Assembly: GCF_032883915.1 (NCBI RefSeq)
Contig: NZ_CP120717.1
Span: 2,053,697-2,117,696, forward strand
Source of the DNA: Endozoicomonas sp. 8E
GTDB taxonomy: Bacteria; Pseudomonadota; Gammaproteobacteria; Pseudomonadales; Endozoicomonadaceae
DNA length: 64,000 nt
Direction of reading: 5' to 3'
Shown: positions 1 through 64,000 of the stretch, piece after piece
Numbering within the stretch: the first letter of the stretch is position 1
How the letters are laid out: every line of letters begins with the position of its first letter
Program-made: the position numbers and the translations under genes
Notes under the pieces: generated by a model
Databases searched by the model: none
What the model was told of the DNA's origin: nothing
What the model saw: only the letters and a program-made list of their open reading frames with translations

Positions 1-1546
1 ACAGAGCCTTGCCCATCAACAGAGCAACTTGAGTTTCATACGGTATTAAGCCTGAGTCCATAAATTTGAATTTTCTCTCCGCTACCCCGTGCCCAAACAG
101 GATCATATGTGTCGCCCAGAGCCGTTTTCTGAAGTTTTCAGGCATAAATTGCATTCTGACGAAGAGGCTGTCTTTGCGACTTTGGCGTTTTTTAAGTCTG
201 GTTGCCAGTCGGTCAAGACATTCAAATGTCTTCTCTGAAACTTCTTTATCTGCATGTTCAAGCCACTCAGGATCAAGACCTATTTTGAGGGTCTTCAAAA
301 CCTCAGCCACCTGAAGGGTGGGATGACGTCCGCTTGAAACCTGATAACCGAGGGCAATATCTTTAAAACGTTCACCAATAAGTCCAATAGCCGTCAGACC
401 CGGCGCTGCGATGTCATAATTTTTGGTGGACAGTTTGTCTGTGGTGGGTTTAAGACCAGGTAAACCATTTAATGAGGCAGGAATGGCTACAGACCCTCCA
501 CTATCAGTACCTACTGTTAGCGGTGACAGGCCAAGGGCAACCATCAGGGCACTGCCACTTGATGATCCACCCGGGATATGAGAAGGACTGAATCGATTAG
601 AGATCTTGGGGTATTGAGGATTTTCTCCCGTTGTCCCAAGCCCAAAAATATGTTGATGGGTTAACCCCAGAATAATAATACCCTCACTCCTTAACAATCT
701 GACCACTTCAGATTCACTATCTTGATACACCTTGTTAAATGGCGAATGATAGACCATTTCTCTGCGATAAACGCCTGCGGTTGGGTAATACCTTGCAACA
801 TTAACTTCTGATTTTACGGCAATTGGAATGCCTTCCAGCTCACCGATAATCCGCTGTTTTTTACACTCTTCAATAACCCCCCGGTATTCTGAGATACACT
901 TTAGCCATCGCCGATCTGAGAATTCAGCTTCTTGCATTGCCAGATCTTTGTCTTGCTCAATCAGCACATCCTTCATGCTTTCTGGCAGCTTTTTTTCGTA
1001 CCAGAGAAAAATATCTTCAACCAACCTGGATGGGGTTAGTTTTTGTTCTGCAAACAATTGTTGAATGTTATCAATGCAACCGGCACGATCAAAAAGTTCG
1101 GATATCCTGACAGTTGGACTGTCGCGAGAGCCACTGTCTGAAGAAGGAGCCTCTCCAGAAGAAGCCTCTTCAGCAGGAGCCTCTTCAAAAGGTTGCCGTT
1201 CAGGCCTGCCCGAAATACCTGCATTGAGTGCTGATAATTCTGCCTCAGTGAAAAGCTCAGGATCTTCAGGGTTTATGCCGCTGATGAACAACTGACTTTT
1301 GATGAACTCAATCTGTTCATTGGTACTCCTATGACCCACTAGCCAATGTCGGGTATAGGACAGCCGAAGTCCGGAAAGGCTTTCTGAAGAACTCAGCCAG
1401 TCAGGATAATAGTCCCTGGTGATATAAGGCTTTTGCCCGGTACGATGATCAATCTCAATAAGAACAGGGTCGGATAAGACATAGCCATAACTAACGGCCG
1501 CCACCAGAAGAAGAGTGAATACAAGAGCCACACCTGAACGCTGCAT
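1..1546 (-). CDS. Secreted amidase-signature family hydrolase (partial, 3' end beyond window)
   Basis: Read by hand from the ATG at 1546; the frame stays open for 515 codons to base 1, so the C-terminus lies outside the window. The N-terminus is a probable Sec signal peptide (about residues 1-21, hydrophobic core VALVFTLLLVAAV). The Lys-Ser-Ser triad of amidase-signature enzymes is visible: K245 (IPIAVKSEVN), cis-Ser S328 (GGSSSGSA) and nucleophile S352 (GTDSGGSVAIPA). S328 and S352 are 24 residues apart, as in FAAH. The usual Arg after the nucleophile (GGSxR) is Ala here. Residues about 115-140 hold a Glu/Ala/Ser-rich linker with imperfect EEA repeats. Family members hydrolyse amide bonds; the substrate cannot be inferred, but export makes a GatA role unlikely. 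Confidence 0.85.
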   Translation of the reverse strand, partial: MQRSGVALVFTLLLVAAVSYGYVLSDPVLIEIDHRTGQKPYITRDYYPDWLSSSESLSGLRLSYTRHWLVGHRSTNEQIEFIKSQLFISGINPEDPELFTEAELSALNAGISGRPERQPFEEAPAEEASSGEAPSSDSGSRDSPTVRISELFDRAGCIDNIQQLFAEQKLTPSRLVEDIFLWYEKKLPESMKDVLIEQDKDLAMQEAEFSDRRWLKCISEYRGVIEECKKQRIIGELEGIPIAVKSEVNVARYYPTAGVYRREMVYHSPFNKVYQDSESEVVRLLRSEGIIILGLTHQHIFGLGTTGENPQYPKISNRFSPSHIPGGSSSGSALMVALGLSPLTVGTDSGGSVAIPASLNGLPGLKPTTDKLSTKNYDIAAPGLTAIGLIGERFKDIALGYQVSSGRHPTLQVAEVLKTLKIGLDPEWLEHADKEVSEKTFECLDRLATRLKKRQSRKDSLFVRMQFMPENFRKRLWATHMILFGHGVAERKFKFMDSGLIPYETQVALLMGKAL

Positions 1547-1696
1547 TGTAGTTCCTCAATAGAGTTTCTTTGACAATTTTCTCAGCAGTAGCCCAGTATA
1601 GATTAACGGGAGCCAGAAACGTTTCAGACTCTCTTTGGTGTCGACCTGTACTCATTTTTTAACCCGGATTTTTCTCGCAAGGCTTTGGGTTGACCA

Positions 1697-1727
1697 TAAA
1701 AAAGGCCGGAAGATCTCCGGCCCTTTT
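1697..1727 (-). terminator. Rho-independent terminator of the FKBP gene
   Basis: The inverted repeat GGCCGGA/TCCGGCC (1704-1710 and 1716-1722) has a five-base loop and, read on the minus strand, is followed by a T run. It lies about 30 bases after the isomerase stop codon. Confidence 0.8.
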
Positions 1728-1753
1728 GACTGATTGAAAACGATAGTCAGAAA

Positions 1754-2533
1754 TTACTTCTTGTCAGTGTTGTTTTTGTCATTTTTGGTTTTATCATTGT
1801 CGTCAGCGATATCCAGCAGTTCAACTTCGAAAATCAGTGTAGAGGCTGGTGGGATAGACCCCGCAGCCTGATCACCGTACCCCAGTTCAGCTGGAATATA
1901 CAGCTTGTATTTGGAGCCTTTCGGCATCAATTGCAGACCTTCCTGCCAGCCTTTGATCACGCCGTTCAGAGGGAAGGTGGCTGGCTGGCCACGCTCAACA
2001 CTGCTGTCGAAAACGGTGCCATCTATCAGGGTGCCCGTATAGTGAACGGTGACCTGGTCTTCAGGGCCCGGTCTTGCTGCACCTTCTTCACCGGCTTCAA
2101 TCACTTCGTACTGCAAACCTGAATCAGTGGTTTTCACGCCTTCTCTCTTGGCGTTTTCTTTCAGGAAGTCTTCACCCTTCTTGCGGTCTTCGTCCAGACG
2201 CTCCTGAACCTTTTTCTCAATGATGGGGCGGATACGCTCTTCGTGACCCTGCAGAGCGGTGCGAATCTCTTCATCGTTCAGCTTACTCTCGCCATTCAGT
2301 GCTTCCATAAATCCTTTCTTGAGCAGTTCACGGTCAATGATGATACCCATTTCTTCCTGCTGCTTGAGGGTTTGATCTGCGTAGTTGCCCAGCGAAGCCC
2401 CCATAGCGTAGGCGGCTTTCTGCTCAGGGGATTCCAGCTTGACTTCTTCAGTAACGGGTTGAGCGCCGTCCTTACAACCTGCGGCAAGAGCAACTACTGC
2501 GGCCAACGCGGTTACTTTGAGAACCTTTTTCAC
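1754..2533 (-). CDS. fkpA: FKBP-type peptidyl-prolyl cis-trans isomerase, lipoprotein (FkpA/Mip-like)
   Basis: A 259-residue protein that probably acts as a periplasmic or outer-membrane-anchored prolyl isomerase and chaperone. It starts at GTG 2533 behind a GGAG motif. Its signal sequence ends in a lipobox (LAAGC, Cys20). The N-terminal dimerisation domain (about residues 30-135) is charged and helical, as in FkpA/Mip. The FKBP domain (about 145-245) contains VTVHYTGTLIDGTVFDSS and GSKYKLYIPAELGYG. A lysine/asparagine-rich tail follows. It is monocistronic with its own terminator. FkpA proper is soluble, so the lipobox makes a Mip-like anchored form more likely. In host-associated bacteria Mip proteins can aid infection, but nothing here shows that. 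Confidence 0.88.
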   Translation of the reverse strand: MKKVLKVTALAAVVALAAGCKDGAQPVTEEVKLESPEQKAAYAMGASLGNYADQTLKQQEEMGIIIDRELLKKGFMEALNGESKLNDEEIRTALQGHEERIRPIIEKKVQERLDEDRKKGEDFLKENAKREGVKTTDSGLQYEVIEAGEEGAARPGPEDQVTVHYTGTLIDGTVFDSSVERGQPATFPLNGVIKGWQEGLQLMPKGSKYKLYIPAELGYGDQAAGSIPPASTLIFEVELLDIADDNDKTKNDKNNTDKK

Positions 2534-2775
2534 TATTTTTCTCCAATGGGTTGGTCAAAGTCCTGCCAGTCAAGGGCTTAGACCCGGAAAAGACAGGGAG
2601 AACCCTATCCTGATGATTAAATATTGAATAATGGCACAGGGATTATAGTAATTGAACTTTTCAGAGCTTTTTTTGTGGGTTCTGACACTCTCTTGACCTT
2701 TTCAAACTGGGTGTTGACGAAATTACCGGCTTTATTGGTACAATTGTACATATTTTTATGGATTCAGCCTGTTTC

Positions 2776-4011
2776 TTAAAGCTTGTTAGCGGGAGAGGCA
2801 GCATGAGGATGGAGCCTCGGCAGGCCAAGGGAGATCAATGTGGTCAAGGCAACAAACAGGCTGGATACCCAGAGGCAGATAGTCAGTCCACCCAACTGGA
2901 ACAGCCATCCTGACAATACGGTACCCGTCAGTCGACCTATGGCATTGGCCATATAATAGAATCCCACATCCATGGAAGCCCCATCCTCCCGGGCATAGCT
3001 GACAATCAGATATGAATGCAGTGAGGAGTTAATAGCGAAGATGGCTCCAAACACCAGCAGTCCGGCAATGATAGTCAGCTCAGGATGCCATTCCAACTGG
3101 ATGCCCAGGGCAACAGCTATTGCGGATAATAACAGTGTTGCTGCCCAGACAGTGGCAGATCTGCGTCCGGGAGGGGAGTCACTTTCATTGCCGGTAATTC
3201 GTGGCGCCAGCCCTTGCACAAAACCATAACCCATCACCCAAAGGGCCATAAAGCCACCGGTTTCAGAGTGACTCCATCCAAAGACACCAGAGAGATAGAC
3301 CGGCAGGGCAATGACAAACCAGACATCCCGGGAGCCAAACAGAAACATTCTGGCTGCTGAGAGGATGTTGATGGCGCGGTTGTCAGAAAATATATGAATA
3401 AATTTCGCTTTCGCTCTGGACTTGCCGATGTCCCGGTTCAGCCAGATCAGACTCATAATAAGAACCAGAGCCAGAACCGTTGCCATAGCAAACAGTGTAT
3501 TTCTGAAGCCAATCAATGATAAGAGCGCACCACCCAGAAAGAAGCCAGCTCCTTTCAGAGCATTTTTTGATCCTGTCAGGATAGCGACCCATTGGTACAA
3601 CTTACCCTGTTGTTCGCTATTGACCAGTTTTTTGATGGATGTTTTGGCACTCATTTTATTGAGGTCTTTGGCAATACCTGAAAGGGCCTGGGCAAACATG
3701 ACCAGCGGCACTGACAACCACTGGGAAGGTACGGTAAGCAACAACAAAGCAAAAATCTGCAGGCCAAGGCCGAAGTTCATCGTGCGGTTCAATCCCAGTC
3801 TGGACGCCAGCCAGCCACCGACCAGGTTGGTTACGACACCGAAGAACTCATAGAACAGAAACAGCATGGCTATTTCCAGAGACTGATAGCCGAGACTGTA
3901 AAAATGCAGTACCACCAGCATTCGGAGGGCGCCATCGGTCAGAGTGAAATTCCAGTAATTGAACGTCACCAGCAAATACTGTCTGAGGTCATACGACAGA
4001 TTCTTTAACAT
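2776..4011 (-). CDS. arsJ: ArsJ organoarsenical efflux permease (MFS)
   Basis: A 411-residue major facilitator permease with about 11-12 hydrophobic segments. In the ArsJ system a dedicated GAPDH converts arsenate and glyceraldehyde-3-phosphate to 1-arseno-3-phosphoglycerate, which ArsJ exports. The assignment rests on sequence character (N-terminus MLKNLSYDLRQYLLVTFNYW) and on the operon: an ArsJ-type GAPDH and an ArsC-ArsR fusion lie directly upstream. Its ATG overlaps the upstream stop by one base (TAATG at 4011), so translation is probably coupled. It is the last gene of the operon. Confidence 0.85.
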   Translation of the reverse strand: MLKNLSYDLRQYLLVTFNYWNFTLTDGALRMLVVLHFYSLGYQSLEIAMLFLFYEFFGVVTNLVGGWLASRLGLNRTMNFGLGLQIFALLLLTVPSQWLSVPLVMFAQALSGIAKDLNKMSAKTSIKKLVNSEQQGKLYQWVAILTGSKNALKGAGFFLGGALLSLIGFRNTLFAMATVLALVLIMSLIWLNRDIGKSRAKAKFIHIFSDNRAINILSAARMFLFGSRDVWFVIALPVYLSGVFGWSHSETGGFMALWVMGYGFVQGLAPRITGNESDSPPGRRSATVWAATLLLSAIAVALGIQLEWHPELTIIAGLLVFGAIFAINSSLHSYLIVSYAREDGASMDVGFYYMANAIGRLTGTVLSGWLFQLGGLTICLWVSSLFVALTTLISLGLPRLHPHAASPANKL

Positions 4012-4814
4012 TACTCTTTCCCGACTTCTGCTGTTCTGCTGCTGTCTGAAGCCTGTGCTTTCAGGCGGATTTTTTCCAGATTAATAAAGTCCGGCTGGCC
4101 GGTTCTTGTTACCGCCAGAATCAGCTTCATCCAGGGCGGAAGATTGGGATTGAGGCGATAGAAAATGTTCTGGGCACGGCGATGGGAGCTGAGCACTTTT
4201 AAAGTACGCATCTGTGCCAGATGGCGGGAAATCTTGGACTGACTTTCCTGAAGGGCTTCTACCAGATCATTGACGCAAAGCTCATGTTCATCCTCAATTA
4301 ACATAAGAATACGCAGTCGTGTATTATCAGAAAGCAGCTTGAAAAAATCGGCTGGATTGGAATCATTTTTGATAACATCAGGGGTATTCAGCTGGAGAAA
4401 CAGTTTGATTTGTCCCTCCAGAATGTCAGCAGTGGTTTCAAACGGGCTTAGACCTTCCTGTTGTCTGGGGTCTGCCAGATCCCAGTGTAACAGCGCGTCC
4501 GATTGAGGGTAGTGAGCACATTCGTTCTTGGCGTTATCACACAGGGTGATGACATAATCAAAATGCTGTTCATCGAGATCCTCCAGATTTTTGCTTGTCA
4601 GGCCGTCAGCAGAAATGCCCCGTTTTTTGAGCGTCTGAAAGACCCTTTCATCAATAATCTGAGGCTGGGTTCCGGCACTGAAAACTCTGAAGTCATCATC
4701 GGCCATATTGCGAAAGATAGCTTCTGCCAGCTGGGAACGGGCCGAGTTTCCGGTACAGAGAAACAAGATAGAAAGCAGTGGCGTCATCGGTAATAAATGT
4801 CCGTCGTATAACAC
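4011..4814 (-). CDS. Fusion of LMW-phosphatase-type arsenate reductase (ArsC) and ArsR-family repressor
   Basis: A 267-residue two-domain protein. Residues about 13-145 are a low-molecular-weight tyrosine-phosphatase fold with the CX5RS loop (C20 to S27, LCTGNSARSQLAEA) and the acid loop WDLADPRQ, as in thioredoxin-type ArsC. Residues about 150-245 are an ArsR winged helix (FFKLLSDNTRLRILMLIE, SQSKISRHLAQM, LSSHRRAQNIFYRL). The metal-sensing ELCVCDLC motif reads ELCVNDLV, so only one of three cysteines remains and none lies in the C-terminal tail. Two starts are possible, GTG 4814 or ATG 4787; neither has a strong ribosome site. It sits between the operon's GAPDH and arsJ and probably both reduces arsenate and represses the operon. 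Confidence 0.85.
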   Translation of the reverse strand: MLYDGHLLPMTPLLSILFLCTGNSARSQLAEAIFRNMADDDFRVFSAGTQPQIIDERVFQTLKKRGISADGLTSKNLEDLDEQHFDYVITLCDNAKNECAHYPQSDALLHWDLADPRQQEGLSPFETTADILEGQIKLFLQLNTPDVIKNDSNPADFFKLLSDNTRLRILMLIEDEHELCVNDLVEALQESQSKISRHLAQMRTLKVLSSHRRAQNIFYRLNPNLPPWMKLILAVTRTGQPDFINLEKIRLKAQASDSSRTAEVGKE

Positions 4815-4859
4815 TGGGTTTGGTCGGCTCAGGGCCGGGTTTGAAATTCACCCGGCCAA

Positions 4860-5861
4860 TCAGGCTAACCCGACTTTTCTGGCCAGTTCAGCCGTTCTGA
4901 CTGAATAACCCATCTCATTGTCGTACCAAGCGTAGATTTTCACCATTCGATCATTGACCACCATGGTTGAGAGCGCATCCACAATGCTGGAGCGGGTATC
5001 GCCCAGATAATCAATAGACACCAGGGGCCTGTCCTCGTAACCGAGAATGCCTTCCAGTTCATTTTCTGCCGCTGACTTAAGCAGACTGTTCACTTCTTCG
5101 ATATGGGTGTCTTTTTCCACTTCAAACACCACATCGGTCAGAGAAGCGTTGGCCAGAGGCACACGAACAGCATGGCCGTTCAGCTTGCCCTTCAATTCCG
5201 GAAAGATCTGGGTGATGGCTGTTGCAGAGCCAGTGGTGGTTGGAATCAGTGACATACCGCAGGCTCTGGCTCGACGAAGATCCTTGTGCGGAGCATCCAG
5301 AATGGTCTGGGTGTTGGTGATGTCGTGAATAGTCGTCATGCTGCCACGAACAATGCCCAGGTTCTCGTGAATAATTTTTACGACAGGTGCCAGACAGTTA
5401 GTGGTGCAGGATGCAGCCGTTACAATCCGGTGTGTTTCGGGATCGAACAGGTGATCGTTAACACCCATAACGGCGTTCAGAACCCCTTCTTCTTTGACAG
5501 GAGCGGTTACAACCACACGCTTGACGCCCTGGTTGAGGTATTTTTGCAGGATTGAGGTTTTCTTGTGAACGCCGGTGCCGTCAATAACCACATCGCAGTC
5601 TGACCAGTCCAGGTCGTCTATCTCTTTTATCTGACTGCAGGTGATTGTCCTGCCATCAATGTTAATGCGGTTGTCAGTCGCCGAAATATTGCGCGACCAG
5701 CGACCCTGGACAGAATCAAACTCCAGCAGGTGAGCCAGGGTTGGGGCACTGCCTGCTACATCGTTGATTCTGACAAACTCCAGTTCTGGCCAGTCAAAAG
5801 CTGCACGCAGCACCAGACGGCCGATTCGGCCAAAACCATTAATACCTACTTTTACTGCCAT
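4860..5861 (-). CDS. ArsJ-associated glyceraldehyde-3-phosphate dehydrogenase
   Basis: A 333-residue GAPDH with the Rossmann motif [10 protein letters not shown], active-site [12 protein letters not shown] and C-terminal [14 protein letters not shown]. The stretch [20 protein letters not shown] is typical of GAPDHs encoded next to arsJ rather than glycolytic gapA. With arsenate in place of phosphate the product is 1-arseno-3-phosphoglycerate, exported by ArsJ. It is the first gene of a three-gene operon. A second GAPDH at 25354 is the likely glycolytic enzyme, so this one is dedicated to detoxification. Confidence 0.88.
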
Positions 5862-5906
5862 GATGACCTCACTGCTTCAAGGTTGGCTTATAAATTGAAG
5901 AATAAG

Positions 5907-5944
5907 CTTTTATATCTGAATATGCGGATAATCAAATATAAAAG
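5907..5944. promoter_or_regulatory. Candidate ArsR operator of the arsenate operon
   Basis: The outer inverted repeat CTTTTATAT/ATATAAAAG is perfect (9 bp arms, 5907-5915 and 5936-5944). It encloses an imperfect palindrome TGAATAT-GCGG-ATAATCA. The site lies 46-83 bases upstream of the operon's first ATG, a usual place for an ArsR-type repressor site. Binding is inferred. Confidence 0.5.
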
Positions 5945-6294
5945 AAGAGGTGTCAAGCACCGAACATTAATTTCAGTCATTCTACCTGCAGGACTTAAGT
6001 TGGGTTTGCATGGCTAAAAAATTCTTGATAGCAGGTTTCTATAGAGATAGCGGTTATGGATGAAAGGATAGACCCGGTTTTCACTGGTGGCATTCTTGAG
6101 CTGTTGATCGGGGCTCGCAGGTGTGAGCCCGATGCTCCCGGAAGCCGGGTAATGGGCAATTTGACTAAAAAATCATCAGACTTCTGGCTAAATCCTTTCA
6201 AATCCAGTAGATTACGTCGGTTTTACTGGCTATCCCTGCTCAGAAGTTATCGGGTGCGGATACAGAATTTACGATCAAATGTGGTGGGCTACCT

Positions 6295-6630
6295 ATGCTT
6301 TATGCCGAAGGCAACCGTCTGATGAACCTTGCGGATAAACACAACCGGGGTTTCGAGCGTAAGAAAACAGCCAGGCTGGGTACTGAGAAAAATCCTGCCA
6401 GCGTGGTTGTTCAGAATGAAGAGCGTGAGCAGGAGTTGTCGGCCATTTTTGAAGAGAATGGTTGGTTTTACACCATTGAGATTGATGAAGAGAAGCAGGA
6501 AGACGTCTCTGATCTGGAGTTATTGAAGAACCTGCCAACCACCAGGGTGGTAGAAAAAACACCGGGTCGCAACGATCCTTGTATTTGTGGTAGCGGTAAG
6601 AAATACAAGAAGTGCTGTGGCCGATCGTAG
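6295..6630 (+). CDS. Small SEC-C/SWIM metal-binding motif protein
   Basis: A 111-residue protein ending in a SecA-type zinc finger ([17 protein letters not shown], CxCx8CC). The rest ([43 protein letters not shown]) matches my memory of the PBPRA1643-type SEC-C family of gammaproteobacteria. Function is unknown. The start is uncertain: ATG 6295 fits the family's length and ATG 6322 is the alternative; neither has a good ribosome site. Confidence 0.7.
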
Positions 6631-6810
6631 CCTGGCACTGCGCTAAATAAGAACCTGCCCGACTTTTCAGGCGGCTTCCAATTCAAAAGGCTCTGTTGGT
6701 TTCCTGGTGGTAGTTCATTTGCCACCGGCCATCGCTGAGCACCCGGCTGAAGGACCGTTTCATTAAATGGCTGAAATGGTCTGAACCATTGTTCCAGGCA
6801 GGTTTCCAAG

Positions 6811-6942
6811 TTAAAAGTTGTACGCCAGAGCCAGACTGATATGGATATTTCGGAAGTGAACAAAGCTGCTGGCGGACTCCCCTCTCTCCCCCACCTTGAT
6901 TATTGCACCATCGTTTTGTAACTCTGGCATCTGTGGAGCTGC
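6811..6942 (-). pseudogene. Remnant of an outer-membrane beta-barrel protein C-terminus
   Basis: On the minus strand one frame reads AAPQMPELQNDGAIIKVGE. After a one-base shift in a G-rich run the next frame reads SSFVHFRNIHISLALAYNF followed by a stop. Alternating hydrophobic residues and a terminal Phe are typical of a last porin strand. No upstream body of the gene is recognisable, so this is a decayed fragment. Confidence 0.35.
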
Positions 6943-7235
6943 AAGCATTTATAACGAATGGTGATTCTGGAGTTAATTTATCTTTTCCAGCGGATCATCG
7001 ACTTCGCTGATTTGGACCTGTGCAGACTGTTATTGATTAACGAAGCCCGGAATCTGTAGCGGAGTGAGCTGGCGCTAAGCGGCGCCGCCCAGTGTGTGAT
7101 GAAAGACAGAAGCACTGTTGGTTGCCATTACCAACACAGTATGAACTTTTATTCCAAATCCGTGTCCAACCTGCCGTATCCACTTTTAACGTCGTTTCAA
7201 AATAAGGACCAATACAAATTTTAGAGGAGCTGGAA
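6943..7235. other. Non-coding stretch before the F-box/WD40 gene
   Basis: Together with 6631-6810 this stretch shows no convincing gene on either strand. A clear ribosome site (AGAGGAG) directly precedes the ATG at 7236, so a promoter should lie here, but no sigma-70 boxes stand out. Confidence 0.4.
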
Positions 7236-8966
7236 ATGACACCAGAAATTAGGCAAATAAATGACAATTCCAAAATTGTCGATTCAATACAGACACCTTC
7301 AGGGCGATCTCAATCAGAGCCGCCAACCGGTATCGGTATGGGCAGAGACGTTAATGCATCTGGCCAGTGTGAATCTTTTTTGGAGCAAATGCCCTTAGAA
7401 TTGAAGTATAAAATCATTGACTCTTTGGATCTTCCAGCTGCAACCCTTTTAAAGCGGACATGCTCCAACCTCAAAAATGCTATCAAAGACGGTGATGTTC
7501 TGGCAAAAGCCTGGTATGAGCGGTTTCCTTCGGCACATCAGGCGCGACTGGAAACAATCGTCAGTGCAAAAGACGACAACCAGCTTCAGGATTGGTTGGG
7601 ACGGTTTACGAATGATAAGGCGCTAATCAAGTCACTTATTGCGCGTCGGGAGAGTAATGAATTTGTTGCTATTTTCTATTTCACCATGAGTGAACTGATG
7701 TCTAAATGTAAAACATTTGAATTAGTTGAAAAAGGCGAGATTTCTCATGGCGACCGGGTTAAATCAGCCACCTTCAGCGCTGATGACCACCATCTGGTGA
7801 CCAAGACAGCGTCTAACGGTCATAACATAGCGAAAATTTCTGGTCAGGACATCATTGGATCATGGGATGTAAAAGCTAACATTCCTCATACTGCTTTTAT
7901 CAATTCAGCCGCCTTCAGCAGCGATGGTAATCATCTGGTCACCGCCAGTGATGATGGCTCAGTGAAAATCTATGGTCAGCAGGCTGATGGTTCCTGGGAA
8001 GCAAAACATACCATTATTCATGGGCTCAGGGTCAATTCAGCCAGCTTCAGTCCCGATGGCGCTTTTTTGGTGACCGCCAGTGAAGATTGCACGGCGAAAA
8101 TCTATGGCCTGAAGGCCGACGGATCCTGGGTACCAAAAGCCAGCATTGACCATGGAAATTCGGTAAGCTCAGCCACCTTCAGCGCTGATGGACGCTATGT
8201 GATAACCGCTGCTACTGATAATAAGTTGAGGATCTATTGCCGGGAGGACGATGGATCATGGCTGCTCAAAGACACTATTCCCCACCACAGTCATCTCCAC
8301 ACAGCCTTCTTCAGCCCCGATGACACTCATCTGGTGACCGTCGGTCAAATACTTCTGGACGCTATGGATTTATTCATATCCGCCACCTCCGCCTGCTATG
8401 ACACGGTGAAAATCTTCGGCCAGATGGACGATGAATGCTGGCAAGAAAAGGCTGACATTCGCCATCGTCTTCGGGTCAACTCAGCTATCTTCAGCCCCGA
8501 TGGCATTCACGTGGTAACTGCCAGTAAAGATGGTGTGGCAGAAATCTATGGTCAGAAGGCCGACGGATCATGGAAACAAAAAGCTTACATTATGCATCAG
8601 AAGACGGTGATATCGGCTACTTTCAGTGCCGATAGTCGCCATGTGGTGACCGCCAGCTATGATAAAACGGTGAAAATCTATGGTCTGAATGCCGATGGAG
8701 TCTGGAAAGAAAAAGCTTCCATTGCTCATGACGACAAGGTCAATTCAGCCATCTTCAGCAATGATGGTCGCCATGTTGTGACCGCGAGTAATGATAAAAC
8801 GGCAAAAATCATTGGTCAGGAGATCGATGGAACATGGGTAGAGAAAGCGTCCATTTCGCATCAGGATGCAGTCAACTCAGCTGCCTTCAGTAACGATGGT
8901 CGCTATGTGGTAACCGCCAGTGATGATCAGACGGTGAAAATCACTGAAATAAGGATGGGTAATTGA
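7236..8966 (+). CDS. F-box-like plus WD40-type repeat protein
   Basis: A 576-residue protein starting at ATG 7236 behind AGAGGAG. No signal peptide is visible. Residues about 45-80 resemble a eukaryotic F-box (QMPLELKYKIIDSLDLPAAT, then LLKRTCSNLKNAI). From about residue 165 there are nine WD40-like blades of about 43-45 residues with the pattern VNSAxFSxDGxxVVTASxD, then VKIYG and DGSWxxKAxIxH; the fifth has an insertion and the last is short. In eukaryotes F-box/WD40 proteins are substrate adaptors of SCF ubiquitin ligases. A bacterial version is plausibly a translocated effector, but no secretion signal was seen. Repeats are similar at DNA level, suggesting internal duplication. Confidence 0.8.
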   Translation: MTPEIRQINDNSKIVDSIQTPSGRSQSEPPTGIGMGRDVNASGQCESFLEQMPLELKYKIIDSLDLPAATLLKRTCSNLKNAIKDGDVLAKAWYERFPSAHQARLETIVSAKDDNQLQDWLGRFTNDKALIKSLIARRESNEFVAIFYFTMSELMSKCKTFELVEKGEISHGDRVKSATFSADDHHLVTKTASNGHNIAKISGQDIIGSWDVKANIPHTAFINSAAFSSDGNHLVTASDDGSVKIYGQQADGSWEAKHTIIHGLRVNSASFSPDGAFLVTASEDCTAKIYGLKADGSWVPKASIDHGNSVSSATFSADGRYVITAATDNKLRIYCREDDGSWLLKDTIPHHSHLHTAFFSPDDTHLVTVGQILLDAMDLFISATSACYDTVKIFGQMDDECWQEKADIRHRLRVNSAIFSPDGIHVVTASKDGVAEIYGQKADGSWKQKAYIMHQKTVISATFSADSRHVVTASYDKTVKIYGLNADGVWKEKASIAHDDKVNSAIFSNDGRHVVTASNDKTAKIIGQEIDGTWVEKASISHQDAVNSAAFSNDGRYVVTASDDQTVKITEIRMGN

Positions 8967-9113
8967 TTTTTTGTTATCACCTTTTGTGGTTGTTTAATTT
9001 CATAATAGGGTTTTGTATTCCCCACGCAGGAACCCTCAGGGTCTGAAAGCTTGGGAACCAGAGTTTACAGGTTGGTCTACTCTGAAGGCTGCATATCCTT
9101 TGGAGGGTATAGT

Positions 9114-10061
9114 GTGAATTTCAGGAAATTTCTGGTGGTTCTGTCAGTTATTCTCGGCATTTTTTCTGGGAGTAAATGTTTTTCATGGTGGTTATGTGGT
9201 GATTATATGGTACCCGATTTTCCCGTTTTGGCCATTCCTGGTCATGAGGCTTTCATGCAAGACCTGATGGCGGCTGCACATGAAGTCCTGAATCGTGATC
9301 CAGACGACGATGATTCTATAACTGACACACTACCTGTCGTGCCGAAACATGTTATTCCCTATATTCCTTCCGACAGACAGCAAAATGCTGCACCCAAAAA
9401 ACTGGACGAGTGCACCATTACCTTTCCTGAGGTGCCTGAGGATTCCCCTTTTCTGGTTGGTGTTCGGGAGAAAGATGCAAAGGCAGCAGCGAGGGCCCCA
9501 GAGGCAAAGGCCCCTGAGAGTTCAACAGAATGCAATCTGTCGGTTGAGCTTGCTGCACGTCAGGAAAAAAAAACACAGCTGACCGACGCGATTATCGAAT
9601 TACGACTTGAGTGTTTGAAAATCAGCCGTAAATGGGAAACTTACGTCCCCCGGGTGGATATCGATTCGGAAGCCGCCCGGGACGTAATTAACTACGCCAT
9701 GGCTATGCGTCGCGGTACCGTAAAAAAGTCAACAGTCGCATACCACAGGGCGCAACTGAACAAGCAGGTGGATACTGTTAGTGCGCAGTCTGCAGGGGAT
9801 CATGGCAGTCAGGCTGTCAATCGCCAGCCTGAGTCTGGCCCTACACCCAAATCACTCAGTAACGTCAGTATTTGCGCGGAATTAATGAAGACATTGGAGT
9901 TGGCAGAAGATGCTGCAGCTATTTATGATCCAGACAGAAGGTCACTTGAGGATGATGTCAGACTGCAAGAAACCATCAAAATCTATGAAACTTATCAAAA
10001 AGTAAAGGGGCAGTTAGTCGACTTACAGGCAGCCCTGCAGGGGATTGATGATATTTCGTGA
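9114..10061 (+). CDS. Secreted protein of unknown function
   Basis: I place the start at GTG 9114, not 9051. TTTGGAGGG ends seven bases before it, and the protein then begins with a clean Sec signal peptide (VNFRKFLVVLSVILGIFSG, then SKCFS). The mature part, about 290 residues, has an acidic stretch (RDPDDDDS), an Ala/Pro/Glu-rich linker (AAARAPEAKAPES) and two charged helical segments, probably coiled coil. Four cysteines are spread through the mature protein. No family recognised. It follows the F-box/WD40 gene in the same direction and converges with the next secreted protein. Confidence 0.65.
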   Translation: MNFRKFLVVLSVILGIFSGSKCFSWWLCGDYMVPDFPVLAIPGHEAFMQDLMAAAHEVLNRDPDDDDSITDTLPVVPKHVIPYIPSDRQQNAAPKKLDECTITFPEVPEDSPFLVGVREKDAKAAARAPEAKAPESSTECNLSVELAARQEKKTQLTDAIIELRLECLKISRKWETYVPRVDIDSEAARDVINYAMAMRRGTVKKSTVAYHRAQLNKQVDTVSAQSAGDHGSQAVNRQPESGPTPKSLSNVSICAELMKTLELAEDAAAIYDPDRRSLEDDVRLQETIKIYETYQKVKGQLVDLQAALQGIDDIS

Positions 10062-10089
10062 CTAAATGATTGCGCCGATTTTATCAAGC

Positions 10090-11076
10090 TTATTGATCCA
10101 GAAGAACGTGCATTTCTTCTATCTGTTTGCTGCAGCGGATGTTTAAGGGGGTAGAAGCCAGGTCAGGGCAATTCTCATCATAACCGGGATTAGGCGTTCG
10201 GGAGGGTGAAGCGATCATACAGTTCATCCAGATCAAGCCAAAGAATGCTATTTCTTTCATTGCATCAATCTTGCCCCGGAAAGTCTTAGGCCAGAAGCTT
10301 AAAGCATCAAAGATATCTGGCGTGCCAAGGCTTATCTCAATGCAATTACTGAACACTTCAAGCACAAATTCCCAAAAGCTGAATTCGCTACGATGGATGT
10401 TGATGTACAGGCTGTGTTTATAGGCTTCAAGGGAGTTCCAGACCATGCCGAGCATCATCATCGGAAAGGCATAGGCACTGTTTGATAGCTGATACGTGTT
10501 CCATATTTTCTGGTAGATCATGCCATGGAAGAAAATTTCAACCAGGTTGCCACCCCCATTGTACAGGGCATAAGTAGCGAGTTCTGACAAAGACTGTTCT
10601 GGATGTTGATAGATATCATCTTTGATGGGCACGATAGGGTAGTCGGGTATTTCATAGACGTGGTTGCTGTAGGTAGCTATTTTTAACAGTGTCTGACAGT
10701 CAGGGAGCAGGTCTTTCCCAGAGCTATTAAAGGTCAATGAGGGAAATGAGTAACATGCGTATTCCAGTGTGTTGGGAGGCACGAAAACAGTTTTCTCGAA
10801 GATCCAACGCTCCTTATTTGAAAGGGTGGTATGGCATACCAGGTGCCTGGGAAAATAAAAGGGGTCAAGCTGATGGCGATCCCTCATGGCTTTATGACAG
10901 CTTTCATGGGTTTTACTCATCTGAACACCGTCGTCCGCTTGTGTCGCCATATGAAAATAAAAGCCGAGTAACGCAATGAGCTTAACAGTGCTGAGCATTT
11001 TAATTTTCAGTGAGCTGACTTTTGAAGGTAATTTATTGCAGCCCGGGCATCTTGCAGGATTATGGGAAGAATTCAT
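10090..11076 (-). CDS. Secreted or membrane-associated protein of unknown function
   Basis: A 328-residue protein. ATG 11076 has GAGGAAG about nine bases upstream; the inner ATG at 10998, right before a hydrophobic stretch (STVKLIALLGFYFHMATQA), has no ribosome site. The result is a signal sequence with an unusually long, basic n-region. The mature part is rich in aromatic residues and has several cysteines, suggesting disulfides, plus hydrophobic patches around residues 190-225 and 270-290. No family recognised. It converges with the neighbouring secreted protein; the stop codons are 28 bases apart. Confidence 0.6.
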   Translation of the reverse strand: MNSSHNPARCPGCNKLPSKVSSLKIKMLSTVKLIALLGFYFHMATQADDGVQMSKTHESCHKAMRDRHQLDPFYFPRHLVCHTTLSNKERWIFEKTVFVPPNTLEYACYSFPSLTFNSSGKDLLPDCQTLLKIATYSNHVYEIPDYPIVPIKDDIYQHPEQSLSELATYALYNGGGNLVEIFFHGMIYQKIWNTYQLSNSAYAFPMMMLGMVWNSLEAYKHSLYINIHRSEFSFWEFVLEVFSNCIEISLGTPDIFDALSFWPKTFRGKIDAMKEIAFFGLIWMNCMIASPSRTPNPGYDENCPDLASTPLNIRCSKQIEEMHVLLDQ

Positions 11077-11166
11077 CGGTGTCTCTTCCTCTCTTATGGA
11101 TCAGATCTGCAGTGAAGCGTAGACCCTTTTGATAAATTGTAAAATAGGGTGGTTCCTGCACAATGG

Positions 11167-11438
11167 AGTTTTGCTACACCCGCGAAGGCGGGAATCCAGG
11201 GCCAACGGTGGATCTCTGCCTTCTCGGGGATGATAAGGCCAGGGGGGGCACCGGGCAGTATGGTTCTGGTGGTGAGTCAGTGTGGATTCCCGCCTTCGCG
11301 GGAATGACGAGAATGAAGCCGGGAATGACGAGAATGAAGCCGGGAATGACGAGAATGAAGCCGGGATTGACGAGAATGAAGCCGGGATTGACAGGAGTCA
11401 AACTCGTTCCCACGCTGGAGAGAGTTTTGCGACACCCT
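11167..11438. mobile_element. Inverted-repeat element, copy A (left end truncated)
   Basis: The right end AGAGTTTTGCGACACCCT and the core match copy B at 54048-54371 nearly base for base, including GCACCGGGCAGTATGG and the hairpin CCCGCCTTCGCGGG. Within it, 11301-11395 holds a 21-base tandem unit (GGAATGACGAGAATGAAGCC plus G) repeated about 4.5 times. The left terminal repeat is incomplete here. Short open frames inside, on both strands, are only readings of the repeat. No transposase is encoded. Confidence 0.75.
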
Positions 11439-11462
11439 CGACAAGGCCGGGAGTGTCACGAA

Positions 11463-12368
11463 TCAGGCATTCAGCATAGCAGCACCTCGTACACCCCCGG
11501 CATCACCGAATTCTGCCTTGCGAATCTCCGGTAGTTGTCCGATGTTCAGGGTGTATTTTGGCAGCAGAGGAGGAATCAGTTCGTAGAGTTCGTCGAAGTT
11601 TGACAGGCCGCCACCCAGGACAATGACACCAGGGTCCAGAATATTGATCATGGCACCGAGTCCCGAAGCGAGCAGCTCACAATAAATCTCAACAGCTCGT
11701 TCTGCCCGGGCATCATGATGGCGGTAAAGTTGCACTATGTCTTTGCCTGACCGGGACTCGCCGGCAACATGCTTATATGTCAGCTCCAGACCTCTGCCTG
11801 ACAAGTAGTTATCCAGACAGCCGTGCATGCCGCAGCCACACTTGACGATGGGGAAGTCTTCGCCAGCCAGTTTGAAAACATGGTAGGGCAATGGTGTGTG
11901 TCCCCATTCGCCTGCCAGGTTGTTTCTACCATCATGAATTTTACCGTTGATATAGAGTCCGCCACCGCAACCGGTTCCGAGAATCACACCAAAAACGGTA
12001 GAGATTTTATCGCCTGCTCCGCCAATGGCCTCCGACAGTGCAAAGCAGTTGGCATCATTTTCAATTTTTATGGGGCGATCCAGAAGTAATTCAAGATCAA
12101 CTTGCAGGTTCTGGCCGTTCGCACAGGGCACATTGGCGCACAGAGCCTTGCCGGTATCAGGGTTAACAAATCCGGGAATACCAATACCTACACTGCCTCG
12201 TGTGTTTAATTCACGATCGGTTTCGAATACCAGCTCCCGGATGTTTTTTTTAAAGGCATCATAGGAGTCCGTGGGTGTGGGTAAGCGTTTGCTCACGATT
12301 TTGTTATGCTCAAGATCAAGAACGGCCAGCTCCATTTTAGTACCACCGATATCCAACCCATAAAGCAT
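11463..12368 (-). CDS. nagK: N-acetyl-D-glucosamine kinase (ROK family)
   Basis: A 301-residue ROK kinase close in length and motifs to E. coli NagK. ATG 12368 has AGGAGAGA upstream, so longer starts are rejected. It shows the ATP-binding DIGGTK, SVGIGIPGF, ENDANCFALSEA with the catalytic Asp, EWGHTPLP, the zinc site CGCGMHGC and GGGLSNF. It phosphorylates free GlcNAc to GlcNAc-6-phosphate, for example from cell-wall or chitin turnover, complementing uptake by the GlcNAc PTS permease at 22683. Repeat copy A ends 24 bases beyond its stop codon. Confidence 0.85.
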   Translation of the reverse strand: MLYGLDIGGTKMELAVLDLEHNKIVSKRLPTPTDSYDAFKKNIRELVFETDRELNTRGSVGIGIPGFVNPDTGKALCANVPCANGQNLQVDLELLLDRPIKIENDANCFALSEAIGGAGDKISTVFGVILGTGCGGGLYINGKIHDGRNNLAGEWGHTPLPYHVFKLAGEDFPIVKCGCGMHGCLDNYLSGRGLELTYKHVAGESRSGKDIVQLYRHHDARAERAVEIYCELLASGLGAMINILDPGVIVLGGGLSNFDELYELIPPLLPKYTLNIGQLPEIRKAEFGDAGGVRGAAMLNA

Positions 12369-12571
12369 GGCTCTCTCCTGAATCTGTTTGATGGCTGCGA
12401 TAGAAAACAAACCTGCACAGGCTATTGCTTGAGAGGTCACCGGTTGGCTTCATAGACTGTGTCTTTTCAGATATGGGTTTGTTTCTGATAAACATATTGA
12501 GTTAAAAATTGTGTGGTGTTTTATACCATTGATTATCAGTTGAGTTGAATGATTTAAAGCAGTTTAAGCAT

Positions 12572-12605
12572 AAAAAAAGCCATCCCCGCAGGAGGCTGGC
12601 TTTTT
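12572..12605 (-). terminator. Rho-independent terminator after the Calvin-type aldolase
   Basis: The arms AAAAAGCCA and TGGCTTTTT enclose a GC-rich loop with a small inner TCC/GGA stem. On the minus strand it ends in a T run, 18 bases after the stop of the gene at 12623. Confidence 0.75.
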
Positions 12606-12622
12606 GATCAAGCGAGGTTGTT

Positions 12623-13687
12623 TTACTGGATTTTTGGGTCCAGCTCACCCTTACCGTAACGAATAAACATGCTTTCAAGACTGGTGTTGTTAATCTTTGA
12701 ACCCTGACCTGCAGCGCCGAACGCTTCATAACGCTGGATGCAGATATCTTTCATGGCTTTGGTGGCCACTGCAAAATATTTGCGTGGGTCAAATTCGGAA
12801 GGGTTTTCAGCCATGAAGCGGCGAATAGCGCCGGTAGATGCCAGACGCAGGTCGGTATCAATGTTGACCTTGCGAACGCCGTGACGAATACCTTCCTGAA
12901 TCTGTTCGACCGGTACACCGTAAGTTTCAGGGATTTGCCCACCGTTCTCGTTGATGACTTTCAGCCATTCCTGGGGAACAGAAGAGGAGCCGTGCATCAC
13001 CAGGTGGGTGTTCGGGATGCGCTGGTGGATTTCACGAATACGGTCGATCGCCAGAATATCGCCTGTCGGTGGACGAGTGAATTTGTAGGCGCCGTGGCTG
13101 GTACCGCAGGCAATGGCCAAGGCATCCACATGAGTGGCTTTTACAAATTCTGCTGCCTCATCCGGGTCTGTCAGCAGCTGATCGTGTGACAGAGTGCCTT
13201 CTGCGCCGACGCCGTCTTCTTCACCGGCCTGTCCGGTTTCCAGAGAGCCCAGGCAACCCAGTTCACCTTCCACGGAAACACCACAGGCGTGTGCCATTTC
13301 TACCGTACGACGGGTTACGTCAACGTTGTATTCGTAGGAAGACGGTGTTTTGCCATCATCTTTCAGCGAGCCATCCATCATCACGGAGGTGAAGCCAAGC
13401 TGGATGGAGCGTTGGCATACAGCGGGGCTGGTACCGTGATCCTGATGCATAACGACTGGAATATGGGGGAACTCTTCAGTGGCGGCCAGAATCAGGTGTC
13501 TCAGGAAGGGGGCACCTGCGTATTTACGGGCGCCGGCAGAAGCCTGAACGATGACCGGGGAGTCAGTCTCGTCGGCAGCTTCCATAATGGCGCGCATCTG
13601 TTCCAGGTTGTTGACATTAAATGCGGGTACACCGTAGTTGTTTTCTGCGGCGTGGTCGAGCATTTCACGCAAGCTGATCAGGGCCAT
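12623..13687 (-). CDS. fba: Class II fructose-bisphosphate aldolase (354-residue Calvin/CbbA subtype)
   Basis: Cleaves fructose-1,6-bisphosphate to DHAP and glyceraldehyde-3-phosphate. The 354-residue length and motifs ([16 protein letters not shown], zinc-binding [45 protein letters not shown]) fit the subtype named after Calvin-cycle operons but widespread as the housekeeping aldolase of gammaproteobacteria. A second aldolase of another subtype lies directly upstream; a stem-loop separates them, so this gene probably has its own promoter at about 13690-13820. Confidence 0.9.
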
Positions 13688-13820
13688 TGCCTGCTCCTGC
13701 TAATCAAGGGGTGATTGAATTCGGTGGCTATTATCCCTGTTTCTTGGGAGTGGTGCAAAACATGAACGGCTTCGGGTATTTGAATACTAGTTCAGATAAG
13801 AAAGAGGTGGGTAAATAATA

Positions 13821-13846
13821 AGCCCGGTCGTCTGAACTACCGGGCT
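13821..13846 (-). terminator. Terminator-like hairpin between the two aldolase genes
   Basis: Perfect 8 bp stem AGCCCGGT/ACCGGGCT with a 10-base loop, seven bases after the stop of the gene at 13853. The following minus-strand sequence TATTATTTAC is only moderately T-rich, so it may be leaky. Confidence 0.6.
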
Positions 13847-13852
13847 GATAAA

Positions 13853-14710
13853 TCAGGCTTTGCCTTCGGATCCGAACTCACGGATTTTACCCATGACGGT
13901 TTCAATGATGGCTTCCTTACCCGGGCCAATGACTTTACGTGGGTCGTAAACTTCGGCGTCGTTGGCAAGGACCTTGCGAACCATGTTAGTCCAGGCGATC
14001 TGGTTTTCTGTGTTTACGTTGATCTTGGCGGTGCCACGGCTGATGGCATTCTGGATATCGGCAGTCGGTATGCCTGTGCCGCCATGCAGAACCAGTGGCA
14101 CCCCCGTAAGCTCTTTAACCTGCAACATTTCTTCGAAGCCCAGGTTTGGCAGGCCTTTGTATGGGCCGTGAACAGAGCCGAGAGCTGGCGCCAGACAATC
14201 TACGCCGGTGCGTTCAACCAGCTCTTTACATTCCTGTGGATCAGCGTAGATGCAGCTATCTGCAACAACGTCGTCTTCCTGACCACCAACAACACCCAGC
14301 TCCGCTTCAACGGATACGCCAAGAGCGTGAGCGTACTCAACCACGGTTTTGGTCATGGCAACATTCTCTTCGAATGGGCCGTGAGAACCGTCGATCATCA
14401 CGGAAGAGAAACCGGCTTCAATGGCTTCTTTGCATTTTTCGATGCTGGAGCCGTGATCCAGGTGGATAGCAACAGGTACAGTAATTTCCATGCTCTCGAT
14501 CAGGGCATTGACCATTGCGGTAATCACCTTGAAGCCACCCATATAACGAGCCGCGCCTTCAGATACGCCAAGAATAACGGGAGACCGGGTTTTCTGGGCA
14601 GCAGTCAGGATAGCCTGAGTCCACTCCAGATTATTGATATTGAACTGGCCAATTGCGTACTTGCCTTCCAGGGCTTTTTTCAGCATTTCGGTCATGGATA
14701 CCAGTGCCAT
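13853..14710 (-). CDS. fbaA: Class II fructose-bisphosphate aldolase, Bacillus FbaA-like subtype
   Basis: ATG 14710 with GAGGAAAC upstream gives 285 residues, the length of Bacillus FbaA; a longer start at 14767 is rejected. From memory it matches that enzyme through most of its length: [29 protein letters not shown], zinc site [49 protein letters not shown]. The same family also contains tagatose-1,6-bisphosphate aldolases, so substrate range is not certain. Two aldolases side by side suggest separate regulation or a separate sugar input. The close match to Firmicute enzymes could reflect transfer. Confidence 0.85.
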
Positions 14711-15682
14711 AAAGGTTTCCTCGGTCAGTGGTCGGGAGAGCTGAGTCTGAATCAGTTTGAGTATCACTCAACAATGAAGTTTGATAACACTTTCATACCG
14801 AGCCGTACAAACTGAATTGTTTATGCCGTGATGCAAATTAATCCAGAGGCTAGAAACTTGGCTTGCCTGAAGTCTAACAAAAAAACTTTATCTTTCTCCA
14901 GTTATATAGAAAGAGAGTTTAAGAATTGTTTCAACATATTGATGTCGTGATCTTTTCAAGAAGCTCATGTCGGCAAGAATTATATTCTCTCTTTATTAAA
15001 ATAAGGTTGTCGTTTAATGAAAAAAGACATTGGGTAGAGTATATGAAAATACTGGGCGTTCTGTTGAGGTATGCCGTAAAAAATGATTCCGTCGCCCTGT
15101 TGACAGGGTCTTAGGTAGTAATGCGTATATTGGCTGGAGGTCAATCCTATTAAGGTGTGAAGCAATTTTTTGTGACAGTGTGGGTGCTTTTTTGGTGTTT
15201 CCTGAAGGAGTGTGTCATGTCTTTTTTTGGGATTGAAGTGCTAAATAACGTCGCCTCCCTGAAGCAACCCTGGATGTTAGTGGATTGATCACGTTTATAA
15301 ATGAAAAAACATTGTATAACAATGGGCTTTGTATGGTTTGAAAGCATTCTAAACCGTTTGTTGATGGTGTTTATTTTACTGTGACTGGTTCATCATACGG
15401 CAGGCGATTAATTAGATGATGCACTATCTTGGAGTGGGTCTCTCTACAATCGGTGAGGCTTGTATTGAACTCCGTATTCAGGTGCACGTTTTGAAATAAT
15501 TTGTCGAGCTATGTCAGGGTTTGTGTGATTGATTGCTGACTGTATCCTGTCACTTATGAGCCGGATACTCCGGTAGCTGGGCAGCTATGAGCCAGGAAGA
15601 ATAGTTTGCATCACTTTTCATTATGAGAAGAAAGCGGGCAGGCTGTTTTTCCCGGCAGGTAATTTTTTGAGTGGGTAAGATC
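14711..15682. other. Long intergenic region between divergent fbaA and ptsI
   Basis: Almost 1 kb that is AT-rich compared with its neighbours and has no convincing gene on either strand. It should carry the promoters of both divergent genes. I could not identify a specific operator, RNA gene or mobile remnant. Confidence 0.5.
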
Positions 15683-17392
15683 ATGTTTTCAGGCATCATT
15701 GCGTCTTCCGGCGTGGCCATTGGTAACGCCTTTGTGCTGAAAGAGGTCGAAATACAGATCAGCGATGGCGTTCTGGACAACTCTGAGGTCGAGGCGGATA
15801 TCACTCGCTTCAGGCAGGCCAGAGATCGCACAGTTGAGCAGCTTGAGGCCATTCGTAGTAAAACTGCAGGCAAGCTGGGTGAAGAAGAGGCAGAAGTCTT
15901 TGAAGGTCACATTCTGGTGGCGACAGACGAAGAGCTGGAAGAAGAAGTTATTTCAGCAATCCGCTCGCTGAAGCCGGCAGATGCGGCACTGAATGATGCC
16001 ATCATGGCCAATGTCAGTATGCTGGAAGAGCTGGACGACCCGTATCTGCGTGAGCGTGTAGCGGATATCAAGGATGTGGGACGCAGGATGCTGAAGAATT
16101 TGCTGGGTATTCCAGTGACTTCTCTGGAAGAGGTGGAAGAAGGTTCCATTATTATTGCCGATGATCTGACTCCCTCTGATACTTCCCAGATCGATCTCGA
16201 AAGGGTCTGGGGCTTTGTGACCAACGTCGGCGGTCGTACTTCTCATTCTGCTATTATGGCTCGTTCTCTTGAGTTACCGGCCATTGTCGGAGCCAGGGTG
16301 GCGACTGACAGAATCCAGAGTGGTGACCAGGTGATACTGGATGCCGTCAACAATAAAGTGCTGGTGAATCCTGATGCCTCTGCTCTGGACTACTACCGGA
16401 CGCTTCAGAAACAGCTGGATGAAGAACGTATTGAGCTGACCAAGCTTAAGGATGTCCCCTGCGAAACGCTGGACGGTAAAGCCTTCGAAGTCTGTGCCAA
16501 CATTGGTACGGTCAAGGATATCGAAGGAGCTGATCGTCATGGTGCTGAAGGTGTGGGTCTCTACAGAACAGAGTTCCTGTTTATGGACCGCACTCAAATG
16601 CCTTCGGAAGAAGAGCAGTTCGAAGCTTATAAGGCTGTTGCTGAAGCCATGGGTGGTCGGCCGGTCATTATCCGTACTCTGGATATCGGAGGTGACAAGG
16701 AGCTTTCTTATCTTGATCTGCCTGAGGAACTGAATCCATTTCTCGGCTGGCGAGCCATTCGAATGTGCTTTGACAAGCCTGAGATTCTTAACACCCAGTT
16801 ACGTGCCATTTTCAGAGCCAGTGCTTTTGGTAAACTGAAGATTATGTTCCCCATGGTCATTTCCGTAGAAGAAGCCCGTCGGCTGAAAGCCATGATGGTA
16901 GCGGTCAAGTCTGAGCTCAGCAATGAGGGTGTGGGTTTTGATGACCATGTCGAGGCAGGAATTATGGTGGAAACCCCTGCTGCGGTTATGATCGCCGACC
17001 TGCTGATTGAAGAAGTAGACTTCTTCAGTATCGGTACCAATGACCTGACCCAATACGTTCTGGCTGTGGATCGTGGCAATGAAATGATTGCTGATCTCTA
17101 TGAACCTATGTCACCCGCTGTGCTGCGTGCCATCAAACGGGTGATTGATTGCTCTCACAAAGCCGGCAAGTGGACCGGTATGTGTGGAGAAATGGCGGGT
17201 GATGAGCGTGCCGCCCTGATACTTGCAGGTTTAGGGCTGGATGAGTTCAGCATGAGCGCCACGTCGATTCCCAGGGTTAAAAAAGTGCTTAGAGAGCAGC
17301 GTTTCGAAGCGTTGCAGAAACTGGCCAATGATGTGGTGAATCAACCTACCATCAAGGATGTGCAAGCAGCCCTTGATGCATTTATTCAGTGA
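15683..17392 (+). CDS. ptsI: PTS enzyme I (phosphoenolpyruvate-protein phosphotransferase)
   Basis: Transfers phosphate from PEP to HPr, the first step of all PTS uptake. ATG 15683 gives 569 residues (a GTG four codons upstream is possible). The phosphorylated histidine is H188 (GGRTSHSAIMARS), and the PEP-binding domain shows GVGLYRTEFLFMDR and the signature DFFSIGTNDLTQYVLAVDR; Cys in GMCGEMAGD is also kept. Unlike the usual ptsHI-crr operon, HPr and IIA-Glc lie 7 and 12 kb downstream within the same block. Confidence 0.93.
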   Translation: MFSGIIASSGVAIGNAFVLKEVEIQISDGVLDNSEVEADITRFRQARDRTVEQLEAIRSKTAGKLGEEEAEVFEGHILVATDEELEEEVISAIRSLKPADAALNDAIMANVSMLEELDDPYLRERVADIKDVGRRMLKNLLGIPVTSLEEVEEGSIIIADDLTPSDTSQIDLERVWGFVTNVGGRTSHSAIMARSLELPAIVGARVATDRIQSGDQVILDAVNNKVLVNPDASALDYYRTLQKQLDEERIELTKLKDVPCETLDGKAFEVCANIGTVKDIEGADRHGAEGVGLYRTEFLFMDRTQMPSEEEQFEAYKAVAEAMGGRPVIIRTLDIGGDKELSYLDLPEELNPFLGWRAIRMCFDKPEILNTQLRAIFRASAFGKLKIMFPMVISVEEARRLKAMMVAVKSELSNEGVGFDDHVEAGIMVETPAAVMIADLLIEEVDFFSIGTNDLTQYVLAVDRGNEMIADLYEPMSPAVLRAIKRVIDCSHKAGKWTGMCGEMAGDERAALILAGLGLDEFSMSATSIPRVKKVLREQRFEALQKLANDVVNQPTIKDVQAALDAFIQ

Positions 17393-17396
17393 TCGA

Positions 17397-17420
17397 CGGG
17401 GCCATAGGCTCCCTTTTTTT
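17397..17420 (+). terminator. Rho-independent terminator of ptsI
   Basis: A short GC stem (GGGGCC / GGCTCCC with one bulged T, loop ATA) immediately followed by seven T residues, starting five bases after the ptsI stop. Confidence 0.65.
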
Positions 17421-17567
17421 AGAATTGCCCGAGAAAGTAAGTAGACAAACAGTTCTCGAATAGAGCCCGATAAACCGGACACAGTTCCAGAGAGTAAGAA
17501 TATTTCGAACCAGCTATGTTTTAGCAAGTGATTTTGCCTTAATAAACGACAGTGTGAGGTGGTTCTC

Positions 17568-20186
17568 ATGGTCAGCAATAAACCAGCAGCCAAGGCTCGG
17601 GAGAAAAAACACGACAGTGCGTCCAGTGTGGATGAGCAGCTGGATGGTCTGCTCAAGCGAGCCGGGATAGCAAGAGAAAAGTACCTGAAGCTCAACCAGG
17701 AAGACGTGGACCGGGTGACACGGGCTATGGCTCTGGCAGGGCAGTCTGCCCACATGGAGCTGGCGAGAATGGCCGTTGAGGAAACTGGAAGGGGAATCCT
17801 CGAAGATAAGGTCACCAAAAATATTTTTGCGACTGAGTCCATCTACCATTCTATCAAATACGATAAAACTGTTGGTGTGATTGAGGATAATGAGGAGGAG
17901 GATTTCATGCTGGTGGCTGAACCAGTGGGTGTTGTCTGTGGTATCACACCAGTTACAAACCCGACCTCTACCACCATGTTCAAGTCTATTATTTCTGCCA
18001 AGACACGTAACCCTATTGTTTTTGCTTTTCACCCTTCGGCACAACAATGTTCAACAGAAGCGGCAAGAATTGTTCGCGATGCAGCCGCAGAGGCAGGAGC
18101 GCCAGAAGATTGCATACTCTGGGTAGAGCATCCATCGCTGGAGGCCACTCAGAAGTTGATGACCCATCCCGAGATATCAGTCATTCTCGCCACCGGTGGT
18201 TCAGGTATGGTTCGGGCCGCCTATTCCTCTGGCAAGCCGGCCCTTGGGGTGGGTCCGGGCAATGTGCCCTGTGTTATTGATCGCACTGCCAATATCAAGC
18301 AGGCCGCCAATGATCTGGTTCTGTCAAAGAGTTTTGATAACGGCATGATTTGTGCGTCCGAACAGGCTGCCATAGTACACGACGAAGTTTATGCTTCTTT
18401 CAAGGAAGAGATGAAGAGGCTGAATGTCTATTTCACCTCCCCTAAAGAGACCGATCGTCTGGCTGAGGTGGTCATTATTGATGGCCATGTCAACAGTAAG
18501 ATTGTGGGTATGAAACCATCCGATATTGCGGCGCTGGCAGGTATTAAAATACCGCAAGAGACAAGGGTCATCGCGGCTGAGATTGAAGGGGTTGGGCCCG
18601 AGTTTCCCCTGTCCCGCGAGAAGCTCTCTCCGGTGTTGGGCTTTCTCAAGGCCAGGGATACCCAGCATGGGATTGAGCTCGCCGACCAGATGCTGAACTT
18701 TGGTGGTCTCGGGCATTCCGCTGTTCTGCACTCCCAGAACGATGATGTGATTGATGAATTCTCGCTGGCGATGAAGGCCGGTCGCATCATCATTAACTCG
18801 CCAAGCACCCATGGCGCCATTGGTGATATTTATAACACCAACATGCCCTCCCTGACTCTGGGTTGTGGCACCTATGGTGGCAACAGTACGACGTCCAACG
18901 TTTCTGCTGTTAACCTCATCAACGTCAAGCGTGTGGCCAAGCGCAGGGTTAATATGCAATGGTTCAAAGTGCCCGGAAAAATCTATTTTGAAGCCAACTC
19001 TCTACAATACCTTGAAAAAATGCCCGACATCTCTCGTGTGTTCATCGTGACAGACGAGGTGATTCAGAGTCTGGGTTATGTTGAGAAGGTTCGGTACCAC
19101 CTGAGAAAACGTCCGGTGCCAGTGCAGGTGAGGGTGTTTAATCAGGTTGAGGCTGATCCCAGTCTGGCGACTATTCGTGAGGGTGCCGAAGATATGGCGC
19201 TTTTCAATCCGGACGTCGTGATTGCTCTGGGAGGTGGCTCTCCTATTGATGCAGCCAAGGGCATGTGGTTGTTCTACGAGCAGCCAGAGGCTGATTTTGC
19301 AGGTATGGCCCAGAAGTTTTTTGATATCCGCAAGCGGGTATACAAGTTCCCGAAACTGGGCAAGAAAGCCAGGCTGGTGGCTATTCCCACAACTTCCGGA
19401 ACCGGCTCTGAGGTGACTTCCTTTGCCGTTATTACCGATAAAGAGAAAGGCATCAAGTATCCTCTGGCGGACTACGAGTTAACGCCTGATGTAGCCATTC
19501 TGGACCCGAATCTGGTGCTGTCGGTGCCCAAAAAGGTGGCCGCTGACACAGGTCTGGATGTCCTGACTCACGCACTGGAAGCTTATGTCTCTGTGATGGC
19601 GTCAGATTATACGGATGCGCTGGCTATGAAGGCGATTCAGTTGGTTTTTGAGTATCTGCCGAAATCCTGCGAAGAAGCTGACAAGGTAGCCAGGGAAAAG
19701 ATGCATAATGCTTCCTGTATTGCCGGTATGGCCTTTGCCAACGCTTTCCTGGGTATCAATCACTCTATGGCTCATAATCTGGGGCATGAGTTCCATATTG
19801 CTCATGGTCTGGCCAACGCACTGTTGTTGCCACATGTGATTGAGTACAACGGTTGTCCCAATCCATCCAAGGTAGCTTCTTTCCCGAAATACGATCATTA
19901 CATCGCTCATGAGAAGTATGCCGAAGTGGCCAAGGTGCTGGGCCTGCCCTGCAAAACCGCTGAAGAAGGGGTCAAATCCCTGGCCAATGCTGTTCGTAAA
20001 TTGATGAAGCGGCTGGGGATGCCTTTATCTCTGAAAGAGCTGGGGGTTTCTGAGAAAGGGTTTATGGAAAAAGTCAAAATGCTGGCTGATCATGCTTTTG
20101 AAGATCAGTGCACTACGGCAAACCCAAGAATGCCGCTGGTCTCCGAGTTGGAAGATTTGTTGAAGAAAGCTTATTACGGTGAGTGA
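17568..20186 (+). CDS. adhE: Bifunctional aldehyde-alcohol dehydrogenase AdhE
   Basis: An 872-residue fusion of a CoA-dependent acetaldehyde dehydrogenase (about 1-450, catalytic Cys in FDNGMICASEQA, GVGPGNVP) and an iron-dependent alcohol dehydrogenase (about 455-870, ALGGGSPIDAAK, TSGTGSEVTSFAVI, metal-site histidines in NHSMAHNLGHEFH and HGLANA). It reduces acetyl-CoA to ethanol, regenerating NAD+ in fermentation. ATG 17568 is preferred over GTG 17559 because GTGAGGTGG precedes it. The N-terminus carries about 25 extra charged residues before the family core. It fits the block as the fermentative outlet of glycolysis. Confidence 0.93.
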   Translation: MVSNKPAAKAREKKHDSASSVDEQLDGLLKRAGIAREKYLKLNQEDVDRVTRAMALAGQSAHMELARMAVEETGRGILEDKVTKNIFATESIYHSIKYDKTVGVIEDNEEEDFMLVAEPVGVVCGITPVTNPTSTTMFKSIISAKTRNPIVFAFHPSAQQCSTEAARIVRDAAAEAGAPEDCILWVEHPSLEATQKLMTHPEISVILATGGSGMVRAAYSSGKPALGVGPGNVPCVIDRTANIKQAANDLVLSKSFDNGMICASEQAAIVHDEVYASFKEEMKRLNVYFTSPKETDRLAEVVIIDGHVNSKIVGMKPSDIAALAGIKIPQETRVIAAEIEGVGPEFPLSREKLSPVLGFLKARDTQHGIELADQMLNFGGLGHSAVLHSQNDDVIDEFSLAMKAGRIIINSPSTHGAIGDIYNTNMPSLTLGCGTYGGNSTTSNVSAVNLINVKRVAKRRVNMQWFKVPGKIYFEANSLQYLEKMPDISRVFIVTDEVIQSLGYVEKVRYHLRKRPVPVQVRVFNQVEADPSLATIREGAEDMALFNPDVVIALGGGSPIDAAKGMWLFYEQPEADFAGMAQKFFDIRKRVYKFPKLGKKARLVAIPTTSGTGSEVTSFAVITDKEKGIKYPLADYELTPDVAILDPNLVLSVPKKVAADTGLDVLTHALEAYVSVMASDYTDALAMKAIQLVFEYLPKSCEEADKVAREKMHNASCIAGMAFANAFLGINHSMAHNLGHEFHIAHGLANALLLPHVIEYNGCPNPSKVASFPKYDHYIAHEKYAEVAKVLGLPCKTAEEGVKSLANAVRKLMKRLGMPLSLKELGVSEKGFMEKVKMLADHAFEDQCTTANPRMPLVSELEDLLKKAYYGE

Positions 20187-20208
20187 TCTTGTTTTTACTG
20201 TGGGGCGT

Positions 20209-20397
20209 TCCACACATCAGCATTGAAGGCGGCTCTGAACTATCTGGAGTCACACTGGTTCAATGGACTGTTGGCAAATACAAGAAATCAAAGGGGCGAA
20301 AGCGAAGAGCCTAACGTTATCCGGCAAGCATTAGCCAGAGAGGCTCCGATGTTTATGGCGTGCTGGCGTATTGGCTTGGTATTAGCGGTTGGATGAG
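20209..20397 (+). pseudogene. Remnant of a group II intron reverse transcriptase/maturase C-terminus
   Basis: Three short stretches in two alternating frames join into the typical maturase end: SALKAALNYLE, then LVQWTVGKYKKSKGRKRRA, then NVIRQALAREAPMFMACWRIGL. Intact intron proteins read roughly SAL..LN..LVRWA..KYK..KGRK.RA....IA.REP.LF.HWR.G. At least two frameshifts break it, and nothing of the RT domain remains. Confidence 0.6.
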
Positions 20398-20435
20398 GAG
20401 GTCATTAAGGCTGAGTGATTCAAGTGTACTTCTGT

Positions 20436-20456
20436 GAGCACCTGACGAGGTGGTTC
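20436..20456 (+). ncRNA. Possible shortened group II intron domain V
   Basis: GAGC...GTTC pairing closes a small hairpin (ACC-TGACG-AGGT inside). This resembles the catalytic AGC-containing base of domain V and sits about 40 bases after the maturase remnant, where domain V normally lies. At 21 rather than 34 nucleotides it would be inactive. Confidence 0.35.
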
Positions 20457-20590
20457 TTTTGGGTGAGCCCACTGGCAGGAGTATGGTTGCGAGGCTATGT
20501 CCTGTCTTGAATGCAATAAGTGAATGATTATATTGGATAATTTGATGTTTTGAATTATTTCAGTTTGTTACATCTCACAATAAAATAATC

Positions 20591-21826
20591 ATGAGACATA
20601 ACAAAAAAAGCAAATTGCTGATGTATGAAATAATGGAAAGCCAATTGGCTCGCATAAAACAATCCGGCGAATACAGAATATTTACGGACATCAATCGCAT
20701 TGGATGCAATTACCCTCGTGCGTTATCCAACGGCAAGCCCGTCACGGTCTGGTGCAGTTACGACTATCTGTGTATGTCTCATAATGATCTGGTCATGGCC
20801 TCCGCCGTGGATGCCATCCAACAGCACGGCGTTGGCTCCGGCGGCTCTCGTAATATTGGTGGCACGCACCAATATCTCACTGAATTGGAAGTCTCGATTG
20901 CAGACTGGCATCAAAAAGAAGCTGCACTGGTTTACCCGACCGGTTACTCTTCAAACGATGCCACCTTGCAATGTTTACTGAGGATGTTCCCAAAGCTAAT
21001 AATCTTTTCTGATGAAAAGAATCATGCCTCCATCATTAATGGCATTCGCTCATCTAAAAACCAAAAGCACATCTTCAGACACAATGACGCCGACCACCTC
21101 GAGTCACTTCTGAAAACCGTCGACATCGATTGCCCGAAACTGATCATCTTTGAATCCGTTTACTCTATGGATGGTGACATTGCCGACATCTTTGGGATTG
21201 TTACACTAGCGAAGAAATACAGATGCTTGACCTATTTGGATGAAGTACATGCCATAGGTATGTACGGCGCACGCGGGGCGGGGGTTGCGGAGGCCTTGGG
21301 ACACGAATCGGATATCGACATCATACAAGGTACCATGGCGAAAGCCATCGGTGTGATTGGTGGCTACGTTGCTGGCAACCGAACCATTATCGACTTTATT
21401 CGCTCGTTTTCGTCCGGCTTTATCTTTACCACTTCATTGCCTCCAAGCATCGCCAAAGCCTGTTTAACCAGCATCAACCACTTGAAAGCCTCGGACTCTG
21501 AGCGCCAGAAGCTCAAGTTCAATACAGCGCTGTTGCGCGCGATTTTTGCGGAGTTGGGCATTCCCATCATGGGATGCTCAGAAACGCACATTTTGCCAGT
21601 CAAGATCGGCGACGCCCGGAAATGCAAACAAGCGGCTGATCTGCTGCTGAGCAAGCATGGGATTTACATTCAGTCGATCAACTCAGCAACCGTCGAGGTA
21701 GGCGCCAGGCGCTTCCGGATCAATGCAACACCCAATCACACCGAGACGCATATTCGTCACCTCGCTGAGGCAATCAAGAGCGTGTTCGTTGAGCTAGAAA
21801 TCGATCAAACTGTTGCGCTTGGGTGA
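20591..21826 (+). CDS. hemA: 5-aminolevulinate synthase (PLP-dependent alpha-oxoamine synthase)
   Basis: A 411-residue fold-type I PLP enzyme. Motifs select 5-aminolevulinate synthase over the related BioF/KBL/SPT enzymes: VWCSYDYLCMS, GSGGSRNIGGTHQYLTELE, the YLDEVHAIGMYGARGAG loop and the PLP lysine in GTMAKAIGVIGGY. It condenses glycine and succinyl-CoA to 5-aminolevulinate. Gammaproteobacteria normally make this from glutamyl-tRNA, so an extra enzyme points to heme supply under special conditions or to a specialised metabolite (a C5N unit). The ATG lacks a clear ribosome site; ATG 20621 is an alternative. A YgjV-like gene follows 25 bases later. A mobile intron remnant lies just upstream, consistent with acquisition. 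Confidence 0.8.
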   Translation: MRHNKKSKLLMYEIMESQLARIKQSGEYRIFTDINRIGCNYPRALSNGKPVTVWCSYDYLCMSHNDLVMASAVDAIQQHGVGSGGSRNIGGTHQYLTELEVSIADWHQKEAALVYPTGYSSNDATLQCLLRMFPKLIIFSDEKNHASIINGIRSSKNQKHIFRHNDADHLESLLKTVDIDCPKLIIFESVYSMDGDIADIFGIVTLAKKYRCLTYLDEVHAIGMYGARGAGVAEALGHESDIDIIQGTMAKAIGVIGGYVAGNRTIIDFIRSFSSGFIFTTSLPPSIAKACLTSINHLKASDSERQKLKFNTALLRAIFAELGIPIMGCSETHILPVKIGDARKCKQAADLLLSKHGIYIQSINSATVEVGARRFRINATPNHTETHIRHLAEAIKSVFVELEIDQTVALG

Positions 21827-21851
21827 GCCAGAGTGAACAAGGGTTGTAAAC

Positions 21852-22367
21852 ATGGATAATTACACGCTTTCACAGATCCTGGTATCCATTGCTATTGTGT
21901 TTGACCTGTTGTCTTTCCAGTTCAAAACACGCAAACACGTGGTGTTGTGCCTGTTTATTGCGGGAGTGTTGATTGCGACGCACTTTTACTTACTCAATGC
22001 TTTCACAGCGGCCGTGGTTATGACGATTGCGTCAATACGCTATCTGACCAGTTACTTTTCGTCTCGGCCCGGGGTAAGAAACCTGTTTTTGATTATCAAT
22101 GGTGTGACACTCTTTGTTACTTACGAGTCTTTCATCAGTCTCGTGGCTTTCGTCGGCTCCTGCCTGCAAACGATAGGCGCATTCAGTAAAGACGATCGTG
22201 AGATGAGACTGATCATGATGGTGGGGACGGTAGTTTGGTTGAGCCACAACGTTCTTGTCCTGTCCCCGATGGCCGTCGTCATGGAAGTGCTGTTCCTGCT
22301 AAGTAACATCGTGGCCTACCTGAGGTTCTACAACAAGAGCCCAATAGTGACAAAGTCCGAGTACTGA
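21852..22367 (+). CDS. YgjV-family inner-membrane protein
   Basis: A 171-residue protein with five or six hydrophobic segments and short loops. The pattern (LFIAGVLIATHFYLLNAFTAAVVMTIASIRYLTS, here spelled as two parts: LFIAGVLIATHFYLL and TAAVVMTIASIRYLTS) matches the YgjV family of uncharacterised inner-membrane proteins. It is probably cotranscribed with the 5-aminolevulinate synthase gene 25 bases upstream, which suggests a role linked to that pathway such as export of a product; this is inference. No terminator is obvious downstream. Confidence 0.7.
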   Translation: MDNYTLSQILVSIAIVFDLLSFQFKTRKHVVLCLFIAGVLIATHFYLLNAFTAAVVMTIASIRYLTSYFSSRPGVRNLFLIINGVTLFVTYESFISLVAFVGSCLQTIGAFSKDDREMRLIMMVGTVVWLSHNVLVLSPMAVVMEVLFLLSNIVAYLRFYNKSPIVTKSEY

Positions 22368-22562
22368 GCTTTACGTCTGTTTCATTCCAGCCAATGAACA
22401 GACATCTGGCTCCCATCGCTTGAGCGCCTCATTGAGGTTCTCTGTGTAGTGGCGTGTCATATATGACGACTGACGCCAAATGTTCCGTTTGCTTTTTTGC
22501 TCTGGGTCAATAACAGGTTAATCTCCTTACGAAACCTTCACAACACAGTTGAACTGGTACGT

Positions 22563-22576
22563 TGTGACCGGTTACA
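22563..22576. promoter_or_regulatory. LacI-type operator upstream of nagE
   Basis: TGTGACCGGTTACA is a near-perfect 14 bp palindrome with a central CG, the form bound by LacI/GalR-family repressors. It is 107 bases before the nagE start. A matching palindrome lies at 35307, upstream of the chbA-lacI operon. Confidence 0.55.
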
Positions 22577-22682
22577 TTTCGTCCCAAACCATTCGCTGCC
22601 TATCGACTGTCTGCCTGTTTGAGTTCCACGGGGTTTTGATTGAGGTTTGTGCGGTGACGTTAATATCTAAGGGGTAACTATT

Positions 22683-24065
22683 TTGAACATTCTTGGCTAT
22701 ATGCAGAGACTGGGTAAGGCATTGATGCTGCCGATTGCCACACTGCCTATTGCGGCAATCCTGCTGCGCCTGGGGCAGCCTGACCTGCTGGATATTGCCT
22801 TTGTCGCAGAAGCGGGTAACGCTATTTTCAGTAACCTGCCTTTGCTGTTTGCGATGGGTATTGCTGCCGGACTGTCAAAAGACGATGCCGGTGCAGCGGT
22901 GCTGGCGGGTGCAGTGGGCTATTTTGTCCTGACTGCTGGGGCCAAGACCATCAATGCCGATATTGATATGTCATTCTTTGGCGGCATTATTGCCGGTATT
23001 ATTGCCGGTCATAGTTACAACCGTTTCCATGCGGTGGCACTGCCACCTTACCTGGCATTCTTCGGTGGCAAACGTCTGGTTCCGATCATGACCGGTCTGA
23101 TTGCTCTGGCTGTTTCTGTAGCAGCAGGTTATGTATGGCCAGTCATTCAGTCTGTCATTGATGCATTTGCTAATGGTATCTCTGAGTCTGGCCCCATTGG
23201 ACAGTTTGCCTATGGAGTGCTGAACCGTGGCCTGATTCCGGTAGGTCTGCACCATGTTGTGAATTCTGTTTTCTGGTTTGGCTTCGGTGAATTCACCAAT
23301 GCTGCCGGTGAGGTAGTCACGGGCGATCTGCCTCGTTTCTTTGCCGGTGACCCCACTGCCGGTACTTTTATGGCGGGCTTCTATCCGGTTATGATGTTCG
23401 GTCTGCCTGCTGCAGCATTGGCTATGTACCTGGCGGCTCCTAAAGAAAACCGTGCTCGTGTAGGTGGTGTTCTGCTGTCTGTCGGTGCTACTGCTTTCCT
23501 GACCGGTGTAACTGAGCCTCTGGAGTTCATGTTCGTATTCCTGGCGCCGGGCCTCTATGCTGTTCACGCCGTTCTGACAGGTGTATCTCTGGTAGTCACT
23601 AATATGTTTGGTGTTCTGCATGGCTTTGGTTTCTCAGCGGGTGCGCTGGATATGGCTCTTAACTGGGGGCTGGCTACCAAGCCTGTGACCCTCGTGTTCA
23701 TTGGTCTGGCTTTTTCTGTTATTTACTTCTGTGTTTTCTATTTCGCTATCAGGGCTTTCAACCTGAAGACACCGGGTCGTGAAGATGAGGAGCCGGAAAC
23801 AGCAGGATTTTCTGAGGCAGTCGGTGGTTCGGAGCGTGCTCTGCGTTACATCGAACTGTTGGGCGGTGAGGGCAACCTGACCTCTGTTGAAGCCTGTATC
23901 ACCCGTCTGCGCCTGACTCTGGCCAATCGTGACCTGATCGATGAAGCTGGCCTGAAAGCCATGGGTGCCAAAGGTGTGGTGAAACTGGGTGAAAATAGCC
24001 TGCAGGTGATTCTTGGGCCCCAGGCCGAGATTGTTGCGGGTGAAATAAACGCCATGATGGCGTGA
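22683..24065 (+). CDS. nagE: PTS N-acetylglucosamine-specific enzyme IICB
   Basis: Imports and phosphorylates GlcNAc. It starts at TTG 22683 (MNILGYMQRLGKALMLPIA, as in E. coli NagE) behind AAGGGG. Residues about 1-365 are the IIC channel with ten or so membrane segments (LPPYLAFFGGKRLVPI, GLHHVVNSVFWFGFGEF, TGVTEPLEFMF). Residues about 385-460 are IIB with the phosphorylated Cys405 (VEACITRLRL). The C-terminal IIA domain of E. coli NagE is absent, so the separate IIA-Glc at 29376 probably phosphorylates it. A LacI-type operator lies upstream and ptsH downstream. Confidence 0.9.
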   Translation: MNILGYMQRLGKALMLPIATLPIAAILLRLGQPDLLDIAFVAEAGNAIFSNLPLLFAMGIAAGLSKDDAGAAVLAGAVGYFVLTAGAKTINADIDMSFFGGIIAGIIAGHSYNRFHAVALPPYLAFFGGKRLVPIMTGLIALAVSVAAGYVWPVIQSVIDAFANGISESGPIGQFAYGVLNRGLIPVGLHHVVNSVFWFGFGEFTNAAGEVVTGDLPRFFAGDPTAGTFMAGFYPVMMFGLPAAALAMYLAAPKENRARVGGVLLSVGATAFLTGVTEPLEFMFVFLAPGLYAVHAVLTGVSLVVTNMFGVLHGFGFSAGALDMALNWGLATKPVTLVFIGLAFSVIYFCVFYFAIRAFNLKTPGREDEEPETAGFSEAVGGSERALRYIELLGGEGNLTSVEACITRLRLTLANRDLIDEAGLKAMGAKGVVKLGENSLQVILGPQAEIVAGEINAMMA

Positions 24066-24080
24066 CAATAGCTATTTTGT

Positions 24081-24157
24081 CCTGACTCAAAGAAGGTTTT
24101 GCTGGTCTTTCCCTGCAAAGCAGTTTAGGGGGAAATCCGGATACCTTTTGAGTCAGG
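24081..24157 (+). repeat. Nested inverted repeat between nagE and ptsH
   Basis: The outer arms CCTGACTCAAA and TTTGAGTCAGG (11 bp, perfect) are 55 bases apart and enclose an inner stem TTTCCCT/AGGGGGAAA. In RNA this would form a long structured hairpin just after the nagE stop. No T tract follows, so it may stabilise or process the mRNA rather than terminate it. Confidence 0.55.
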
Positions 24158-24385
24158 GTTGTCTGATTCTTGGGTTATGGTGCGGAGTATACCTGGAGTA
24201 TGTTCCACTTGCCGAATGACTGGGTGAGTCAATATTTCCTGTCGGCTTAGGTTCTGAAATTCAGGCTCAGCGTCTGAATTAAAGCAGACAGATAGTGTAT
24301 CTTTACTCTGATGCATCCGTTTCAGAGTCAGGCCTGTCCAGCCTCTTGCTACCTGACAGGTGTTCAAGTTAGAGAGAGACCGAAT

Positions 24386-24643
24386 ATGTTTAAGAAAGAT
24401 GTAGTGATCACTGCTGAGAATGGCCTTCATACTCGTCCAGCTGCTCAGTTTGTTAAAGAAGCCAAGAGCTTTGAGTGTGACATCAAACTGGAAGCAGGTG
24501 GCAAGCAGGCCAGTGCCAAGAGTTTGTTTAAACTGCAGACTCTGGGTCTGACTCAAGGCTCAACAGTGACCATCATCGGCGAAGGTGACGGCGCCGAGAA
24601 GGCTGTAGAGCATCTGGCAGAGTTTATTATTACTTTGAAGTAA
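24386..24643 (+). CDS. ptsH: PTS phosphocarrier protein HPr
   Basis: An 85-residue protein; ATG 24386 follows a purine-rich AGAGAGAGAC. His15 (GLHTRPAA) accepts phosphate from enzyme I and passes it to IIA proteins. Ser46 (KSLFKLQT) is also present, the regulatory serine of organisms with HPr kinase, although none is seen here. Unlinked from ptsI (7 kb upstream) and placed between nagE and gapA. A GC-rich stem-loop follows the stop. Confidence 0.93.
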
Positions 24644-25353
24644 GCTCTTTGCTGACCCGGCCTCTCCGGCTGGGTTGTCTCTCGGAACAAAGCAGTGTTG
24701 AACTAGGAAATAATTGAGTCGTCCTCTGACAGATTAATTTTCTGCTGCAAAAATGCCTGTAATACTAAGGCGGTTGCGGGTATTCTCTGGGAAGTATCAC
24801 GTACCGGGTGTATCTGAACGAATACATCGGGGCGATGTCATTCATAAGGCAATACTGAGACGTGTTCTCAAGTATGTCTATTGGATAGCAGGCGGGTAAT
24901 GCACTCTGATGAATTAAATTGTCAGGTGTTGTTACCTGTTAAAATGTGCCGGATTTCCCTCAAGATTGCCGTCTGTGAAGAGAGCCCCGGCTGTTTGTGT
25001 ACACTTTGACAGGTGCACAACGATTCTCCAGGTAAGATTTGCTGGGGAACGATGTTTTCAAGTGTGCGATTATGTGTGTCTTGTTGAGCGTATTTGTAAC
25101 GTCGTTCCAATCCTGTGTCAAGTCCTGGTGGTTTAATGCGGATAACTTTTGTTGTGTTCCGTGAATAAAAGTGTCCTTTGGTGTGACAGTATGTTGGGCA
25201 GAGTTATGAATTCTGTTGATTGTTGAAAAAGCCTGTTAGCCCTTGTGTGGCAAGGGGGTTAGGTATTTTCACGAAGCTGAATTTACACCGGAAATCCTAT
25301 TTACTAATGAAGTGGCGGGTTATCCCGCTGTGACTAAGGGTATTGGAGACGTC
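24644..25353. other. Gene-free region upstream of gapA, with a hairpin at its start
   Basis: About 710 bases without a convincing gene. A stem ACCCGGCC/GGCTGGGT lies at 24655-24675, right after ptsH, with only a weak T run (possible terminator or attenuator). The remainder is AT-rich and presumably holds the gapA promoter and a long leader; no known riboswitch pattern was recognised. Confidence 0.45.
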
Positions 25354-26361
25354 ATGATCAAAATCGCAATCAATGGCTATGGTCGTATCGGTCGCAACGT
25401 TCTGCGTGCACTCTACGAAGCAGGTCGTCGTGAAGAATTCCAGATTGTTGCTATCAATGACCTGGGTGATGCGAAAATCAATGCTCACTTGACCAAGTAT
25501 GACACTGTACATGGTCGTTTCGACGCTCAGGTTGAGGAAGGTGAAGGTGCACTGTTTGTAAACGGTGACGAAATCAAGACATTCTCTGAGCGTGATCCTT
25601 CCAGCCTGCCCTGGGCTGCTCTGGGTGTAGACGTTATATTTGAATGCACCGGTGTATTCCGTTCCAAGGAAGCCTGCAAACCTCACTTGAATGCTGGTGC
25701 CAGGAAAGTCATCATCTCTGCTCCGGGCAAGGAAGTAGACGCCACCATCGTTTATGGTGTTAACCACAACACTCTGACTTCTGACATGACCGTTATTTCT
25801 AACGCTTCATGCACCACCAACTGCCTGGCTCCCATTGCCAAGCCTTTGAACGATGCTCTGGGTATTGAAAAAGGCCTGATGACCACTATTCACGCCTACA
25901 CTAATGATCAGCGTCTCAGCGATGTATACCACAGTGACCTGTATCGTGCCCGTGCGGCTGCACAGAACATGATCCCGACCGCTACCGGTGCTGCTGCAGC
26001 GGTTGGCTTGGTGGTTCCCGAGCTGAAAGGCAAGTTTGACGGTATGGCTGTTCGTGTACCTACCATCAACGTATCTCTGGTAGACCTGAGTTTTGTGGCC
26101 AGTCGTGAAACTTCTGCTGAAGAAGTCAATGAAATCATTGCTTCTGCTGCCAAGTCTTCCGAAGCGATGGGCAAGGTTTTGCACGTAAACCGTGAGCCTC
26201 TGGTTTCCATGGACTTCAACCACAGCCCATTCTCTTCCAGCTTTGATGCCACACAGACTCGCGTTCAGGGTAACCTGGTGAAGGTTATGTCCTGGTACGA
26301 CAACGAGTGGGGCTTCTCCAACCGTATGCTGGATACCGCTAAAGCCCTGCTGGGCGCTTGA
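25354..26361 (+). CDS. gapA: Glyceraldehyde-3-phosphate dehydrogenase, glycolytic
   Basis: ATG 25354 gives a 335-residue enzyme (longer readings are rejected because [14 protein letters not shown] is the family start). The active site is [12 protein letters not shown], with [14 protein letters not shown] and the C-terminal [13 protein letters not shown]. It oxidises glyceraldehyde-3-phosphate in glycolysis. It differs clearly from the ArsJ-type GAPDH at 4860. It is followed by a terminator, so it is probably monocistronic. Confidence 0.93.
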
Positions 26362-26375
26362 ATCCAGGTCATTGA

Positions 26376-26400
26376 GGAGCCTCGCTGATGTGAGGCTTTT
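26376..26400 (+). terminator. Terminator of gapA
   Basis: Stem AGCCTC/GAGGCT (26378-26383 and 26392-26397) with an eight-base loop and a short T run, 16 bases after the gapA stop. Confidence 0.6.
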
Positions 26401-26748
26401 CAGGTTGATGCCGATGCTCTGATAGCAGGGCATTGGATTCCTGAGACTGAGTGGCAAAAAGAAGAAGGTGTATATTAAGCTGGCTGGGAATTAACCTCTT
26501 AACCCGCCTTCTGGATGCTGGGAGATTAGCCTGCCATCTATAATGGGTTCAGGTTGGCATAATGGCTTTCACACACTCTCCTTTTTGCTGCTTTGTCAAG
26601 ATGAACAGATGCAGGAACGTCACACTGCAAACGTTCCTCTTAAAAACTGTTGTCAAACTGCCGTATGGCATTTATGCCCCGGTCGACCCTCCCTTCAAGT
26701 AGTTTCATCGTGCTGGGTCGGTCCGTGGCGAATTCGCGAGAGGATATC

Positions 26749-28185
26749 ATGCTCAGACGCACAAAAATCGTTGCCACACTGGGACCTGCTACAGAGTCCG
26801 AAGAACAGCTCACCAAGCTGATTGAAGCCGGTGTCAACGTTGTTCGACTGAACTTCTCCCACGGTGATGCTGATGATCACCGTGTCCGTGCAGAGCGCAT
26901 TCGCAGTATCGCTGCCCGTCTGGGTCGCAGTGTTGCGATTCTGGGTGACCTGCAGGGGCCCAAAATTCGTATCGGTCGTTTCCAGAATAGCAAGATCTTT
27001 CTGCCCGATGGCGCTGAATTCGTTCTGGATGCTGAGCTGCCAATTGATGCCGGTGATGAAACCCAGGTCGGTCTGGCTTACAAGAATCTGCCAAACGATT
27101 GCAAGGTGGGGGATGTGCTGTTGCTGGACGACGGTCGTCTGAGCCTGCAGGTTAAATCGATTGAAGGCTCGCGCATTGTAACCACTACCCTGGATGGTGG
27201 TGAGCTTTCTAATAATAAGGGTATCAATCTGGCCGGTGGAGGTCTGTCTGCCGATGCCCTGACCGAAAAAGACAAGGAAGACATCAAGCTGGCCGCCTCT
27301 CTGGAAGTGGATTTCCTGGCTGTGTCTTTCGTACGCAGTGCCAGTGATGTTGAGCAGGCTCGCAAGCTGCTGGGTGAGGCCGGAGGTAATGCTGCCATTC
27401 TGTCCAAGATTGAGCGTGCTGAAGTGGTTCAAAGCTTTCAATTGCTCGAAGAAGTGATCCGGGCCTCAGATGCGGTCATGGTAGCCCGTGGAGACCTTGG
27501 GGTGGAAATCGGCGATGCTGAACTGATTGGTGTCCAGAAGCAAATGATCAACGTTGCCCGTCGACTGAACCGTCCTGTCATTACCGCCACTCAAATGATG
27601 GAATCCATGATTCACAACACGCAGCCAACCCGTGCTGAAGTGTTTGACGTGGCCAATGCGGTTCTCGATGGCACCGACGCTGTCATGCTCTCCGGTGAAA
27701 CGGCTACAGGCAAGCGTCCACATGAAGTCGTCAAGGCCATGGCCCGTATCTGTCAGGGCGCTGAAAAACATCCTGAAATGATCTCCGGAAGCAACCTGGA
27801 TAAGGCCTATGCCGGTGAAACCGATGCAGCCATTGCGCTGGCTGCCATGCATGCGGCTAACCGTCTGGAAGGTGTAAAAGCGATCGTTTGTCTGACCAAA
27901 ACCGGTGCGACTCCTCTGTGGATGTCACGTGTTAATACCAGCCTGCCCATTTTTGCCCTGACACGCTACAAAACCACCGAGCGCCGTGTCGCACTTTACC
28001 GTGGGGTGGAGTCAGTCGCTTTTGACAGCGGTAGCCAGTACGGCCCTGAAGTGAATCAGCGTGCTATTGCCGAACTAAAAGATCGTGGCCTGCTGGAGTC
28101 CGGTGACCGTATTATCCTTACCAAGGGTGAGTCCTGTGAAATTGAGGGTGGCACCAACACCATGCAGATTGTTACTGTGAAATAA
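26749..28185 (+). CDS. pykA: Pyruvate kinase, PykA type
   Basis: A 478-residue enzyme from ATG 26749 (LRRTKIVATLGPATESEEQL); the open frame from 26650 adds a non-homologous leader. It shows VVRLNFSHGD, LGDLQGPKIRIGRF, the active-site Lys region AAILSKIERAEVV, MVARGDLGVEIG and TATQMMESMI. It converts PEP and ADP to pyruvate and ATP. Length and N-terminus fit the AMP-activated PykA class rather than PykF. It lies 77 bases upstream of pfkA in the same direction, so the two may be cotranscribed. Confidence 0.92.
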   Translation: MLRRTKIVATLGPATESEEQLTKLIEAGVNVVRLNFSHGDADDHRVRAERIRSIAARLGRSVAILGDLQGPKIRIGRFQNSKIFLPDGAEFVLDAELPIDAGDETQVGLAYKNLPNDCKVGDVLLLDDGRLSLQVKSIEGSRIVTTTLDGGELSNNKGINLAGGGLSADALTEKDKEDIKLAASLEVDFLAVSFVRSASDVEQARKLLGEAGGNAAILSKIERAEVVQSFQLLEEVIRASDAVMVARGDLGVEIGDAELIGVQKQMINVARRLNRPVITATQMMESMIHNTQPTRAEVFDVANAVLDGTDAVMLSGETATGKRPHEVVKAMARICQGAEKHPEMISGSNLDKAYAGETDAAIALAAMHAANRLEGVKAIVCLTKTGATPLWMSRVNTSLPIFALTRYKTTERRVALYRGVESVAFDSGSQYGPEVNQRAIAELKDRGLLESGDRIILTKGESCEIEGGTNTMQIVTVK

Positions 28186-28261
28186 TTTCAGTCAATACAG
28201 GCATGTTGACTGGGCAGCATGCCTCACACTTCCCTTCCGGGATTCAGGAGACGAGCAGATC

Positions 28262-29242
28262 ATGGCAGAACTAAAAAAAATTGGTGTGCTTACTTCAGGT
28301 GGCGATGCGCCTGGCATGAATGCTGCCATTCGTTCCGTGGTGCGTAGCTGTATCTTTTACGGGGTTGAGCCGGTGGCCATTCATGAAGGATACAAAGGTC
28401 TGATTGAAAACGACCTTGAAGTAGTGAATGCGCGTTCAGTGGCCAATATTATCAACCAGGGTGGGACATTCCTGAAGTCTGCCCGCTGTCAGGAATTCCG
28501 TGCTCCGGAGGGACGGGCTGCTGCTTATAAAAATGCCCGGGCCGCCGGACTGGATGGACTGGTTGTTATTGGTGGTGACGGTTCCTTCACGGGTGCTATG
28601 CTGCTGGAAAAAGAGCATGGTCTTCGCTGTATTGGTGTTCCCGGTACTATTGATAACGATATCTTCGGAACCGATTTCACCATTGGTTATGACACCGCTC
28701 TGAATACCGTCGTAGAGGCGATCGACAAGATTCGTGATACCGCCACTTCTCATAATCGTCTGTTTCTGATCGAAGTCATGGGTCGTGATGCAGGCTTTAT
28801 TGCATTGAATGCCGGTATTGCTGCGGGTGCAGAAGATATTTTGATTCCGGAAGACCAGAAGCCCATAGATCAGTTGATGGGCTCCATTGAAAGCAGTGGC
28901 AGAGCCGGGAAAACATCCAGTATCGTAGTGGTTTCAGAAGGTGATAAATCCGGTGGTGTTTTTGAACTGTCCCGGGCTGTGGAAGAAAACTTCCCAGCCT
29001 ACGAAGTCAAAGTGACTGTGCTGGGCCACATTCAGCGTGGCGGCAAGCCCAGCTGTTATGACCGTGTCCTGGCCAGTCGTCTCGGTGTGGCTTCTGTGGA
29101 AGCTCTGCGGGACGGCATCAGCGGTGTGATGGTGGGTGTACGTGATCAGAAGATTGTCCATACACCGTTGAAAGAAGCCATCAGCAAACACAATGCGATT
29201 GACAGCCATCTGCTGAAAGTAGCAGACATCGTTACAGTATAA
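28262..29242 (+). CDS. pfkA: ATP-dependent 6-phosphofructokinase
   Basis: A 326-residue PfkA-type enzyme: GVLTSGGDAPGMNAAIR, VIGGDGSFTGA (ATP site), PGTIDNDIFGTDFTIGYDTA with the catalytic Asp, EVMGRDAGFIAL, and GHIQRGGKPSCYDRVLA. It phosphorylates fructose-6-phosphate. Its presence supports Embden-Meyerhof glycolysis. It sits between pykA and crr; a small AACGGC/GCCGTT hairpin at 29252-29271 follows the stop. Confidence 0.93.
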   Translation: MAELKKIGVLTSGGDAPGMNAAIRSVVRSCIFYGVEPVAIHEGYKGLIENDLEVVNARSVANIINQGGTFLKSARCQEFRAPEGRAAAYKNARAAGLDGLVVIGGDGSFTGAMLLEKEHGLRCIGVPGTIDNDIFGTDFTIGYDTALNTVVEAIDKIRDTATSHNRLFLIEVMGRDAGFIALNAGIAAGAEDILIPEDQKPIDQLMGSIESSGRAGKTSSIVVVSEGDKSGGVFELSRAVEENFPAYEVKVTVLGHIQRGGKPSCYDRVLASRLGVASVEALRDGISGVMVGVRDQKIVHTPLKEAISKHNAIDSHLLKVADIVTV

Positions 29243-29375
29243 ATGGCATATAACGGCTGTGCTTTGCCGTTTCAGCTGTTAATCTGGAAAGGAATCGGGA
29301 GTTTCAGTCAGGTTAACTGGCCTGATTACTCAAGGGCTCCTAAAATCAATGCGTTCGAAGTAGAAGGTGAAAACG

Positions 29376-29882
29376 ATGGGCCTTTTTGATTCTCTCAAGA
29401 AAAGCATGGGGCTGGGCGCCAGTCAGGGAACGGTGATCAGAGCACCGTTGACCGGCGACATTGTACCGATTGAAGAAGTACCTGATCCTGTTTTTGCTGA
29501 CAAAGTGGTAGGTGATGGTATCGCCATTAATCCTACAGGCAAAGTCATGGTAGCCCCTTGCGATGGTGAGATTGGCAAAATCTTTGAAACCAATCACGCC
29601 TTCAGCATGGAGACGCCAACCGGAGTTGAACTGTTTGTTCATTTTGGTATCGACACCGTTGAGCTGAAGGGCGAGGGTTTCAAGCGTATTGCCAGCGAAG
29701 GCCAGCAAGTCATGGTTGGAGATCCCGTCATCGAAGTGGATCTGGACTTCCTGAAAGAAAATGCCAAAAGTATCATTACGCCCGTTGTGATCTCCAACAT
29801 GGATGATGTAGCCTCTCTGGAAAAATCTTCGGGCTCTGTTGTTCATGGCAACGACAAGCTGCTGGTTGTCAAAATGAAGTAA
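29376..29882 (+). CDS. crr: PTS glucose-specific enzyme IIA
   Basis: ATG 29376 with AGAAGGTG upstream gives 168 residues, the length of E. coli IIA-Glc. The phosphorylated histidine is H89 (LFVHFGIDTVEL), with H74 (ETNHAFSME) nearby. It carries phosphate from HPr to IIB domains. Both ptsG (31921) and nagE (22683) here lack a IIA domain, so this protein probably serves both. In enteric bacteria it also regulates adenylate cyclase and permeases; that is not shown here. Confidence 0.93.
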   Translation: MGLFDSLKKSMGLGASQGTVIRAPLTGDIVPIEEVPDPVFADKVVGDGIAINPTGKVMVAPCDGEIGKIFETNHAFSMETPTGVELFVHFGIDTVELKGEGFKRIASEGQQVMVGDPVIEVDLDFLKENAKSIITPVVISNMDDVASLEKSSGSVVHGNDKLLVVKMK

Positions 29883-29931
29883 AACTTTACAAAGACTGTT
29901 ATTTTTTGAACAAAAAATCTGTCATACCCTG

Positions 29932-29954
29932 AAGCCGGCTCTCTGTCGGCTTTT
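29932..29954 (+). terminator. Terminator of crr
   Basis: Stem AAGCCG/CGGCTT with a nine-base loop followed by TTTT, 50 bases after the crr stop. Confidence 0.55.
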
Positions 29955-30207
29955 AAAATATCCAGCCTTAAAGCCTGAAAAATTTTCCTGGCAGTTAGTA
30001 TCCCTGACCACCCCGTTAGTGAAGACTTACCTTCCTTCCTCTATTCTATTCGCGATTGAACCCTCTGGGTAACTCGTTGTCTCACTAATAAGACAGGTAT
30101 GAATTTAGAAATGCAGTTTACGCTCTGAAAAGCAGTGCGTCATAACCGCCTGTCATGACTTATCCCCATAATAAAAACCCTATGCGATCAGGCTGAAGGA
30201 GGTGTAT

Positions 30208-30909
30208 ATGAAAGGAATTGTGTCACTTTTAGTGATGGTGCTTGCCGGTTTCCTGCTGTTGATTTTTTCATTCCAAAAAGTATCTGTTCCCACGGAAGAA
30301 CGTGGGGAGGCAGAAAGTTTGCAGGTTGTTATTGATGAGTTGGACTCTGTCAGAAGAGAGACAGTGTCCAAATACCTGGAAGGAGACCCGCTCTTAAATG
30401 GGGACAGCTATCTGTCTTATGACAAGGCTCGTGAGGCTCGCTTGAACAAGATGTCCCATCAGGAATTGGTTGCAGAGCTCAAGCGTCTTGAAACTCTGCA
30501 GATCAGTCAGGCTACCCGTCTTGCCAGAATGGTTCTTCCTCCGGAAGAAGAAGCTGCCAAGACAGCAGAAATATGGGGTCTGGATGACATAGTCAAAAAA
30601 GGCTCAGGCAACGGATGTATGGGAGCAAGATCAGCCTATTCCTCTTATATGTCGTCTTATTATGATGACCTTCTGAGGTATCAGTCAGGGGCGTGTTTTG
30701 GTGATTTTCTTCATCCTGTGCCCTATTTTGTTATGGACCCAACCTATGAGGAATATACCGTTACAATGCCTGCTGCGATTACCGATGGTGAGCCCGAAAG
30801 TTACAAGGTCTGGGTCAGCCCGGGCAAGATGGAAATGCTTAAGCAGAAACAGAAGCTGGACAAGATGCTGATTGATGATGTGCTCAGAATGACGGGTGAG
30901 TTGCCCTGA
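30208..30909 (+). CDS. Membrane-anchored or secreted protein of unknown function
   Basis: A 233-residue protein; ATG 30208 follows a strong AAGGAGG, so the GTG two codons upstream is rejected. Residues about 5-25 are a hydrophobic signal or anchor (VSLLVMVLAGFLLLIFSF). The next 85 residues are charged and probably helical. The C-terminal half has two cysteines (GNGCMGARSAYSSYMSSYYD, GACFGDFL) that could form a disulfide. No family recognised. It stands alone between crr and cutC. Confidence 0.65.
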   Translation: MKGIVSLLVMVLAGFLLLIFSFQKVSVPTEERGEAESLQVVIDELDSVRRETVSKYLEGDPLLNGDSYLSYDKAREARLNKMSHQELVAELKRLETLQISQATRLARMVLPPEEEAAKTAEIWGLDDIVKKGSGNGCMGARSAYSSYMSSYYDDLLRYQSGACFGDFLHPVPYFVMDPTYEEYTVTMPAAITDGEPESYKVWVSPGKMEMLKQKQKLDKMLIDDVLRMTGELP

Positions 30910-31180
30910 TGGATGGCTAAATAACAGGCTTGTGTCGTGTGGTTAGGGGTGGCTCTGGTTAAGGGTTGCCAGCTTTCTCTTAAATTCTCCTGTTAGCCCA
31001 TGAAGATCACCAGTCTCAATTTCGTGAGATTTTTTTGTAAAGACTATGATTTCCTGAGCAGTCTGTGACAATCTGGTTATTATTGTCAGAGTTGACCTGT
31101 CTGTGTCTCTAGTCACCTTAAGTAGTAGGCCAGACTTCTATCTTCTATAACTGATATCTTAAGCACCCGGGAGTCATACA

Positions 31181-31915
31181 TTGTCAATCCCTGTTGAGAT
31201 CTGCATCAATAGTCTGAATCCAGACTATGTTTACCGCTCTGTTGCAGCCGCCTGCGAGGGGGGCGCAACACGTATAGAGTTGTGTGATGATATGTCCGTG
31301 GGAGGCACCACTCCCACAATAGAAGCTTTGGAAGCCGCCCGGAAAGCCTTTCAGGATCGCTGTGGTTTGCTGTGCATGATTCGTCCCCGGGGTGGTGACT
31401 TTTCATTCGGCACTGAAGAGGTTCTGCTTATGGAACAGCAGATCTGTGATGCTGCAAAGGTGGGTGCTGATGGTGTCGTCATTGGCGCTCTTGCGCTTCC
31501 CGCTAATACCATTAATCGTGATGTGTTGGGTCGACTGGTCGATACCGCCAAGACCCGTAATCTGACTGTGACTTTTCATCGTGCACTGGATGCTACGCCC
31601 AATATGTTTGAGAGCCTGGATGTATTGATTCAATACGGTGTGGATCGTATTCTGAGCAGTGGTACAACCTGGGGTTCTGCTGACGGTGCCTTTGAAGGTG
31701 TGAGGATGCTTGAGCAACTTATGTTGAAAGCTGAAAACAGGTTGGAGGTGGTCGTCGGTGGTGGGGTTGATCCGGAGAATATCGGAAAGATATTACAACA
31801 ACTGCCAGTAGCAAATCATTCTGCCAGCATTCACGCCTACAGCAGTGTTCTTGATGAAGGGGAGGTATCGGTGGAGAGAGTCCGTTCCCTCTGTGCAGCA
31901 GTAGAATCTTTTTAG
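31181..31915 (+). CDS. cutC: CutC family protein
   Basis: A 244-residue TIM-barrel protein (VEICINSLNPDYVYRSVAAA, GGATRIELCDDMSVGGTTPT, MIRPRGGDFSF, VTFHRALDATP, RILSSGTTWGSADG, VVVGGGVDPENI). Named for copper homeostasis in E. coli, though that role is disputed. It starts at TTG 31181 behind CCCGGGAG. Its stop is only five bases from the stop of convergent ptsG, so transcripts probably overlap. Confidence 0.88.
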   Translation: MSIPVEICINSLNPDYVYRSVAAACEGGATRIELCDDMSVGGTTPTIEALEAARKAFQDRCGLLCMIRPRGGDFSFGTEEVLLMEQQICDAAKVGADGVVIGALALPANTINRDVLGRLVDTAKTRNLTVTFHRALDATPNMFESLDVLIQYGVDRILSSGTTWGSADGAFEGVRMLEQLMLKAENRLEVVVGGGVDPENIGKILQQLPVANHSASIHAYSSVLDEGEVSVERVRSLCAAVESF

Positions 31916-31920
31916 TCGAT

Positions 31921-33357
31921 TTACATGGCCTTAATGGCTTCTTCCATCTCGGTCCGGATATTATCGGACTGAGTACCAAAGATAGCCTGCATATTTTGAC
32001 CTATCACCACAACAGCAGTGGCACCCAGCTGTTTAATGGCCTCCTGATCAACGTCGTCAGGGTTGTTAACCGTGACTCTCAAACGAGTGATGCAGGCATC
32101 CAGATTCTTGATATTTCCCTTGCCGCCAAAAGCCAGAATAAGGTCCCTGGCCAGGTCACTGGACGGAACTACTTTCGCTGATAGTTCTGATTCAATTTCA
32201 CGCCCGGGTGTCTTGAGGTCCAGCAGGGTGATCATAACTCTGAAGATCACATAATAGAGGACCGCGTAGATCAGTCCCAGGCCAATAATCCAGGCGGGTC
32301 TGGTGGCTATGCTGTAGTAAAGGAGATAATCGATCATGCCGTTGGAAAATGACATGGCCATCTTGATGTCAAGGTAATTGGTAATGGCGTAAGCCAGTCC
32401 CGCCAGCAGCGCATGAATCCCGTAAAGTATCGGAGCGACAAAAAGGAATGAGAACTCTATGGGCTCCGTTATACCTGTGAGCAATGAAGTAAGTGCCGCT
32501 GACAGCATAAGGCCACCGACTTTTTGTTGATTCTCAGGTTTGGCGCAATGCCAGATGGCAATGGCCGCAGCAGGCAGGCCAAACATTTTAAAAAGGTAGC
32601 CGCCTGCCAGAAATCCGGCAGTAGGATCACCGGCAAAGAACCGCGCAATGTCGCCTCTAAAGACGTTACCATTTGATGGATCAATGAACTCACCCATCTC
32701 CATCTGGAAGGGTACATTCCAGATATGGTGCAGGCCAAATGGAATCAGGGCACGTTCAACCACACCATAGATAAAGCCAGCCAAAACAGGGTTCTCAGTC
32801 ACCGACCATTGAGAGAAGGCGTCGATAGCCTGTTGTATGGGGGGCCAGATAAAGCTGAGGAGAATGCCAAGAAAGACAGCTCCTATGGCAGTGATGATCG
32901 GGACAAATCGCTTTCCTGCAAAGAAGCCCAGATAATCCGGAAGTTTGATTTTGTAATAGCGTTTGAACATCCATGAGGCCATGATACCAATAATAATCCC
33001 GCCGAAAACACCGGTATCAATGGTATCTATTCCCATAACAGAACTGGGCTCTACTCCCAGCTCTGAGGCCATAACACCCATGGTTCCCAGCATGACCACG
33101 TAGCCGACAGTTGCTGCCACTGAAGAAACACCGTCATTATCAGTAAGGCCAATGGCAGTACCAATGGCAAAGATAATGGGCAGGTTTCCGAAAACCATGC
33201 CACCGGCCTGGGCCATGACGCTGGAGACGAGATCTGGAATAAAATTGAAGCCCGCACTGCCTACGCCCAGCAGTATCCCTGCAACAGGCAGAACGGCGAC
33301 AGGCAGCATCAGCGCCCGACCTATCTGCTGAAGTGTGCCGAATGCAGATTTGACCAT
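31921..33357 (-). CDS. ptsG: PTS glucose-specific enzyme IICB
   Basis: A 478-residue permease with the layout of E. coli PtsG (477). IIC occupies residues 1-390 or so ([54 protein letters not shown]). After the LKTPGRE linker, IIB carries the phosphorylated Cys422 ([10 protein letters not shown]). It imports and phosphorylates glucose, using the IIA encoded by crr at 29376. It is convergent with cutC. The 500 bases upstream probably hold its promoter. Confidence 0.92.
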
Positions 33358-33857
33358 TGGAGAAACTCCGGGGAGAAGATTCTAATCTGAGAGCAAACCG
33401 AAGACTCGTGGATTTATGGAAGGATAGACCAAACAGCCACGAGCGTAGAAAAAACATTTTCTTTCCTGAGTGTATTGCAAGTCTGAGCATATGCGCCGCT
33501 GAGGGCGGTGACAGTCTATAATAAAAGTCCTTTGACGTGTTTTAGTCGCACCTGGCTGAGCGACAGTTGAGTAACGAAATCATAATCGGTCTGTTCAACG
33601 CGACGCCTGACCGGAGCCTGTTTTAGTGATTCAGAGTTTAGGATTTCTATTTCTTTGACACGCTGAATACAGTATGAACTCACCTGGCAGGGCCAGATCC
33701 ATGAAAGCTGGATGAGACACGGCTTCCAGAATACACTTCTGGCCCTGGAAGGCTAATTGCTGCTGCCATCAACTGCCAAAAGCCCAGCACTTTTGAAGAT
33801 GTCGGGTTTAAGTCGGTTTATGGTTGCAGAATGTTTTTCTTTAAATCTGAAGGAAAA
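33358..33857. other. Intergenic region between ptsG and the lacI-type gene
   Basis: Exactly 500 bases without a convincing gene. It should contain the ptsG promoter (minus strand) and the 3' end of the lacI transcript. No copy of the ACCGGT palindrome was found here, so the neighbouring repressor probably does not control ptsG through that site. Confidence 0.45.
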
Positions 33858-34862
33858 CTAATAGAGCTTCCTTATTGAATCTCTCAGGCGCAGCTCCCCT
33901 TCAAAATGGGTGCTTTCCGGCCTGCTAAAACCCTCCTCCCGGAGTCGGTTCATCAAGAGTTCTCCAGCAACTCTGGCCATCTCTGTCATTGGAAAGTGCA
34001 ATGCAGTGACATGTGGAGTCAGGAAAGTACAAAGGTCCACACTATCATAGCTGATGAGAGAAACGTCTTCGGGCACACGGATGTTGTTTTCTCGAAAGGC
34101 GTCCATACAACCTGCTGCCATCTCTTCGCTGCAAGCAAATACGGCAGTAAAAGGTTTGTCGGTTGAGAGTAGTTGTCTGGTGCCTTCGTATCCGGCTTTT
34201 CTCGTGTAGTTGCCTTCAGTGATCAGGTCCATATCCAGGGCAATATGATGCCGGTTAAGGGCATTGGCGTAACCCTGGAAACGTTCTTTTGCTTTTGACT
34301 TGGCGAGTTTCCCGGCCAGACAGGCAACACAGGTGTGGCCATTTTTCAGAAGCAGTTCTACGGTGTTGTCGCTGGCTTTGATGTGATCAAAGGTGATGCA
34401 GCGGTCGGCCAGGACATCGACGTAACGATCCAGAAGTACAAAGGGCGGAGCGGTTTCTGCAATGGTAATCAGCTCATCATCACTCAGGTAACGGACGTGC
34501 AGCAACAATCCGTCAACCCGCATGTTAATCAGGTGATCGATAGCGGCGCGCTCGCTTTCAGCACTGTGTTTGCCCTGGGTGACGATCATCACTTTACCGG
34601 CAGAGTCTGCGACCTGCTGGACCTCTGCCATAAGGTCACCAAATAAACCACCCCGGAAAGATGAGACCATCAAGCCGATGGTATTGGAGGTATTGCTCGC
34701 CAGTGACTGGGCAACAGGGTTTGGACGATAATTCAGTTCGTCCATGGCGGACTCTACTCTCAGGCGAGTTGTCTCTGTTACCTGTCCGGTGTTGTTCAGT
34801 ACCCTGGATACCGTAGCGCGGGATACTTTTGCTCGCTCAGCGACGTCTTTAATGGTTGCCAT
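33858..34862 (-). CDS. LacI/GalR-family transcriptional repressor
   Basis: A 334-residue regulator. The N-terminal helix-turn-helix and hinge (ATIKDVAERAKVSRATVSRV, LNNTGQVTETTRLRV, LNYRPNPVAQSL) are followed by a periplasmic-binding-like sensor domain (about 60-334) in the style of AscG/GalR. Its ATG overlaps the stop of the upstream IIA gene (TAATG at 34862), so the two are translationally coupled. The operon has a LacI-type palindrome upstream (35307), suggesting autoregulation, and a matching site lies before nagE. The effector is probably a phosphorylated sugar; which one is not known. Confidence 0.85.
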   Translation of the reverse strand: MATIKDVAERAKVSRATVSRVLNNTGQVTETTRLRVESAMDELNYRPNPVAQSLASNTSNTIGLMVSSFRGGLFGDLMAEVQQVADSAGKVMIVTQGKHSAESERAAIDHLINMRVDGLLLHVRYLSDDELITIAETAPPFVLLDRYVDVLADRCITFDHIKASDNTVELLLKNGHTCVACLAGKLAKSKAKERFQGYANALNRHHIALDMDLITEGNYTRKAGYEGTRQLLSTDKPFTAVFACSEEMAAGCMDAFRENNIRVPEDVSLISYDSVDLCTFLTPHVTALHFPMTEMARVAGELLMNRLREEGFSRPESTHFEGELRLRDSIRKLY

Positions 34863-35176
34863 TATTGCTTCTGATCGACTTTTTTGTGAAGTGTAATCAA
34901 CTCCTGAACCATTTCCTGAGCCAGCATGGATGTCATTAAATGGTCCTGGGCATGAACTGTTACCAGAGTCATCGGGTTTTTTCCTTTGCTCTGATCTTCC
35001 TCGATCAATTGAGTCTGGATTCTGTGAGCCACTTTTGCAGCTTCCCGGGCATGAGCCATGATCTCTTCGGCGCCTTCGTAGTTCCCGGCTTTTGCTTTGG
35101 ACAAAGCTTCGTAAGAACAGCTGCGGGCCCGGCCAGAGCTAAGGATGATCTCCATTACGGCGGACTCTAGATCCAT
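34862..35176 (-). CDS. chbA: PTS lactose/chitobiose-family enzyme IIA (orphan)
   Basis: A 104-residue all-helical IIA protein. The phospho-histidine and metal Asp are in VHAQDHLMTSMLAQEM (H75, D78), closely resembling E. coli ChbA. Its partners IIB and IIC (chbB, chbC), normally adjacent, are absent from this window. It is instead coupled to a LacI-type regulator. It could serve a permease elsewhere or act as a signal reporting PTS phosphorylation to the regulon; the second idea is inference. Confidence 0.87.
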   Translation of the reverse strand: MDLESAVMEIILSSGRARSCSYEALSKAKAGNYEGAEEIMAHAREAAKVAHRIQTQLIEEDQSKGKNPMTLVTVHAQDHLMTSMLAQEMVQELITLHKKVDQKQ

Positions 35177-35306
35177 GGTCGTACTCCTTTCGGGTATGCA
35201 GTTATCCGTAGGGCTTTGTGGACTCTTGGTTAATCGCCTGAAGCACTCAGAAAATGTTTTAAGGCAAAGATAGTCAGGACACTGGTCTACACTGGATGTT
35301 TGTAGA

Positions 35307-35320
35307 TGTAACCGGTTTCA
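35307..35320. promoter_or_regulatory. LacI-type operator upstream of chbA-lacI
   Basis: TGTAACCGGTTTCA, a near-perfect palindrome 131 bases upstream of the chbA start. It shares the core ACCGGT and the flanking TG...CA with the site at 22563. Confidence 0.55.
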
Positions 35321-35465
35321 TTGGTCGGCCTCATTATGGTTGATGTAAGTCAAAAAACCAAATTATGGACTCCGTCGGTGAGAATCAGGTCAACAACAAA
35401 CAGGTGTCTGGTATTAGGGAAACACAAAAACACACTTATTTTCTTGATCTATCCTTTCTCTCTGT

Positions 35466-36340
35466 ATGCCACTGGGCAGGGATAGGATTATTAAACACTC
35501 ACTCTTTACATTGCTGCTGTCGCTGTCGTCTGTCAGACTAAATCGTTAACAGAGCATTTTATTTTCGAGCCTGAACAGAGTGTAGATTTTTCAAACCAGA
35601 GCTTTTCTATAAAGCGTGAACTGCGAACATTGTCTGGCAACCCGTTAGAGATTGCCGACACAAACATCCGCCCCCGGGATACTGACTACGGTGACGGGAA
35701 AGGAGGCTCTGAACGACGCCAGCATTCGTTGGGTTTAAATTGTTTTGTCCAGCCTTGTCACGGCGTCTGTCGATTTCGACAATTTTCCGATTCATTCGTT
35801 AGCGGAGTGCAGAATTTTGAAGAAAGTTCGACAGACAGCACAGGAGCAACACCCGAACACAGCTTGTGCAACCATTTGGCTAATACACACTGTTATCGTT
35901 GCAACTTGATAGACGGGGTCGCCTCAGACAGGGTCGCCTTAGATTCAATAGCCGCAGGAACAGCCAATACCATTGACCCTGACTGGCAAGCAACCTGCAA
36001 CGTGATCCTGGTTGGAGAGGATGGTCAACTGCGGCAATGCGGGAAGGTCTACAAGAATGCCAAAGTGCTTTCAAATCACAAAAGCAGCATCCACACCGGG
36101 GAAAAACTTGTGATGCAATCAGGGGGGGGAGGATGGTCAGTCACGGCCATGCGGAACGATCTGCAAGAGTGCTAAAGCTCTATTGGATCACAAAAGAGGA
36201 GTCTATACCGGGCCACAAACCTGTAATGCAAAAGTGACAGGGAGGATGGATAGCGGTCGCCATGCGGGATGATATGCAAGAGTGCTCAAGCCCTGTCTCG
36301 TCACACAAAAGAAGACATCGAAAACGCAAGTCTGTTGATA
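35466..36340 (+). pseudogene. Frameshifted gene for a secreted C2H2-like zinc-finger repeat protein
   Basis: ATG 35466 opens a signal-peptide-like start (RIIKHSLFTLLLSLSSV) that stops at about 35550; the neighbouring frame continues to 36175. From about 35990 there are three fingers of about 38 residues. The first is intact (CNVILVGEDGQLRQCG, then KVYKNAKVLSNHKSSIHTGEK). The second (GEDGQSRPCGTICKSAKALL, then DHKRGVYTGPQ) needs a frame change in a run of seven Gs, and the third (SPCGMICKSAQALSRHTKED) another change past an in-frame TAG. The HTGEK-type linker is the one joining eukaryotic C2H2 fingers. At least three lesions make this a pseudogene. Confidence 0.65.
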
Positions 36341-36398
36341 TGGATCAGAATGATAACCTCAGGCCTTAATCTGCTGATGCCCCCCGTGGCTCTTTCAT

Positions 36399-36484
36399 AG
36401 GGTGTCGCAAAAATCCAACACGCTTTCCCACGCTCGGAGCCACAAGACTTAAAAAGCATGGGAACCGGAGCTTTTCGACACCCT
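36399..36484. mobile_element. Short inverted-repeat element (solo form, 86 bp)
   Basis: It begins AGGGTGTCGCAAAA and ends TTTTCGACACCCT, the same terminal sequences as copy B at 54048-54371, but has a short unrelated middle and lacks the 21-base tandem repeats. It lies between a zinc-finger pseudogene and a TnpB fragment. Confidence 0.6.
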
Positions 36485-36594
36485 CATTAGGCAGGGGGTG
36501 TCTGCGAGCAGTCTTAAGACTGCCAATAACAAAGTTTGACATGTGCGAAAACAAAAATATTCTTGTGAGCAGGACTAGATACAGAGTTTAGCCT

Positions 36595-36822
36595 GTGCCT
36601 GAGCAGGAACAGCTGCTTGCCCAAACTTTTGGTTGTGCCCGGTTCGTATACAGCTCAGCCTCGAAACCGCTTACAGTGTTGAAAAAGAACCCTGGTTACC
36701 CATGGTTGCAGGTTGTCTTTTCGTTGCCCGTTCAGCAATCCCGGCGCCATCAACAGACTGCCTTCAAGAACTTCCGGGAAAGCCGGGCAAAGTCCACCGT
36801 TTTTTCAACAAGAGACACGTAA
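36595..36822 (+). pseudogene. Fragment of an IS200/IS605-type OrfB (TnpB), N-terminal part
   Basis: Reads PEQEQLLAQTFGCARFVYSS, then a shortened middle, then LQVVFSLPVQQSRRHQQTAF and KNFRESRAKSTVF. This is the N-terminal pattern of OrfB/TnpB (TPEQE..LAQTFGCARFVYN...LQQAL..LQ.AFKNFF.GRAK.P.F). The reading ends at a stop at 36820, and an internal stretch is missing. Confidence 0.6.
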
Positions 36823-36886
36823 AAACAGGGTGCAACCTTTGTTTTTCTTCTATGAAGCATGAAACAGAAGCAAGTAATCTCGCTTA

Positions 36887-36914
36887 CTTCCAGCTTCCAG
36901 CTTCCAGCTTCCAG
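36887..36914. repeat. Four tandem copies of a heptamer
   Basis: CTTCCAG repeated four times without change, ending 17 bases before the cysC start codon. A microsatellite of this type can change copy number by slippage and so alter spacing in the cysC leader. Confidence 0.85.
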
Positions 36915-36931
36915 AGCCGGAGTACTGTTTT

Positions 36932-37570
36932 ATGGAAAATATTGTCAGTCAACCTCACAGGGTGTCTAAAGAAGCACGTTCCAATCTGAAATCCCAAAAG
37001 CCCTGCCTGATCTGGTTTACCGGTCTGAGTGGTTCAGGTAAGTCTACCGTTGCTAATGCAGTAGAGAATCTTCTGCATGAACAGGGTTATCACACCTACG
37101 TATTGGATGGCGATAATGTTCGTCATCGTTTGAACAAGGATCTGGGGTTTAGTGATAATCACCGGTTTGAAAACATTCGTCGTATTGGCGAGGTCTCCAA
37201 TCTGTTCGTTGATGCCGGCCTTATTGTACTGAGCGCTTTTATCTCTCCTTTTACATCTGACAGAAGAATGGTCAGAGATATGTTTCCTGAAGGTGAGTTT
37301 ATCGAAGTCTATGTCAACACTCCATTGGAAGTCTGTGAGCAGCGTGACCCAAAAGGGCTTTATCAAAGGGCTAGAGCGGGTGAAATCAAAAACTTTACGG
37401 CTATTGATTCTGGTTATGACGTTCCTGAGAACCCGGAAATAGTCATTAATACGGCAGAAATGTGCCTTAAGGAGTGTGTTCAAGTGGTTCTTGATTATCT
37501 GATTGAGAAGGAACTGCTTCAAAAATCCGAGTTAAGTATTCAGCTCATGAAGTCATTGTTGCAGGTTTAA
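36932..37570 (+). CDS. cysC: Adenylylsulfate (APS) kinase
   Basis: A 212-residue kinase that phosphorylates APS to PAPS, for sulfate assimilation or as sulfate donor. ATG 36932 has GGAG nine bases upstream. It shows the P-loop GLSGSGKST, DGDNVRHRLNKDLGFS, ENIRRIGEVSNLF, the phospho-enzyme Ser loop AFISPF and GLYQRARAGEIKNFTAI. The C-terminus runs about 15 residues past the usual end. It is not next to cysDN and stands alone, flanked on both sides by TnpB-like fragments, which suggests it arrived or was moved as cargo. Confidence 0.9.
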   Translation: MENIVSQPHRVSKEARSNLKSQKPCLIWFTGLSGSGKSTVANAVENLLHEQGYHTYVLDGDNVRHRLNKDLGFSDNHRFENIRRIGEVSNLFVDAGLIVLSAFISPFTSDRRMVRDMFPEGEFIEVYVNTPLEVCEQRDPKGLYQRARAGEIKNFTAIDSGYDVPENPEIVINTAEMCLKECVQVVLDYLIEKELLQKSELSIQLMKSLLQV

Positions 37571-37749
37571 ATCCTATGATGCCAGATCTGCAGGTCTTGT
37601 CTGCAGGGCCTGCCATTATCAGCAGAAGAACGCAGTCAGTGGTCAACCTGCTGACTGTTGATCCTTTTAGGGTAACAGGGAATTCATCAGGCGTAACGGC
37701 GAATTCTTCGTAAGTATTGTGCTGATCGTGGATTAGAAACCGGCTAAAG

Positions 37750-37920
37750 ATGGTCAACTGTTCATTGCCAAAAGCAGAGACTCTCCGAATATCCGCCCGA
37801 GTCGAGAGATACTTTCAGCACCTTTCCGGTATCACGATCACTAAAGATCGTACAGGCCGTTTCTTTGTGTCCATGCTGTGCATGTTTGACGCTAAAAGAG
37901 GGACTCAAACCCATGCCCAC
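37750..37920 (+). pseudogene. Fragment of an OrfB/TnpB central region
   Basis: The plus strand reads SARVERYFQHLSGITITKDR followed by TGRFFVSML, resembling the strand before the RuvC domain of TnpB (..SVTISKD.AGRYFVS.L..). A shifted frame then gives KEGLKPMPTCKKQAI, like the KPLP...KQVGID junction. The RuvC residues themselves are gone. This stretch would follow, after roughly 40 missing residues, the fragment at 36595-36822. Confidence 0.5.
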
Positions 37921-38129
37921 TTGTAAAAAACAAGCAATCTGCTCGGGGGGTGTCAAGGCTGAGTAGTTGTATAGGTGTAAACCGAAACTTTATTGATGTA
38001 GGTCAAGGTTTTGATAGTGGGTAGTACGTATTATGAAATCACTCAGGCAAGCAAGAAAAATAATAAAAAGCGCCAGAGAATAAAGGACATAAAAAAAAGA
38101 AGCGGGAGCCAGTGACAAGCCAGCCGATC

Positions 38130-38168
38130 AAATACCCGGGTTTGAGGGGACCTCGGGTATTTTTTTAT
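38130..38168 (+). terminator. Strong rho-independent terminator without an obvious gene
   Basis: Stem AATACCCG/CGGGTATT with a GA-rich loop and a run of seven Ts. The nearest plus-strand gene (cysC) ends 560 bases upstream, with only decayed sequence between. It may end a small RNA; a tiny basic reading frame (ATG 38034, 16 codons) lies just before it. Confidence 0.65.
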
Positions 38169-38330
38169 GGGTAAAAAAACTGCCCTGAGTTCATTCTTTC
38201 TGTCATAAAAATCGTTAGTGAAAAATTGTTTCTGACCCCCATGGCTGTTTAATATGGAACCATGGGATTTTATCCCGTGAGACCGATGACGTTTTAATAC
38301 CATCTCAAGGTTTTTTTCAGGACTTATGTC

Positions 38331-39236
38331 ATGCAGATACTAATTACCGGGGGAACAGGATTTATTGGCCGACGGCTGGTGGCCAGACTTTTGTCAAAAG
38401 GGCATCGGCTGACCATTTTAAGCAGGCAGGATGCCGTGGATGTTCACCGTCTGCTGACCCCTGAAGTGAGGCTTGTGAAGTCTTTGACGGCGGTGAATCC
38501 TTCCGTGGCTTTCGATGCCGTTATTAATCTGGCCGGTGAGGGGGTAATGGATAAACGTTGGACACCTCCGAGAAAAACACAGTTGCTCGATAGCCGGGTC
38601 GCTCTGACTTCAGAACTGGTTGACCTGATTGAACGAATGGAAAACCGACCTGGTTGCCTGATCAGTGGCTCAGCCATCGGGTTTTATGGTGGCAGGGGTG
38701 ATGCGGCCCGTCTGGACGAGTCTTCCGGGGCAGGAGACGACTTTGCTTCACGGCTCTGTGTACGCTGGGAGCAGGCTGCCGAACGTGCCAAAGGTCTGGG
38801 GGTGCGGGTTTGCCTGGTCAGAACCGGCATTGTGTTGCACCCTGAAGGAGGTGCGCTGCATGAAATGATGACTCCTTTTCGTTTGGGGATTGGAGGTCCG
38901 CTGGGTTCTGGCCAACAGATGATGTCGTGGATTCACATGGAAGATATGGTGAATGCGCTGCTGTTTTTGTTGGAGAATGAATCAGCTGAGGGCGCCTTTA
39001 ATGCCACTGCCCCTGAAGCGGTCAGCAATAAAGACTTTGCCGTGGCTCTGGCTGGTACTCTCAATCGTCCCGCCTTCTTGAAAATGCCAGCCAGGGTTCT
39101 GAAGTGGATGTTGGGTGAATCTTCTGAAATGGTATTGAAAGGCCAGAATGTTTATCCGGGGCGTCTAATGGCTGAAGGCTATCAGTTCACCTATCCACAA
39201 TTGAAACCGGCACTGACGCAGTTGATCAGAGCATAG
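38331..39236 (+). CDS. yfcH: TIGR01777-type SDR nucleotide-sugar epimerase-like protein
   Basis: A 301-residue extended short-chain dehydrogenase. It begins with the Rossmann motif ILITGGTGFIGRRLV and contains VINLAGEGVMDKRWTPPRK, SGSAIGFYGGRGD and MMSWIHMEDMVNALLFLL, which mark the YfcH family; its C-terminal DUF1731-like part is MPARVLKWMLGESSEMVLKG. Substrate unknown; in other bacteria relatives affect cell division or cell envelope. AGGA precedes the ATG. Confidence 0.87.
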   Translation: MQILITGGTGFIGRRLVARLLSKGHRLTILSRQDAVDVHRLLTPEVRLVKSLTAVNPSVAFDAVINLAGEGVMDKRWTPPRKTQLLDSRVALTSELVDLIERMENRPGCLISGSAIGFYGGRGDAARLDESSGAGDDFASRLCVRWEQAAERAKGLGVRVCLVRTGIVLHPEGGALHEMMTPFRLGIGGPLGSGQQMMSWIHMEDMVNALLFLLENESAEGAFNATAPEAVSNKDFAVALAGTLNRPAFLKMPARVLKWMLGESSEMVLKGQNVYPGRLMAEGYQFTYPQLKPALTQLIRA

Positions 39237-39495
39237 CGTGAAAAAATGATCTAAAAGTGCCGTTTAGTTCGTCGTTTTATAATAAAATGACCCTCTTTTA
39301 AGTACTGACAGCCATAAGTAACAGGATATTTTTCTATTTCCTGATGATGAAAAAACGTTCAAAGTAACTGCCAGGACTGATCGCCTCTGTTTGACTTCAT
39401 GCAATGGATGAAAAGGAAGCAGGGTAAAAGCAAGAGAGAAACTATGCAGAGGCTCTGATGGAGAAGAAATTCTGCATAATACGGACTATAGAAGC

Positions 39496-40467
39496 ATGCC
39501 CCAGGCACTGAAAATACAAAATCTGAGAAAACAATACGACAATGGATTTCAAGCCCTGAAAGGGATTGATCTCTCAGTTGAAGAAGGCGATTTTTACGCC
39601 CTGCTGGGACCCAATGGTGCTGGCAAATCAACCACTATCGGTATTATTTCATCACTGGTTCGCAAGACTTCGGGCGAGGTTTCAATATTCGGGCACGATG
39701 TTGATACTGATCTTGTCAAGGCTAAGCGGATGCTGGGCGTCGTTCCCCAGGAATTCAACTTCAATCAGTTTGAAAAAGTTGAAGATATCATTGTGACCCA
39801 GGCCGGCTATTACGGCATATCCGCAAAAGAAGCCCGCAAACGTGCAGAGGAGTACCTCAAGCAGCTGGGCCTGTGGGATAAACGACACAATATCTCAAGA
39901 ATGTTGTCCGGCGGTATGAAGCGACGTTTGATGATTGTCAGAGCCCTGATTCATCAGCCGAAACTACTGATTCTTGATGAACCGACCGCCGGAGTTGATA
40001 TTGAACTTCGCCGCTCTCTCTGGGATTTTCTCAGGGAGATCAACGAGCAGGGCACCACGATTATCCTGACTACTCATTACCTTGAGGAAGCCGAGCAGCT
40101 CTGCCGCAATATCGGCATCATTGACAGTGGCAGGATCGTCGAGAACACCAGCACCAAGGCTCTGCTGGGCAAACTGCAACAAGAAAGTTTTGTGCTGGAT
40201 CTGAAACAACCGATTGGAGACCTGCCGGCCTTTGCGGGTTATATTGTCAAGAAGTTGGATAACCAAAGTATTGAAGTTGAGGTCGGCAAGCACCAGGGGG
40301 TGAATGACCTGTTCCGGCAGCTGAGTGAATATCAAATTGAAGTGGCCAGTATGAGAAACAAGTCCAACCGTCTTGAGGAGTTGTTTGTCAGTCTGACTTC
40401 GGATGCTTTAGCGGCTTCAGGACAAACAAAGGGCAGCGCGGCTGTGAAGGGAGGAAGTGAACAGTGA
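39496..40467 (+). CDS. yadG: ABC transporter ATP-binding protein YadG
   Basis: A 323-residue ATPase: Walker A GPNGAGKST, Q-loop VPQEFNF, signature LSGGMKRRLMI, Walker B LLILDEPTAGVD, H-loop TTHYLEEAEQL. The C-terminal 80 residues form an accessory domain. It is the partner of the permease encoded next, with which it overlaps by four bases (GTGA). The YadGH exporter is widespread in gammaproteobacteria; its substrate is unknown. Confidence 0.9.
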   Translation: MPQALKIQNLRKQYDNGFQALKGIDLSVEEGDFYALLGPNGAGKSTTIGIISSLVRKTSGEVSIFGHDVDTDLVKAKRMLGVVPQEFNFNQFEKVEDIIVTQAGYYGISAKEARKRAEEYLKQLGLWDKRHNISRMLSGGMKRRLMIVRALIHQPKLLILDEPTAGVDIELRRSLWDFLREINEQGTTIILTTHYLEEAEQLCRNIGIIDSGRIVENTSTKALLGKLQQESFVLDLKQPIGDLPAFAGYIVKKLDNQSIEVEVGKHQGVNDLFRQLSEYQIEVASMRNKSNRLEELFVSLTSDALAASGQTKGSAAVKGGSEQ

Positions 40468-41243
40468 GTGAGTGGAAGTATAACCTGGTTGCATTTAATA
40501 CGATCTTCACTAAAGAAATTCGTCGTTTCATGCGGATCTGGCCACAGACGCTATTGCCACCGGCGATCACCATGTCTTTGTATTTCGTTATTTTTGGTGC
40601 TGTGATTGGCTCCAGAGTGGGCGAAATGGGTGGCTTTGATTATATGACCTTTGTCGTACCGGGTCTGGTCATGATGGCGGTGATTACCAACAGCTTCACT
40701 AATGTGGCTTCCAGCTTTTTCAGTAACAAGTTTCAGAAGTGTGTTGAAGAGTTGCTGGTGTCGCCCGTACCGAACTGGGTGATTCTGGCCGGTTACACCA
40801 TGGGGGGGGTTGTCAGGGGGCTCTACGTAGGTGTTCTGGTTATGCTGCTCGGCGCTTTCTTCGTAGAGCTACAGGTACATCATATTCTTATTACCCTGCT
40901 GGCTGTTTTCCTGACTGCAACTCTGTTTGCACTGGGTGGTTTCATCAATGCAGTGTTTGCCAGAAAGTTTGACGATGTGGCCATCATTCCGACCTTCGTA
41001 CTGACGCCTCTGACTTATCTGGGGGGTGTTTTCTACTCGATAGACGTACTTCCAGAGCCATTTCGATCCATCTCGCTGCTGAATCCTATCCTGTATCAGG
41101 TGAATGCCTTTCGTTATGGAATCCTGGGACAGGACAGTGGTATCAGTTTAGGCTGGGCTTTTATTGTGATGGTACTGGCTATAGTAATACTGGCGGCATG
41201 GGCTCTCCACCTTCTGCGAGTCGGCAAAGGTCTTCGAAACTGA
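40464..41243 (+). CDS. yadH: ABC-2 type transporter permease YadH
   Basis: A 259-residue permease with six membrane segments. It starts at GTG 40464, overlapping the yadG stop, behind GGAGG. Family marks include MRIWPQTLLPPAITMSLYFV, VVPGLVMMAVITNSF and LTPLTYLGGVFYSIDVLPEP (the ABC-2 signature near the C-terminus). It works with YadG as an exporter of unknown substrate and ends the operon, followed by a strong terminator. Confidence 0.9.
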   Translation: MSEWKYNLVAFNTIFTKEIRRFMRIWPQTLLPPAITMSLYFVIFGAVIGSRVGEMGGFDYMTFVVPGLVMMAVITNSFTNVASSFFSNKFQKCVEELLVSPVPNWVILAGYTMGGVVRGLYVGVLVMLLGAFFVELQVHHILITLLAVFLTATLFALGGFINAVFARKFDDVAIIPTFVLTPLTYLGGVFYSIDVLPEPFRSISLLNPILYQVNAFRYGILGQDSGISLGWAFIVMVLAIVILAAWALHLLRVGKGLRN

Positions 41244-41250
41244 ATTTGAA

Positions 41251-41278
41251 GCGAGGCTTTCCAGGCCTCGTTTTTTTC
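41251..41278 (+). terminator. Terminator of the yadGH operon
   Basis: Stem CGAGGC/GCCTCG with a seven-base loop followed by seven Ts, eight bases after the yadH stop. Confidence 0.85.
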
Positions 41279-41417
41279 CATGAAGTGCCTGAGGCTATAG
41301 CGGCCTGTGCCTTACCTGCGTACGATTCTGCAGTTTGCAATCCTTAAAGTCCGGTTTTCCAGAGGATACTGATCTGGAAGGGTTGCCGGGCAGACAGGAT
41401 TGGATCAGAGTGAAATT

Positions 41418-42242
41418 ATGAGTGAATTAGTGAATGCTTCCCCGCTGGGGAAAAACAGTGAGTATCAGGCGGAGTATAATCCGGAAGTTTTGTTCCCTAT
41501 TCCCCGCAGGGAGAAACAGTTGGAGTTAGGGCTGGACCCCGATAACCTCCCTTTTGTAGGCAGTGATGTCTGGTTTGGTTATGAGCTGTCCTGGCTTGAC
41601 GCAAAGGGTAAGCCGTTGGCCATGATCGGTCGCTTTGAGCTGCCCTGCCAGTCTCCCTGCCTGATTGAATCCAAGTCCTTCAAGCTTTATCTGAACTCAT
41701 TCAATCAGACTCAGTTTGATTCTGTAGCGCAGGTTCAGGCGGTTATGGAAAAGGATCTCAGCCGGGCTGCAGGTGCGCCGGTCAGGGTAAAGCTGATGAC
41801 GATTGCTGAAATGGAAGCTTTCGGATTCAAACCGGCTCCCGGCACCGGAGTGGATGAGCTGGATGTGGTCATTGATTGCTATGACTATACACCTGATCTT
41901 TTGCAAAAGGCTGAAGGCATTCGGGAAGAAACTATCCATTCTCATCTGCTGAAGTCCAACTGTCCTGTGACCGGGCAGCCAGACTGGGGAACTGTGGTTG
42001 TCCAATATAAAGGAGAAGCCATTAGTCATGAGTCGTTTCTGAAGTTTATCTGTTCATTCCGTGGGCATCAGGAATTTCATGAGCAGTGTGTGGAAAGAGT
42101 GTTCACAGAAATACAGGCCCGTTTCAAAATGCAGTCTCTGACCGTCTATGCCCGCTATGTACGACGGGGGGGACTGGATATTAACCCATGGCGCAGCACT
42201 GATCAGGCCGGGCAGGATGATGGGCGTCTAATCAGGCAGTAA
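41418..42242 (+). CDS. queF: NADPH-dependent 7-cyano-7-deazaguanine reductase
   Basis: ATG 41418 gives 274 residues (TTG 41400 is possible but less like the family). It reduces preQ0 to preQ1 in queuosine synthesis. This is the long two-domain QueF: the N-terminal half carries ESKSFKLYLNSFNQT, and the C-terminal half the catalytic Cys in HLLKSNCPVTGQPDWG, EFHEQCVERVF and YARYVRRGGLDINPWRS. Other queuosine genes are not in the window. Confidence 0.92.
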   Translation: MSELVNASPLGKNSEYQAEYNPEVLFPIPRREKQLELGLDPDNLPFVGSDVWFGYELSWLDAKGKPLAMIGRFELPCQSPCLIESKSFKLYLNSFNQTQFDSVAQVQAVMEKDLSRAAGAPVRVKLMTIAEMEAFGFKPAPGTGVDELDVVIDCYDYTPDLLQKAEGIREETIHSHLLKSNCPVTGQPDWGTVVVQYKGEAISHESFLKFICSFRGHQEFHEQCVERVFTEIQARFKMQSLTVYARYVRRGGLDINPWRSTDQAGQDDGRLIRQ

Positions 42243-42316
42243 AGTCAGGTTTTGAGTTGCAAGATCAGTAAGTTGGTCCATATATATTATTTGGTATATA
42301 GAGGCTCTCTAAGGAT

Positions 42317-42592
42317 ATGAAAAAATATATAGCTCTTACTGCTCTTTGCCTTTCCTGTAAAAGTTTCGCCGCAGGCTATGTTATCCGCAGTCCTTATGAC
42401 TATCATTCAGTGGCTAATTTAATACTCTTATCAAACAGCTGGGGTATTCTTTGGTTGTCTGACAGACAACAGTTTCTTCCTTATCTGGTGCAGGGTTTCC
42501 CAGCTCCAACAAACTTCTTCCCCAGTCATATTGGTATTGTGATTCGAGGCTGCGTCCACTATACAGAGGTGCTGGATTACTTCTCCCCATAG
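42317..42592 (+). CDS. Small secreted protein of unknown function
   Basis: A 91-residue protein with a clean signal peptide (KKYIALTALCLSCKSFAAG, cleavage after about residue 19) and a mature part of 72 residues rich in aromatic and hydrophobic residues. TAAGGAT lies just before the ATG, with tighter spacing than usual. No homologue recognised. It could be a truncated gene. Confidence 0.45.
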   Translation: MKKYIALTALCLSCKSFAAGYVIRSPYDYHSVANLILLSNSWGILWLSDRQQFLPYLVQGFPAPTNFFPSHIGIVIRGCVHYTEVLDYFSP

Positions 42593-42703
42593 CTCAGTCG
42601 ATCTGACACAGTTGACCTGCAACTCTGTCAGGCAAATAACGACTCCCCGGCAAAGAGAGCCAATAAAAGCTTGGCTGGATAGACCACTTTGTTTGGTTGT
42701 GAC

Positions 42704-43153
42704 TCAACTCTCAACAGGCCGCATGGGGATAATGTAATCTTCCCAATCCTCTTCAGGTACCGAGGTTTCTGATTGCGCAAAGGCCCTGACGGAAATGCCT
42801 GCCAGGTGAACGCTGTCCGGGTTTCCCGATATCAGAGGGTGCCAGTCGAAGAGCGGTTTACCTTCGGCCAGGAGTCGGTAGGCACAGGTGTCTGGCAACC
42901 AGTGGAAATGAGGAATATCACCGGCAGTTAGCTTCAGGCATTGAGGAACCTTTTCCTTTCGGTGTTCATAGTCTGAACACCGGCAGCTATGAATATCCAG
43001 CAGCTGGCAGGCCAGTGAGGTGTTGTGAACCTCTCCAGTCTCCTCATCTTCAAGCTTTTGCAGGCAGCAGCGACCGCAGCCATCGCAAAGACTCTCCCAT
43101 TCTTCAGGGGTCATCTGTTCGAGGGGTTTGGTCTGCCAGAAAGGTGTTGTCAT
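42704..43153 (-). CDS. ycgN: YcgN family (UPF0260) cysteine-cluster protein
   Basis: ATG 43153 gives 149 residues; the longer reading from 43261 adds a non-homologous leader. It carries the conserved cysteine cluster CDGCGRCC and further cysteines (ACQLLDIHSCRCSDY, CLKL, DTCAYRLL), suggesting metal or Fe-S binding; function unknown. In many gammaproteobacteria rnd, ycgL and ycgN are consecutive. Here about 3.2 kb of accessory sequence separates ycgN from ycgL. Confidence 0.87.
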   Translation of the reverse strand: MTTPFWQTKPLEQMTPEEWESLCDGCGRCCLQKLEDEETGEVHNTSLACQLLDIHSCRCSDYEHRKEKVPQCLKLTAGDIPHFHWLPDTCAYRLLAEGKPLFDWHPLISGNPDSVHLAGISVRAFAQSETSVPEEDWEDYIIPMRPVES

Positions 43154-43202
43154 ATCGCAATACCGGCTATCTACAGTGTCGTGTGACTGGGAAACTAACG
43201 GA

Positions 43203-45182
43203 CTAATGCTCATCAAGCAACTCCAGCTCCTGACAGATCTGATAAACATCAGGAGCAACATCTGATAATAAAGGGTTCCGCTTTTTTAACTGCTCTATTT
43301 TACTGCATGCCTGTTGCCTCCATCCTTCCAGTATGTGATCAGCGATATCGATTTTGGCTTTTTTAAGGACGGTCACCGTATGCATAAGCGCCATTTCATC
43401 CCCCTTTAACAGATGCAAAGGCGCGGTTTTACCCGAATGACGCCACAAAAAATCCCGGTTCCGTTGATTAGCTTTAAGATAGTTCTTGACGCCTTTCCCT
43501 CCATAAGAAGACAGAAGCGTTATCAATGACTCCAGCATCAGAGCGGGTTTAGTCTTTTCAAGGTGGTGAAATTGTTTTAAAACCGCCCAGTTGATTAACC
43601 AGTCTGGCTTAGGGGTGGAAAGATAAAGGGAAACTGTTTTTAGCTGGCGATTGAATTGGTCATTCTCTTCATTATCCAAGTCGTTATCCAAGCCGCTATT
43701 TTCTTCAGAAGATGCTGTCAACAGCCACTGTTTCAGTTGTGTTTCCTGGTGTTTCAGCTCTTCAATAGCAGGTAGTCCTTCTGATGCCCAGAGCCTGGCC
43801 ATAATCTGCAATAACAGATGGTTGGGTACTCCCCCGCAGCTTATCCAGTTCATCAGTTTTTTCACTGGCCCATGTTTGGGCACGCCCTGGCCATAATTTA
43901 TGGACGAGAAGGCATGGAACCGCTCCTTACTGAACTCGCCATCCTGGTCTTTCCACTCCGGCCAGCCAAGCACTTTTTTCACTTGCTCATATCTGGGCAT
44001 GCCCCGGCTAAAATTCATGGAACAAAATGCGCGGAGCCGCTCCATACTGAACTCTCCATACTTATCTTTCCATTCCGGCCAGTTCAGAACCTCTTTCACT
44101 TCCTCCTCATGTTCAGGCAAGCCTGTGGCATGAATCATGGACGAGAAGATGCGGAATCGCTCCATACTGAACTCGCCATACTTATCTTTCCACACCTGCC
44201 AGCCCAGAACCTCTTTCACTTCCTCCTCACGTTCAGGCAAGCCTCTGGCATGATTCATGGACGAGATGGTGCGGAGCAGCTCCATACTGAACTCGCCATC
44301 CTTGTCTTTCCATACCTGCCAGCCCAGCACCACTTTCACTTCCTTGTGTTTGGGCATGCCTCTTTTGGCGAACATAGACGAGAAAGAGCGGAATAACTCC
44401 ATATTGAACTCGCCATTCTTGTCTCTCCATTCCGGCCAGTCCAGCATCGCTTTTAATTTCTTATGTTCCTCATGTTTGGGCACGCCTTTGCCGCCATTCA
44501 TGGACGAGAAAGCGCGGAACAGCTCCATATTGAACTCGCCATCCCTGTCTTTCCATTCCGGCCAGCCCAATATTTCTTTCACTTTCCCATATTTGAGCTT
44601 TCCTTTGCCATGATTCATGGATGAGAAGCAGCGGAATAACTTTATATTGAACTGGCCATCCTTGTCTTTCCACTCCGACCAGCCAAGCACCTCTTTCACA
44701 TCCTTATGTTCGGGCAAGCCTTTTGTGTTGTACATGGATGAGAAAGACTGGAACCGCTCCCTATCGAACTCGCCATTCTGGTCTTTCCATTCCGGCCAGC
44801 CCAGCACTTCTTCCACTTCCTCCTGTCTGGGTATGCCTTTGCTATTGTTCATGGAAGAGAGGGAAGTCAATACATCCAAACTCGCCAAATATTCGAGCTC
44901 ACCCTGGCTACGTTCTGCAAAGCTACGGATATATTTTCTTACATTATGTAGCATGCCGGTCAGCATGCCGGTATTTTTGACGTTTTCAGGAAGGTGCCCA
45001 AAAAACGCAGTGGCATTATCGAAGAAACCATTAAAAGACTCTCTCTCTACGAAACCAAGCAGCTTATAAAAAGTGTGCTTTACGGTGATGTTTTTTTTCT
45101 TGAATACCTCAATCAAAGTTTGCGCTTTTTCCAGATCTTTCTTGCTTAATTTGTATTTGATGTTTTCTTCTACTTGTTCCAA
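43203..45182 (-). CDS. Repeat protein with eight LGWPEWKD motifs (probably the 3' part of a longer gene)
   Basis: A 659-residue reading. Its first codon, 45182, is TTG without a ribosome site, and the frame stays open upstream to 45503 with no ATG, so it probably lacks its true start. Residues about 120-430 hold eight tandem units of 36-40 residues with the consensus GxPxxxEVKEVLGWPEWKD then DGEFSMERFRxFSSM, plus a ninth degenerate unit. The C-terminal 200 residues are helical. The upstream extension encodes two CxxC pairs (CSKCDKALNRQEL, FLCNQCLSD) and lysine clusters (KKKSTGRKRN, PPAKKSKPAD) like eukaryotic nuclear signals. Family not recognised; a host-directed role is only a guess. Confidence 0.65.
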   Translation of the reverse strand: MEQVEENIKYKLSKKDLEKAQTLIEVFKKKNITVKHTFYKLLGFVERESFNGFFDNATAFFGHLPENVKNTGMLTGMLHNVRKYIRSFAERSQGELEYLASLDVLTSLSSMNNSKGIPRQEEVEEVLGWPEWKDQNGEFDRERFQSFSSMYNTKGLPEHKDVKEVLGWSEWKDKDGQFNIKLFRCFSSMNHGKGKLKYGKVKEILGWPEWKDRDGEFNMELFRAFSSMNGGKGVPKHEEHKKLKAMLDWPEWRDKNGEFNMELFRSFSSMFAKRGMPKHKEVKVVLGWQVWKDKDGEFSMELLRTISSMNHARGLPEREEEVKEVLGWQVWKDKYGEFSMERFRIFSSMIHATGLPEHEEEVKEVLNWPEWKDKYGEFSMERLRAFCSMNFSRGMPRYEQVKKVLGWPEWKDQDGEFSKERFHAFSSINYGQGVPKHGPVKKLMNWISCGGVPNHLLLQIMARLWASEGLPAIEELKHQETQLKQWLLTASSEENSGLDNDLDNEENDQFNRQLKTVSLYLSTPKPDWLINWAVLKQFHHLEKTKPALMLESLITLLSSYGGKGVKNYLKANQRNRDFLWRHSGKTAPLHLLKGDEMALMHTVTVLKKAKIDIADHILEGWRQQACSKIEQLKKRNPLLSDVAPDVYQICQELELLDEH

Positions 45183-45430
45183 TGGGTCATCGGGGGGCTG
45201 AGTGTCTGCCGGTTTACTTTTTTTGGCCGGTGGTGCAGCGGCTGCTATTGAAATATTTCTCTTTCTACCCGTGCTCTTCTTTTTTTTCTGAGCGGGTTCT
45301 GATGAATCCTGTTCTGTTTCATGGTGGGCTGGTCTTGCCCTTTTTTTACTGTGAGTGTCCGACAGGCACTGGTTGCATAAAAATGCCGAAGCTGCTGTCT
45401 CATTGGCTACACGTTTTAATTCCTGTCGAT

Positions 45431-45841
45431 TCAGCGCCTTGTCACACTTCGAACAAGTGACAGCGGGTTTCCGGTATCCTGCTGAGCTGAGGGGCCAGGT
45501 GGCTCATCGCCTCCACGATCGCTGCCGTCTATTGAACCGGTTCTCTGGTTACGGGCAGTGACTCGGCTCCTCTGGCTGCTCTGAGCTGTGGTCGCGGTTG
45601 TTGGTTTTTTGGTCGTTCGGGAGGATTGATTCTTGTCGCCGGTAGCCGCCTGTCGGCCAGAATATTTGCCAGAAATGATTTCACAGTAAACACTGAGTTC
45701 CTGACCATTCTCTGCCAGCCATGACTGAACCAGTCCCGTTTGAAACCTGGCAGGGCCTGACCTTTCCAGATCAAGAAGGTCGGCTTCAATGACCATGACC
45801 CGGTCGGACAAAATTCGGGCCAGCGTTGTTTGCCCCGTCAT
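45431..45841 (-). pseudogene. Middle fragment of the frameshifted repeat-protein gene
   Basis: ATG 45841 begins a reading (TGQTTLARILSDRVMVIEAD) that runs on as a Ser/Thr/Arg-rich linker and ends at 45431. Near its end (PPGPSAQQDTGNP) the same DNA in the next frame reads SSAGYRKPAVTCSKC and joins the large repeat protein. A one-base change in the overlap 45431-45503 would fuse them. It could instead be a separate short gene. Confidence 0.45.
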
Positions 45842-46118
45842 AGTAGCCCATAGTCGTTTTATTCGTAACGCTCGAAGCAGTTGTCTTTTTTGTTGCTGGC
45901 ATTTGAAGCAAACTGAAAGCGAACAGCATAGACCCAACCGGAAGAGGGTCGGGCTGTTCAGGTTTAGCCAGCTTATTGGGATATAAGGAATGTGCTGGCA
46001 GCGGGCTTGAGCCGGTGGACCCCAATGCAGGTAGCGCTTCCCAAAACACCATCGTCACCAGCAGAAGCAGTGATTGGCTTACCGAGCAGACAATTTTGTT
46101 TTTTTGTGAGCGTCTCAT
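45786..46118 (-). pseudogene. Signal-peptide-bearing 5' fragment of the same locus
   Basis: ATG 46118 begins RRSQKNKIVCSVSQSLLLL followed by a hydrophobic stretch, a probable signal peptide. The frame stops at 45786, overlapping the middle fragment by about 55 bases. It is consistent with the 5' end of a secreted repeat protein now broken into three frames. No independent family was recognised. Confidence 0.4.
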
Positions 46119-46316
46119 AGACCCAGGCGAACTGGTTGCCGTTTGCACGAGACTGTATAGCACTGCACCGGCTATCACGCCATTAACGGAGTTGACGAAT
46201 ATTTCTGAGTCAACTCTCTGTCTGCAACGTTGTTTTTGCAGTTTGTGGTGGTGCCCAGTGGCTTGCCCAAATGAAATGTCAGGGCTAAGGACAAACCAGG
46301 CTCTATATCATTGTTT

Positions 46317-46613
46317 TCATACCGGGTCGTTAAAGCTCAGCAGTTCTTCAGGAAGGTGTTGTATATAGTCTTCTTCGGCTGGAGGCATCTGCAGGTAAAA
46401 CCCCTTTTCCTGAATCTCGGACATCACTTTTTCAATGTCTGCCATGGCCAGTTTGCGCTCAGGTGTCAGCAGCATATCCATCACATGGGTAGCTTTGCCG
46501 AAAGCCTGATGAAGGGCTTCAGGGACTTTCTTCAGTTGATCACGCTTGTCAACGTAGAGGTACATCTCGTTGCGTTTGCTGCTTTTGAAAATGGAAGCAA
46601 GAATTTTAGACAT
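46317..46613 (-). CDS. ycgL: YcgL domain protein
   Basis: A 98-residue protein with the YcgL fold pattern (NEMYLYVDKRDQLKKVPEAL, LLTPERKLAMADIEKVMSEI, GFYLQMPPAEEDYI). Function unknown, widespread in gammaproteobacteria. It lies 52 bases after rnd in the same direction, the conserved order. Confidence 0.87.
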   Translation of the reverse strand: MSKILASIFKSSKRNEMYLYVDKRDQLKKVPEALHQAFGKATHVMDMLLTPERKLAMADIEKVMSEIQEKGFYLQMPPAEEDYIQHLPEELLSFNDPV

Positions 46614-46665
46614 AATATTAATACTATCTTGAATGCGCTTGGAGTCAGGGGAGTAACAGGCTATG

Positions 46666-47811
46666 TTACCTCTGGTCCTCTTTGTACTCTTTCATAGCCA
46701 GAATCAGGGGTTCGGCAATTTCCCACTGTCGCCAACCTTTAATGCTCTCAGGCATCGAAAAACGGCCACTGTTTTGCCACTGGCGTAAGAGTGCGTTAGA
46801 CATTTTTCCCGGGAATAACAGCTCTGCAGGTACATTCAGCTCATCGGATTTGTGAGTCACCCAGGCCTTGATCAGTTTGCCATAGTCGCGGGTGGCTTTC
46901 GGCAGAGGAGCAGGGAGCGGTTGCGGATAGTCTGCTTCCGGACTCTCTTTAGCCTGTTTGACAAGATTCAGAATAATCTCGCCATATTTTCGCAGGGTTT
47001 TGGGCCTCATGTCCTGAATAGAAGAGAGTGAACGTATATTGTCTGGCATATAACGGGCAATCGGCCAGAGACTTCCCTTGGCGATGATCCGGTTGCGCGG
47101 TGTATTACACTTGCGTGCTTCCAGTTCACGGTATTCACAAATCTTCTGTAAAACCGCCAGTTGTTGAGGTTGCAGTTGCCAGGCGCGCTTAACATCTTTC
47201 CAGATTTCGCTGGGGACCGGAAACAATGGCGAGCTGAGTAAGGTGTAACAATCCTCTTTAAGCCATTGCAACTGAGGCTTGCCTTTCAGTTCTTCGAGTA
47301 ATAGCTCATAAGCTTCCAGCAGGTGAACGACATCGAGCGTAGCATAGCTGATCTGGGCTTCAGTCAGTGGACGCTGAAGCCAGTCTGAGCGAGTGGCATC
47401 CTTGGGCAGATCCACTTCCAGAAGCGCCTTTAGCAAGTTTTGGTAGCTTAGTGAATGTCCCAGTCCTGCATAGGCCGCAGCAAGCTGTGTATCCAGCAAT
47501 GCAACAGGGCGGCAGCCAGTGAGAATATTGAAAACTTCGAGATCTTCTCCGCAGGCGTGAAGGACTTTGACGACCGATTCGGATTGCAGAACCCGGCCAA
47601 AGGAAGCCCAGTCCTGAACACTGAGTGGGTCAATCAGGAAAACCCTATCACCGGTACCCACCTGAATCAGTCCGGGAATAGGATAAAAGGTATCAGTACG
47701 AATAAACTCTGTATCCAATGCAATGGCATCCAGCTCAAGCCACTGCTGGCAGTAATGGTTAAGGCTTTCGCTGTCGAGGACCCAGATGGGGTCAGGATGT
47801 TCAATAGGCAT
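46666..47811 (-). CDS. rnd: Ribonuclease D
   Basis: A 381-residue 3'-5' exoribonuclease acting in tRNA 3'-end maturation. The DEDDy catalytic residues are visible: ALDTEFIRTDTF, ACGEDLEVF and SYATLDVVHLL. An HRDC domain (QLAVLQKICEYRELEARKCN, PRNRIIAKGSLWPIAR) occupies about residues 210-290. It is the first gene of the rnd-ycgL pair. Confidence 0.92.
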   Translation of the reverse strand: MPIEHPDPIWVLDSESLNHYCQQWLELDAIALDTEFIRTDTFYPIPGLIQVGTGDRVFLIDPLSVQDWASFGRVLQSESVVKVLHACGEDLEVFNILTGCRPVALLDTQLAAAYAGLGHSLSYQNLLKALLEVDLPKDATRSDWLQRPLTEAQISYATLDVVHLLEAYELLLEELKGKPQLQWLKEDCYTLLSSPLFPVPSEIWKDVKRAWQLQPQQLAVLQKICEYRELEARKCNTPRNRIIAKGSLWPIARYMPDNIRSLSSIQDMRPKTLRKYGEIILNLVKQAKESPEADYPQPLPAPLPKATRDYGKLIKAWVTHKSDELNVPAELLFPGKMSNALLRQWQNSGRFSMPESIKGWRQWEIAEPLILAMKEYKEDQR

Positions 47812-48065
47812 ATAAGCTGCTGGATTAGAAATAAAAGCCTATTATAAGGAGCTTGTCTCTGAAGCCAAAACAATATTCTTTGATCTCTGATTTAGAAAAG
47901 AGGCTTAGGCGGTAGCCCCTGAAATCGGTTTACGTGGAACAAGTTTTGACAACGATTCTCGCTGCCCCCCACCACCGTAGACAATGGCCTACCTCTAAAA
48001 ATAAATGATCTCGCACCTGACCCGGATGAAAATGGCTGATAAGCCTGAAGCAAAATGGCTTTCGC

Positions 48066-48092
48066 AATAAAAAGGCCCGCATCAGCGAGCCT
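48066..48092 (-). terminator. Terminator of htpX
   Basis: On the minus strand, stem AGGCTCGC/GCGGGCCT (one G-T pair, loop TGAT) followed by five Ts, about 30 bases after the htpX stop. Confidence 0.75.
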
Positions 48093-48121
48093 ATGGAGTG
48101 GGTGTGATGAAAGAAATTCCA

Positions 48122-49009
48122 TCAGCGATGGGATTGCAGCGACTGAATTCGATCTTCAAGAGGAGGGTGGCTGGAGAACAGCGCGGCCAACCCACCCTGG
48201 CCATTTTTGCGAATACCGAAGGCCGTCATGGTGGCAGGCATCGCACTGGGTGCGTCGTATTCAGCTCTCAGCCTTTCCAGAGCGGCAATCATATCACCAC
48301 GACCTGCCAGCTCGGCACCGGCTTCATCGGCACGGAATTCTCGCTTGCGGGAGAACCACATCACGATGGCGCTGGCGGCAATACCCAGAACAATCTCGGC
48401 AATAAAGCTGACAACATAAAAGCCAATACCTGGGCCACTGCTTTCTTCATCACGGCGGAGGAAACTGTCTACGGCATAGCCGATGATACGTGCAAAGAAC
48501 ATCACAAAGGTGTTCACAACACCCTGGATCAGCGCCAGCGTCACCATGTCACCGTTAGCAACGTGACCTATTTCGTGACCAATAACGGCTCTTGCTTCTC
48601 TTGGGCTGAAACGATCCAATAATCCCTGACTCACGGCAACCAGTGAGGCGTTTTTGTTCCAGCCGGTGGCAAAAGCATTGGTTTCCGGGGATGGGAAAAT
48701 ACCTACTTCGGGCATGCCAATGCCCGCTTTTTCAGACAGCTCTTTAACCGTGTCCATCAACCAGCGCTCTTGGGCTGTTCTGGGCTGATCGATAATCTGG
48801 GTGCCTGTGCCCATCTTGGCCATGGTTTTGGAAAGGAGCAGGGAAACCAATGAACCGGCAAAACCGAAAACGGCACAGAAAGCCAGCAGTGACTTCATAT
48901 CGAGTCCCTGGGCTGTGACATAGCTACCCACGCCAAGGATGTTGAGCGTGATGCTGGCGACTGCGATGACAGCAAGGTTAGTTGCAAGAAATAGCAGAAT
49001 TCTTTTCAT
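48122..49009 (-). CDS. htpX: Membrane zinc metalloprotease HtpX
   Basis: A 295-residue M48 protease that degrades misfolded inner-membrane proteins. Two N-terminal membrane segments (about 5-55), zinc motif HEIGH ([20 protein letters not shown]), two more membrane segments (about 155-215) and the third zinc ligand in [14 protein letters not shown]. Length matches E. coli HtpX (293). Monocistronic with a terminator; often under envelope-stress control, not visible here. Confidence 0.93.
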
Positions 49010-49110
49010 TACCGAATGGTTGCCTTTGTTAGTTGGATAATTGGACTATGGAGGCGTTGAGTCCGGATTTCAATCCTCAGTCCGTCACATTTAACAATGT
49101 TTACACTCCT

Positions 49111-49539
49111 TCAGGCTTTGCAGGTGAAAAAGTGCTGGCAGAGCTGGTTCAGCTGGTGGGTGGTCCCGGATTTTAATGTTTCACGAAACTGCCAGCCCAG
49201 AGTCCTCTGTTTCTGAAGCATCGGTTCTGGCAGGTCTTCCTGTTCAGTTTTCAGGCCTGGCATACCGAGCCTGAGGAAACTTTTTTCAGTCAGAACCACC
49301 TGATCCAGTCCTTCCAGCCGAACTCTTTCGGAGTAGTGTATATAGCCTTCTCTGGCCAGCCAGAGAAAACTGTCAAAGCAGGCCTGATGTCGCTTGCCGG
49401 GTAATCCGAATTCATCCACAGGCACGGGGGTAATGATGTCGTCGACGTACAGAGAGGTCAGCCGTGGAAAGACATTGTAGAGATGTACCAGTGTCTTGGC
49501 ACAATCATGAAAAAAGTCGTCGATGTGGATGTCAGCCAT
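49111..49539 (-). CDS. Conserved-looking protein of unknown function
   Basis: A 142-residue soluble protein (DIHIDDFFHDCAKTLVHLYN, DEFGLPGKRHQACFDSFLWL, YIHYSERVRLEGLDQVVLTE). The alternation of helices with a short strand pair resembles a winged-helix arrangement, but this is not decisive and no family was recognised. It lies 57 bases downstream of alaA in the same direction, so cotranscription is likely. Confidence 0.6.
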   Translation of the reverse strand: MADIHIDDFFHDCAKTLVHLYNVFPRLTSLYVDDIITPVPVDEFGLPGKRHQACFDSFLWLAREGYIHYSERVRLEGLDQVVLTEKSFLRLGMPGLKTEQEDLPEPMLQKQRTLGWQFRETLKSGTTHQLNQLCQHFFTCKA

Positions 49540-49596
49540 GTTCAGAATTCAGTAATCGGTATCAAATGGGCCGTTGAGTCACGGCCACGGTTCTTA

Positions 49597-50811
49597 TTAT
49601 TGTTTGTATCGGCTCAGGAATCGTTCAAGTTTATCGCCCACCATCTCCAGATCTTCAACCCGGGGCAGGGTAATAATCCTGAGATGGTCCGGGTCTGGCC
49701 AGTTGAAGGCACGACCCTGCACAAGCAGAATTTTTTCCTGAATCAGCAAGTCGAGTACCAGCTGTTCGTCGTCGTGAATCGGATACTTTTTCGGGTCCAG
49801 TTTCGGGAACACGTACAGGGCTCCCTTGGGTTTGACACAGCTGACACCGGGGATCTGATTCAGGCGCTCGTAAATCACATCTCTCTGTGCGAGGAGTCTG
49901 CCGCCGGGAAGAACGAGGTCATTGATGCTCTGGTAACCCCCCAGCGCCGTCTGAATAGCGTGCTGGGCAGGAACGTTGGAACACAGACGCATGGAAGCCA
50001 GCATTTCCAGACCTTCCAGATAGTCCCTGGCTTTATGCTTGGGGCCACTGGCAACCATCCAGCCAGAACGAAAACCGGCTGCACGATAAGATTTGGAGAG
50101 CCCGTTGAATGAGATCATGAACACATCATCCGCCAGAGATGCCATGGCCGTGTGCTCTGTTCCGTCGAAGAGAATCTTGTCGTAGATCTCGTCAGCAAAA
50201 ATAATCAGGCTGTGCTGGCGGGCAATCTCAATGATTTCCTGCAGCAGTTCAGGTGGGTAAACGGCACCCGTTGGATTGTTAGGGTTGATGACAACAATGC
50301 CCCGGGTTTTGGCGGTGATTTTGCTGCGAATATCATCCAGGTCAGGGTACCAGTCAGATTGCTCGTCACAGAGGTAGTGAACCGCTCTGCCTCCTGAAAG
50401 GTTGGCTGCCGCAGTCCAGAGAGGGTAGTCCGGCGCCGGGATCAGCAATTCATCACCGTTGTTCAGTAATCCCTGCATGGCCATGACGACCAGTTCGCTG
50501 ACGCCATTACCGATAAAAATGTCTTCCAGCTCGACACCGGGAAAATCTTTCTGCTGACAATAGTGCATCACGGCCTTGCGTGCCGAAAACAAGCCCTTGG
50601 AGTCGGTGTAGCCCTGGGAGTTGGGGAGGTTGAGAATGACGTCCTGAATAATCTCTTCAGGTGCATCAAAGCCAAAAGGCGCAGGGTTGCCTGTGTTCAG
50701 TTTCAGAACACGCTGGCCTTCTTCCTCCAGTCTTCTGGCTTCGCGCAATACCGGACCACGTATTTCGTAGCAGACGTTTTCCAGTTTCAGGGACTTCTCA
50801 ATATCCTTCAT
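49597..50811 (-). CDS. alaA: Alanine aminotransferase AlaA (class I PLP transferase)
   Basis: A 404-residue aminotransferase (length of E. coli AlaA, formerly YfbQ, 405) making alanine from pyruvate and glutamate. ATG 50811 is chosen because [20 protein letters not shown] is the family start. It shows [25 protein letters not shown] and the PLP lysine in [17 protein letters not shown]. The divergent msrB start is 300 bases away. Confidence 0.9.
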
Positions 50812-51109
50812 GGGTTCTTTTCCTGTGGCCGATATAAGGCTCATTGTCTTTTTATATGTTGTCTGTTACCCAGAGCTGTCTGAGTATTGCTCCGTCAACG
50901 AGTGGTGTCAGTTTCCCGATCGTTATGGATCAGCAGGTCATGGGATTCTCTGGAACATTATCAATCTGACTATAAACCTGACTATAAATAGACAAGAGCG
51001 GGTAAAAAATGTTCTCCCTGGCAGGGAATCAGGTGGTCATTATGATCGCTTTAAGGCTACAGTGCACGACCCAAACCCGGATATTTCCATTAAAGAAGCT
51101 GGAGGTGGT

Positions 51110-51502
51110 ATGAAAGTTGAAAAAACCGATGCCCAATGGCAGACAGAGCTGACTGAAGAGCAGTATTATGTCTGTCGGCAAAAGGGTACCGAACGGCCTT
51201 TTTCTGGTGAGTACGTTCATTTTGATGGCCTGGGTCGTTATAGCTGTGTCTGCTGTGATCAAATCTTGTTCGAATCCACGACCAAATTTGATGCCGGCTG
51301 TGGTTGGCCCAGCTTCTGGGAAGTCGTGGATAAGGAGGCGGTAAATTACATTGAAGACAAAAGCCTGGGTATGGACCGGACAGAAGTGGTGTGTTCAGTC
51401 TGCAACGCGCATCTGGGGCATGTATTTCCTGATGGGCCGGAGCCTACAGGGTTGAGGTACTGCATGAATTCGGTCGCTCTTCAGTTCAAAGCAGACAAGT
51501 GA
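51110..51502 (+). CDS. msrB: Peptide-methionine (R)-S-oxide reductase MsrB
   Basis: ATG 51110 follows GGAGGTGGT directly and gives 130 residues; the longer open frame upstream is not homologous. Two CxxC pairs bind zinc ([21 protein letters not shown]), GCGWPSFW forms the substrate pocket and the catalytic Cys is in [10 protein letters not shown]. It repairs oxidised methionine using thioredoxin. It converges with the histidine kinase gene. Confidence 0.92.
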
Positions 51503-51547
51503 ATTGCGCAAAAAAAACAGTGCATACACTATCCATCAGCTATGGCC

Positions 51548-53875
51548 TCAGGCTATTAACCAGCGGGTCAGAGTGTTTTCAAGCTGCTCCTTGTTGAAAG
51601 GTTTAGCCAAATGGTCGTTCATTCCTGCATCCAGGCATTGCTTTCTGTGCTGATTCATAGCGTTGGCGGTTAAGGCTATGATGGGCGTCTCCCTGGTTGC
51701 TATCTGATCTCGTAGTCTGTGAGTGGTGGTTAACCCATCCATAACTGGCATATTGCAGTCCATCAGAATCAGGTCATAGTTTTTTTGCTGACAGGCTGCC
51801 AGACAACTCTCGCCATTATGAGCCAGCTCTACCTTATAGCCCAGCTGCTCAAGCATTCCCTCCGCCACCATTCTGTTGATGGGATTATCTTCGACGACCA
51901 GAACCGAATAATCTCTGTTTTTTGGGTGTTGGATTTTCAGGGTGTCAGGTAACGGTTGGGAGACCTGAGGACGGATAGTCCGGGTTTTCTCCAGTGCCTG
52001 GATAAACAATTTCCGGGTCAGAGGGAGTGGTAGCCAGACCAGGGTGTCCGTGCCGTTATCCAGAGGCGCATGAGCGGCATAAATCACTTTCAGTGACGGA
52101 TTATCCTGACCGGCATTTCTGGCCAGATCTTCATTTTCTGTAATCAGAATATCTGCCCAGTCGGGCAGGTCACCGATCTTGTTATTAGAGGTTTGTCGGT
52201 GGCTGATATTCCAATGCGCCAAAAGATGAGAACAACAGCTTTGCAAAGCTTCTGAGCCATCGAGCACTATCTGGTTACCCCTGATATCAGCAGAAACCGA
52301 TACTTTTTCTTCCCTTGATTTGTAACGGAATGGCAAGCGGACAGAAAATGTGCTGCCTTCTCCGGGCTCTGACATGACAGACAGTTGTCCACCCATGTTA
52401 GTGACTATGGACTGGGTCAAAGGCAGACCCATACCTGAGCCCCCGAAACGGCGACTGGTATCACTGCTGGCCTGGGCAAAGGGTTTGAATATTTCGTCCA
52501 GCGCCGATTCAGGGATACCGATACCGGTGTCACTGATGTTCAGCATAATATCAAGATGATTCCCGGTGGTTTTCTGGCAATCGAGCCAGATACGAATGTC
52601 ACCTTCATCGGTAAATTTTGCGGCATTTCCTATCAGGTTGGTCACGACCTGATGAAAACGGGTTGGGTCACCCAGGATTTCGTCTGGCAGGGTGGGATCA
52701 ATATCACAATAGATCGGAACCCCTTTGGTAAATGTGGATTGTCCTGCAAGCACCACAACATCTTCCATTGAGTTTCTGAGATCAAAAGGGATTTCTTCAA
52801 GAATCATCTTGCCCGACTCAAGTCGGGAAAGATCCAGGATATCGTTGAGCAGACGGATCAGATGACTACCAGAATCTCTGGCAATGGTTAAACGCTGATG
52901 TTGTAGTTCAGTCAGTTCGTCGTTGAGGGCAATACTCAGCATGCCCAGAACTGCATTGAGTGGTGTTCTGATTTCGTGACTCAGGCTCGACAGCTGTACG
53001 GCTCGCTGACTGGCAGTTTCCAGTGCCTGGCTGCGTGCTTTTTCAAGCTGACGGTTGGTCTTCTCAAGCGTCTGGTTGTTTTTGCGAATATCTCTGGTCC
53101 GCCGGGCAATAATGGTTTCCAGTTCAGCCAGATGTTCACGTAACTGTTCTTCAGCCAGTCGCCGGTGGTGCAGATGGTGATGAATGTTGTTCAAATAATG
53201 GTTGATAGTGCGGGTCAGCAGGCCTATCTCATCATTCTCATGCCCCTTGGGCTCCGGAAGCTGAATCTTGTTACTGTTTTCCGGGTGCTCAACCATTTTT
53301 TCTGTCATGTTCAGCAAAGGCTTGGTCAACATGTGATAAAACATGATCGACAGAACCAGTGACAGCAGGAAGGTTTTGACCAGGCCGGTCACCAGGGTAA
53401 AGATGGCCCGATCAAAAAACTGAGTGCTGATAGGGCGGGTGTCGGCAACGATTTTAAGCCAGCCGAGCGGTTCATCTTCATCAAAGGGAACCTTGAGCTC
53501 CCGAATATAGGTTCGACTGGCACCAAACAGCATATCGGTAAAGGGGCGGGCTTTATCCTGTTGCGGCTCTTTACTCACAGCGGCAAGAATTGAACCCGAT
53601 GCTTCAACAATTTCTGCCCTGACGATGGTGGGCGATTTGATGAGTCCCAACACCAGCTCGTTGGCCAGCTCTTTATCAATGTTGTAGGCAATGCGGGCAG
53701 CTGGAGTCCTGGTGATATCAATATAGGTTTCTATGGTGGCGTCAATTTGCCGGACCTGAGACCGGTAGTCGATGATCACCAGATACAGACTCAGGAACAG
53801 CCCCAGTATAAAGGCAATGACAACGGTGTTACGTGCCTGTTTGAATGACAGTCGATCCCTGAAACGGATTGGCAT
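51548..53875 (-). CDS. Hybrid sensor histidine kinase with C-terminal receiver domain
   Basis: A 775-residue membrane kinase. Two membrane segments (about 17-37 and 163-186) flank a periplasmic sensor of about 125 residues; HAMP and coiled coil follow (to about 290). HisKA has the phospho-His in SLSHEIRTPLNAVLGM; the ATPase domain has NLIGNAAKFTDEG, DTGIGIP and GGSGMGL. A degenerate receiver-like stretch (about 525-625) precedes the true receiver (VLVVEDNPINRMVAEGML, phospho-Asp in ILMDCNMPVMDG, LTANA, KPF). There is no HPt domain, so phosphate must pass to a separate HPt or regulator. Architecture is BarA-like, but BarA has a terminal HPt. No regulator gene is adjacent. Confidence 0.87.
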   Translation of the reverse strand: MPIRFRDRLSFKQARNTVVIAFILGLFLSLYLVIIDYRSQVRQIDATIETYIDITRTPAARIAYNIDKELANELVLGLIKSPTIVRAEIVEASGSILAAVSKEPQQDKARPFTDMLFGASRTYIRELKVPFDEDEPLGWLKIVADTRPISTQFFDRAIFTLVTGLVKTFLLSLVLSIMFYHMLTKPLLNMTEKMVEHPENSNKIQLPEPKGHENDEIGLLTRTINHYLNNIHHHLHHRRLAEEQLREHLAELETIIARRTRDIRKNNQTLEKTNRQLEKARSQALETASQRAVQLSSLSHEIRTPLNAVLGMLSIALNDELTELQHQRLTIARDSGSHLIRLLNDILDLSRLESGKMILEEIPFDLRNSMEDVVVLAGQSTFTKGVPIYCDIDPTLPDEILGDPTRFHQVVTNLIGNAAKFTDEGDIRIWLDCQKTTGNHLDIMLNISDTGIGIPESALDEIFKPFAQASSDTSRRFGGSGMGLPLTQSIVTNMGGQLSVMSEPGEGSTFSVRLPFRYKSREEKVSVSADIRGNQIVLDGSEALQSCCSHLLAHWNISHRQTSNNKIGDLPDWADILITENEDLARNAGQDNPSLKVIYAAHAPLDNGTDTLVWLPLPLTRKLFIQALEKTRTIRPQVSQPLPDTLKIQHPKNRDYSVLVVEDNPINRMVAEGMLEQLGYKVELAHNGESCLAACQQKNYDLILMDCNMPVMDGLTTTHRLRDQIATRETPIIALTANAMNQHRKQCLDAGMNDHLAKPFNKEQLENTLTRWLIA

Positions 53876-54047
53876 GAGAAACGCTTTATTTTAATTATTG
53901 CTCTGTGATTCGTTTTACCTGTATTTTCCTGATAGCGCAACAACAGCCCGAATCCAATCTGCTTGTTTGGGAACCTGACCTCCCGGCTTTCCCCTCATCG
54001 AGTTGTTTGTTCATGGTTTTACCTCAACTGGATACCCCGTCCTTAAG

Positions 54048-54371
54048 AGGGTGTCGCAAAACTCTGGTTCCCATGCTCCAGCGTGGGAACGAGTTGTTAA
54101 GGAAGTCGTCATTCCCGCGAAAGCGGGAATCCAGCCCCAACAGTGGGACTCCGCCTTCTCGAGGATGACAAGGCCAGGGGGGCACCGGGCAGTATGGTTC
54201 TGGTGGTGAGTCAGTGTGGATTCCCGCCTTCGCGGGAATGACGAGAATGAAGTCGGGAATGACGAGAATGAAGTCGGGAATGACGGGAGTGAAGCCGGGA
54301 ATGACGGGAGTGAAGCCGGGAATGACGGGAGTCAACTCGTTCCCACGCTGGAGAGAGTTTTGCGGCACCCT
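54048..54371. mobile_element. Inverted-repeat element, copy B (complete, 324 bp)
   Basis: It begins AGGGTGTCGCAAAACTCT and ends AGAGTTTTGCGGCACCCT, an 18 bp terminal inverted repeat with one mismatch. A second inverted pair (CAGCGTGGGAACGAG / CTCGTTCCCACGCTG) lies just inside. The core has two CCCGC/GCGGG hairpins and, at 54235-54340, five 21-base tandem units. Copy A at 11167-11438 is closely similar. With no coding capacity this resembles a MITE needing a transposase in trans. Confidence 0.75.
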
Positions 54372-54385
54372 ATTCAGGGCTGGGT

Positions 54386-57300
54386 TCAGTGACTATCATC
54401 GCCCCGTTGCCAGTTGTAGAAGGTGCCCAGAGTGTAGGAGTAAGGAATACTTTCTGCATGGGAAAACGACCATTTAGGCACATTCTCCTGGAAGTATTTC
54501 TCCCAGCCATTCTCAAATAGTTTTATGGTACGATCGCGGCGCTCGCGGAACTGCAGGTAATTTTCGTGTCGAGTCCAGCCATGTATCATGCCATTTGCCT
54601 CAACACGGTGTGTATAGGCTGCATCGGTTTCACCGAAGCGTTGAGGCGAAGCAATCTCGGTACGTATCTCATATTCAGCGTCCGTTTCACCTGCGCCTCG
54701 CCAGCGATTAATCCTGTCAAGAGTGCGGCCCAGAGGTCCACCCAGCCATTGAGTGAGCATCTTGTTGTCGTTCATAAAGAAGTCGAAAGTGAGACCCGAC
54801 GCCAGAGCAAATCCGAACGTTTGAGCACTGGTAAATCCGGATATAAGGCCATGGGTGTATGCTCCAGCGGTGGAAATGGGGCCCAGCACCAGACCCGCTG
54901 TGGCAGAGGTCAGCATTTTCATTGTTTGTGGTGTTACCCTGTGCAACAGGGGTACCTGAATCCCTTGTCCGGAGCCCATTGATTTCACTATCTCGGGCAG
55001 CAGACGCAAAATGCTGCGATACATTTGAGGGTTGGCGTTGTACTGTCTGGCAAAGAGCATAGAACCGGTTCTCAACAGAATCACTGAAGAAGCGGCTTTG
55101 CCCAATGGCATGGCCAGCCCGCCCACTTCAGAAACTTTCTCAATGCCGTTGTGGTGGGCATATTGCGCGGTGCGATCGGGATCAACACCATAGTGTTCCA
55201 GCCAGTGCTGGAAAGGTATGAGCATCCGGTGCAGGTAATCCCCTCTGTTGGTCAGATCCAGAAGGTAGAGGAACGCCATGTTGGATAGGGACAGATCGGC
55301 AGCCTGCCAGACGGTATGGGTCGCCAGCAGGGGTTTGTAACTGGTGTAGTACCAGGTGACAGCCTGTACCAGGAAGGCTGAAGGTTTGACCCAGTAATCA
55401 TTGAGCTGCCACTCAACCGCTGCAACATGAGCCAGCATCAATGTGTTATGGATTGCCTTGATCAGGTCTGATTCAGACAGGCCAGCAACATTGGCATAAG
55501 GCGTCAGGGTATCCTGAAGATTGCTCAGGAAGGCTGTCGTCCTGCGGCCATTTTCAAAGGCAATATCGTCAAGAACGTAGTTGGCGATGACCGCAGCTGC
55601 ATATTCTTTCATGCCGACAACAGACTCTTTCATACCTGCCGGGTGAGTGGCCATCACGGTCACAGGATTAAAGGCAGTCTGCATGAATTCCTCAGCTCCC
55701 TCATCAGACAGTATCCCAACAACGACTTTAAAGCGAGGCACATCGACACCGTGTGTGTAGCCAAGCAAGTGTTCAAATTCGGCCACTGCCTGATAACCAT
55801 CAACACCTCTGACGGCCTTTATATAGTTCTCAAGTTCAACTTTACTGATCAAGCCTTCCCGCAGCAGAGTAATGATCTTGTTAGCACTGGCAGAATGAGC
55901 AGCGAAGTATTCCGAGAAGCTATTCAGCTCTTCCGGTTCATGCCCGGCGAAGTCTATGGCTGTTTTACCAATCCTGCGAATTTCGTCTTTGAATGGTTGA
56001 GACCCTATTTCCATCTCGTACATGGCGTTGAGCACCATAATCTCGATTTCTTCCAGCACATCTTCGGGCTGACCTTCCGGGGGGATGACAGGGGATTTCG
56101 GAAAGCTGGTCTTCAGGCGTTTAAAACCTTCCACAATCCGACTGGCCTGTTTAAACGTCAGTTTGTCTCCGGCCATTGCCTGCAGGCGAATGGGTGCAAA
56201 TTCATCGTCAAAATTGAAAACCGAAAGAAAGGGTATGGTCTTATCGCTCTCCATTGCTGCTTCGTTCAGGCCAATTGCGGCTTCCAGAGCTCGTTTTTTG
56301 AGAGGGTGCTGCTGCATGAAGTCGTTCATATCGGTCAGCAGTTTTGCCTGTTTCTCTGAGTACTGTACGAGACTGCGGTCATTCTTGACGGCTTCTTCGG
56401 CAGCCTTCAGGACTTTTTCCATTCTCACAACGTCTGCTTTCCTGGCTTCAAGTTCAGCTTCCAGACGCATCTGAAGGGACGGTTCCTCAATCAGTTGCCG
56501 GATCTTGCCGCCAGTACCATCATCACCGCCCAGTTCTAGCTGTTTGTTTCTCAGGGCATTAATCCGTCGTTCATTGGTGTCAGAAGCGTCAGGTTTAAGA
56601 CCCACAGCTGCTTCAGTGGCTTCAAGAAGCGCGTCATGATCCGCCAGGTCCTGTTTTGCACTTAATGCAGCTTGATATTTATGATTCAGGGCTGAATTCA
56701 GCCGATCCCGATCGATTTTATCTGAGCTTGATGGGTTCCCATTGATGTTTTCATAGTCGAACATCTGCTGTTCTTTGCGAACCAGATTTTCTCGTGCAGC
56801 AACTTCTTCAGCCATTGCATTGGCTAAATCCATACTTTTCCTGTCGTGCTCATGCAGAAACTCCGTGACCTGAGCGTACATTTTTCTGGTTAAAGGCAGT
56901 TCACCTCGTATTCCATCGATTTCATCGGCTGCGGCATGAAGCGGAGTGTATGTATAGCGATCAACAGCAAGAACGTAATTAGCTTCTTGCAGCGAAGCGG
57001 GGTCGCCATGTATTGAGACTTCCAGATTTGTTTTGGCGTTCAGTTTCTCAATGATTTTATATCGTACGTCTGCACTGTACCCCAGCAGGAAATTTATGAT
57101 CTCCTCTGCTCGCTCTTTATTGGTTTGTTCGTCACCTGCAGACAGGCCCAGCTCGGTCTGAAATTTTTTCATTTCCTGATTGAGAGCGATATTACCCCGG
57201 GCATGTTGGAGAAAAATACCCATTTTGCGGTCAGCCATTTCCAGCTCATTTTCAGCTTCTCTTACTGCTCGCCTGGCTCTGGCTACCTCACGATCAAGTA

Positions 57301-60300
57301 AGTATCGGGGTTTTGGCCCCAGCCGGGCCATTTGCCTGTCAAGCTCATTCTCAATGGCTGCGACGCGCTCAGTAATGGTAGGCCAACCCAGTTTGGACAT
57401 TTCTTTGCTCAGTTTACAGAGTGTTTCTTCAATGAGATTGATCTGATCATTCACACAGGCATTATTGTTATAGCCTTCAATGTTGAGTTGATGAGCAATT
57501 TCATTGTTAACATTTCTTGATAAACCTTCATCTTCATAGCGGTGGAATACTTTTAACCTTAATTCCGGAATTCTGGACCTTAGGGCTTGCACCTGTCTTT
57601 GTAGGCCGACATCTTTTAATTCTACTTTCAGATTATCGGCCAGTTTAGCAATTAAAGCCTTGTCCCTTTTCCTGAGAGCAGCGTTATCAAACGCGTCGAT
57701 GTCCAGATTGCTCTCTAAAGCTTGAAGCATCTTATACTGTCGTCCTTTGGCTAGCTGATCTGCATCGGCAATAAGGGCATAAAGCAGGAGCTTCTGATGT
57801 TTACCTTTCCTTTTTTTGTAATCAGCAAGTCTGGTATCTTCTCTCCAGAGGGCATAATACTGCTGCTCGGTTAATTTTTTGATGACATTATTGTCATCAA
57901 GTTTTTTACGAACCCTGTCAAGTCGTTCCAGTTTGTTATCACCTTCACTGACCTGAATCCCGAGTATTTCTTCTGTGTTTTTCAGCACCTCCAGCGCTTC
58001 TTCCTCTGCCCGCTGCCCGGCCAAGTATGTCTGAATTTTCTCAGAAATGGCGTTCCGACGATCATACACATCGCCCTCGCTATCGATGTCGACCATCTTC
58101 AGGGTTTTTTCCACAGCAGTGAGTTTCCGAAGCACTTCAGGGCTGGCTTTGGGGTGGTCTGGCGTTCTGATCTCTTTCAGTTCTTTTTCTAGGCGTGCAA
58201 GACTGTGGACCACCCTGAATGCGGCTTTTTCCAGAACGTCCTGATTCTTTTCTACGCTGTTTTTACTCAGTTTAATACCAAGAATTTCTGCCAGAGCATT
58301 TTGTTTGGCTTCGGTGTAAGAATTATCTTGGCCATGCAGTGTCTCAATTCTATGTAGCAGGACATCTTGTTGAATATCCATTGTCTTGATTTTCTGAAGC
58401 ATGAGTTGTTTGTGAGCATTCATTTCCTCGATTTTTTGAAGCAGGTGTTCTTGCTGAGTGTCTACATCTGCACTGCTATCAAAATTCTGAATGTTTAAAT
58501 GTGCGGCAATGGTTGCATAGCGGGCTTTGATTGCAGCTGCTTTTCCAGCTTCTATAATGGTTCTCGGAAGAATATGTCGCTGGACCAGAGCTTCCTGCTG
58601 TTCAAGGAACTGCAGAATGGCCTGCTGACGGGTTTCCGGGGTATCTTTGTCGTCAGAAATCAGGCCGAGATTACTTTCAAGGTTTGCCAGTCTCTGCGGA
58701 GCCTCATCGTCGGCCAGGCCTGTCTTATGTTGTATATGCTGCTGAACAGACTGAAAGCGGGCAAGAAGATCGTTTTTATTGTCCGGGGTCATACCGAACT
58801 GATCTTCAACGGCTGCCAGTATTGTAATTATAATTTCATAGTCAGGCTGTTCTGTTGCAGCAAAGGTTGTGGCCAACTCCCGGGTGATTTCATGAATTTT
58901 TTTTCTGAGGAGTATGGCTTGTTCTTCTGGTGTCTGGGTATTATCCCAATTATAAATACCAAGTTCTGCTGCCGTTTCACGAAATATTTTTTCGTTTAGC
59001 TTGCCCAGTTTGGCATGTTCTATCCGCAGCTCCTCCAGGTCGTTGTGTAACTCAAAAAGCTGTCTCGCCATGTCGGTCATGACTCTGAAAGTAAACTCTT
59101 CGTCTTTCCAGAGATCGATCTGTGCTTCTTTGATATCGCCGACAACGGGTAACACTTTGCGAATATGCTGAAAAAAGTGCGGGTTCATCAGAAGATTTTT
59201 AAGTACGGGTTTGAAGCCGAAGTGTTCTAAGAGTTGCCTGTACATCCGGGTTGGCGTGATGACTAATGAAGCGATTCTGATGTGTTCTGGTGTGAACTCA
59301 AATTCACCTGATCCATACGCCTCACCTGGAGAAGCCAGCGCCAATGCCTGCTGGAGGGATTCGTAATATACAAGCGAACGCGCCGCCAGTTTATCCTCGT
59401 CTGAAAGCACCGTCAGTTGATCTTTGTCAACGTCTGCATCGTGCCGTGCAACTAACTCCTCCAGCACCGCCATCTGCTTGCTTCGAATCACGTACCGGTA
59501 GTTTTTGAGCTTGCGTTTGTTAAGCTCTGCTTTTACTTCAGGGACGGGATTATTACCCTCAGCTTCTATCCAGAATTTATAGAGCTTTTCTACGAAAGCG
59601 ACATCATCCGGATTCTGCATCAGACCATGAAAAACAATATCCTCCCCCGGAGATTCTGCTATTTCCAACTTTGGATAACCCGCAGGCACATGATAAACCC
59701 CTGTGGCATCCTCAGCGTCTACTATGTAGCCGACAGGTTTGTTGTATGCCAGTAGTTCGTTTAGAGCCTTCTGTTGTAAATCCTCTTCCAGTACATGAAC
59801 CTGGATATAGGCAGAGGCGGCAGCTGCCAGGAGAGCCTCATCATTGACAAAGAGTGATTGACCCAGACGGTGCAGTTCAGGGGGCTGATCGCCCCCAGCG
59901 ATAAGGCGCATGAAGGTACGCCCATTCACTTCAACTTTTTCAACTTCAATGGTGGCAAGGCCAACATAGTGATCATTTGAGCCAAGGTTTCCTGCTCTTT
60001 CTGCAGCGGCTTTCAAAACTTTAGCCAGTTGCAGGTGGTTGGCGATTTTCGTTAACGGTTGTAATGATGAACTCCAAACTAATTGATCACGAGCAATCTC
60101 CACGGAATCCTGATCGGTCATTCCGCCTCTGACTTCAATGACCAGTTCCTTTTCTTCAAGGTTGTGGGTGAACCTGAAGACTCCCTCATCGCCTACTTTG
60201 AGAACTTTGATATATTTCTGAGCAACGTCATTTTCGCCTGTTTCAAACTGATCAACACTGGAAACACCATCACCAATACCATAAAGAATTTCTGTAAAAC

Positions 60301-60562
60301 TCATAGTAGTAGAGACAAAGCCGTGACCCTCTGAAGGCTCATAAGGGTACGTGGTGGTAAAAGATTTGGGTATTGGCTGCTGGTCATCACCTAAAGTTGG
60401 CTGAACCATGACCTCACTACGAAGTTTCACAACATTTCCGCTGCCCAAAACATAGGCATTCGTCTGCAGTTTGCGAGCAGCCAGTGCCTCTGTATTAATG
60501 ATGGAAGAACTGATCGCAACGGCCACTGCAAGGCTTAATGCATTGTGGTGGGGATTTGTCAT
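54386..60562 (-). CDS. Giant secreted coiled-coil protein of unknown function (2058 residues)
   Basis: A 2058-residue protein with a probable signal peptide (NALSLAVAVAISSSIINTEA, cleavage near ALAA). Residues about 30-500 form a mixed domain; about 500-1480 are highly charged, helical and Leu/Glu/Lys-rich, likely coiled coil, including the landmark MARLGPKPRY at about 1085. The C-terminal 560 residues are more hydrophobic and contain AEWQLND-like and WYYTSYKPLL segments, GIEKVSEVGGLAMPLGKAAS, and Gly/Ala-rich stretches (TAGLVLGPISTAGAYTHGLI, TFGFALASGLTFDFF) that could insert into membranes. It ends FSHAESIPYSYTLG plus a short tail. No known domain recognised. A tandem paralogue lies upstream. 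A secreted toxin, adhesin or host-interaction role is possible but unproven. Confidence 0.75.
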   Translation of the reverse strand: MTNPHHNALSLAVAVAISSSIINTEALAARKLQTNAYVLGSGNVVKLRSEVMVQPTLGDDQQPIPKSFTTTYPYEPSEGHGFVSTTMSFTEILYGIGDGVSSVDQFETGENDVAQKYIKVLKVGDEGVFRFTHNLEEKELVIEVRGGMTDQDSVEIARDQLVWSSSLQPLTKIANHLQLAKVLKAAAERAGNLGSNDHYVGLATIEVEKVEVNGRTFMRLIAGGDQPPELHRLGQSLFVNDEALLAAAASAYIQVHVLEEDLQQKALNELLAYNKPVGYIVDAEDATGVYHVPAGYPKLEIAESPGEDIVFHGLMQNPDDVAFVEKLYKFWIEAEGNNPVPEVKAELNKRKLKNYRYVIRSKQMAVLEELVARHDADVDKDQLTVLSDEDKLAARSLVYYESLQQALALASPGEAYGSGEFEFTPEHIRIASLVITPTRMYRQLLEHFGFKPVLKNLLMNPHFFQHIRKVLPVVGDIKEAQIDLWKDEEFTFRVMTDMARQLFELHNDLEELRIEHAKLGKLNEKIFRETAAELGIYNWDNTQTPEEQAILLRKKIHEITRELATTFAATEQPDYEIIITILAAVEDQFGMTPDNKNDLLARFQSVQQHIQHKTGLADDEAPQRLANLESNLGLISDDKDTPETRQQAILQFLEQQEALVQRHILPRTIIEAGKAAAIKARYATIAAHLNIQNFDSSADVDTQQEHLLQKIEEMNAHKQLMLQKIKTMDIQQDVLLHRIETLHGQDNSYTEAKQNALAEILGIKLSKNSVEKNQDVLEKAAFRVVHSLARLEKELKEIRTPDHPKASPEVLRKLTAVEKTLKMVDIDSEGDVYDRRNAISEKIQTYLAGQRAEEEALEVLKNTEEILGIQVSEGDNKLERLDRVRKKLDDNNVIKKLTEQQYYALWREDTRLADYKKRKGKHQKLLLYALIADADQLAKGRQYKMLQALESNLDIDAFDNAALRKRDKALIAKLADNLKVELKDVGLQRQVQALRSRIPELRLKVFHRYEDEGLSRNVNNEIAHQLNIEGYNNNACVNDQINLIEETLCKLSKEMSKLGWPTITERVAAIENELDRQMARLGPKPRYLLDREVARARRAVREAENELEMADRKMGIFLQHARGNIALNQEMKKFQTELGLSAGDEQTNKERAEEIINFLLGYSADVRYKIIEKLNAKTNLEVSIHGDPASLQEANYVLAVDRYTYTPLHAAADEIDGIRGELPLTRKMYAQVTEFLHEHDRKSMDLANAMAEEVAARENLVRKEQQMFDYENINGNPSSSDKIDRDRLNSALNHKYQAALSAKQDLADHDALLEATEAAVGLKPDASDTNERRINALRNKQLELGGDDGTGGKIRQLIEEPSLQMRLEAELEARKADVVRMEKVLKAAEEAVKNDRSLVQYSEKQAKLLTDMNDFMQQHPLKKRALEAAIGLNEAAMESDKTIPFLSVFNFDDEFAPIRLQAMAGDKLTFKQASRIVEGFKRLKTSFPKSPVIPPEGQPEDVLEEIEIMVLNAMYEMEIGSQPFKDEIRRIGKTAIDFAGHEPEELNSFSEYFAAHSASANKIITLLREGLISKVELENYIKAVRGVDGYQAVAEFEHLLGYTHGVDVPRFKVVVGILSDEGAEEFMQTAFNPVTVMATHPAGMKESVVGMKEYAAAVIANYVLDDIAFENGRRTTAFLSNLQDTLTPYANVAGLSESDLIKAIHNTLMLAHVAAVEWQLNDYWVKPSAFLVQAVTWYYTSYKPLLATHTVWQAADLSLSNMAFLYLLDLTNRGDYLHRMLIPFQHWLEHYGVDPDRTAQYAHHNGIEKVSEVGGLAMPLGKAASSVILLRTGSMLFARQYNANPQMYRSILRLLPEIVKSMGSGQGIQVPLLHRVTPQTMKMLTSATAGLVLGPISTAGAYTHGLISGFTSAQTFGFALASGLTFDFFMNDNKMLTQWLGGPLGRTLDRINRWRGAGETDAEYEIRTEIASPQRFGETDAAYTHRVEANGMIHGWTRHENYLQFRERRDRTIKLFENGWEKYFQENVPKWSFSHAESIPYSYTLGTFYNWQRGDDSH

Positions 60563-60771
60563 TCTGCTACCTCAGAGCTGAGTGCTTTTGTTACCTTGAA
60601 AAGTGATTGCCATACCTGGAGAGGAAGCACATTACAACGGTTCATGGCCGTCAATCGCTCATGGTTGTTCCGGTAAGCTGTTGAGTGAATCTAGTTCAAA
60701 GTGAAGAATCCGCCAGAAGCGAACTCAGTTCGCAGTGGTAAAGCCCAATGCCCGTATAATTGAGTGATTTT
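60563..60771. other. Short spacer between the two giant paralogues
   Basis: A 209-base spacer without a gene. It should hold the promoter of the downstream giant gene; GAGGTAGCAGA lies just before that ATG on the minus strand. No strong terminator was found for the upstream paralogue, so read-through is possible. Confidence 0.4.
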
Positions 60772-63700
60772 TCAGGGAAGGAATGCATTCATGGCTATGG
60801 AGGCTTCCTCAGGCACTTCAGTCCCTGACTCGAATAAAGCACCCAGAGTGTAGGAATAAGGAATACTTTCTGCATGAGAAAATGACCATTTAGGCACATT
60901 CTCCCTGAAGTATTTTTCCCAGCTATTCTCGAACATCTTCATGGTGCGATCACGGCGCTCACGGAACTGCAGATAATTTTCATGTCGAGTCCAGCCATAC
61001 ATCGTTTTGCTCGCTTTAACACGGTGTGTATAGGCTTCATCGGTTTCATTGAAGCGTTGAGGCGAGGCAATAGCGGTACGTTTCACAAATTCATCTTGCG
61101 TTTCACCCAGGCCTGTCCAGCGATTCATCTTGTCAAGACTGCGGCCCAGAGGTCCACCCAGCCATTGAGTGAGCATCTTGTTGTCGTTCATTAAGAAGTC
61201 GAAAGTGAGACTCGACGCCAGAGCGAATCCGAAGGTTTGAGCATAGGTGAATCCGGATATAAGGCCATGGGCGTAAGCTCCGACGGTGGAAATTGGGCCC
61301 AGCATGAGACCGGCTGTGGCGGAGGCCAGTATTTTCATTGTTTGTGGTGTTACCCTGTGCAACAGGGGTACCTGAATCCCTTGTCCGGAGCCCATTGATT
61401 TCACTATCTCGGGCACCAGACGCAAAATGCTGCGATACATTTGAGGGTTGGCGTTGTACTGTCTGGCAAAGAGCATAGAACCGGTTCTCAACAGAATCAC
61501 TGAAGAAGCGGCCTTGCCCAATGGCATGGCCAGTCCGCCCACTTCAGAAACTTTCTCAATGCCGTTGTGGTGGGCATATTGCGCGGTTCGATCGGGATCA
61601 ACACCATAGTGTTCCAGCCAGTGCTGGAAAGGTATGAGCATCCGGTGCAGGTAATCACCCCTGCTGGTCAGATCCAGAAGGTAGAGGAACGCCATGTTTG
61701 ACAGGGATAGCTCGGCAGCCTGCCAGCCGGTATAAGTCACCAGTAGCGGTTTGTAGCTGGAGAAGTACCAGGTGACAGCCTGTACCAGGAAGGCTGAAGG
61801 TTTGACCCAGTAATCATTGAGCTGCCACTCAACCGCTGCGACCTGAGCCTGCATCAATGTGCTATGGATTGCCTTGATGAGGTCTGATTCAGACAGGCCG
61901 GCAACATTGGCATAAGCTGTCAGGGTATCCTGAATATTGCTCAGAAATGCTGCCGTCCTGCGGCCATTTTCAAAGGCAATATCGTCAAGAACGTAGTTGG
62001 CGATGACCGCAGCTGCGTACTCTTTCATGCCGTCAACAGACTCTCTTATACCTGTCTGGTGAGTGGCCGCCACGGTCACAGGATTAAAGGCAGTCTGCAT
62101 GAATTCATCAACCCCCTCATCAGACAGTATTCCGACAACGACTTTGAAGCGAGGCACGTCGACACCGTGCTTGTAGCCAAGCAAGTGTTCAAATTCGTCC
62201 ACTGTCTGATAACCATCAACACCTCTGACGGCCTTTATATAGTTCTCAAGTTCAACCTTGCTGATCGAGCCTTCCCGCAGCAGAGTAATGATCTTGTTAG
62301 CACTGGCAGAATGGGTAGCGAAGTATTCCGAAAAGCTTTCCAGATCCTCAGGTTCATGCTCGACGAAGTGAATGTCTGTTTTGCCCATGGCGCGAATTTC
62401 GTCCTTGAATGGTTGAGACCCTATTTCCATCTCATACATGGCATTGAGCACCAGAATATCAACTTCATCCAGCGCATCCTCGGGCTGATCATACAGGGGC
62501 TGGACAGGGTATTTCGGAAAGGTGGTCTTCAGGCTCTTAAAAACTTCCACAATCCGACTGGCCTGTTTAAATGTCACTTTGTCGTCGGCGTTTGCCTGTA
62601 CGCGAATGGATGCAAATTCATCGTCAAAATTGAAAACCGGAAGAAATGGCATTCCCTTATCGCTCTCCATTGTTGCCAGGTGCAGGCCAATTGCGGCTTC
62701 CATAGCTTGTTTTTTGAGAGGGTGCTGCTGCATGAAGTCCTTGATATCGGTCAGAAGTTTTGCCTGTTTCGATGAGTACCGGAAGGGACCACCGTCATTT
62801 TCGACGGCTTCCTCTGCAGCTCTCAGGACTTCCCTTAATATCTCTAATTCCGCTTTTTTGCCCTCCGCTTCTCTTTTCAGACTCTGCTGTTTCCGTGTCA
62901 GTTGCAGAATCTTGCCGCCAAAACCATCATCCCCACCCAGTTCCAGCTGTCTGTTTCTCAGGGCATCAATCCGGGCGTCATGGGAAGCAGTGGAGTCTGG
63001 CTTAAGACCCAGATTATTTTCAATGGCTTTAAGACTTGCTTCATGATCCTCCAGAGTTTCCAGTGCTTTTGATATTTTTACTTTTTTCTGTTCCGGGACT
63101 AAGTCCGGTATTTCTTTATTGTGTTCAAGATTGGTTTTAGGTTTCGGATCTATGTCTTTGGAGTTGTCAATCTCATGCAGGAATTGTGTAACCTGAATGT
63201 ACTTTCTCCTGGTTTCTGGCAATTCACCCTCTGCGTGATTGACTTTATCCTTACCATGAGACGCTTGATAGTCTCTAATGGCATTAATGTAATTAGCTCC
63301 TTCTAAATGATTATCATAGTCAAACTCAAAAGGGATTTTCACGGCGTTAATGATAGTGTTCAGTTGATGAATGAGGTCAACCCGTTTTTCTGCATAGTAT
63401 TCGCTTTCCTGAAGAAAACGTTCGATGTCGTTTAATAGGTCTTCAGGGGTTTGATTATCATTCTGTGTCAGGCCAAACCTGACATGAATGTCTTTCAGTG
63501 ACTTATTGAGAGCCGTAATGTAACTATCTCTGTCAGTGGGGACGTCAGTAGAATCTGCCAATACCTCCTGTTTACGATCAACAGCAGCCAGTTTGCGATG
63601 AAGTTCCTCCAGCTCAGTTTCAGCTTCTTCTATGCTTCCTTGCGCTCTGGCCAGCTCTTGATCAAGAACGTATCGGGGCTTAGGTCCCAGACGAGCCATT

Positions 63701-64000
63701 TGCCTGTCAAGCTCATTCTCAATGGCTGCAATGCGCTCATTAACATCGGGCTGACCCGCATTGAAAACCTCTTTATCCAGCCGCTCGAGTGTCGCTGCAA
63801 TCAGACGGTTCTGGTTTTTGAGAGGAGCATCTTCTTTATAATTCTCAATGTTGAGTTGACGAGCTATTTCATTGTTTCTATCTCTTTTGACACTTTCATG
63901 GTTATAGAGTTCGCCTGCTTCATCCGTTAATAACCAAATTTTGGTACTTAGAGCATCCTTTTTTTCATCCAGGCTGGCATCTTTTCTAAATTTTACTTTC
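60772..64000 (-). CDS. Second giant coiled-coil protein, paralogue of its neighbour (partial, 5' end beyond window)
   Basis: The frame is open from 60772 to the right edge (about 1075 codons), so the start is outside the window; the ATG at 63699 is internal, since the upstream codons (NNEIARQLNIENYKED, NERIAAIENELDRQ) match the neighbouring paralogue. It shares MARLGPKPRY, the charged helical region and the hydrophobic C-terminal part ending FSHAESIPYSYTLGA, then differs in the last 25 residues. Similarity is highest in the C-terminal 550 residues and drops in the coiled coil, which is shorter here. Function unknown. Confidence 0.75.
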   Translation of the reverse strand, partial: KVKFRKDASLDEKKDALSTKIWLLTDEAGELYNHESVKRDRNNEIARQLNIENYKEDAPLKNQNRLIAATLERLDKEVFNAGQPDVNERIAAIENELDRQMARLGPKPRYVLDQELARAQGSIEEAETELEELHRKLAAVDRKQEVLADSTDVPTDRDSYITALNKSLKDIHVRFGLTQNDNQTPEDLLNDIERFLQESEYYAEKRVDLIHQLNTIINAVKIPFEFDYDNHLEGANYINAIRDYQASHGKDKVNHAEGELPETRRKYIQVTQFLHEIDNSKDIDPKPKTNLEHNKEIPDLVPEQKKVKISKALETLEDHEASLKAIENNLGLKPDSTASHDARIDALRNRQLELGGDDGFGGKILQLTRKQQSLKREAEGKKAELEILREVLRAAEEAVENDGGPFRYSSKQAKLLTDIKDFMQQHPLKKQAMEAAIGLHLATMESDKGMPFLPVFNFDDEFASIRVQANADDKVTFKQASRIVEVFKSLKTTFPKYPVQPLYDQPEDALDEVDILVLNAMYEMEIGSQPFKDEIRAMGKTDIHFVEHEPEDLESFSEYFATHSASANKIITLLREGSISKVELENYIKAVRGVDGYQTVDEFEHLLGYKHGVDVPRFKVVVGILSDEGVDEFMQTAFNPVTVAATHQTGIRESVDGMKEYAAAVIANYVLDDIAFENGRRTAAFLSNIQDTLTAYANVAGLSESDLIKAIHSTLMQAQVAAVEWQLNDYWVKPSAFLVQAVTWYFSSYKPLLVTYTGWQAAELSLSNMAFLYLLDLTSRGDYLHRMLIPFQHWLEHYGVDPDRTAQYAHHNGIEKVSEVGGLAMPLGKAASSVILLRTGSMLFARQYNANPQMYRSILRLVPEIVKSMGSGQGIQVPLLHRVTPQTMKILASATAGLMLGPISTVGAYAHGLISGFTYAQTFGFALASSLTFDFLMNDNKMLTQWLGGPLGRSLDKMNRWTGLGETQDEFVKRTAIASPQRFNETDEAYTHRVKASKTMYGWTRHENYLQFRERRDRTMKMFENSWEKYFRENVPKWSFSHAESIPYSYTLGALFESGTEVPEEASIAMNAFLP

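Follow-up and report, generated by a model that had tools for sequence, protein, structure and literature searches.

A tandem array of 57 giant genes in Endozoicomonas sp. 8E, with endoplasmic reticulum retrieval-type C-termini on some members

Results

A 57-gene array on one strand

The chromosome of Endozoicomonas sp. 8E carries 57 paralogous giant genes side by side on the same strand, in a tandem array of about 356 kb (2,108,082-2,463,967). The window, the 64,000-nucleotide stretch of contig NZ_CP120717.1 that we analysed, holds the first two copies (Table 1). The initial annotation had called these a tandem pair; they are indeed adjoining same-strand paralogues, but the pair is only copies 1 and 2 of 57. 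The copies sought beyond base 64000 were found, and what had been termed a large investment takes 4.8% of the 7.38-Mb chromosome. The two window genes thus mark one border of a larger array, and the earlier observation is real but understated. Our preferred reading, drawn from sequence and viewed with belief and doubt in about equal measure, is that the array encodes exported proteins for contact with the host, a repertoire that recombines and of which some members would be addressed to the host secretory pathway.

The array is 94% coding and its 57 frames, selected as frames longer than 1000 aa, encode products of 1113-3343 aa (median 1941 codons). Each copy has a signal-peptide-like start, an N-domain of about 525 aa, a charged arm whose length varies, and a conserved C-module of about 667 aa, with N-domain and C-module in one frame in 57/57 copies. 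A motif of about 32 aa in the arm (AAQLGIDDWDDTAPIEEQARLIREKIQEI) occurs 0-11 times per protein. The sole content of the 56 intergenic gaps (median 142 bp) is one short C-module remnant, adjoining the insert. None of the listed matches out of 216 was a copy outside 2.10-2.50 Mb (40 of 73 candidates scored), and five C-module matches among those listed continue past a stop codon located in the tail. The C-terminal tail has nine residues or fewer in 10/57 copies, and tail-like DNA lies 3' of the stop in some.

Both open frames in the window, described earlier as 2058 and at least 1075 residues, were confirmed. The 2058-codon frame has a signal-peptide-like start, and copy 2, open for 1075 codons within the window (60772-63999, minus strand), has its own outside it. 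MARLGPKPRY, a charged region and the C-terminal FSHAESIPYSYTLG, said to be common to both genes, are all present in both; exact MARLGPKPRY recurs in 11/57 copies and exact FSHAESIPYSYTLG in 23/57. As a gene start, MARLGPKPRY was rejected, since it sits mid-protein. A scan of 60400-60900 gave no promoter-like site, and one terminator-like site against 0.5 expected. The leader type of copy 1 also precedes the single E. arenosclerae gene.

Table 1. Features of the array edge, in window coordinates.
Feature	Position	Strand	Remarks
Hybrid histidine kinase, 775 aa	51548..53875	-	Named by eye; left flank of array locus
Array copy 1, 2058 aa	54386..60562	-	G000:C1:2108082-2114258; last array gene in transcription order
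Copy 1 short C-terminal tail GTFYNWQRGDDSH	54389..54427	-	Without ER-retrieval-like end
Copy 1 conserved C-module, 667 aa	54428..56428	-	Ends ...WSFSHAESIPYSYTL
Copy 1 charged middle arm	56429..58987	-	3 recognised copies of the ~32-aa motif AAQLGIDDWDDTAPIEEQARLIREKIQEI
Copy 1 N-domain, ~525 aa	58988..60562	-	Alpha/beta in model; varies among copies
Copy 1 signal peptide MTNPHHNALSLAVAVAISSSIINTEALA	60479..60562	-	Ala-Leu-Ala precedes putative cut, judged by eye
Leader 5' of copy 1	60563..60622	-	Like array consensus ...AATCACTTTTCACGGTAATAAAAGTACTCAGCTCTGAGGTAGTAGA, then ATG
Array copy 2, cut by window edge	60772..64000	-	1910 aa in all, counted from the conserved start; continues to 66504; tail GALFESGTEVPEEASIAMNAFLP
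Copy 2 C-module	60814..62811	-	84% identity to copy 1 C-module

An undescribed family

No convincing single-domain match was found in Pfam, NCBIfam, PHROGs, PADLOC (copy 1 only) or PDB sequences; no known family convincingly explains the proteins, which had rightly been called unrecognised. Going by titles and abstract openings, no paper found in literature searches for this array or for bacterial KDEL-like effectors describes the array, and on that basis the family is undescribed. RTX, TPS and autotransporter families had no Pfam or NCBIfam match at E<=1 in copy 1 (2058 aa) and the 1075-aa part of copy 2; at E<=0.1 Pfam gave none either in the single-copy product of E. arenosclerae ab112, in one copy of 3206 aa or in the members of A3 and A4.

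Several weak family matches were set aside. PF10076 (Phage Mu gp48) scored 98.1 bits on the ab112 product (E 5.6e-28, gathering score 37.4) with no individually significant stretch, and we read this as a sum of weak repeat matches; the 3206-aa copy (25 bits) and copy 1 (22.8 bits, E 9e-05) fell below the gathering score. Likewise, phrog_521 (E 2.7e-24) and phrog_9869 (6.8e-08) had no significant single stretch on the ab112 product. TMP-TENI appeared in 19/35 N-domains with a best E of 0.0011, and copy 1 reached 13.2 bits against a cut-off of 27.

The N-domain model (mean pLDDT 66.7) consists largely of helices, together with short strands, and has no PDB match at E<=0.001. The proposal of a membrane-inserting pore was not supported: in copy 1 a single 19-residue window exceeds 1.3 on the Kyte-Doolittle scale, and this is the signal peptide, and the hydrophobic part of the C-module was predicted at pLDDT below 50, with no meaningful PDB match. 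Outside residues 1-40, windows above 1.6 occur in 4/57 copies; three are borderline cases (1.61-1.68) that lie within the C-module. Neither pore nor toxin activity is supported.

An array of polymorphic toxins or interbacterial weapons would likewise be expected to combine great size and a common framework with variable parts. The layout of polymorphic toxins, however, is reversed here: conservation is highest at the C-terminal end, and variation lies in the N-terminal and central portions. Neither Pfam nor, for copy 1, PADLOC indicates such a system, and the 142-bp median gap leaves little room for immunity genes. We consider a weapon array very improbable.

Distribution and probable growth at one site

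Among 37 Endozoicomonadaceae genomes, the search recovered the family in 4, all of one genus, with 1 (ab112), 16 (G026, pieces included), 36 (Endozoicomonas sp. ISHI1) and 57 members (strain 8E). This census of 110 includes five partial members, one ISHI1 copy cut at the end of the fetched stretch and four G026 pieces. A search of 369 genomes of the class matched only strain 8E, GTDB contigs matched only in ISHI1 and ab112, plasmids gave no match to the copy 1 C-module, and 45 pattern matches in viral contigs included no relative.

In two relatives without the family (G025, G024), the site between the histidine kinase and a V-type ATPase gene is empty, the two genes being 478 and 589 bp apart. 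The locus holds no family gene in G025 and G024, one in ab112, four in G026 and 57 here, and a second large array is present in another species (ISHI1). The recombining array of 57 apparently arose by expansion of a single gene at a single place in the chromosome.

Copies are selected and their modules shuffled

The array copies are under purifying selection, with a median pairwise dN/dS of 0.35 for the C-module and 0.55 for the N-domain (1596 pairs each) at a median dS of 0.44-0.56. These values bear on a neutral or selfish tandem amplification in which most copies lack function. The tandem arrangement, the many truncated tails, the tail-like DNA 3' of some stops and the split copies in G026 are what such a process would leave. 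However, N-domain and C-module persist in every one of the 57 frames (median 1941 codons) at this divergence, dN/dS is well below 1, another species has its own large array, and the gaps hold one short remnant only, though copies were picked as frames longer than 1000 aa. Neutral or selfish amplification of mostly functionless copies is highly unlikely.

The histories of N-domain and C-module are uncorrelated (Mantel r=-0.085, p 0.88), whereas the within-domain controls correlate (N1-N2 0.225, 0/500 permutations; C1-C2 0.281, p 0.004), implying that the modules have been shuffled. For 56/57 copies of strain 8E the nearest relative of the C-module lies in the same genome, while for 22/57 that of the N-domain lies in ISHI1; from the ISHI1 side the contrast is weak (nearest within ISHI1 for 23/35 C-modules and 19/35 N-domains). 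C-modules are thus more alike within strain 8E, where N-domains share a mean pairwise identity of 58%, and many N-domain types are common to another species.

ER-retrieval-type ends of a subset

The PROSITE ER-retrieval pattern is [KRHQSA][DENQ]EL, and calumenin, for its part, ends in HDEF; a literature search for HDEF found nothing. HDEL, KDEL and RDEL bind the KDEL receptor (PMC8248988). Among the 107 C-complete members, 24 have a PROSITE-type end (12/57 in strain 8E, 11/35 in ISHI1, 1/1 in ab112, 0/14 in G026), compared with 0/252 background ORFs. The strict form [KRH]DEL is found in 14 (10 in strain 8E, 3 in ISHI1 and the single-copy ab112 gene). Some members, as judged from their sequence, end in the tag by which proteins are retained in the ER of animal cells. 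The ER-tag endings often follow an acidic tail.

At the DNA level, 10 of the 11 matches to [RH]DE[L/F]-stop (CRYGAYGARYTNTRA) in strain 8E are array gene ends and the eleventh closes an 8-codon frame; the reversed-pattern control gave two matches. In ISHI1 the strict pattern barely exceeded its control (five matches against three), and one of the five is not translated, since it lies beyond the stop codon of an array copy. Enrichment of KDEL (lysine) ends was rejected, with five matches in strain 8E and five in the control.

In 30 tails, chosen by a pattern that demands E at -2, pair differences in the last two codons were mostly synonymous (226 vs 56 nonsynonymous). They were mostly nonsynonymous at codons -3 and -4 (492 vs 59 synonymous) and at -5 to -16 (3685 vs 320); 3/30 tails depart from the PROSITE pattern, with G, H or S at -3. 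In copies that keep the conserved block right 3' of the stop, the in-frame ones end in xxE[L/F] in 23/23 cases. DNA identity is 0.79 from the last codon to six bases past the stop and 0.56 over the next 12. The ending is in part inherited from a common ancestor, since the tail copies are related by descent and conservation extends into the DNA past the stop. Since the PROSITE-type tail is absent from 83/107 C-complete members, both window copies included, and from all 14 in G026, it cannot be the general function of the family.

The main alternative is that these are bacterial surface or periplasmic fibre proteins, with the C-module as anchor, a variable coat or adhesin layer and no intracellular address; their role would resemble antigenic variation or aggregation, and the xDEL ends would be leftovers of the acidic tail. 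The combination of a signal peptide with a repeat arm, a conserved C-module and recombination is in keeping with large surface proteins like Giant1-5 (PMC12863079), and most members lack the xDEL end. Against this, no surface-anchoring, TPS, autotransporter or RTX family was found in the proteins scanned, the [RH]DE[L/F] gene ends of strain 8E are confined to the array for the codons searched, and E[L/F] is kept in every in-frame tail compared. We consider a surface role less likely than not.

Discussion

Under our preferred reading of a host-contact repertoire, the proteins would cross the inner membrane by Sec; the N-terminus is conserved over the 57 copies, with a hydrophobic core and an ALA-type site, a signal peptide as judged by eye. 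The outer membrane would probably be crossed by type II secretion, which we assume here. A secretion system was sought and the type II secretin GspD (TIGR02517) found, with two matches above the curated cut-off in this genome, as in each of the 4/4 family-bearing genomes. The C-module may be the common working or anchoring part and the N-domain and arm the diversified host-contact part, whose combinations shuffling would renew. If RDEL/HDEL-type members reach the lumen of host endomembranes, the KDEL receptor could carry them to, or keep them in, the host ER, and members without the tail may act outside this route, in the symbiont vacuole or at the cell surface. A bolder version, which we find doubtful, is that this library of about one twentieth of the genome uses the subset with the animal ER tag (RDEL/HDEL and variants) to show variable arms inside the host ER or secretory pathway. 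Arms placed there could, for example, serve to tune the secretory compartments of the host around the symbiont, or to hold or tether them.

Corals commonly have Endozoicomonas among their bacterial partners, and its dealings with host cells are poorly understood. As a family under selection whose modules are reshuffled, and one that takes up 4.8% of the genome, this undescribed set is a strong candidate for the interface with the host. Should the ER-type tails function, the symbiont of an animal would be sending proteins to its host's ER at large scale. The array also offers a bacterial case in which to study how domain shuffling together with gene conversion balances a constant and a variable module.

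Cholera toxin, heat-labile enterotoxin and Pseudomonas exotoxin A use the host KDEL receptor, and like them the array encodes bacterial proteins, here presumably Sec-exported, with a C-terminal KDEL-like signal. Unlike these single toxins, the array is a large paralogous set with no catalytic domain identified, and its retrieval is only predicted. In the same genus, the main text of PMC9743535, a paper that also describes strain ISHI1, lists eukaryotic-like effectors (RING, SOCS, IAP, ephrin, MATH) and does not contain the words hypothetical, paralog- or duplicat-; the array-family members scanned have no eukaryotic-type domains, unlike those effectors. PMC12863079 describes Giant1-5 of Apilactobacillus kunkeei, five giant extracellular proteins of 3,000-8,000 aa, four with beta-solenoid N-domains. 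Going by that description, in both systems an animal symbiont devotes several per cent of its genome to consecutive genes for giant extracellular proteins, putatively so here, and these have been diversified by within-gene recombination. They differ in that A. kunkeei is a lactic acid bacterium with five such genes, whereas here there are 57, of 1,100-3,300 aa, helix-rich as modelled and with ER-retrieval-type ends on some members.

The Two Giant Genes Open onto an Array of 57 Copies

The two giant genes described in the initial annotation are real and were confirmed in the sequence. They lie in tandem, as claimed, but they are not a pair, as both are the first two copies of a 57-copy array, which became apparent when further copies were sought beyond base 64000. 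Array frames were taken from 2.10–2.50 Mb and selected as longer than 1000 aa (Table). When 1 kb of C-module DNA was used as the query, at least 40 matches were scored, all within 2.108–2.451 Mb, and a protein search returned 216 pieces; among the matches listed, all were on the same strand within 2.108–2.464 Mb.

Table. Coordinates of the array and associated features; G000:C1 is the Endozoicomonas sp. 8E contig.
Feature	Coordinates	Strand	Remarks
Window	2,053,697-2,117,696		On single contig of 7,377,917 bp
Array	2,108,082-2,463,967 (window 54386 onward)	One strand	57 frames >1000 aa
Insert within array	G000:C1:2202359-2210300		7.9 kb, unrelated genes; sole interruption of array

The proteins are 1113–3343 aa long (median 1941; 111,292 residues in total, n = 57), and the array, which is 94% coding, occupies 4.8% of the chromosome at a G+C content of 48.2%, compared to 49–50% in the flanks. 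The median intergenic gap is 142 bp, and three gene pairs overlap by 4 bp. In all 57 copies, the N-domain and C-module lie in one open frame, and a profile search of the gaps detected a single short C-module remnant, in the insert-bearing gap, and nothing else. Named by eye, two frames in the insert look like a REP/IS200-type transposase (328 aa) and a RecF/AAA ATPase (394 aa). A low-complexity repeat (window 54024-54368; VIPGF/VIPDF, PREGG and PAKAGIH in translation) lies immediately downstream of the last array gene.

Protein Anatomy and Intergenic Elements

The copies share the start MTNARPNALSLAVAIAISSSIIxTQALADRRLQ, which by eye reads as a classical Sec signal peptide. The N-domain is conserved to about residue 460; a charged arm comes next and then the C-module (about 667 residues), which is better conserved than any other part of the proteins. 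The arm contains 0–11 recognised copies per protein of a ~32-aa motif (168 in the 57 copies), the number of which tracks protein length (Spearman 0.75). Cysteine is rare. The membrane-inserting segments that had been proposed find little support in hydropathy: copy 1, the last in transcription order, has no segment above Kyte-Doolittle 1.3 (19 residues) except the signal peptide, and windows above 1.6 outside residues 1–40 occur in 4/57 copies (maximum 1.68; three of these in the C-module).

Most copies are preceded by a conserved leader of ~45 bases with a ribosome-binding-like GAGGT, which is also present before the single E. arenosclerae gene. The 15-bp motif CAGCCATGAGCGATT (at most two mismatches) was found at 45 intergenic and two coding places in the array and once in ~44 kb of flank; it is possibly a recombination or regulatory repeat.

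Distribution and a Probable Origin at One Chromosomal Site

The N-domain and C-module profiles match the same 4 of 37 Endozoicomonadaceae genomes (eight genera sampled), all four of one genus: the own genome with 57 members, ISHI1 (Endozoicomonas sp.) with 36, G026 with 16 (split pieces counted) and ab112 (E. arenosclerae), from a sponge, with one. In a sample of 369 genomes of the class, the own genome was the sole match, and no family member was found in the viral contigs and plasmids searched. Large arrays are not merely a long-read artefact, as the short-read assembly of ISHI1 includes a 186-kb contig that is mostly array. ISHI1 comes from the coral Acropora tenuis (PMC9743535). On the ISHI1 contigs L075 and L087, other signal-peptide-like protein families cluster around the array, some ending in C2H2-like CxxC...HxxxxH motifs.

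The own array is flanked by a hybrid histidine kinase gene on one side and V-type ATPase genes on the other (named by eye). In G025 and G024, two relatives where the family was not found, 478 and 589 bp separate these neighbours. At this site, ab112 has one family gene (3149 aa) and G026 has four, with two further clusters elsewhere; ISHI1 keeps the V-ATPase flank and has no close copy of the kinase. The simplest reading is a single-gene start followed by expansion in place; loss from an array could also account for this distribution. By eye, the site in L123 and L124 (stretches of G025 and G024) holds a short acidic frame that begins like a signal peptide (e.g. MLPYLSLIPTLTLALVILIPSTARSHDEADGEF...) between the same two neighbours; such a frame is also seen in ab112 (L090), between the histidine kinase and the single family gene.

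Selection and Module Shuffling

Median pairwise dN/dS was 0.35 for the C-module (median dS 0.44) and 0.55 for the N-domain (median dS 0.56; 1596 pairs each). Distances in the two domains are uncorrelated among the 57 own copies (Mantel r -0.085, p 0.88), whereas halves of one domain correlate (N 0.225, with 0/500 permutations as high; C 0.281, p 0.004), and the two domains point to one and the same nearest neighbour in only 7/57 copies. ISHI1 behaves likewise (N vs. C 0.066, p 0.17; within-domain halves 0.387 and 0.38), except that the latter half of its N-domain correlates weakly with the opening half of its C-module (0.175, p 0.018). The nearest relative lies within the own genome for 56/57 C-modules and in ISHI1 for 22/57 N-domains, and hence many N-types seem to predate the species split and, for the own genome at least, the C-modules appear homogenised. 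The contrast is weaker on the ISHI1 side, where the nearest relative is within ISHI1 for 23/35 C-modules and 19/35 N-domains.

C-Terminal Tails and a Candidate ER-Retrieval Signal

Tails of 5 to 279 residues follow the C-module (at most nine residues in 10/57 own copies). In the single ab112 gene the tail is long, acidic and rich in Thr, and its last residues are DEDWGDDEDIHDEL; the V-ATPase-side copies retain an ab112-like tail, ending in NTHNEL (ISHI1) and NPRDEL (own). The PROSITE ER-retrieval pattern, [KRHQSA][DENQ]EL, closes 24 of the 107 members whose C-module is complete at its end (own 12/57, ISHI1 11/35, ab112 1/1, G026 0/14), in 14 of those as strict [KRH]DEL, and matches 0/252 background frames from 20 scattered 20-kb stretches and the window left of the array.

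A DNA search for [RH]DE[L/F]-stop, using CGY and CAY codons only, gave 11 matches in the own genome vs. two for the reversed control; ten coincide with the ends of array genes, and the remaining one terminates a frame of 8 codons. The lysine form was at chance level there (5 vs. 5). Nine relatives were near control (26 vs. 19 in total), including ISHI1 (5 vs. 3), as its tails are mostly HNEL, RNEL, SDEL or QDEL; two of its five matches are array gene ends and one is untranslated, just past an array copy's stop. HDEL, KDEL and RDEL bind the KDEL receptor (PMC8248988); HNEL, RNEL and SDEL are not mentioned there.

As a test for selection, pair differences were counted: 226 synonymous vs. 56 nonsynonymous in the last two codons, 59 vs. 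492 at codons -3 and -4 and 320 vs. 3685 at codons -5 to -16. Anchoring on a conserved block past the stop, which makes no presupposition about the ending, revealed xxE[L/F] in 23/23 in-frame copies; the block also matched two copies with a relic past the stop and a 26th, copy 30, which looked spurious. Three points weigh against selection on the ending: the DNA is conserved on both sides of the stop, the pairs are not independent, and most members have no ER-type end.

The most likely reading, which we hold with about even confidence, is that the proteins would be exported by Sec and then by type II secretion, each of the four genomes having two GspD above the cut-off, and would act at the host interface. 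Contact would fall to the variable N-domain and arm, and the C-module would be what all members share. Copies with an ER-type end would, if they reach the lumen of the host endomembrane system, be brought back to the ER.

Comparison with Known Families

The initial annotation's view of an unrecognised family holds, with no convincing Pfam, NCBIfam, PHROG, PADLOC or PDB-sequence match among the proteins scanned. Structure models of the N-domain and C-module yielded no assignable fold. The ab112 product (L063:3440-12886) scores 98 bits against PF10076 (Phage_Mu_Gp48; cut-off 37.4) and also matches PHROG 521 (phrog_521, tail), in both cases with no single significant stretch, and we read these scores as repeat effects, summed from weak stretches. 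The arm may nonetheless have a remote relationship. Its repeat could be similar to a helix pair of phage baseplates, or the scores may reflect composition. A literature search by titles and abstract beginnings found no published description of the array. The nearest published parallel found is in Apilactobacillus kunkeei, whose Giant cluster comprises five genes (PMC12863079). We see in the array a variation on a known theme, giant exported proteins that a symbiont encodes in tandem; a more novel reading would apply if the ER address is real.
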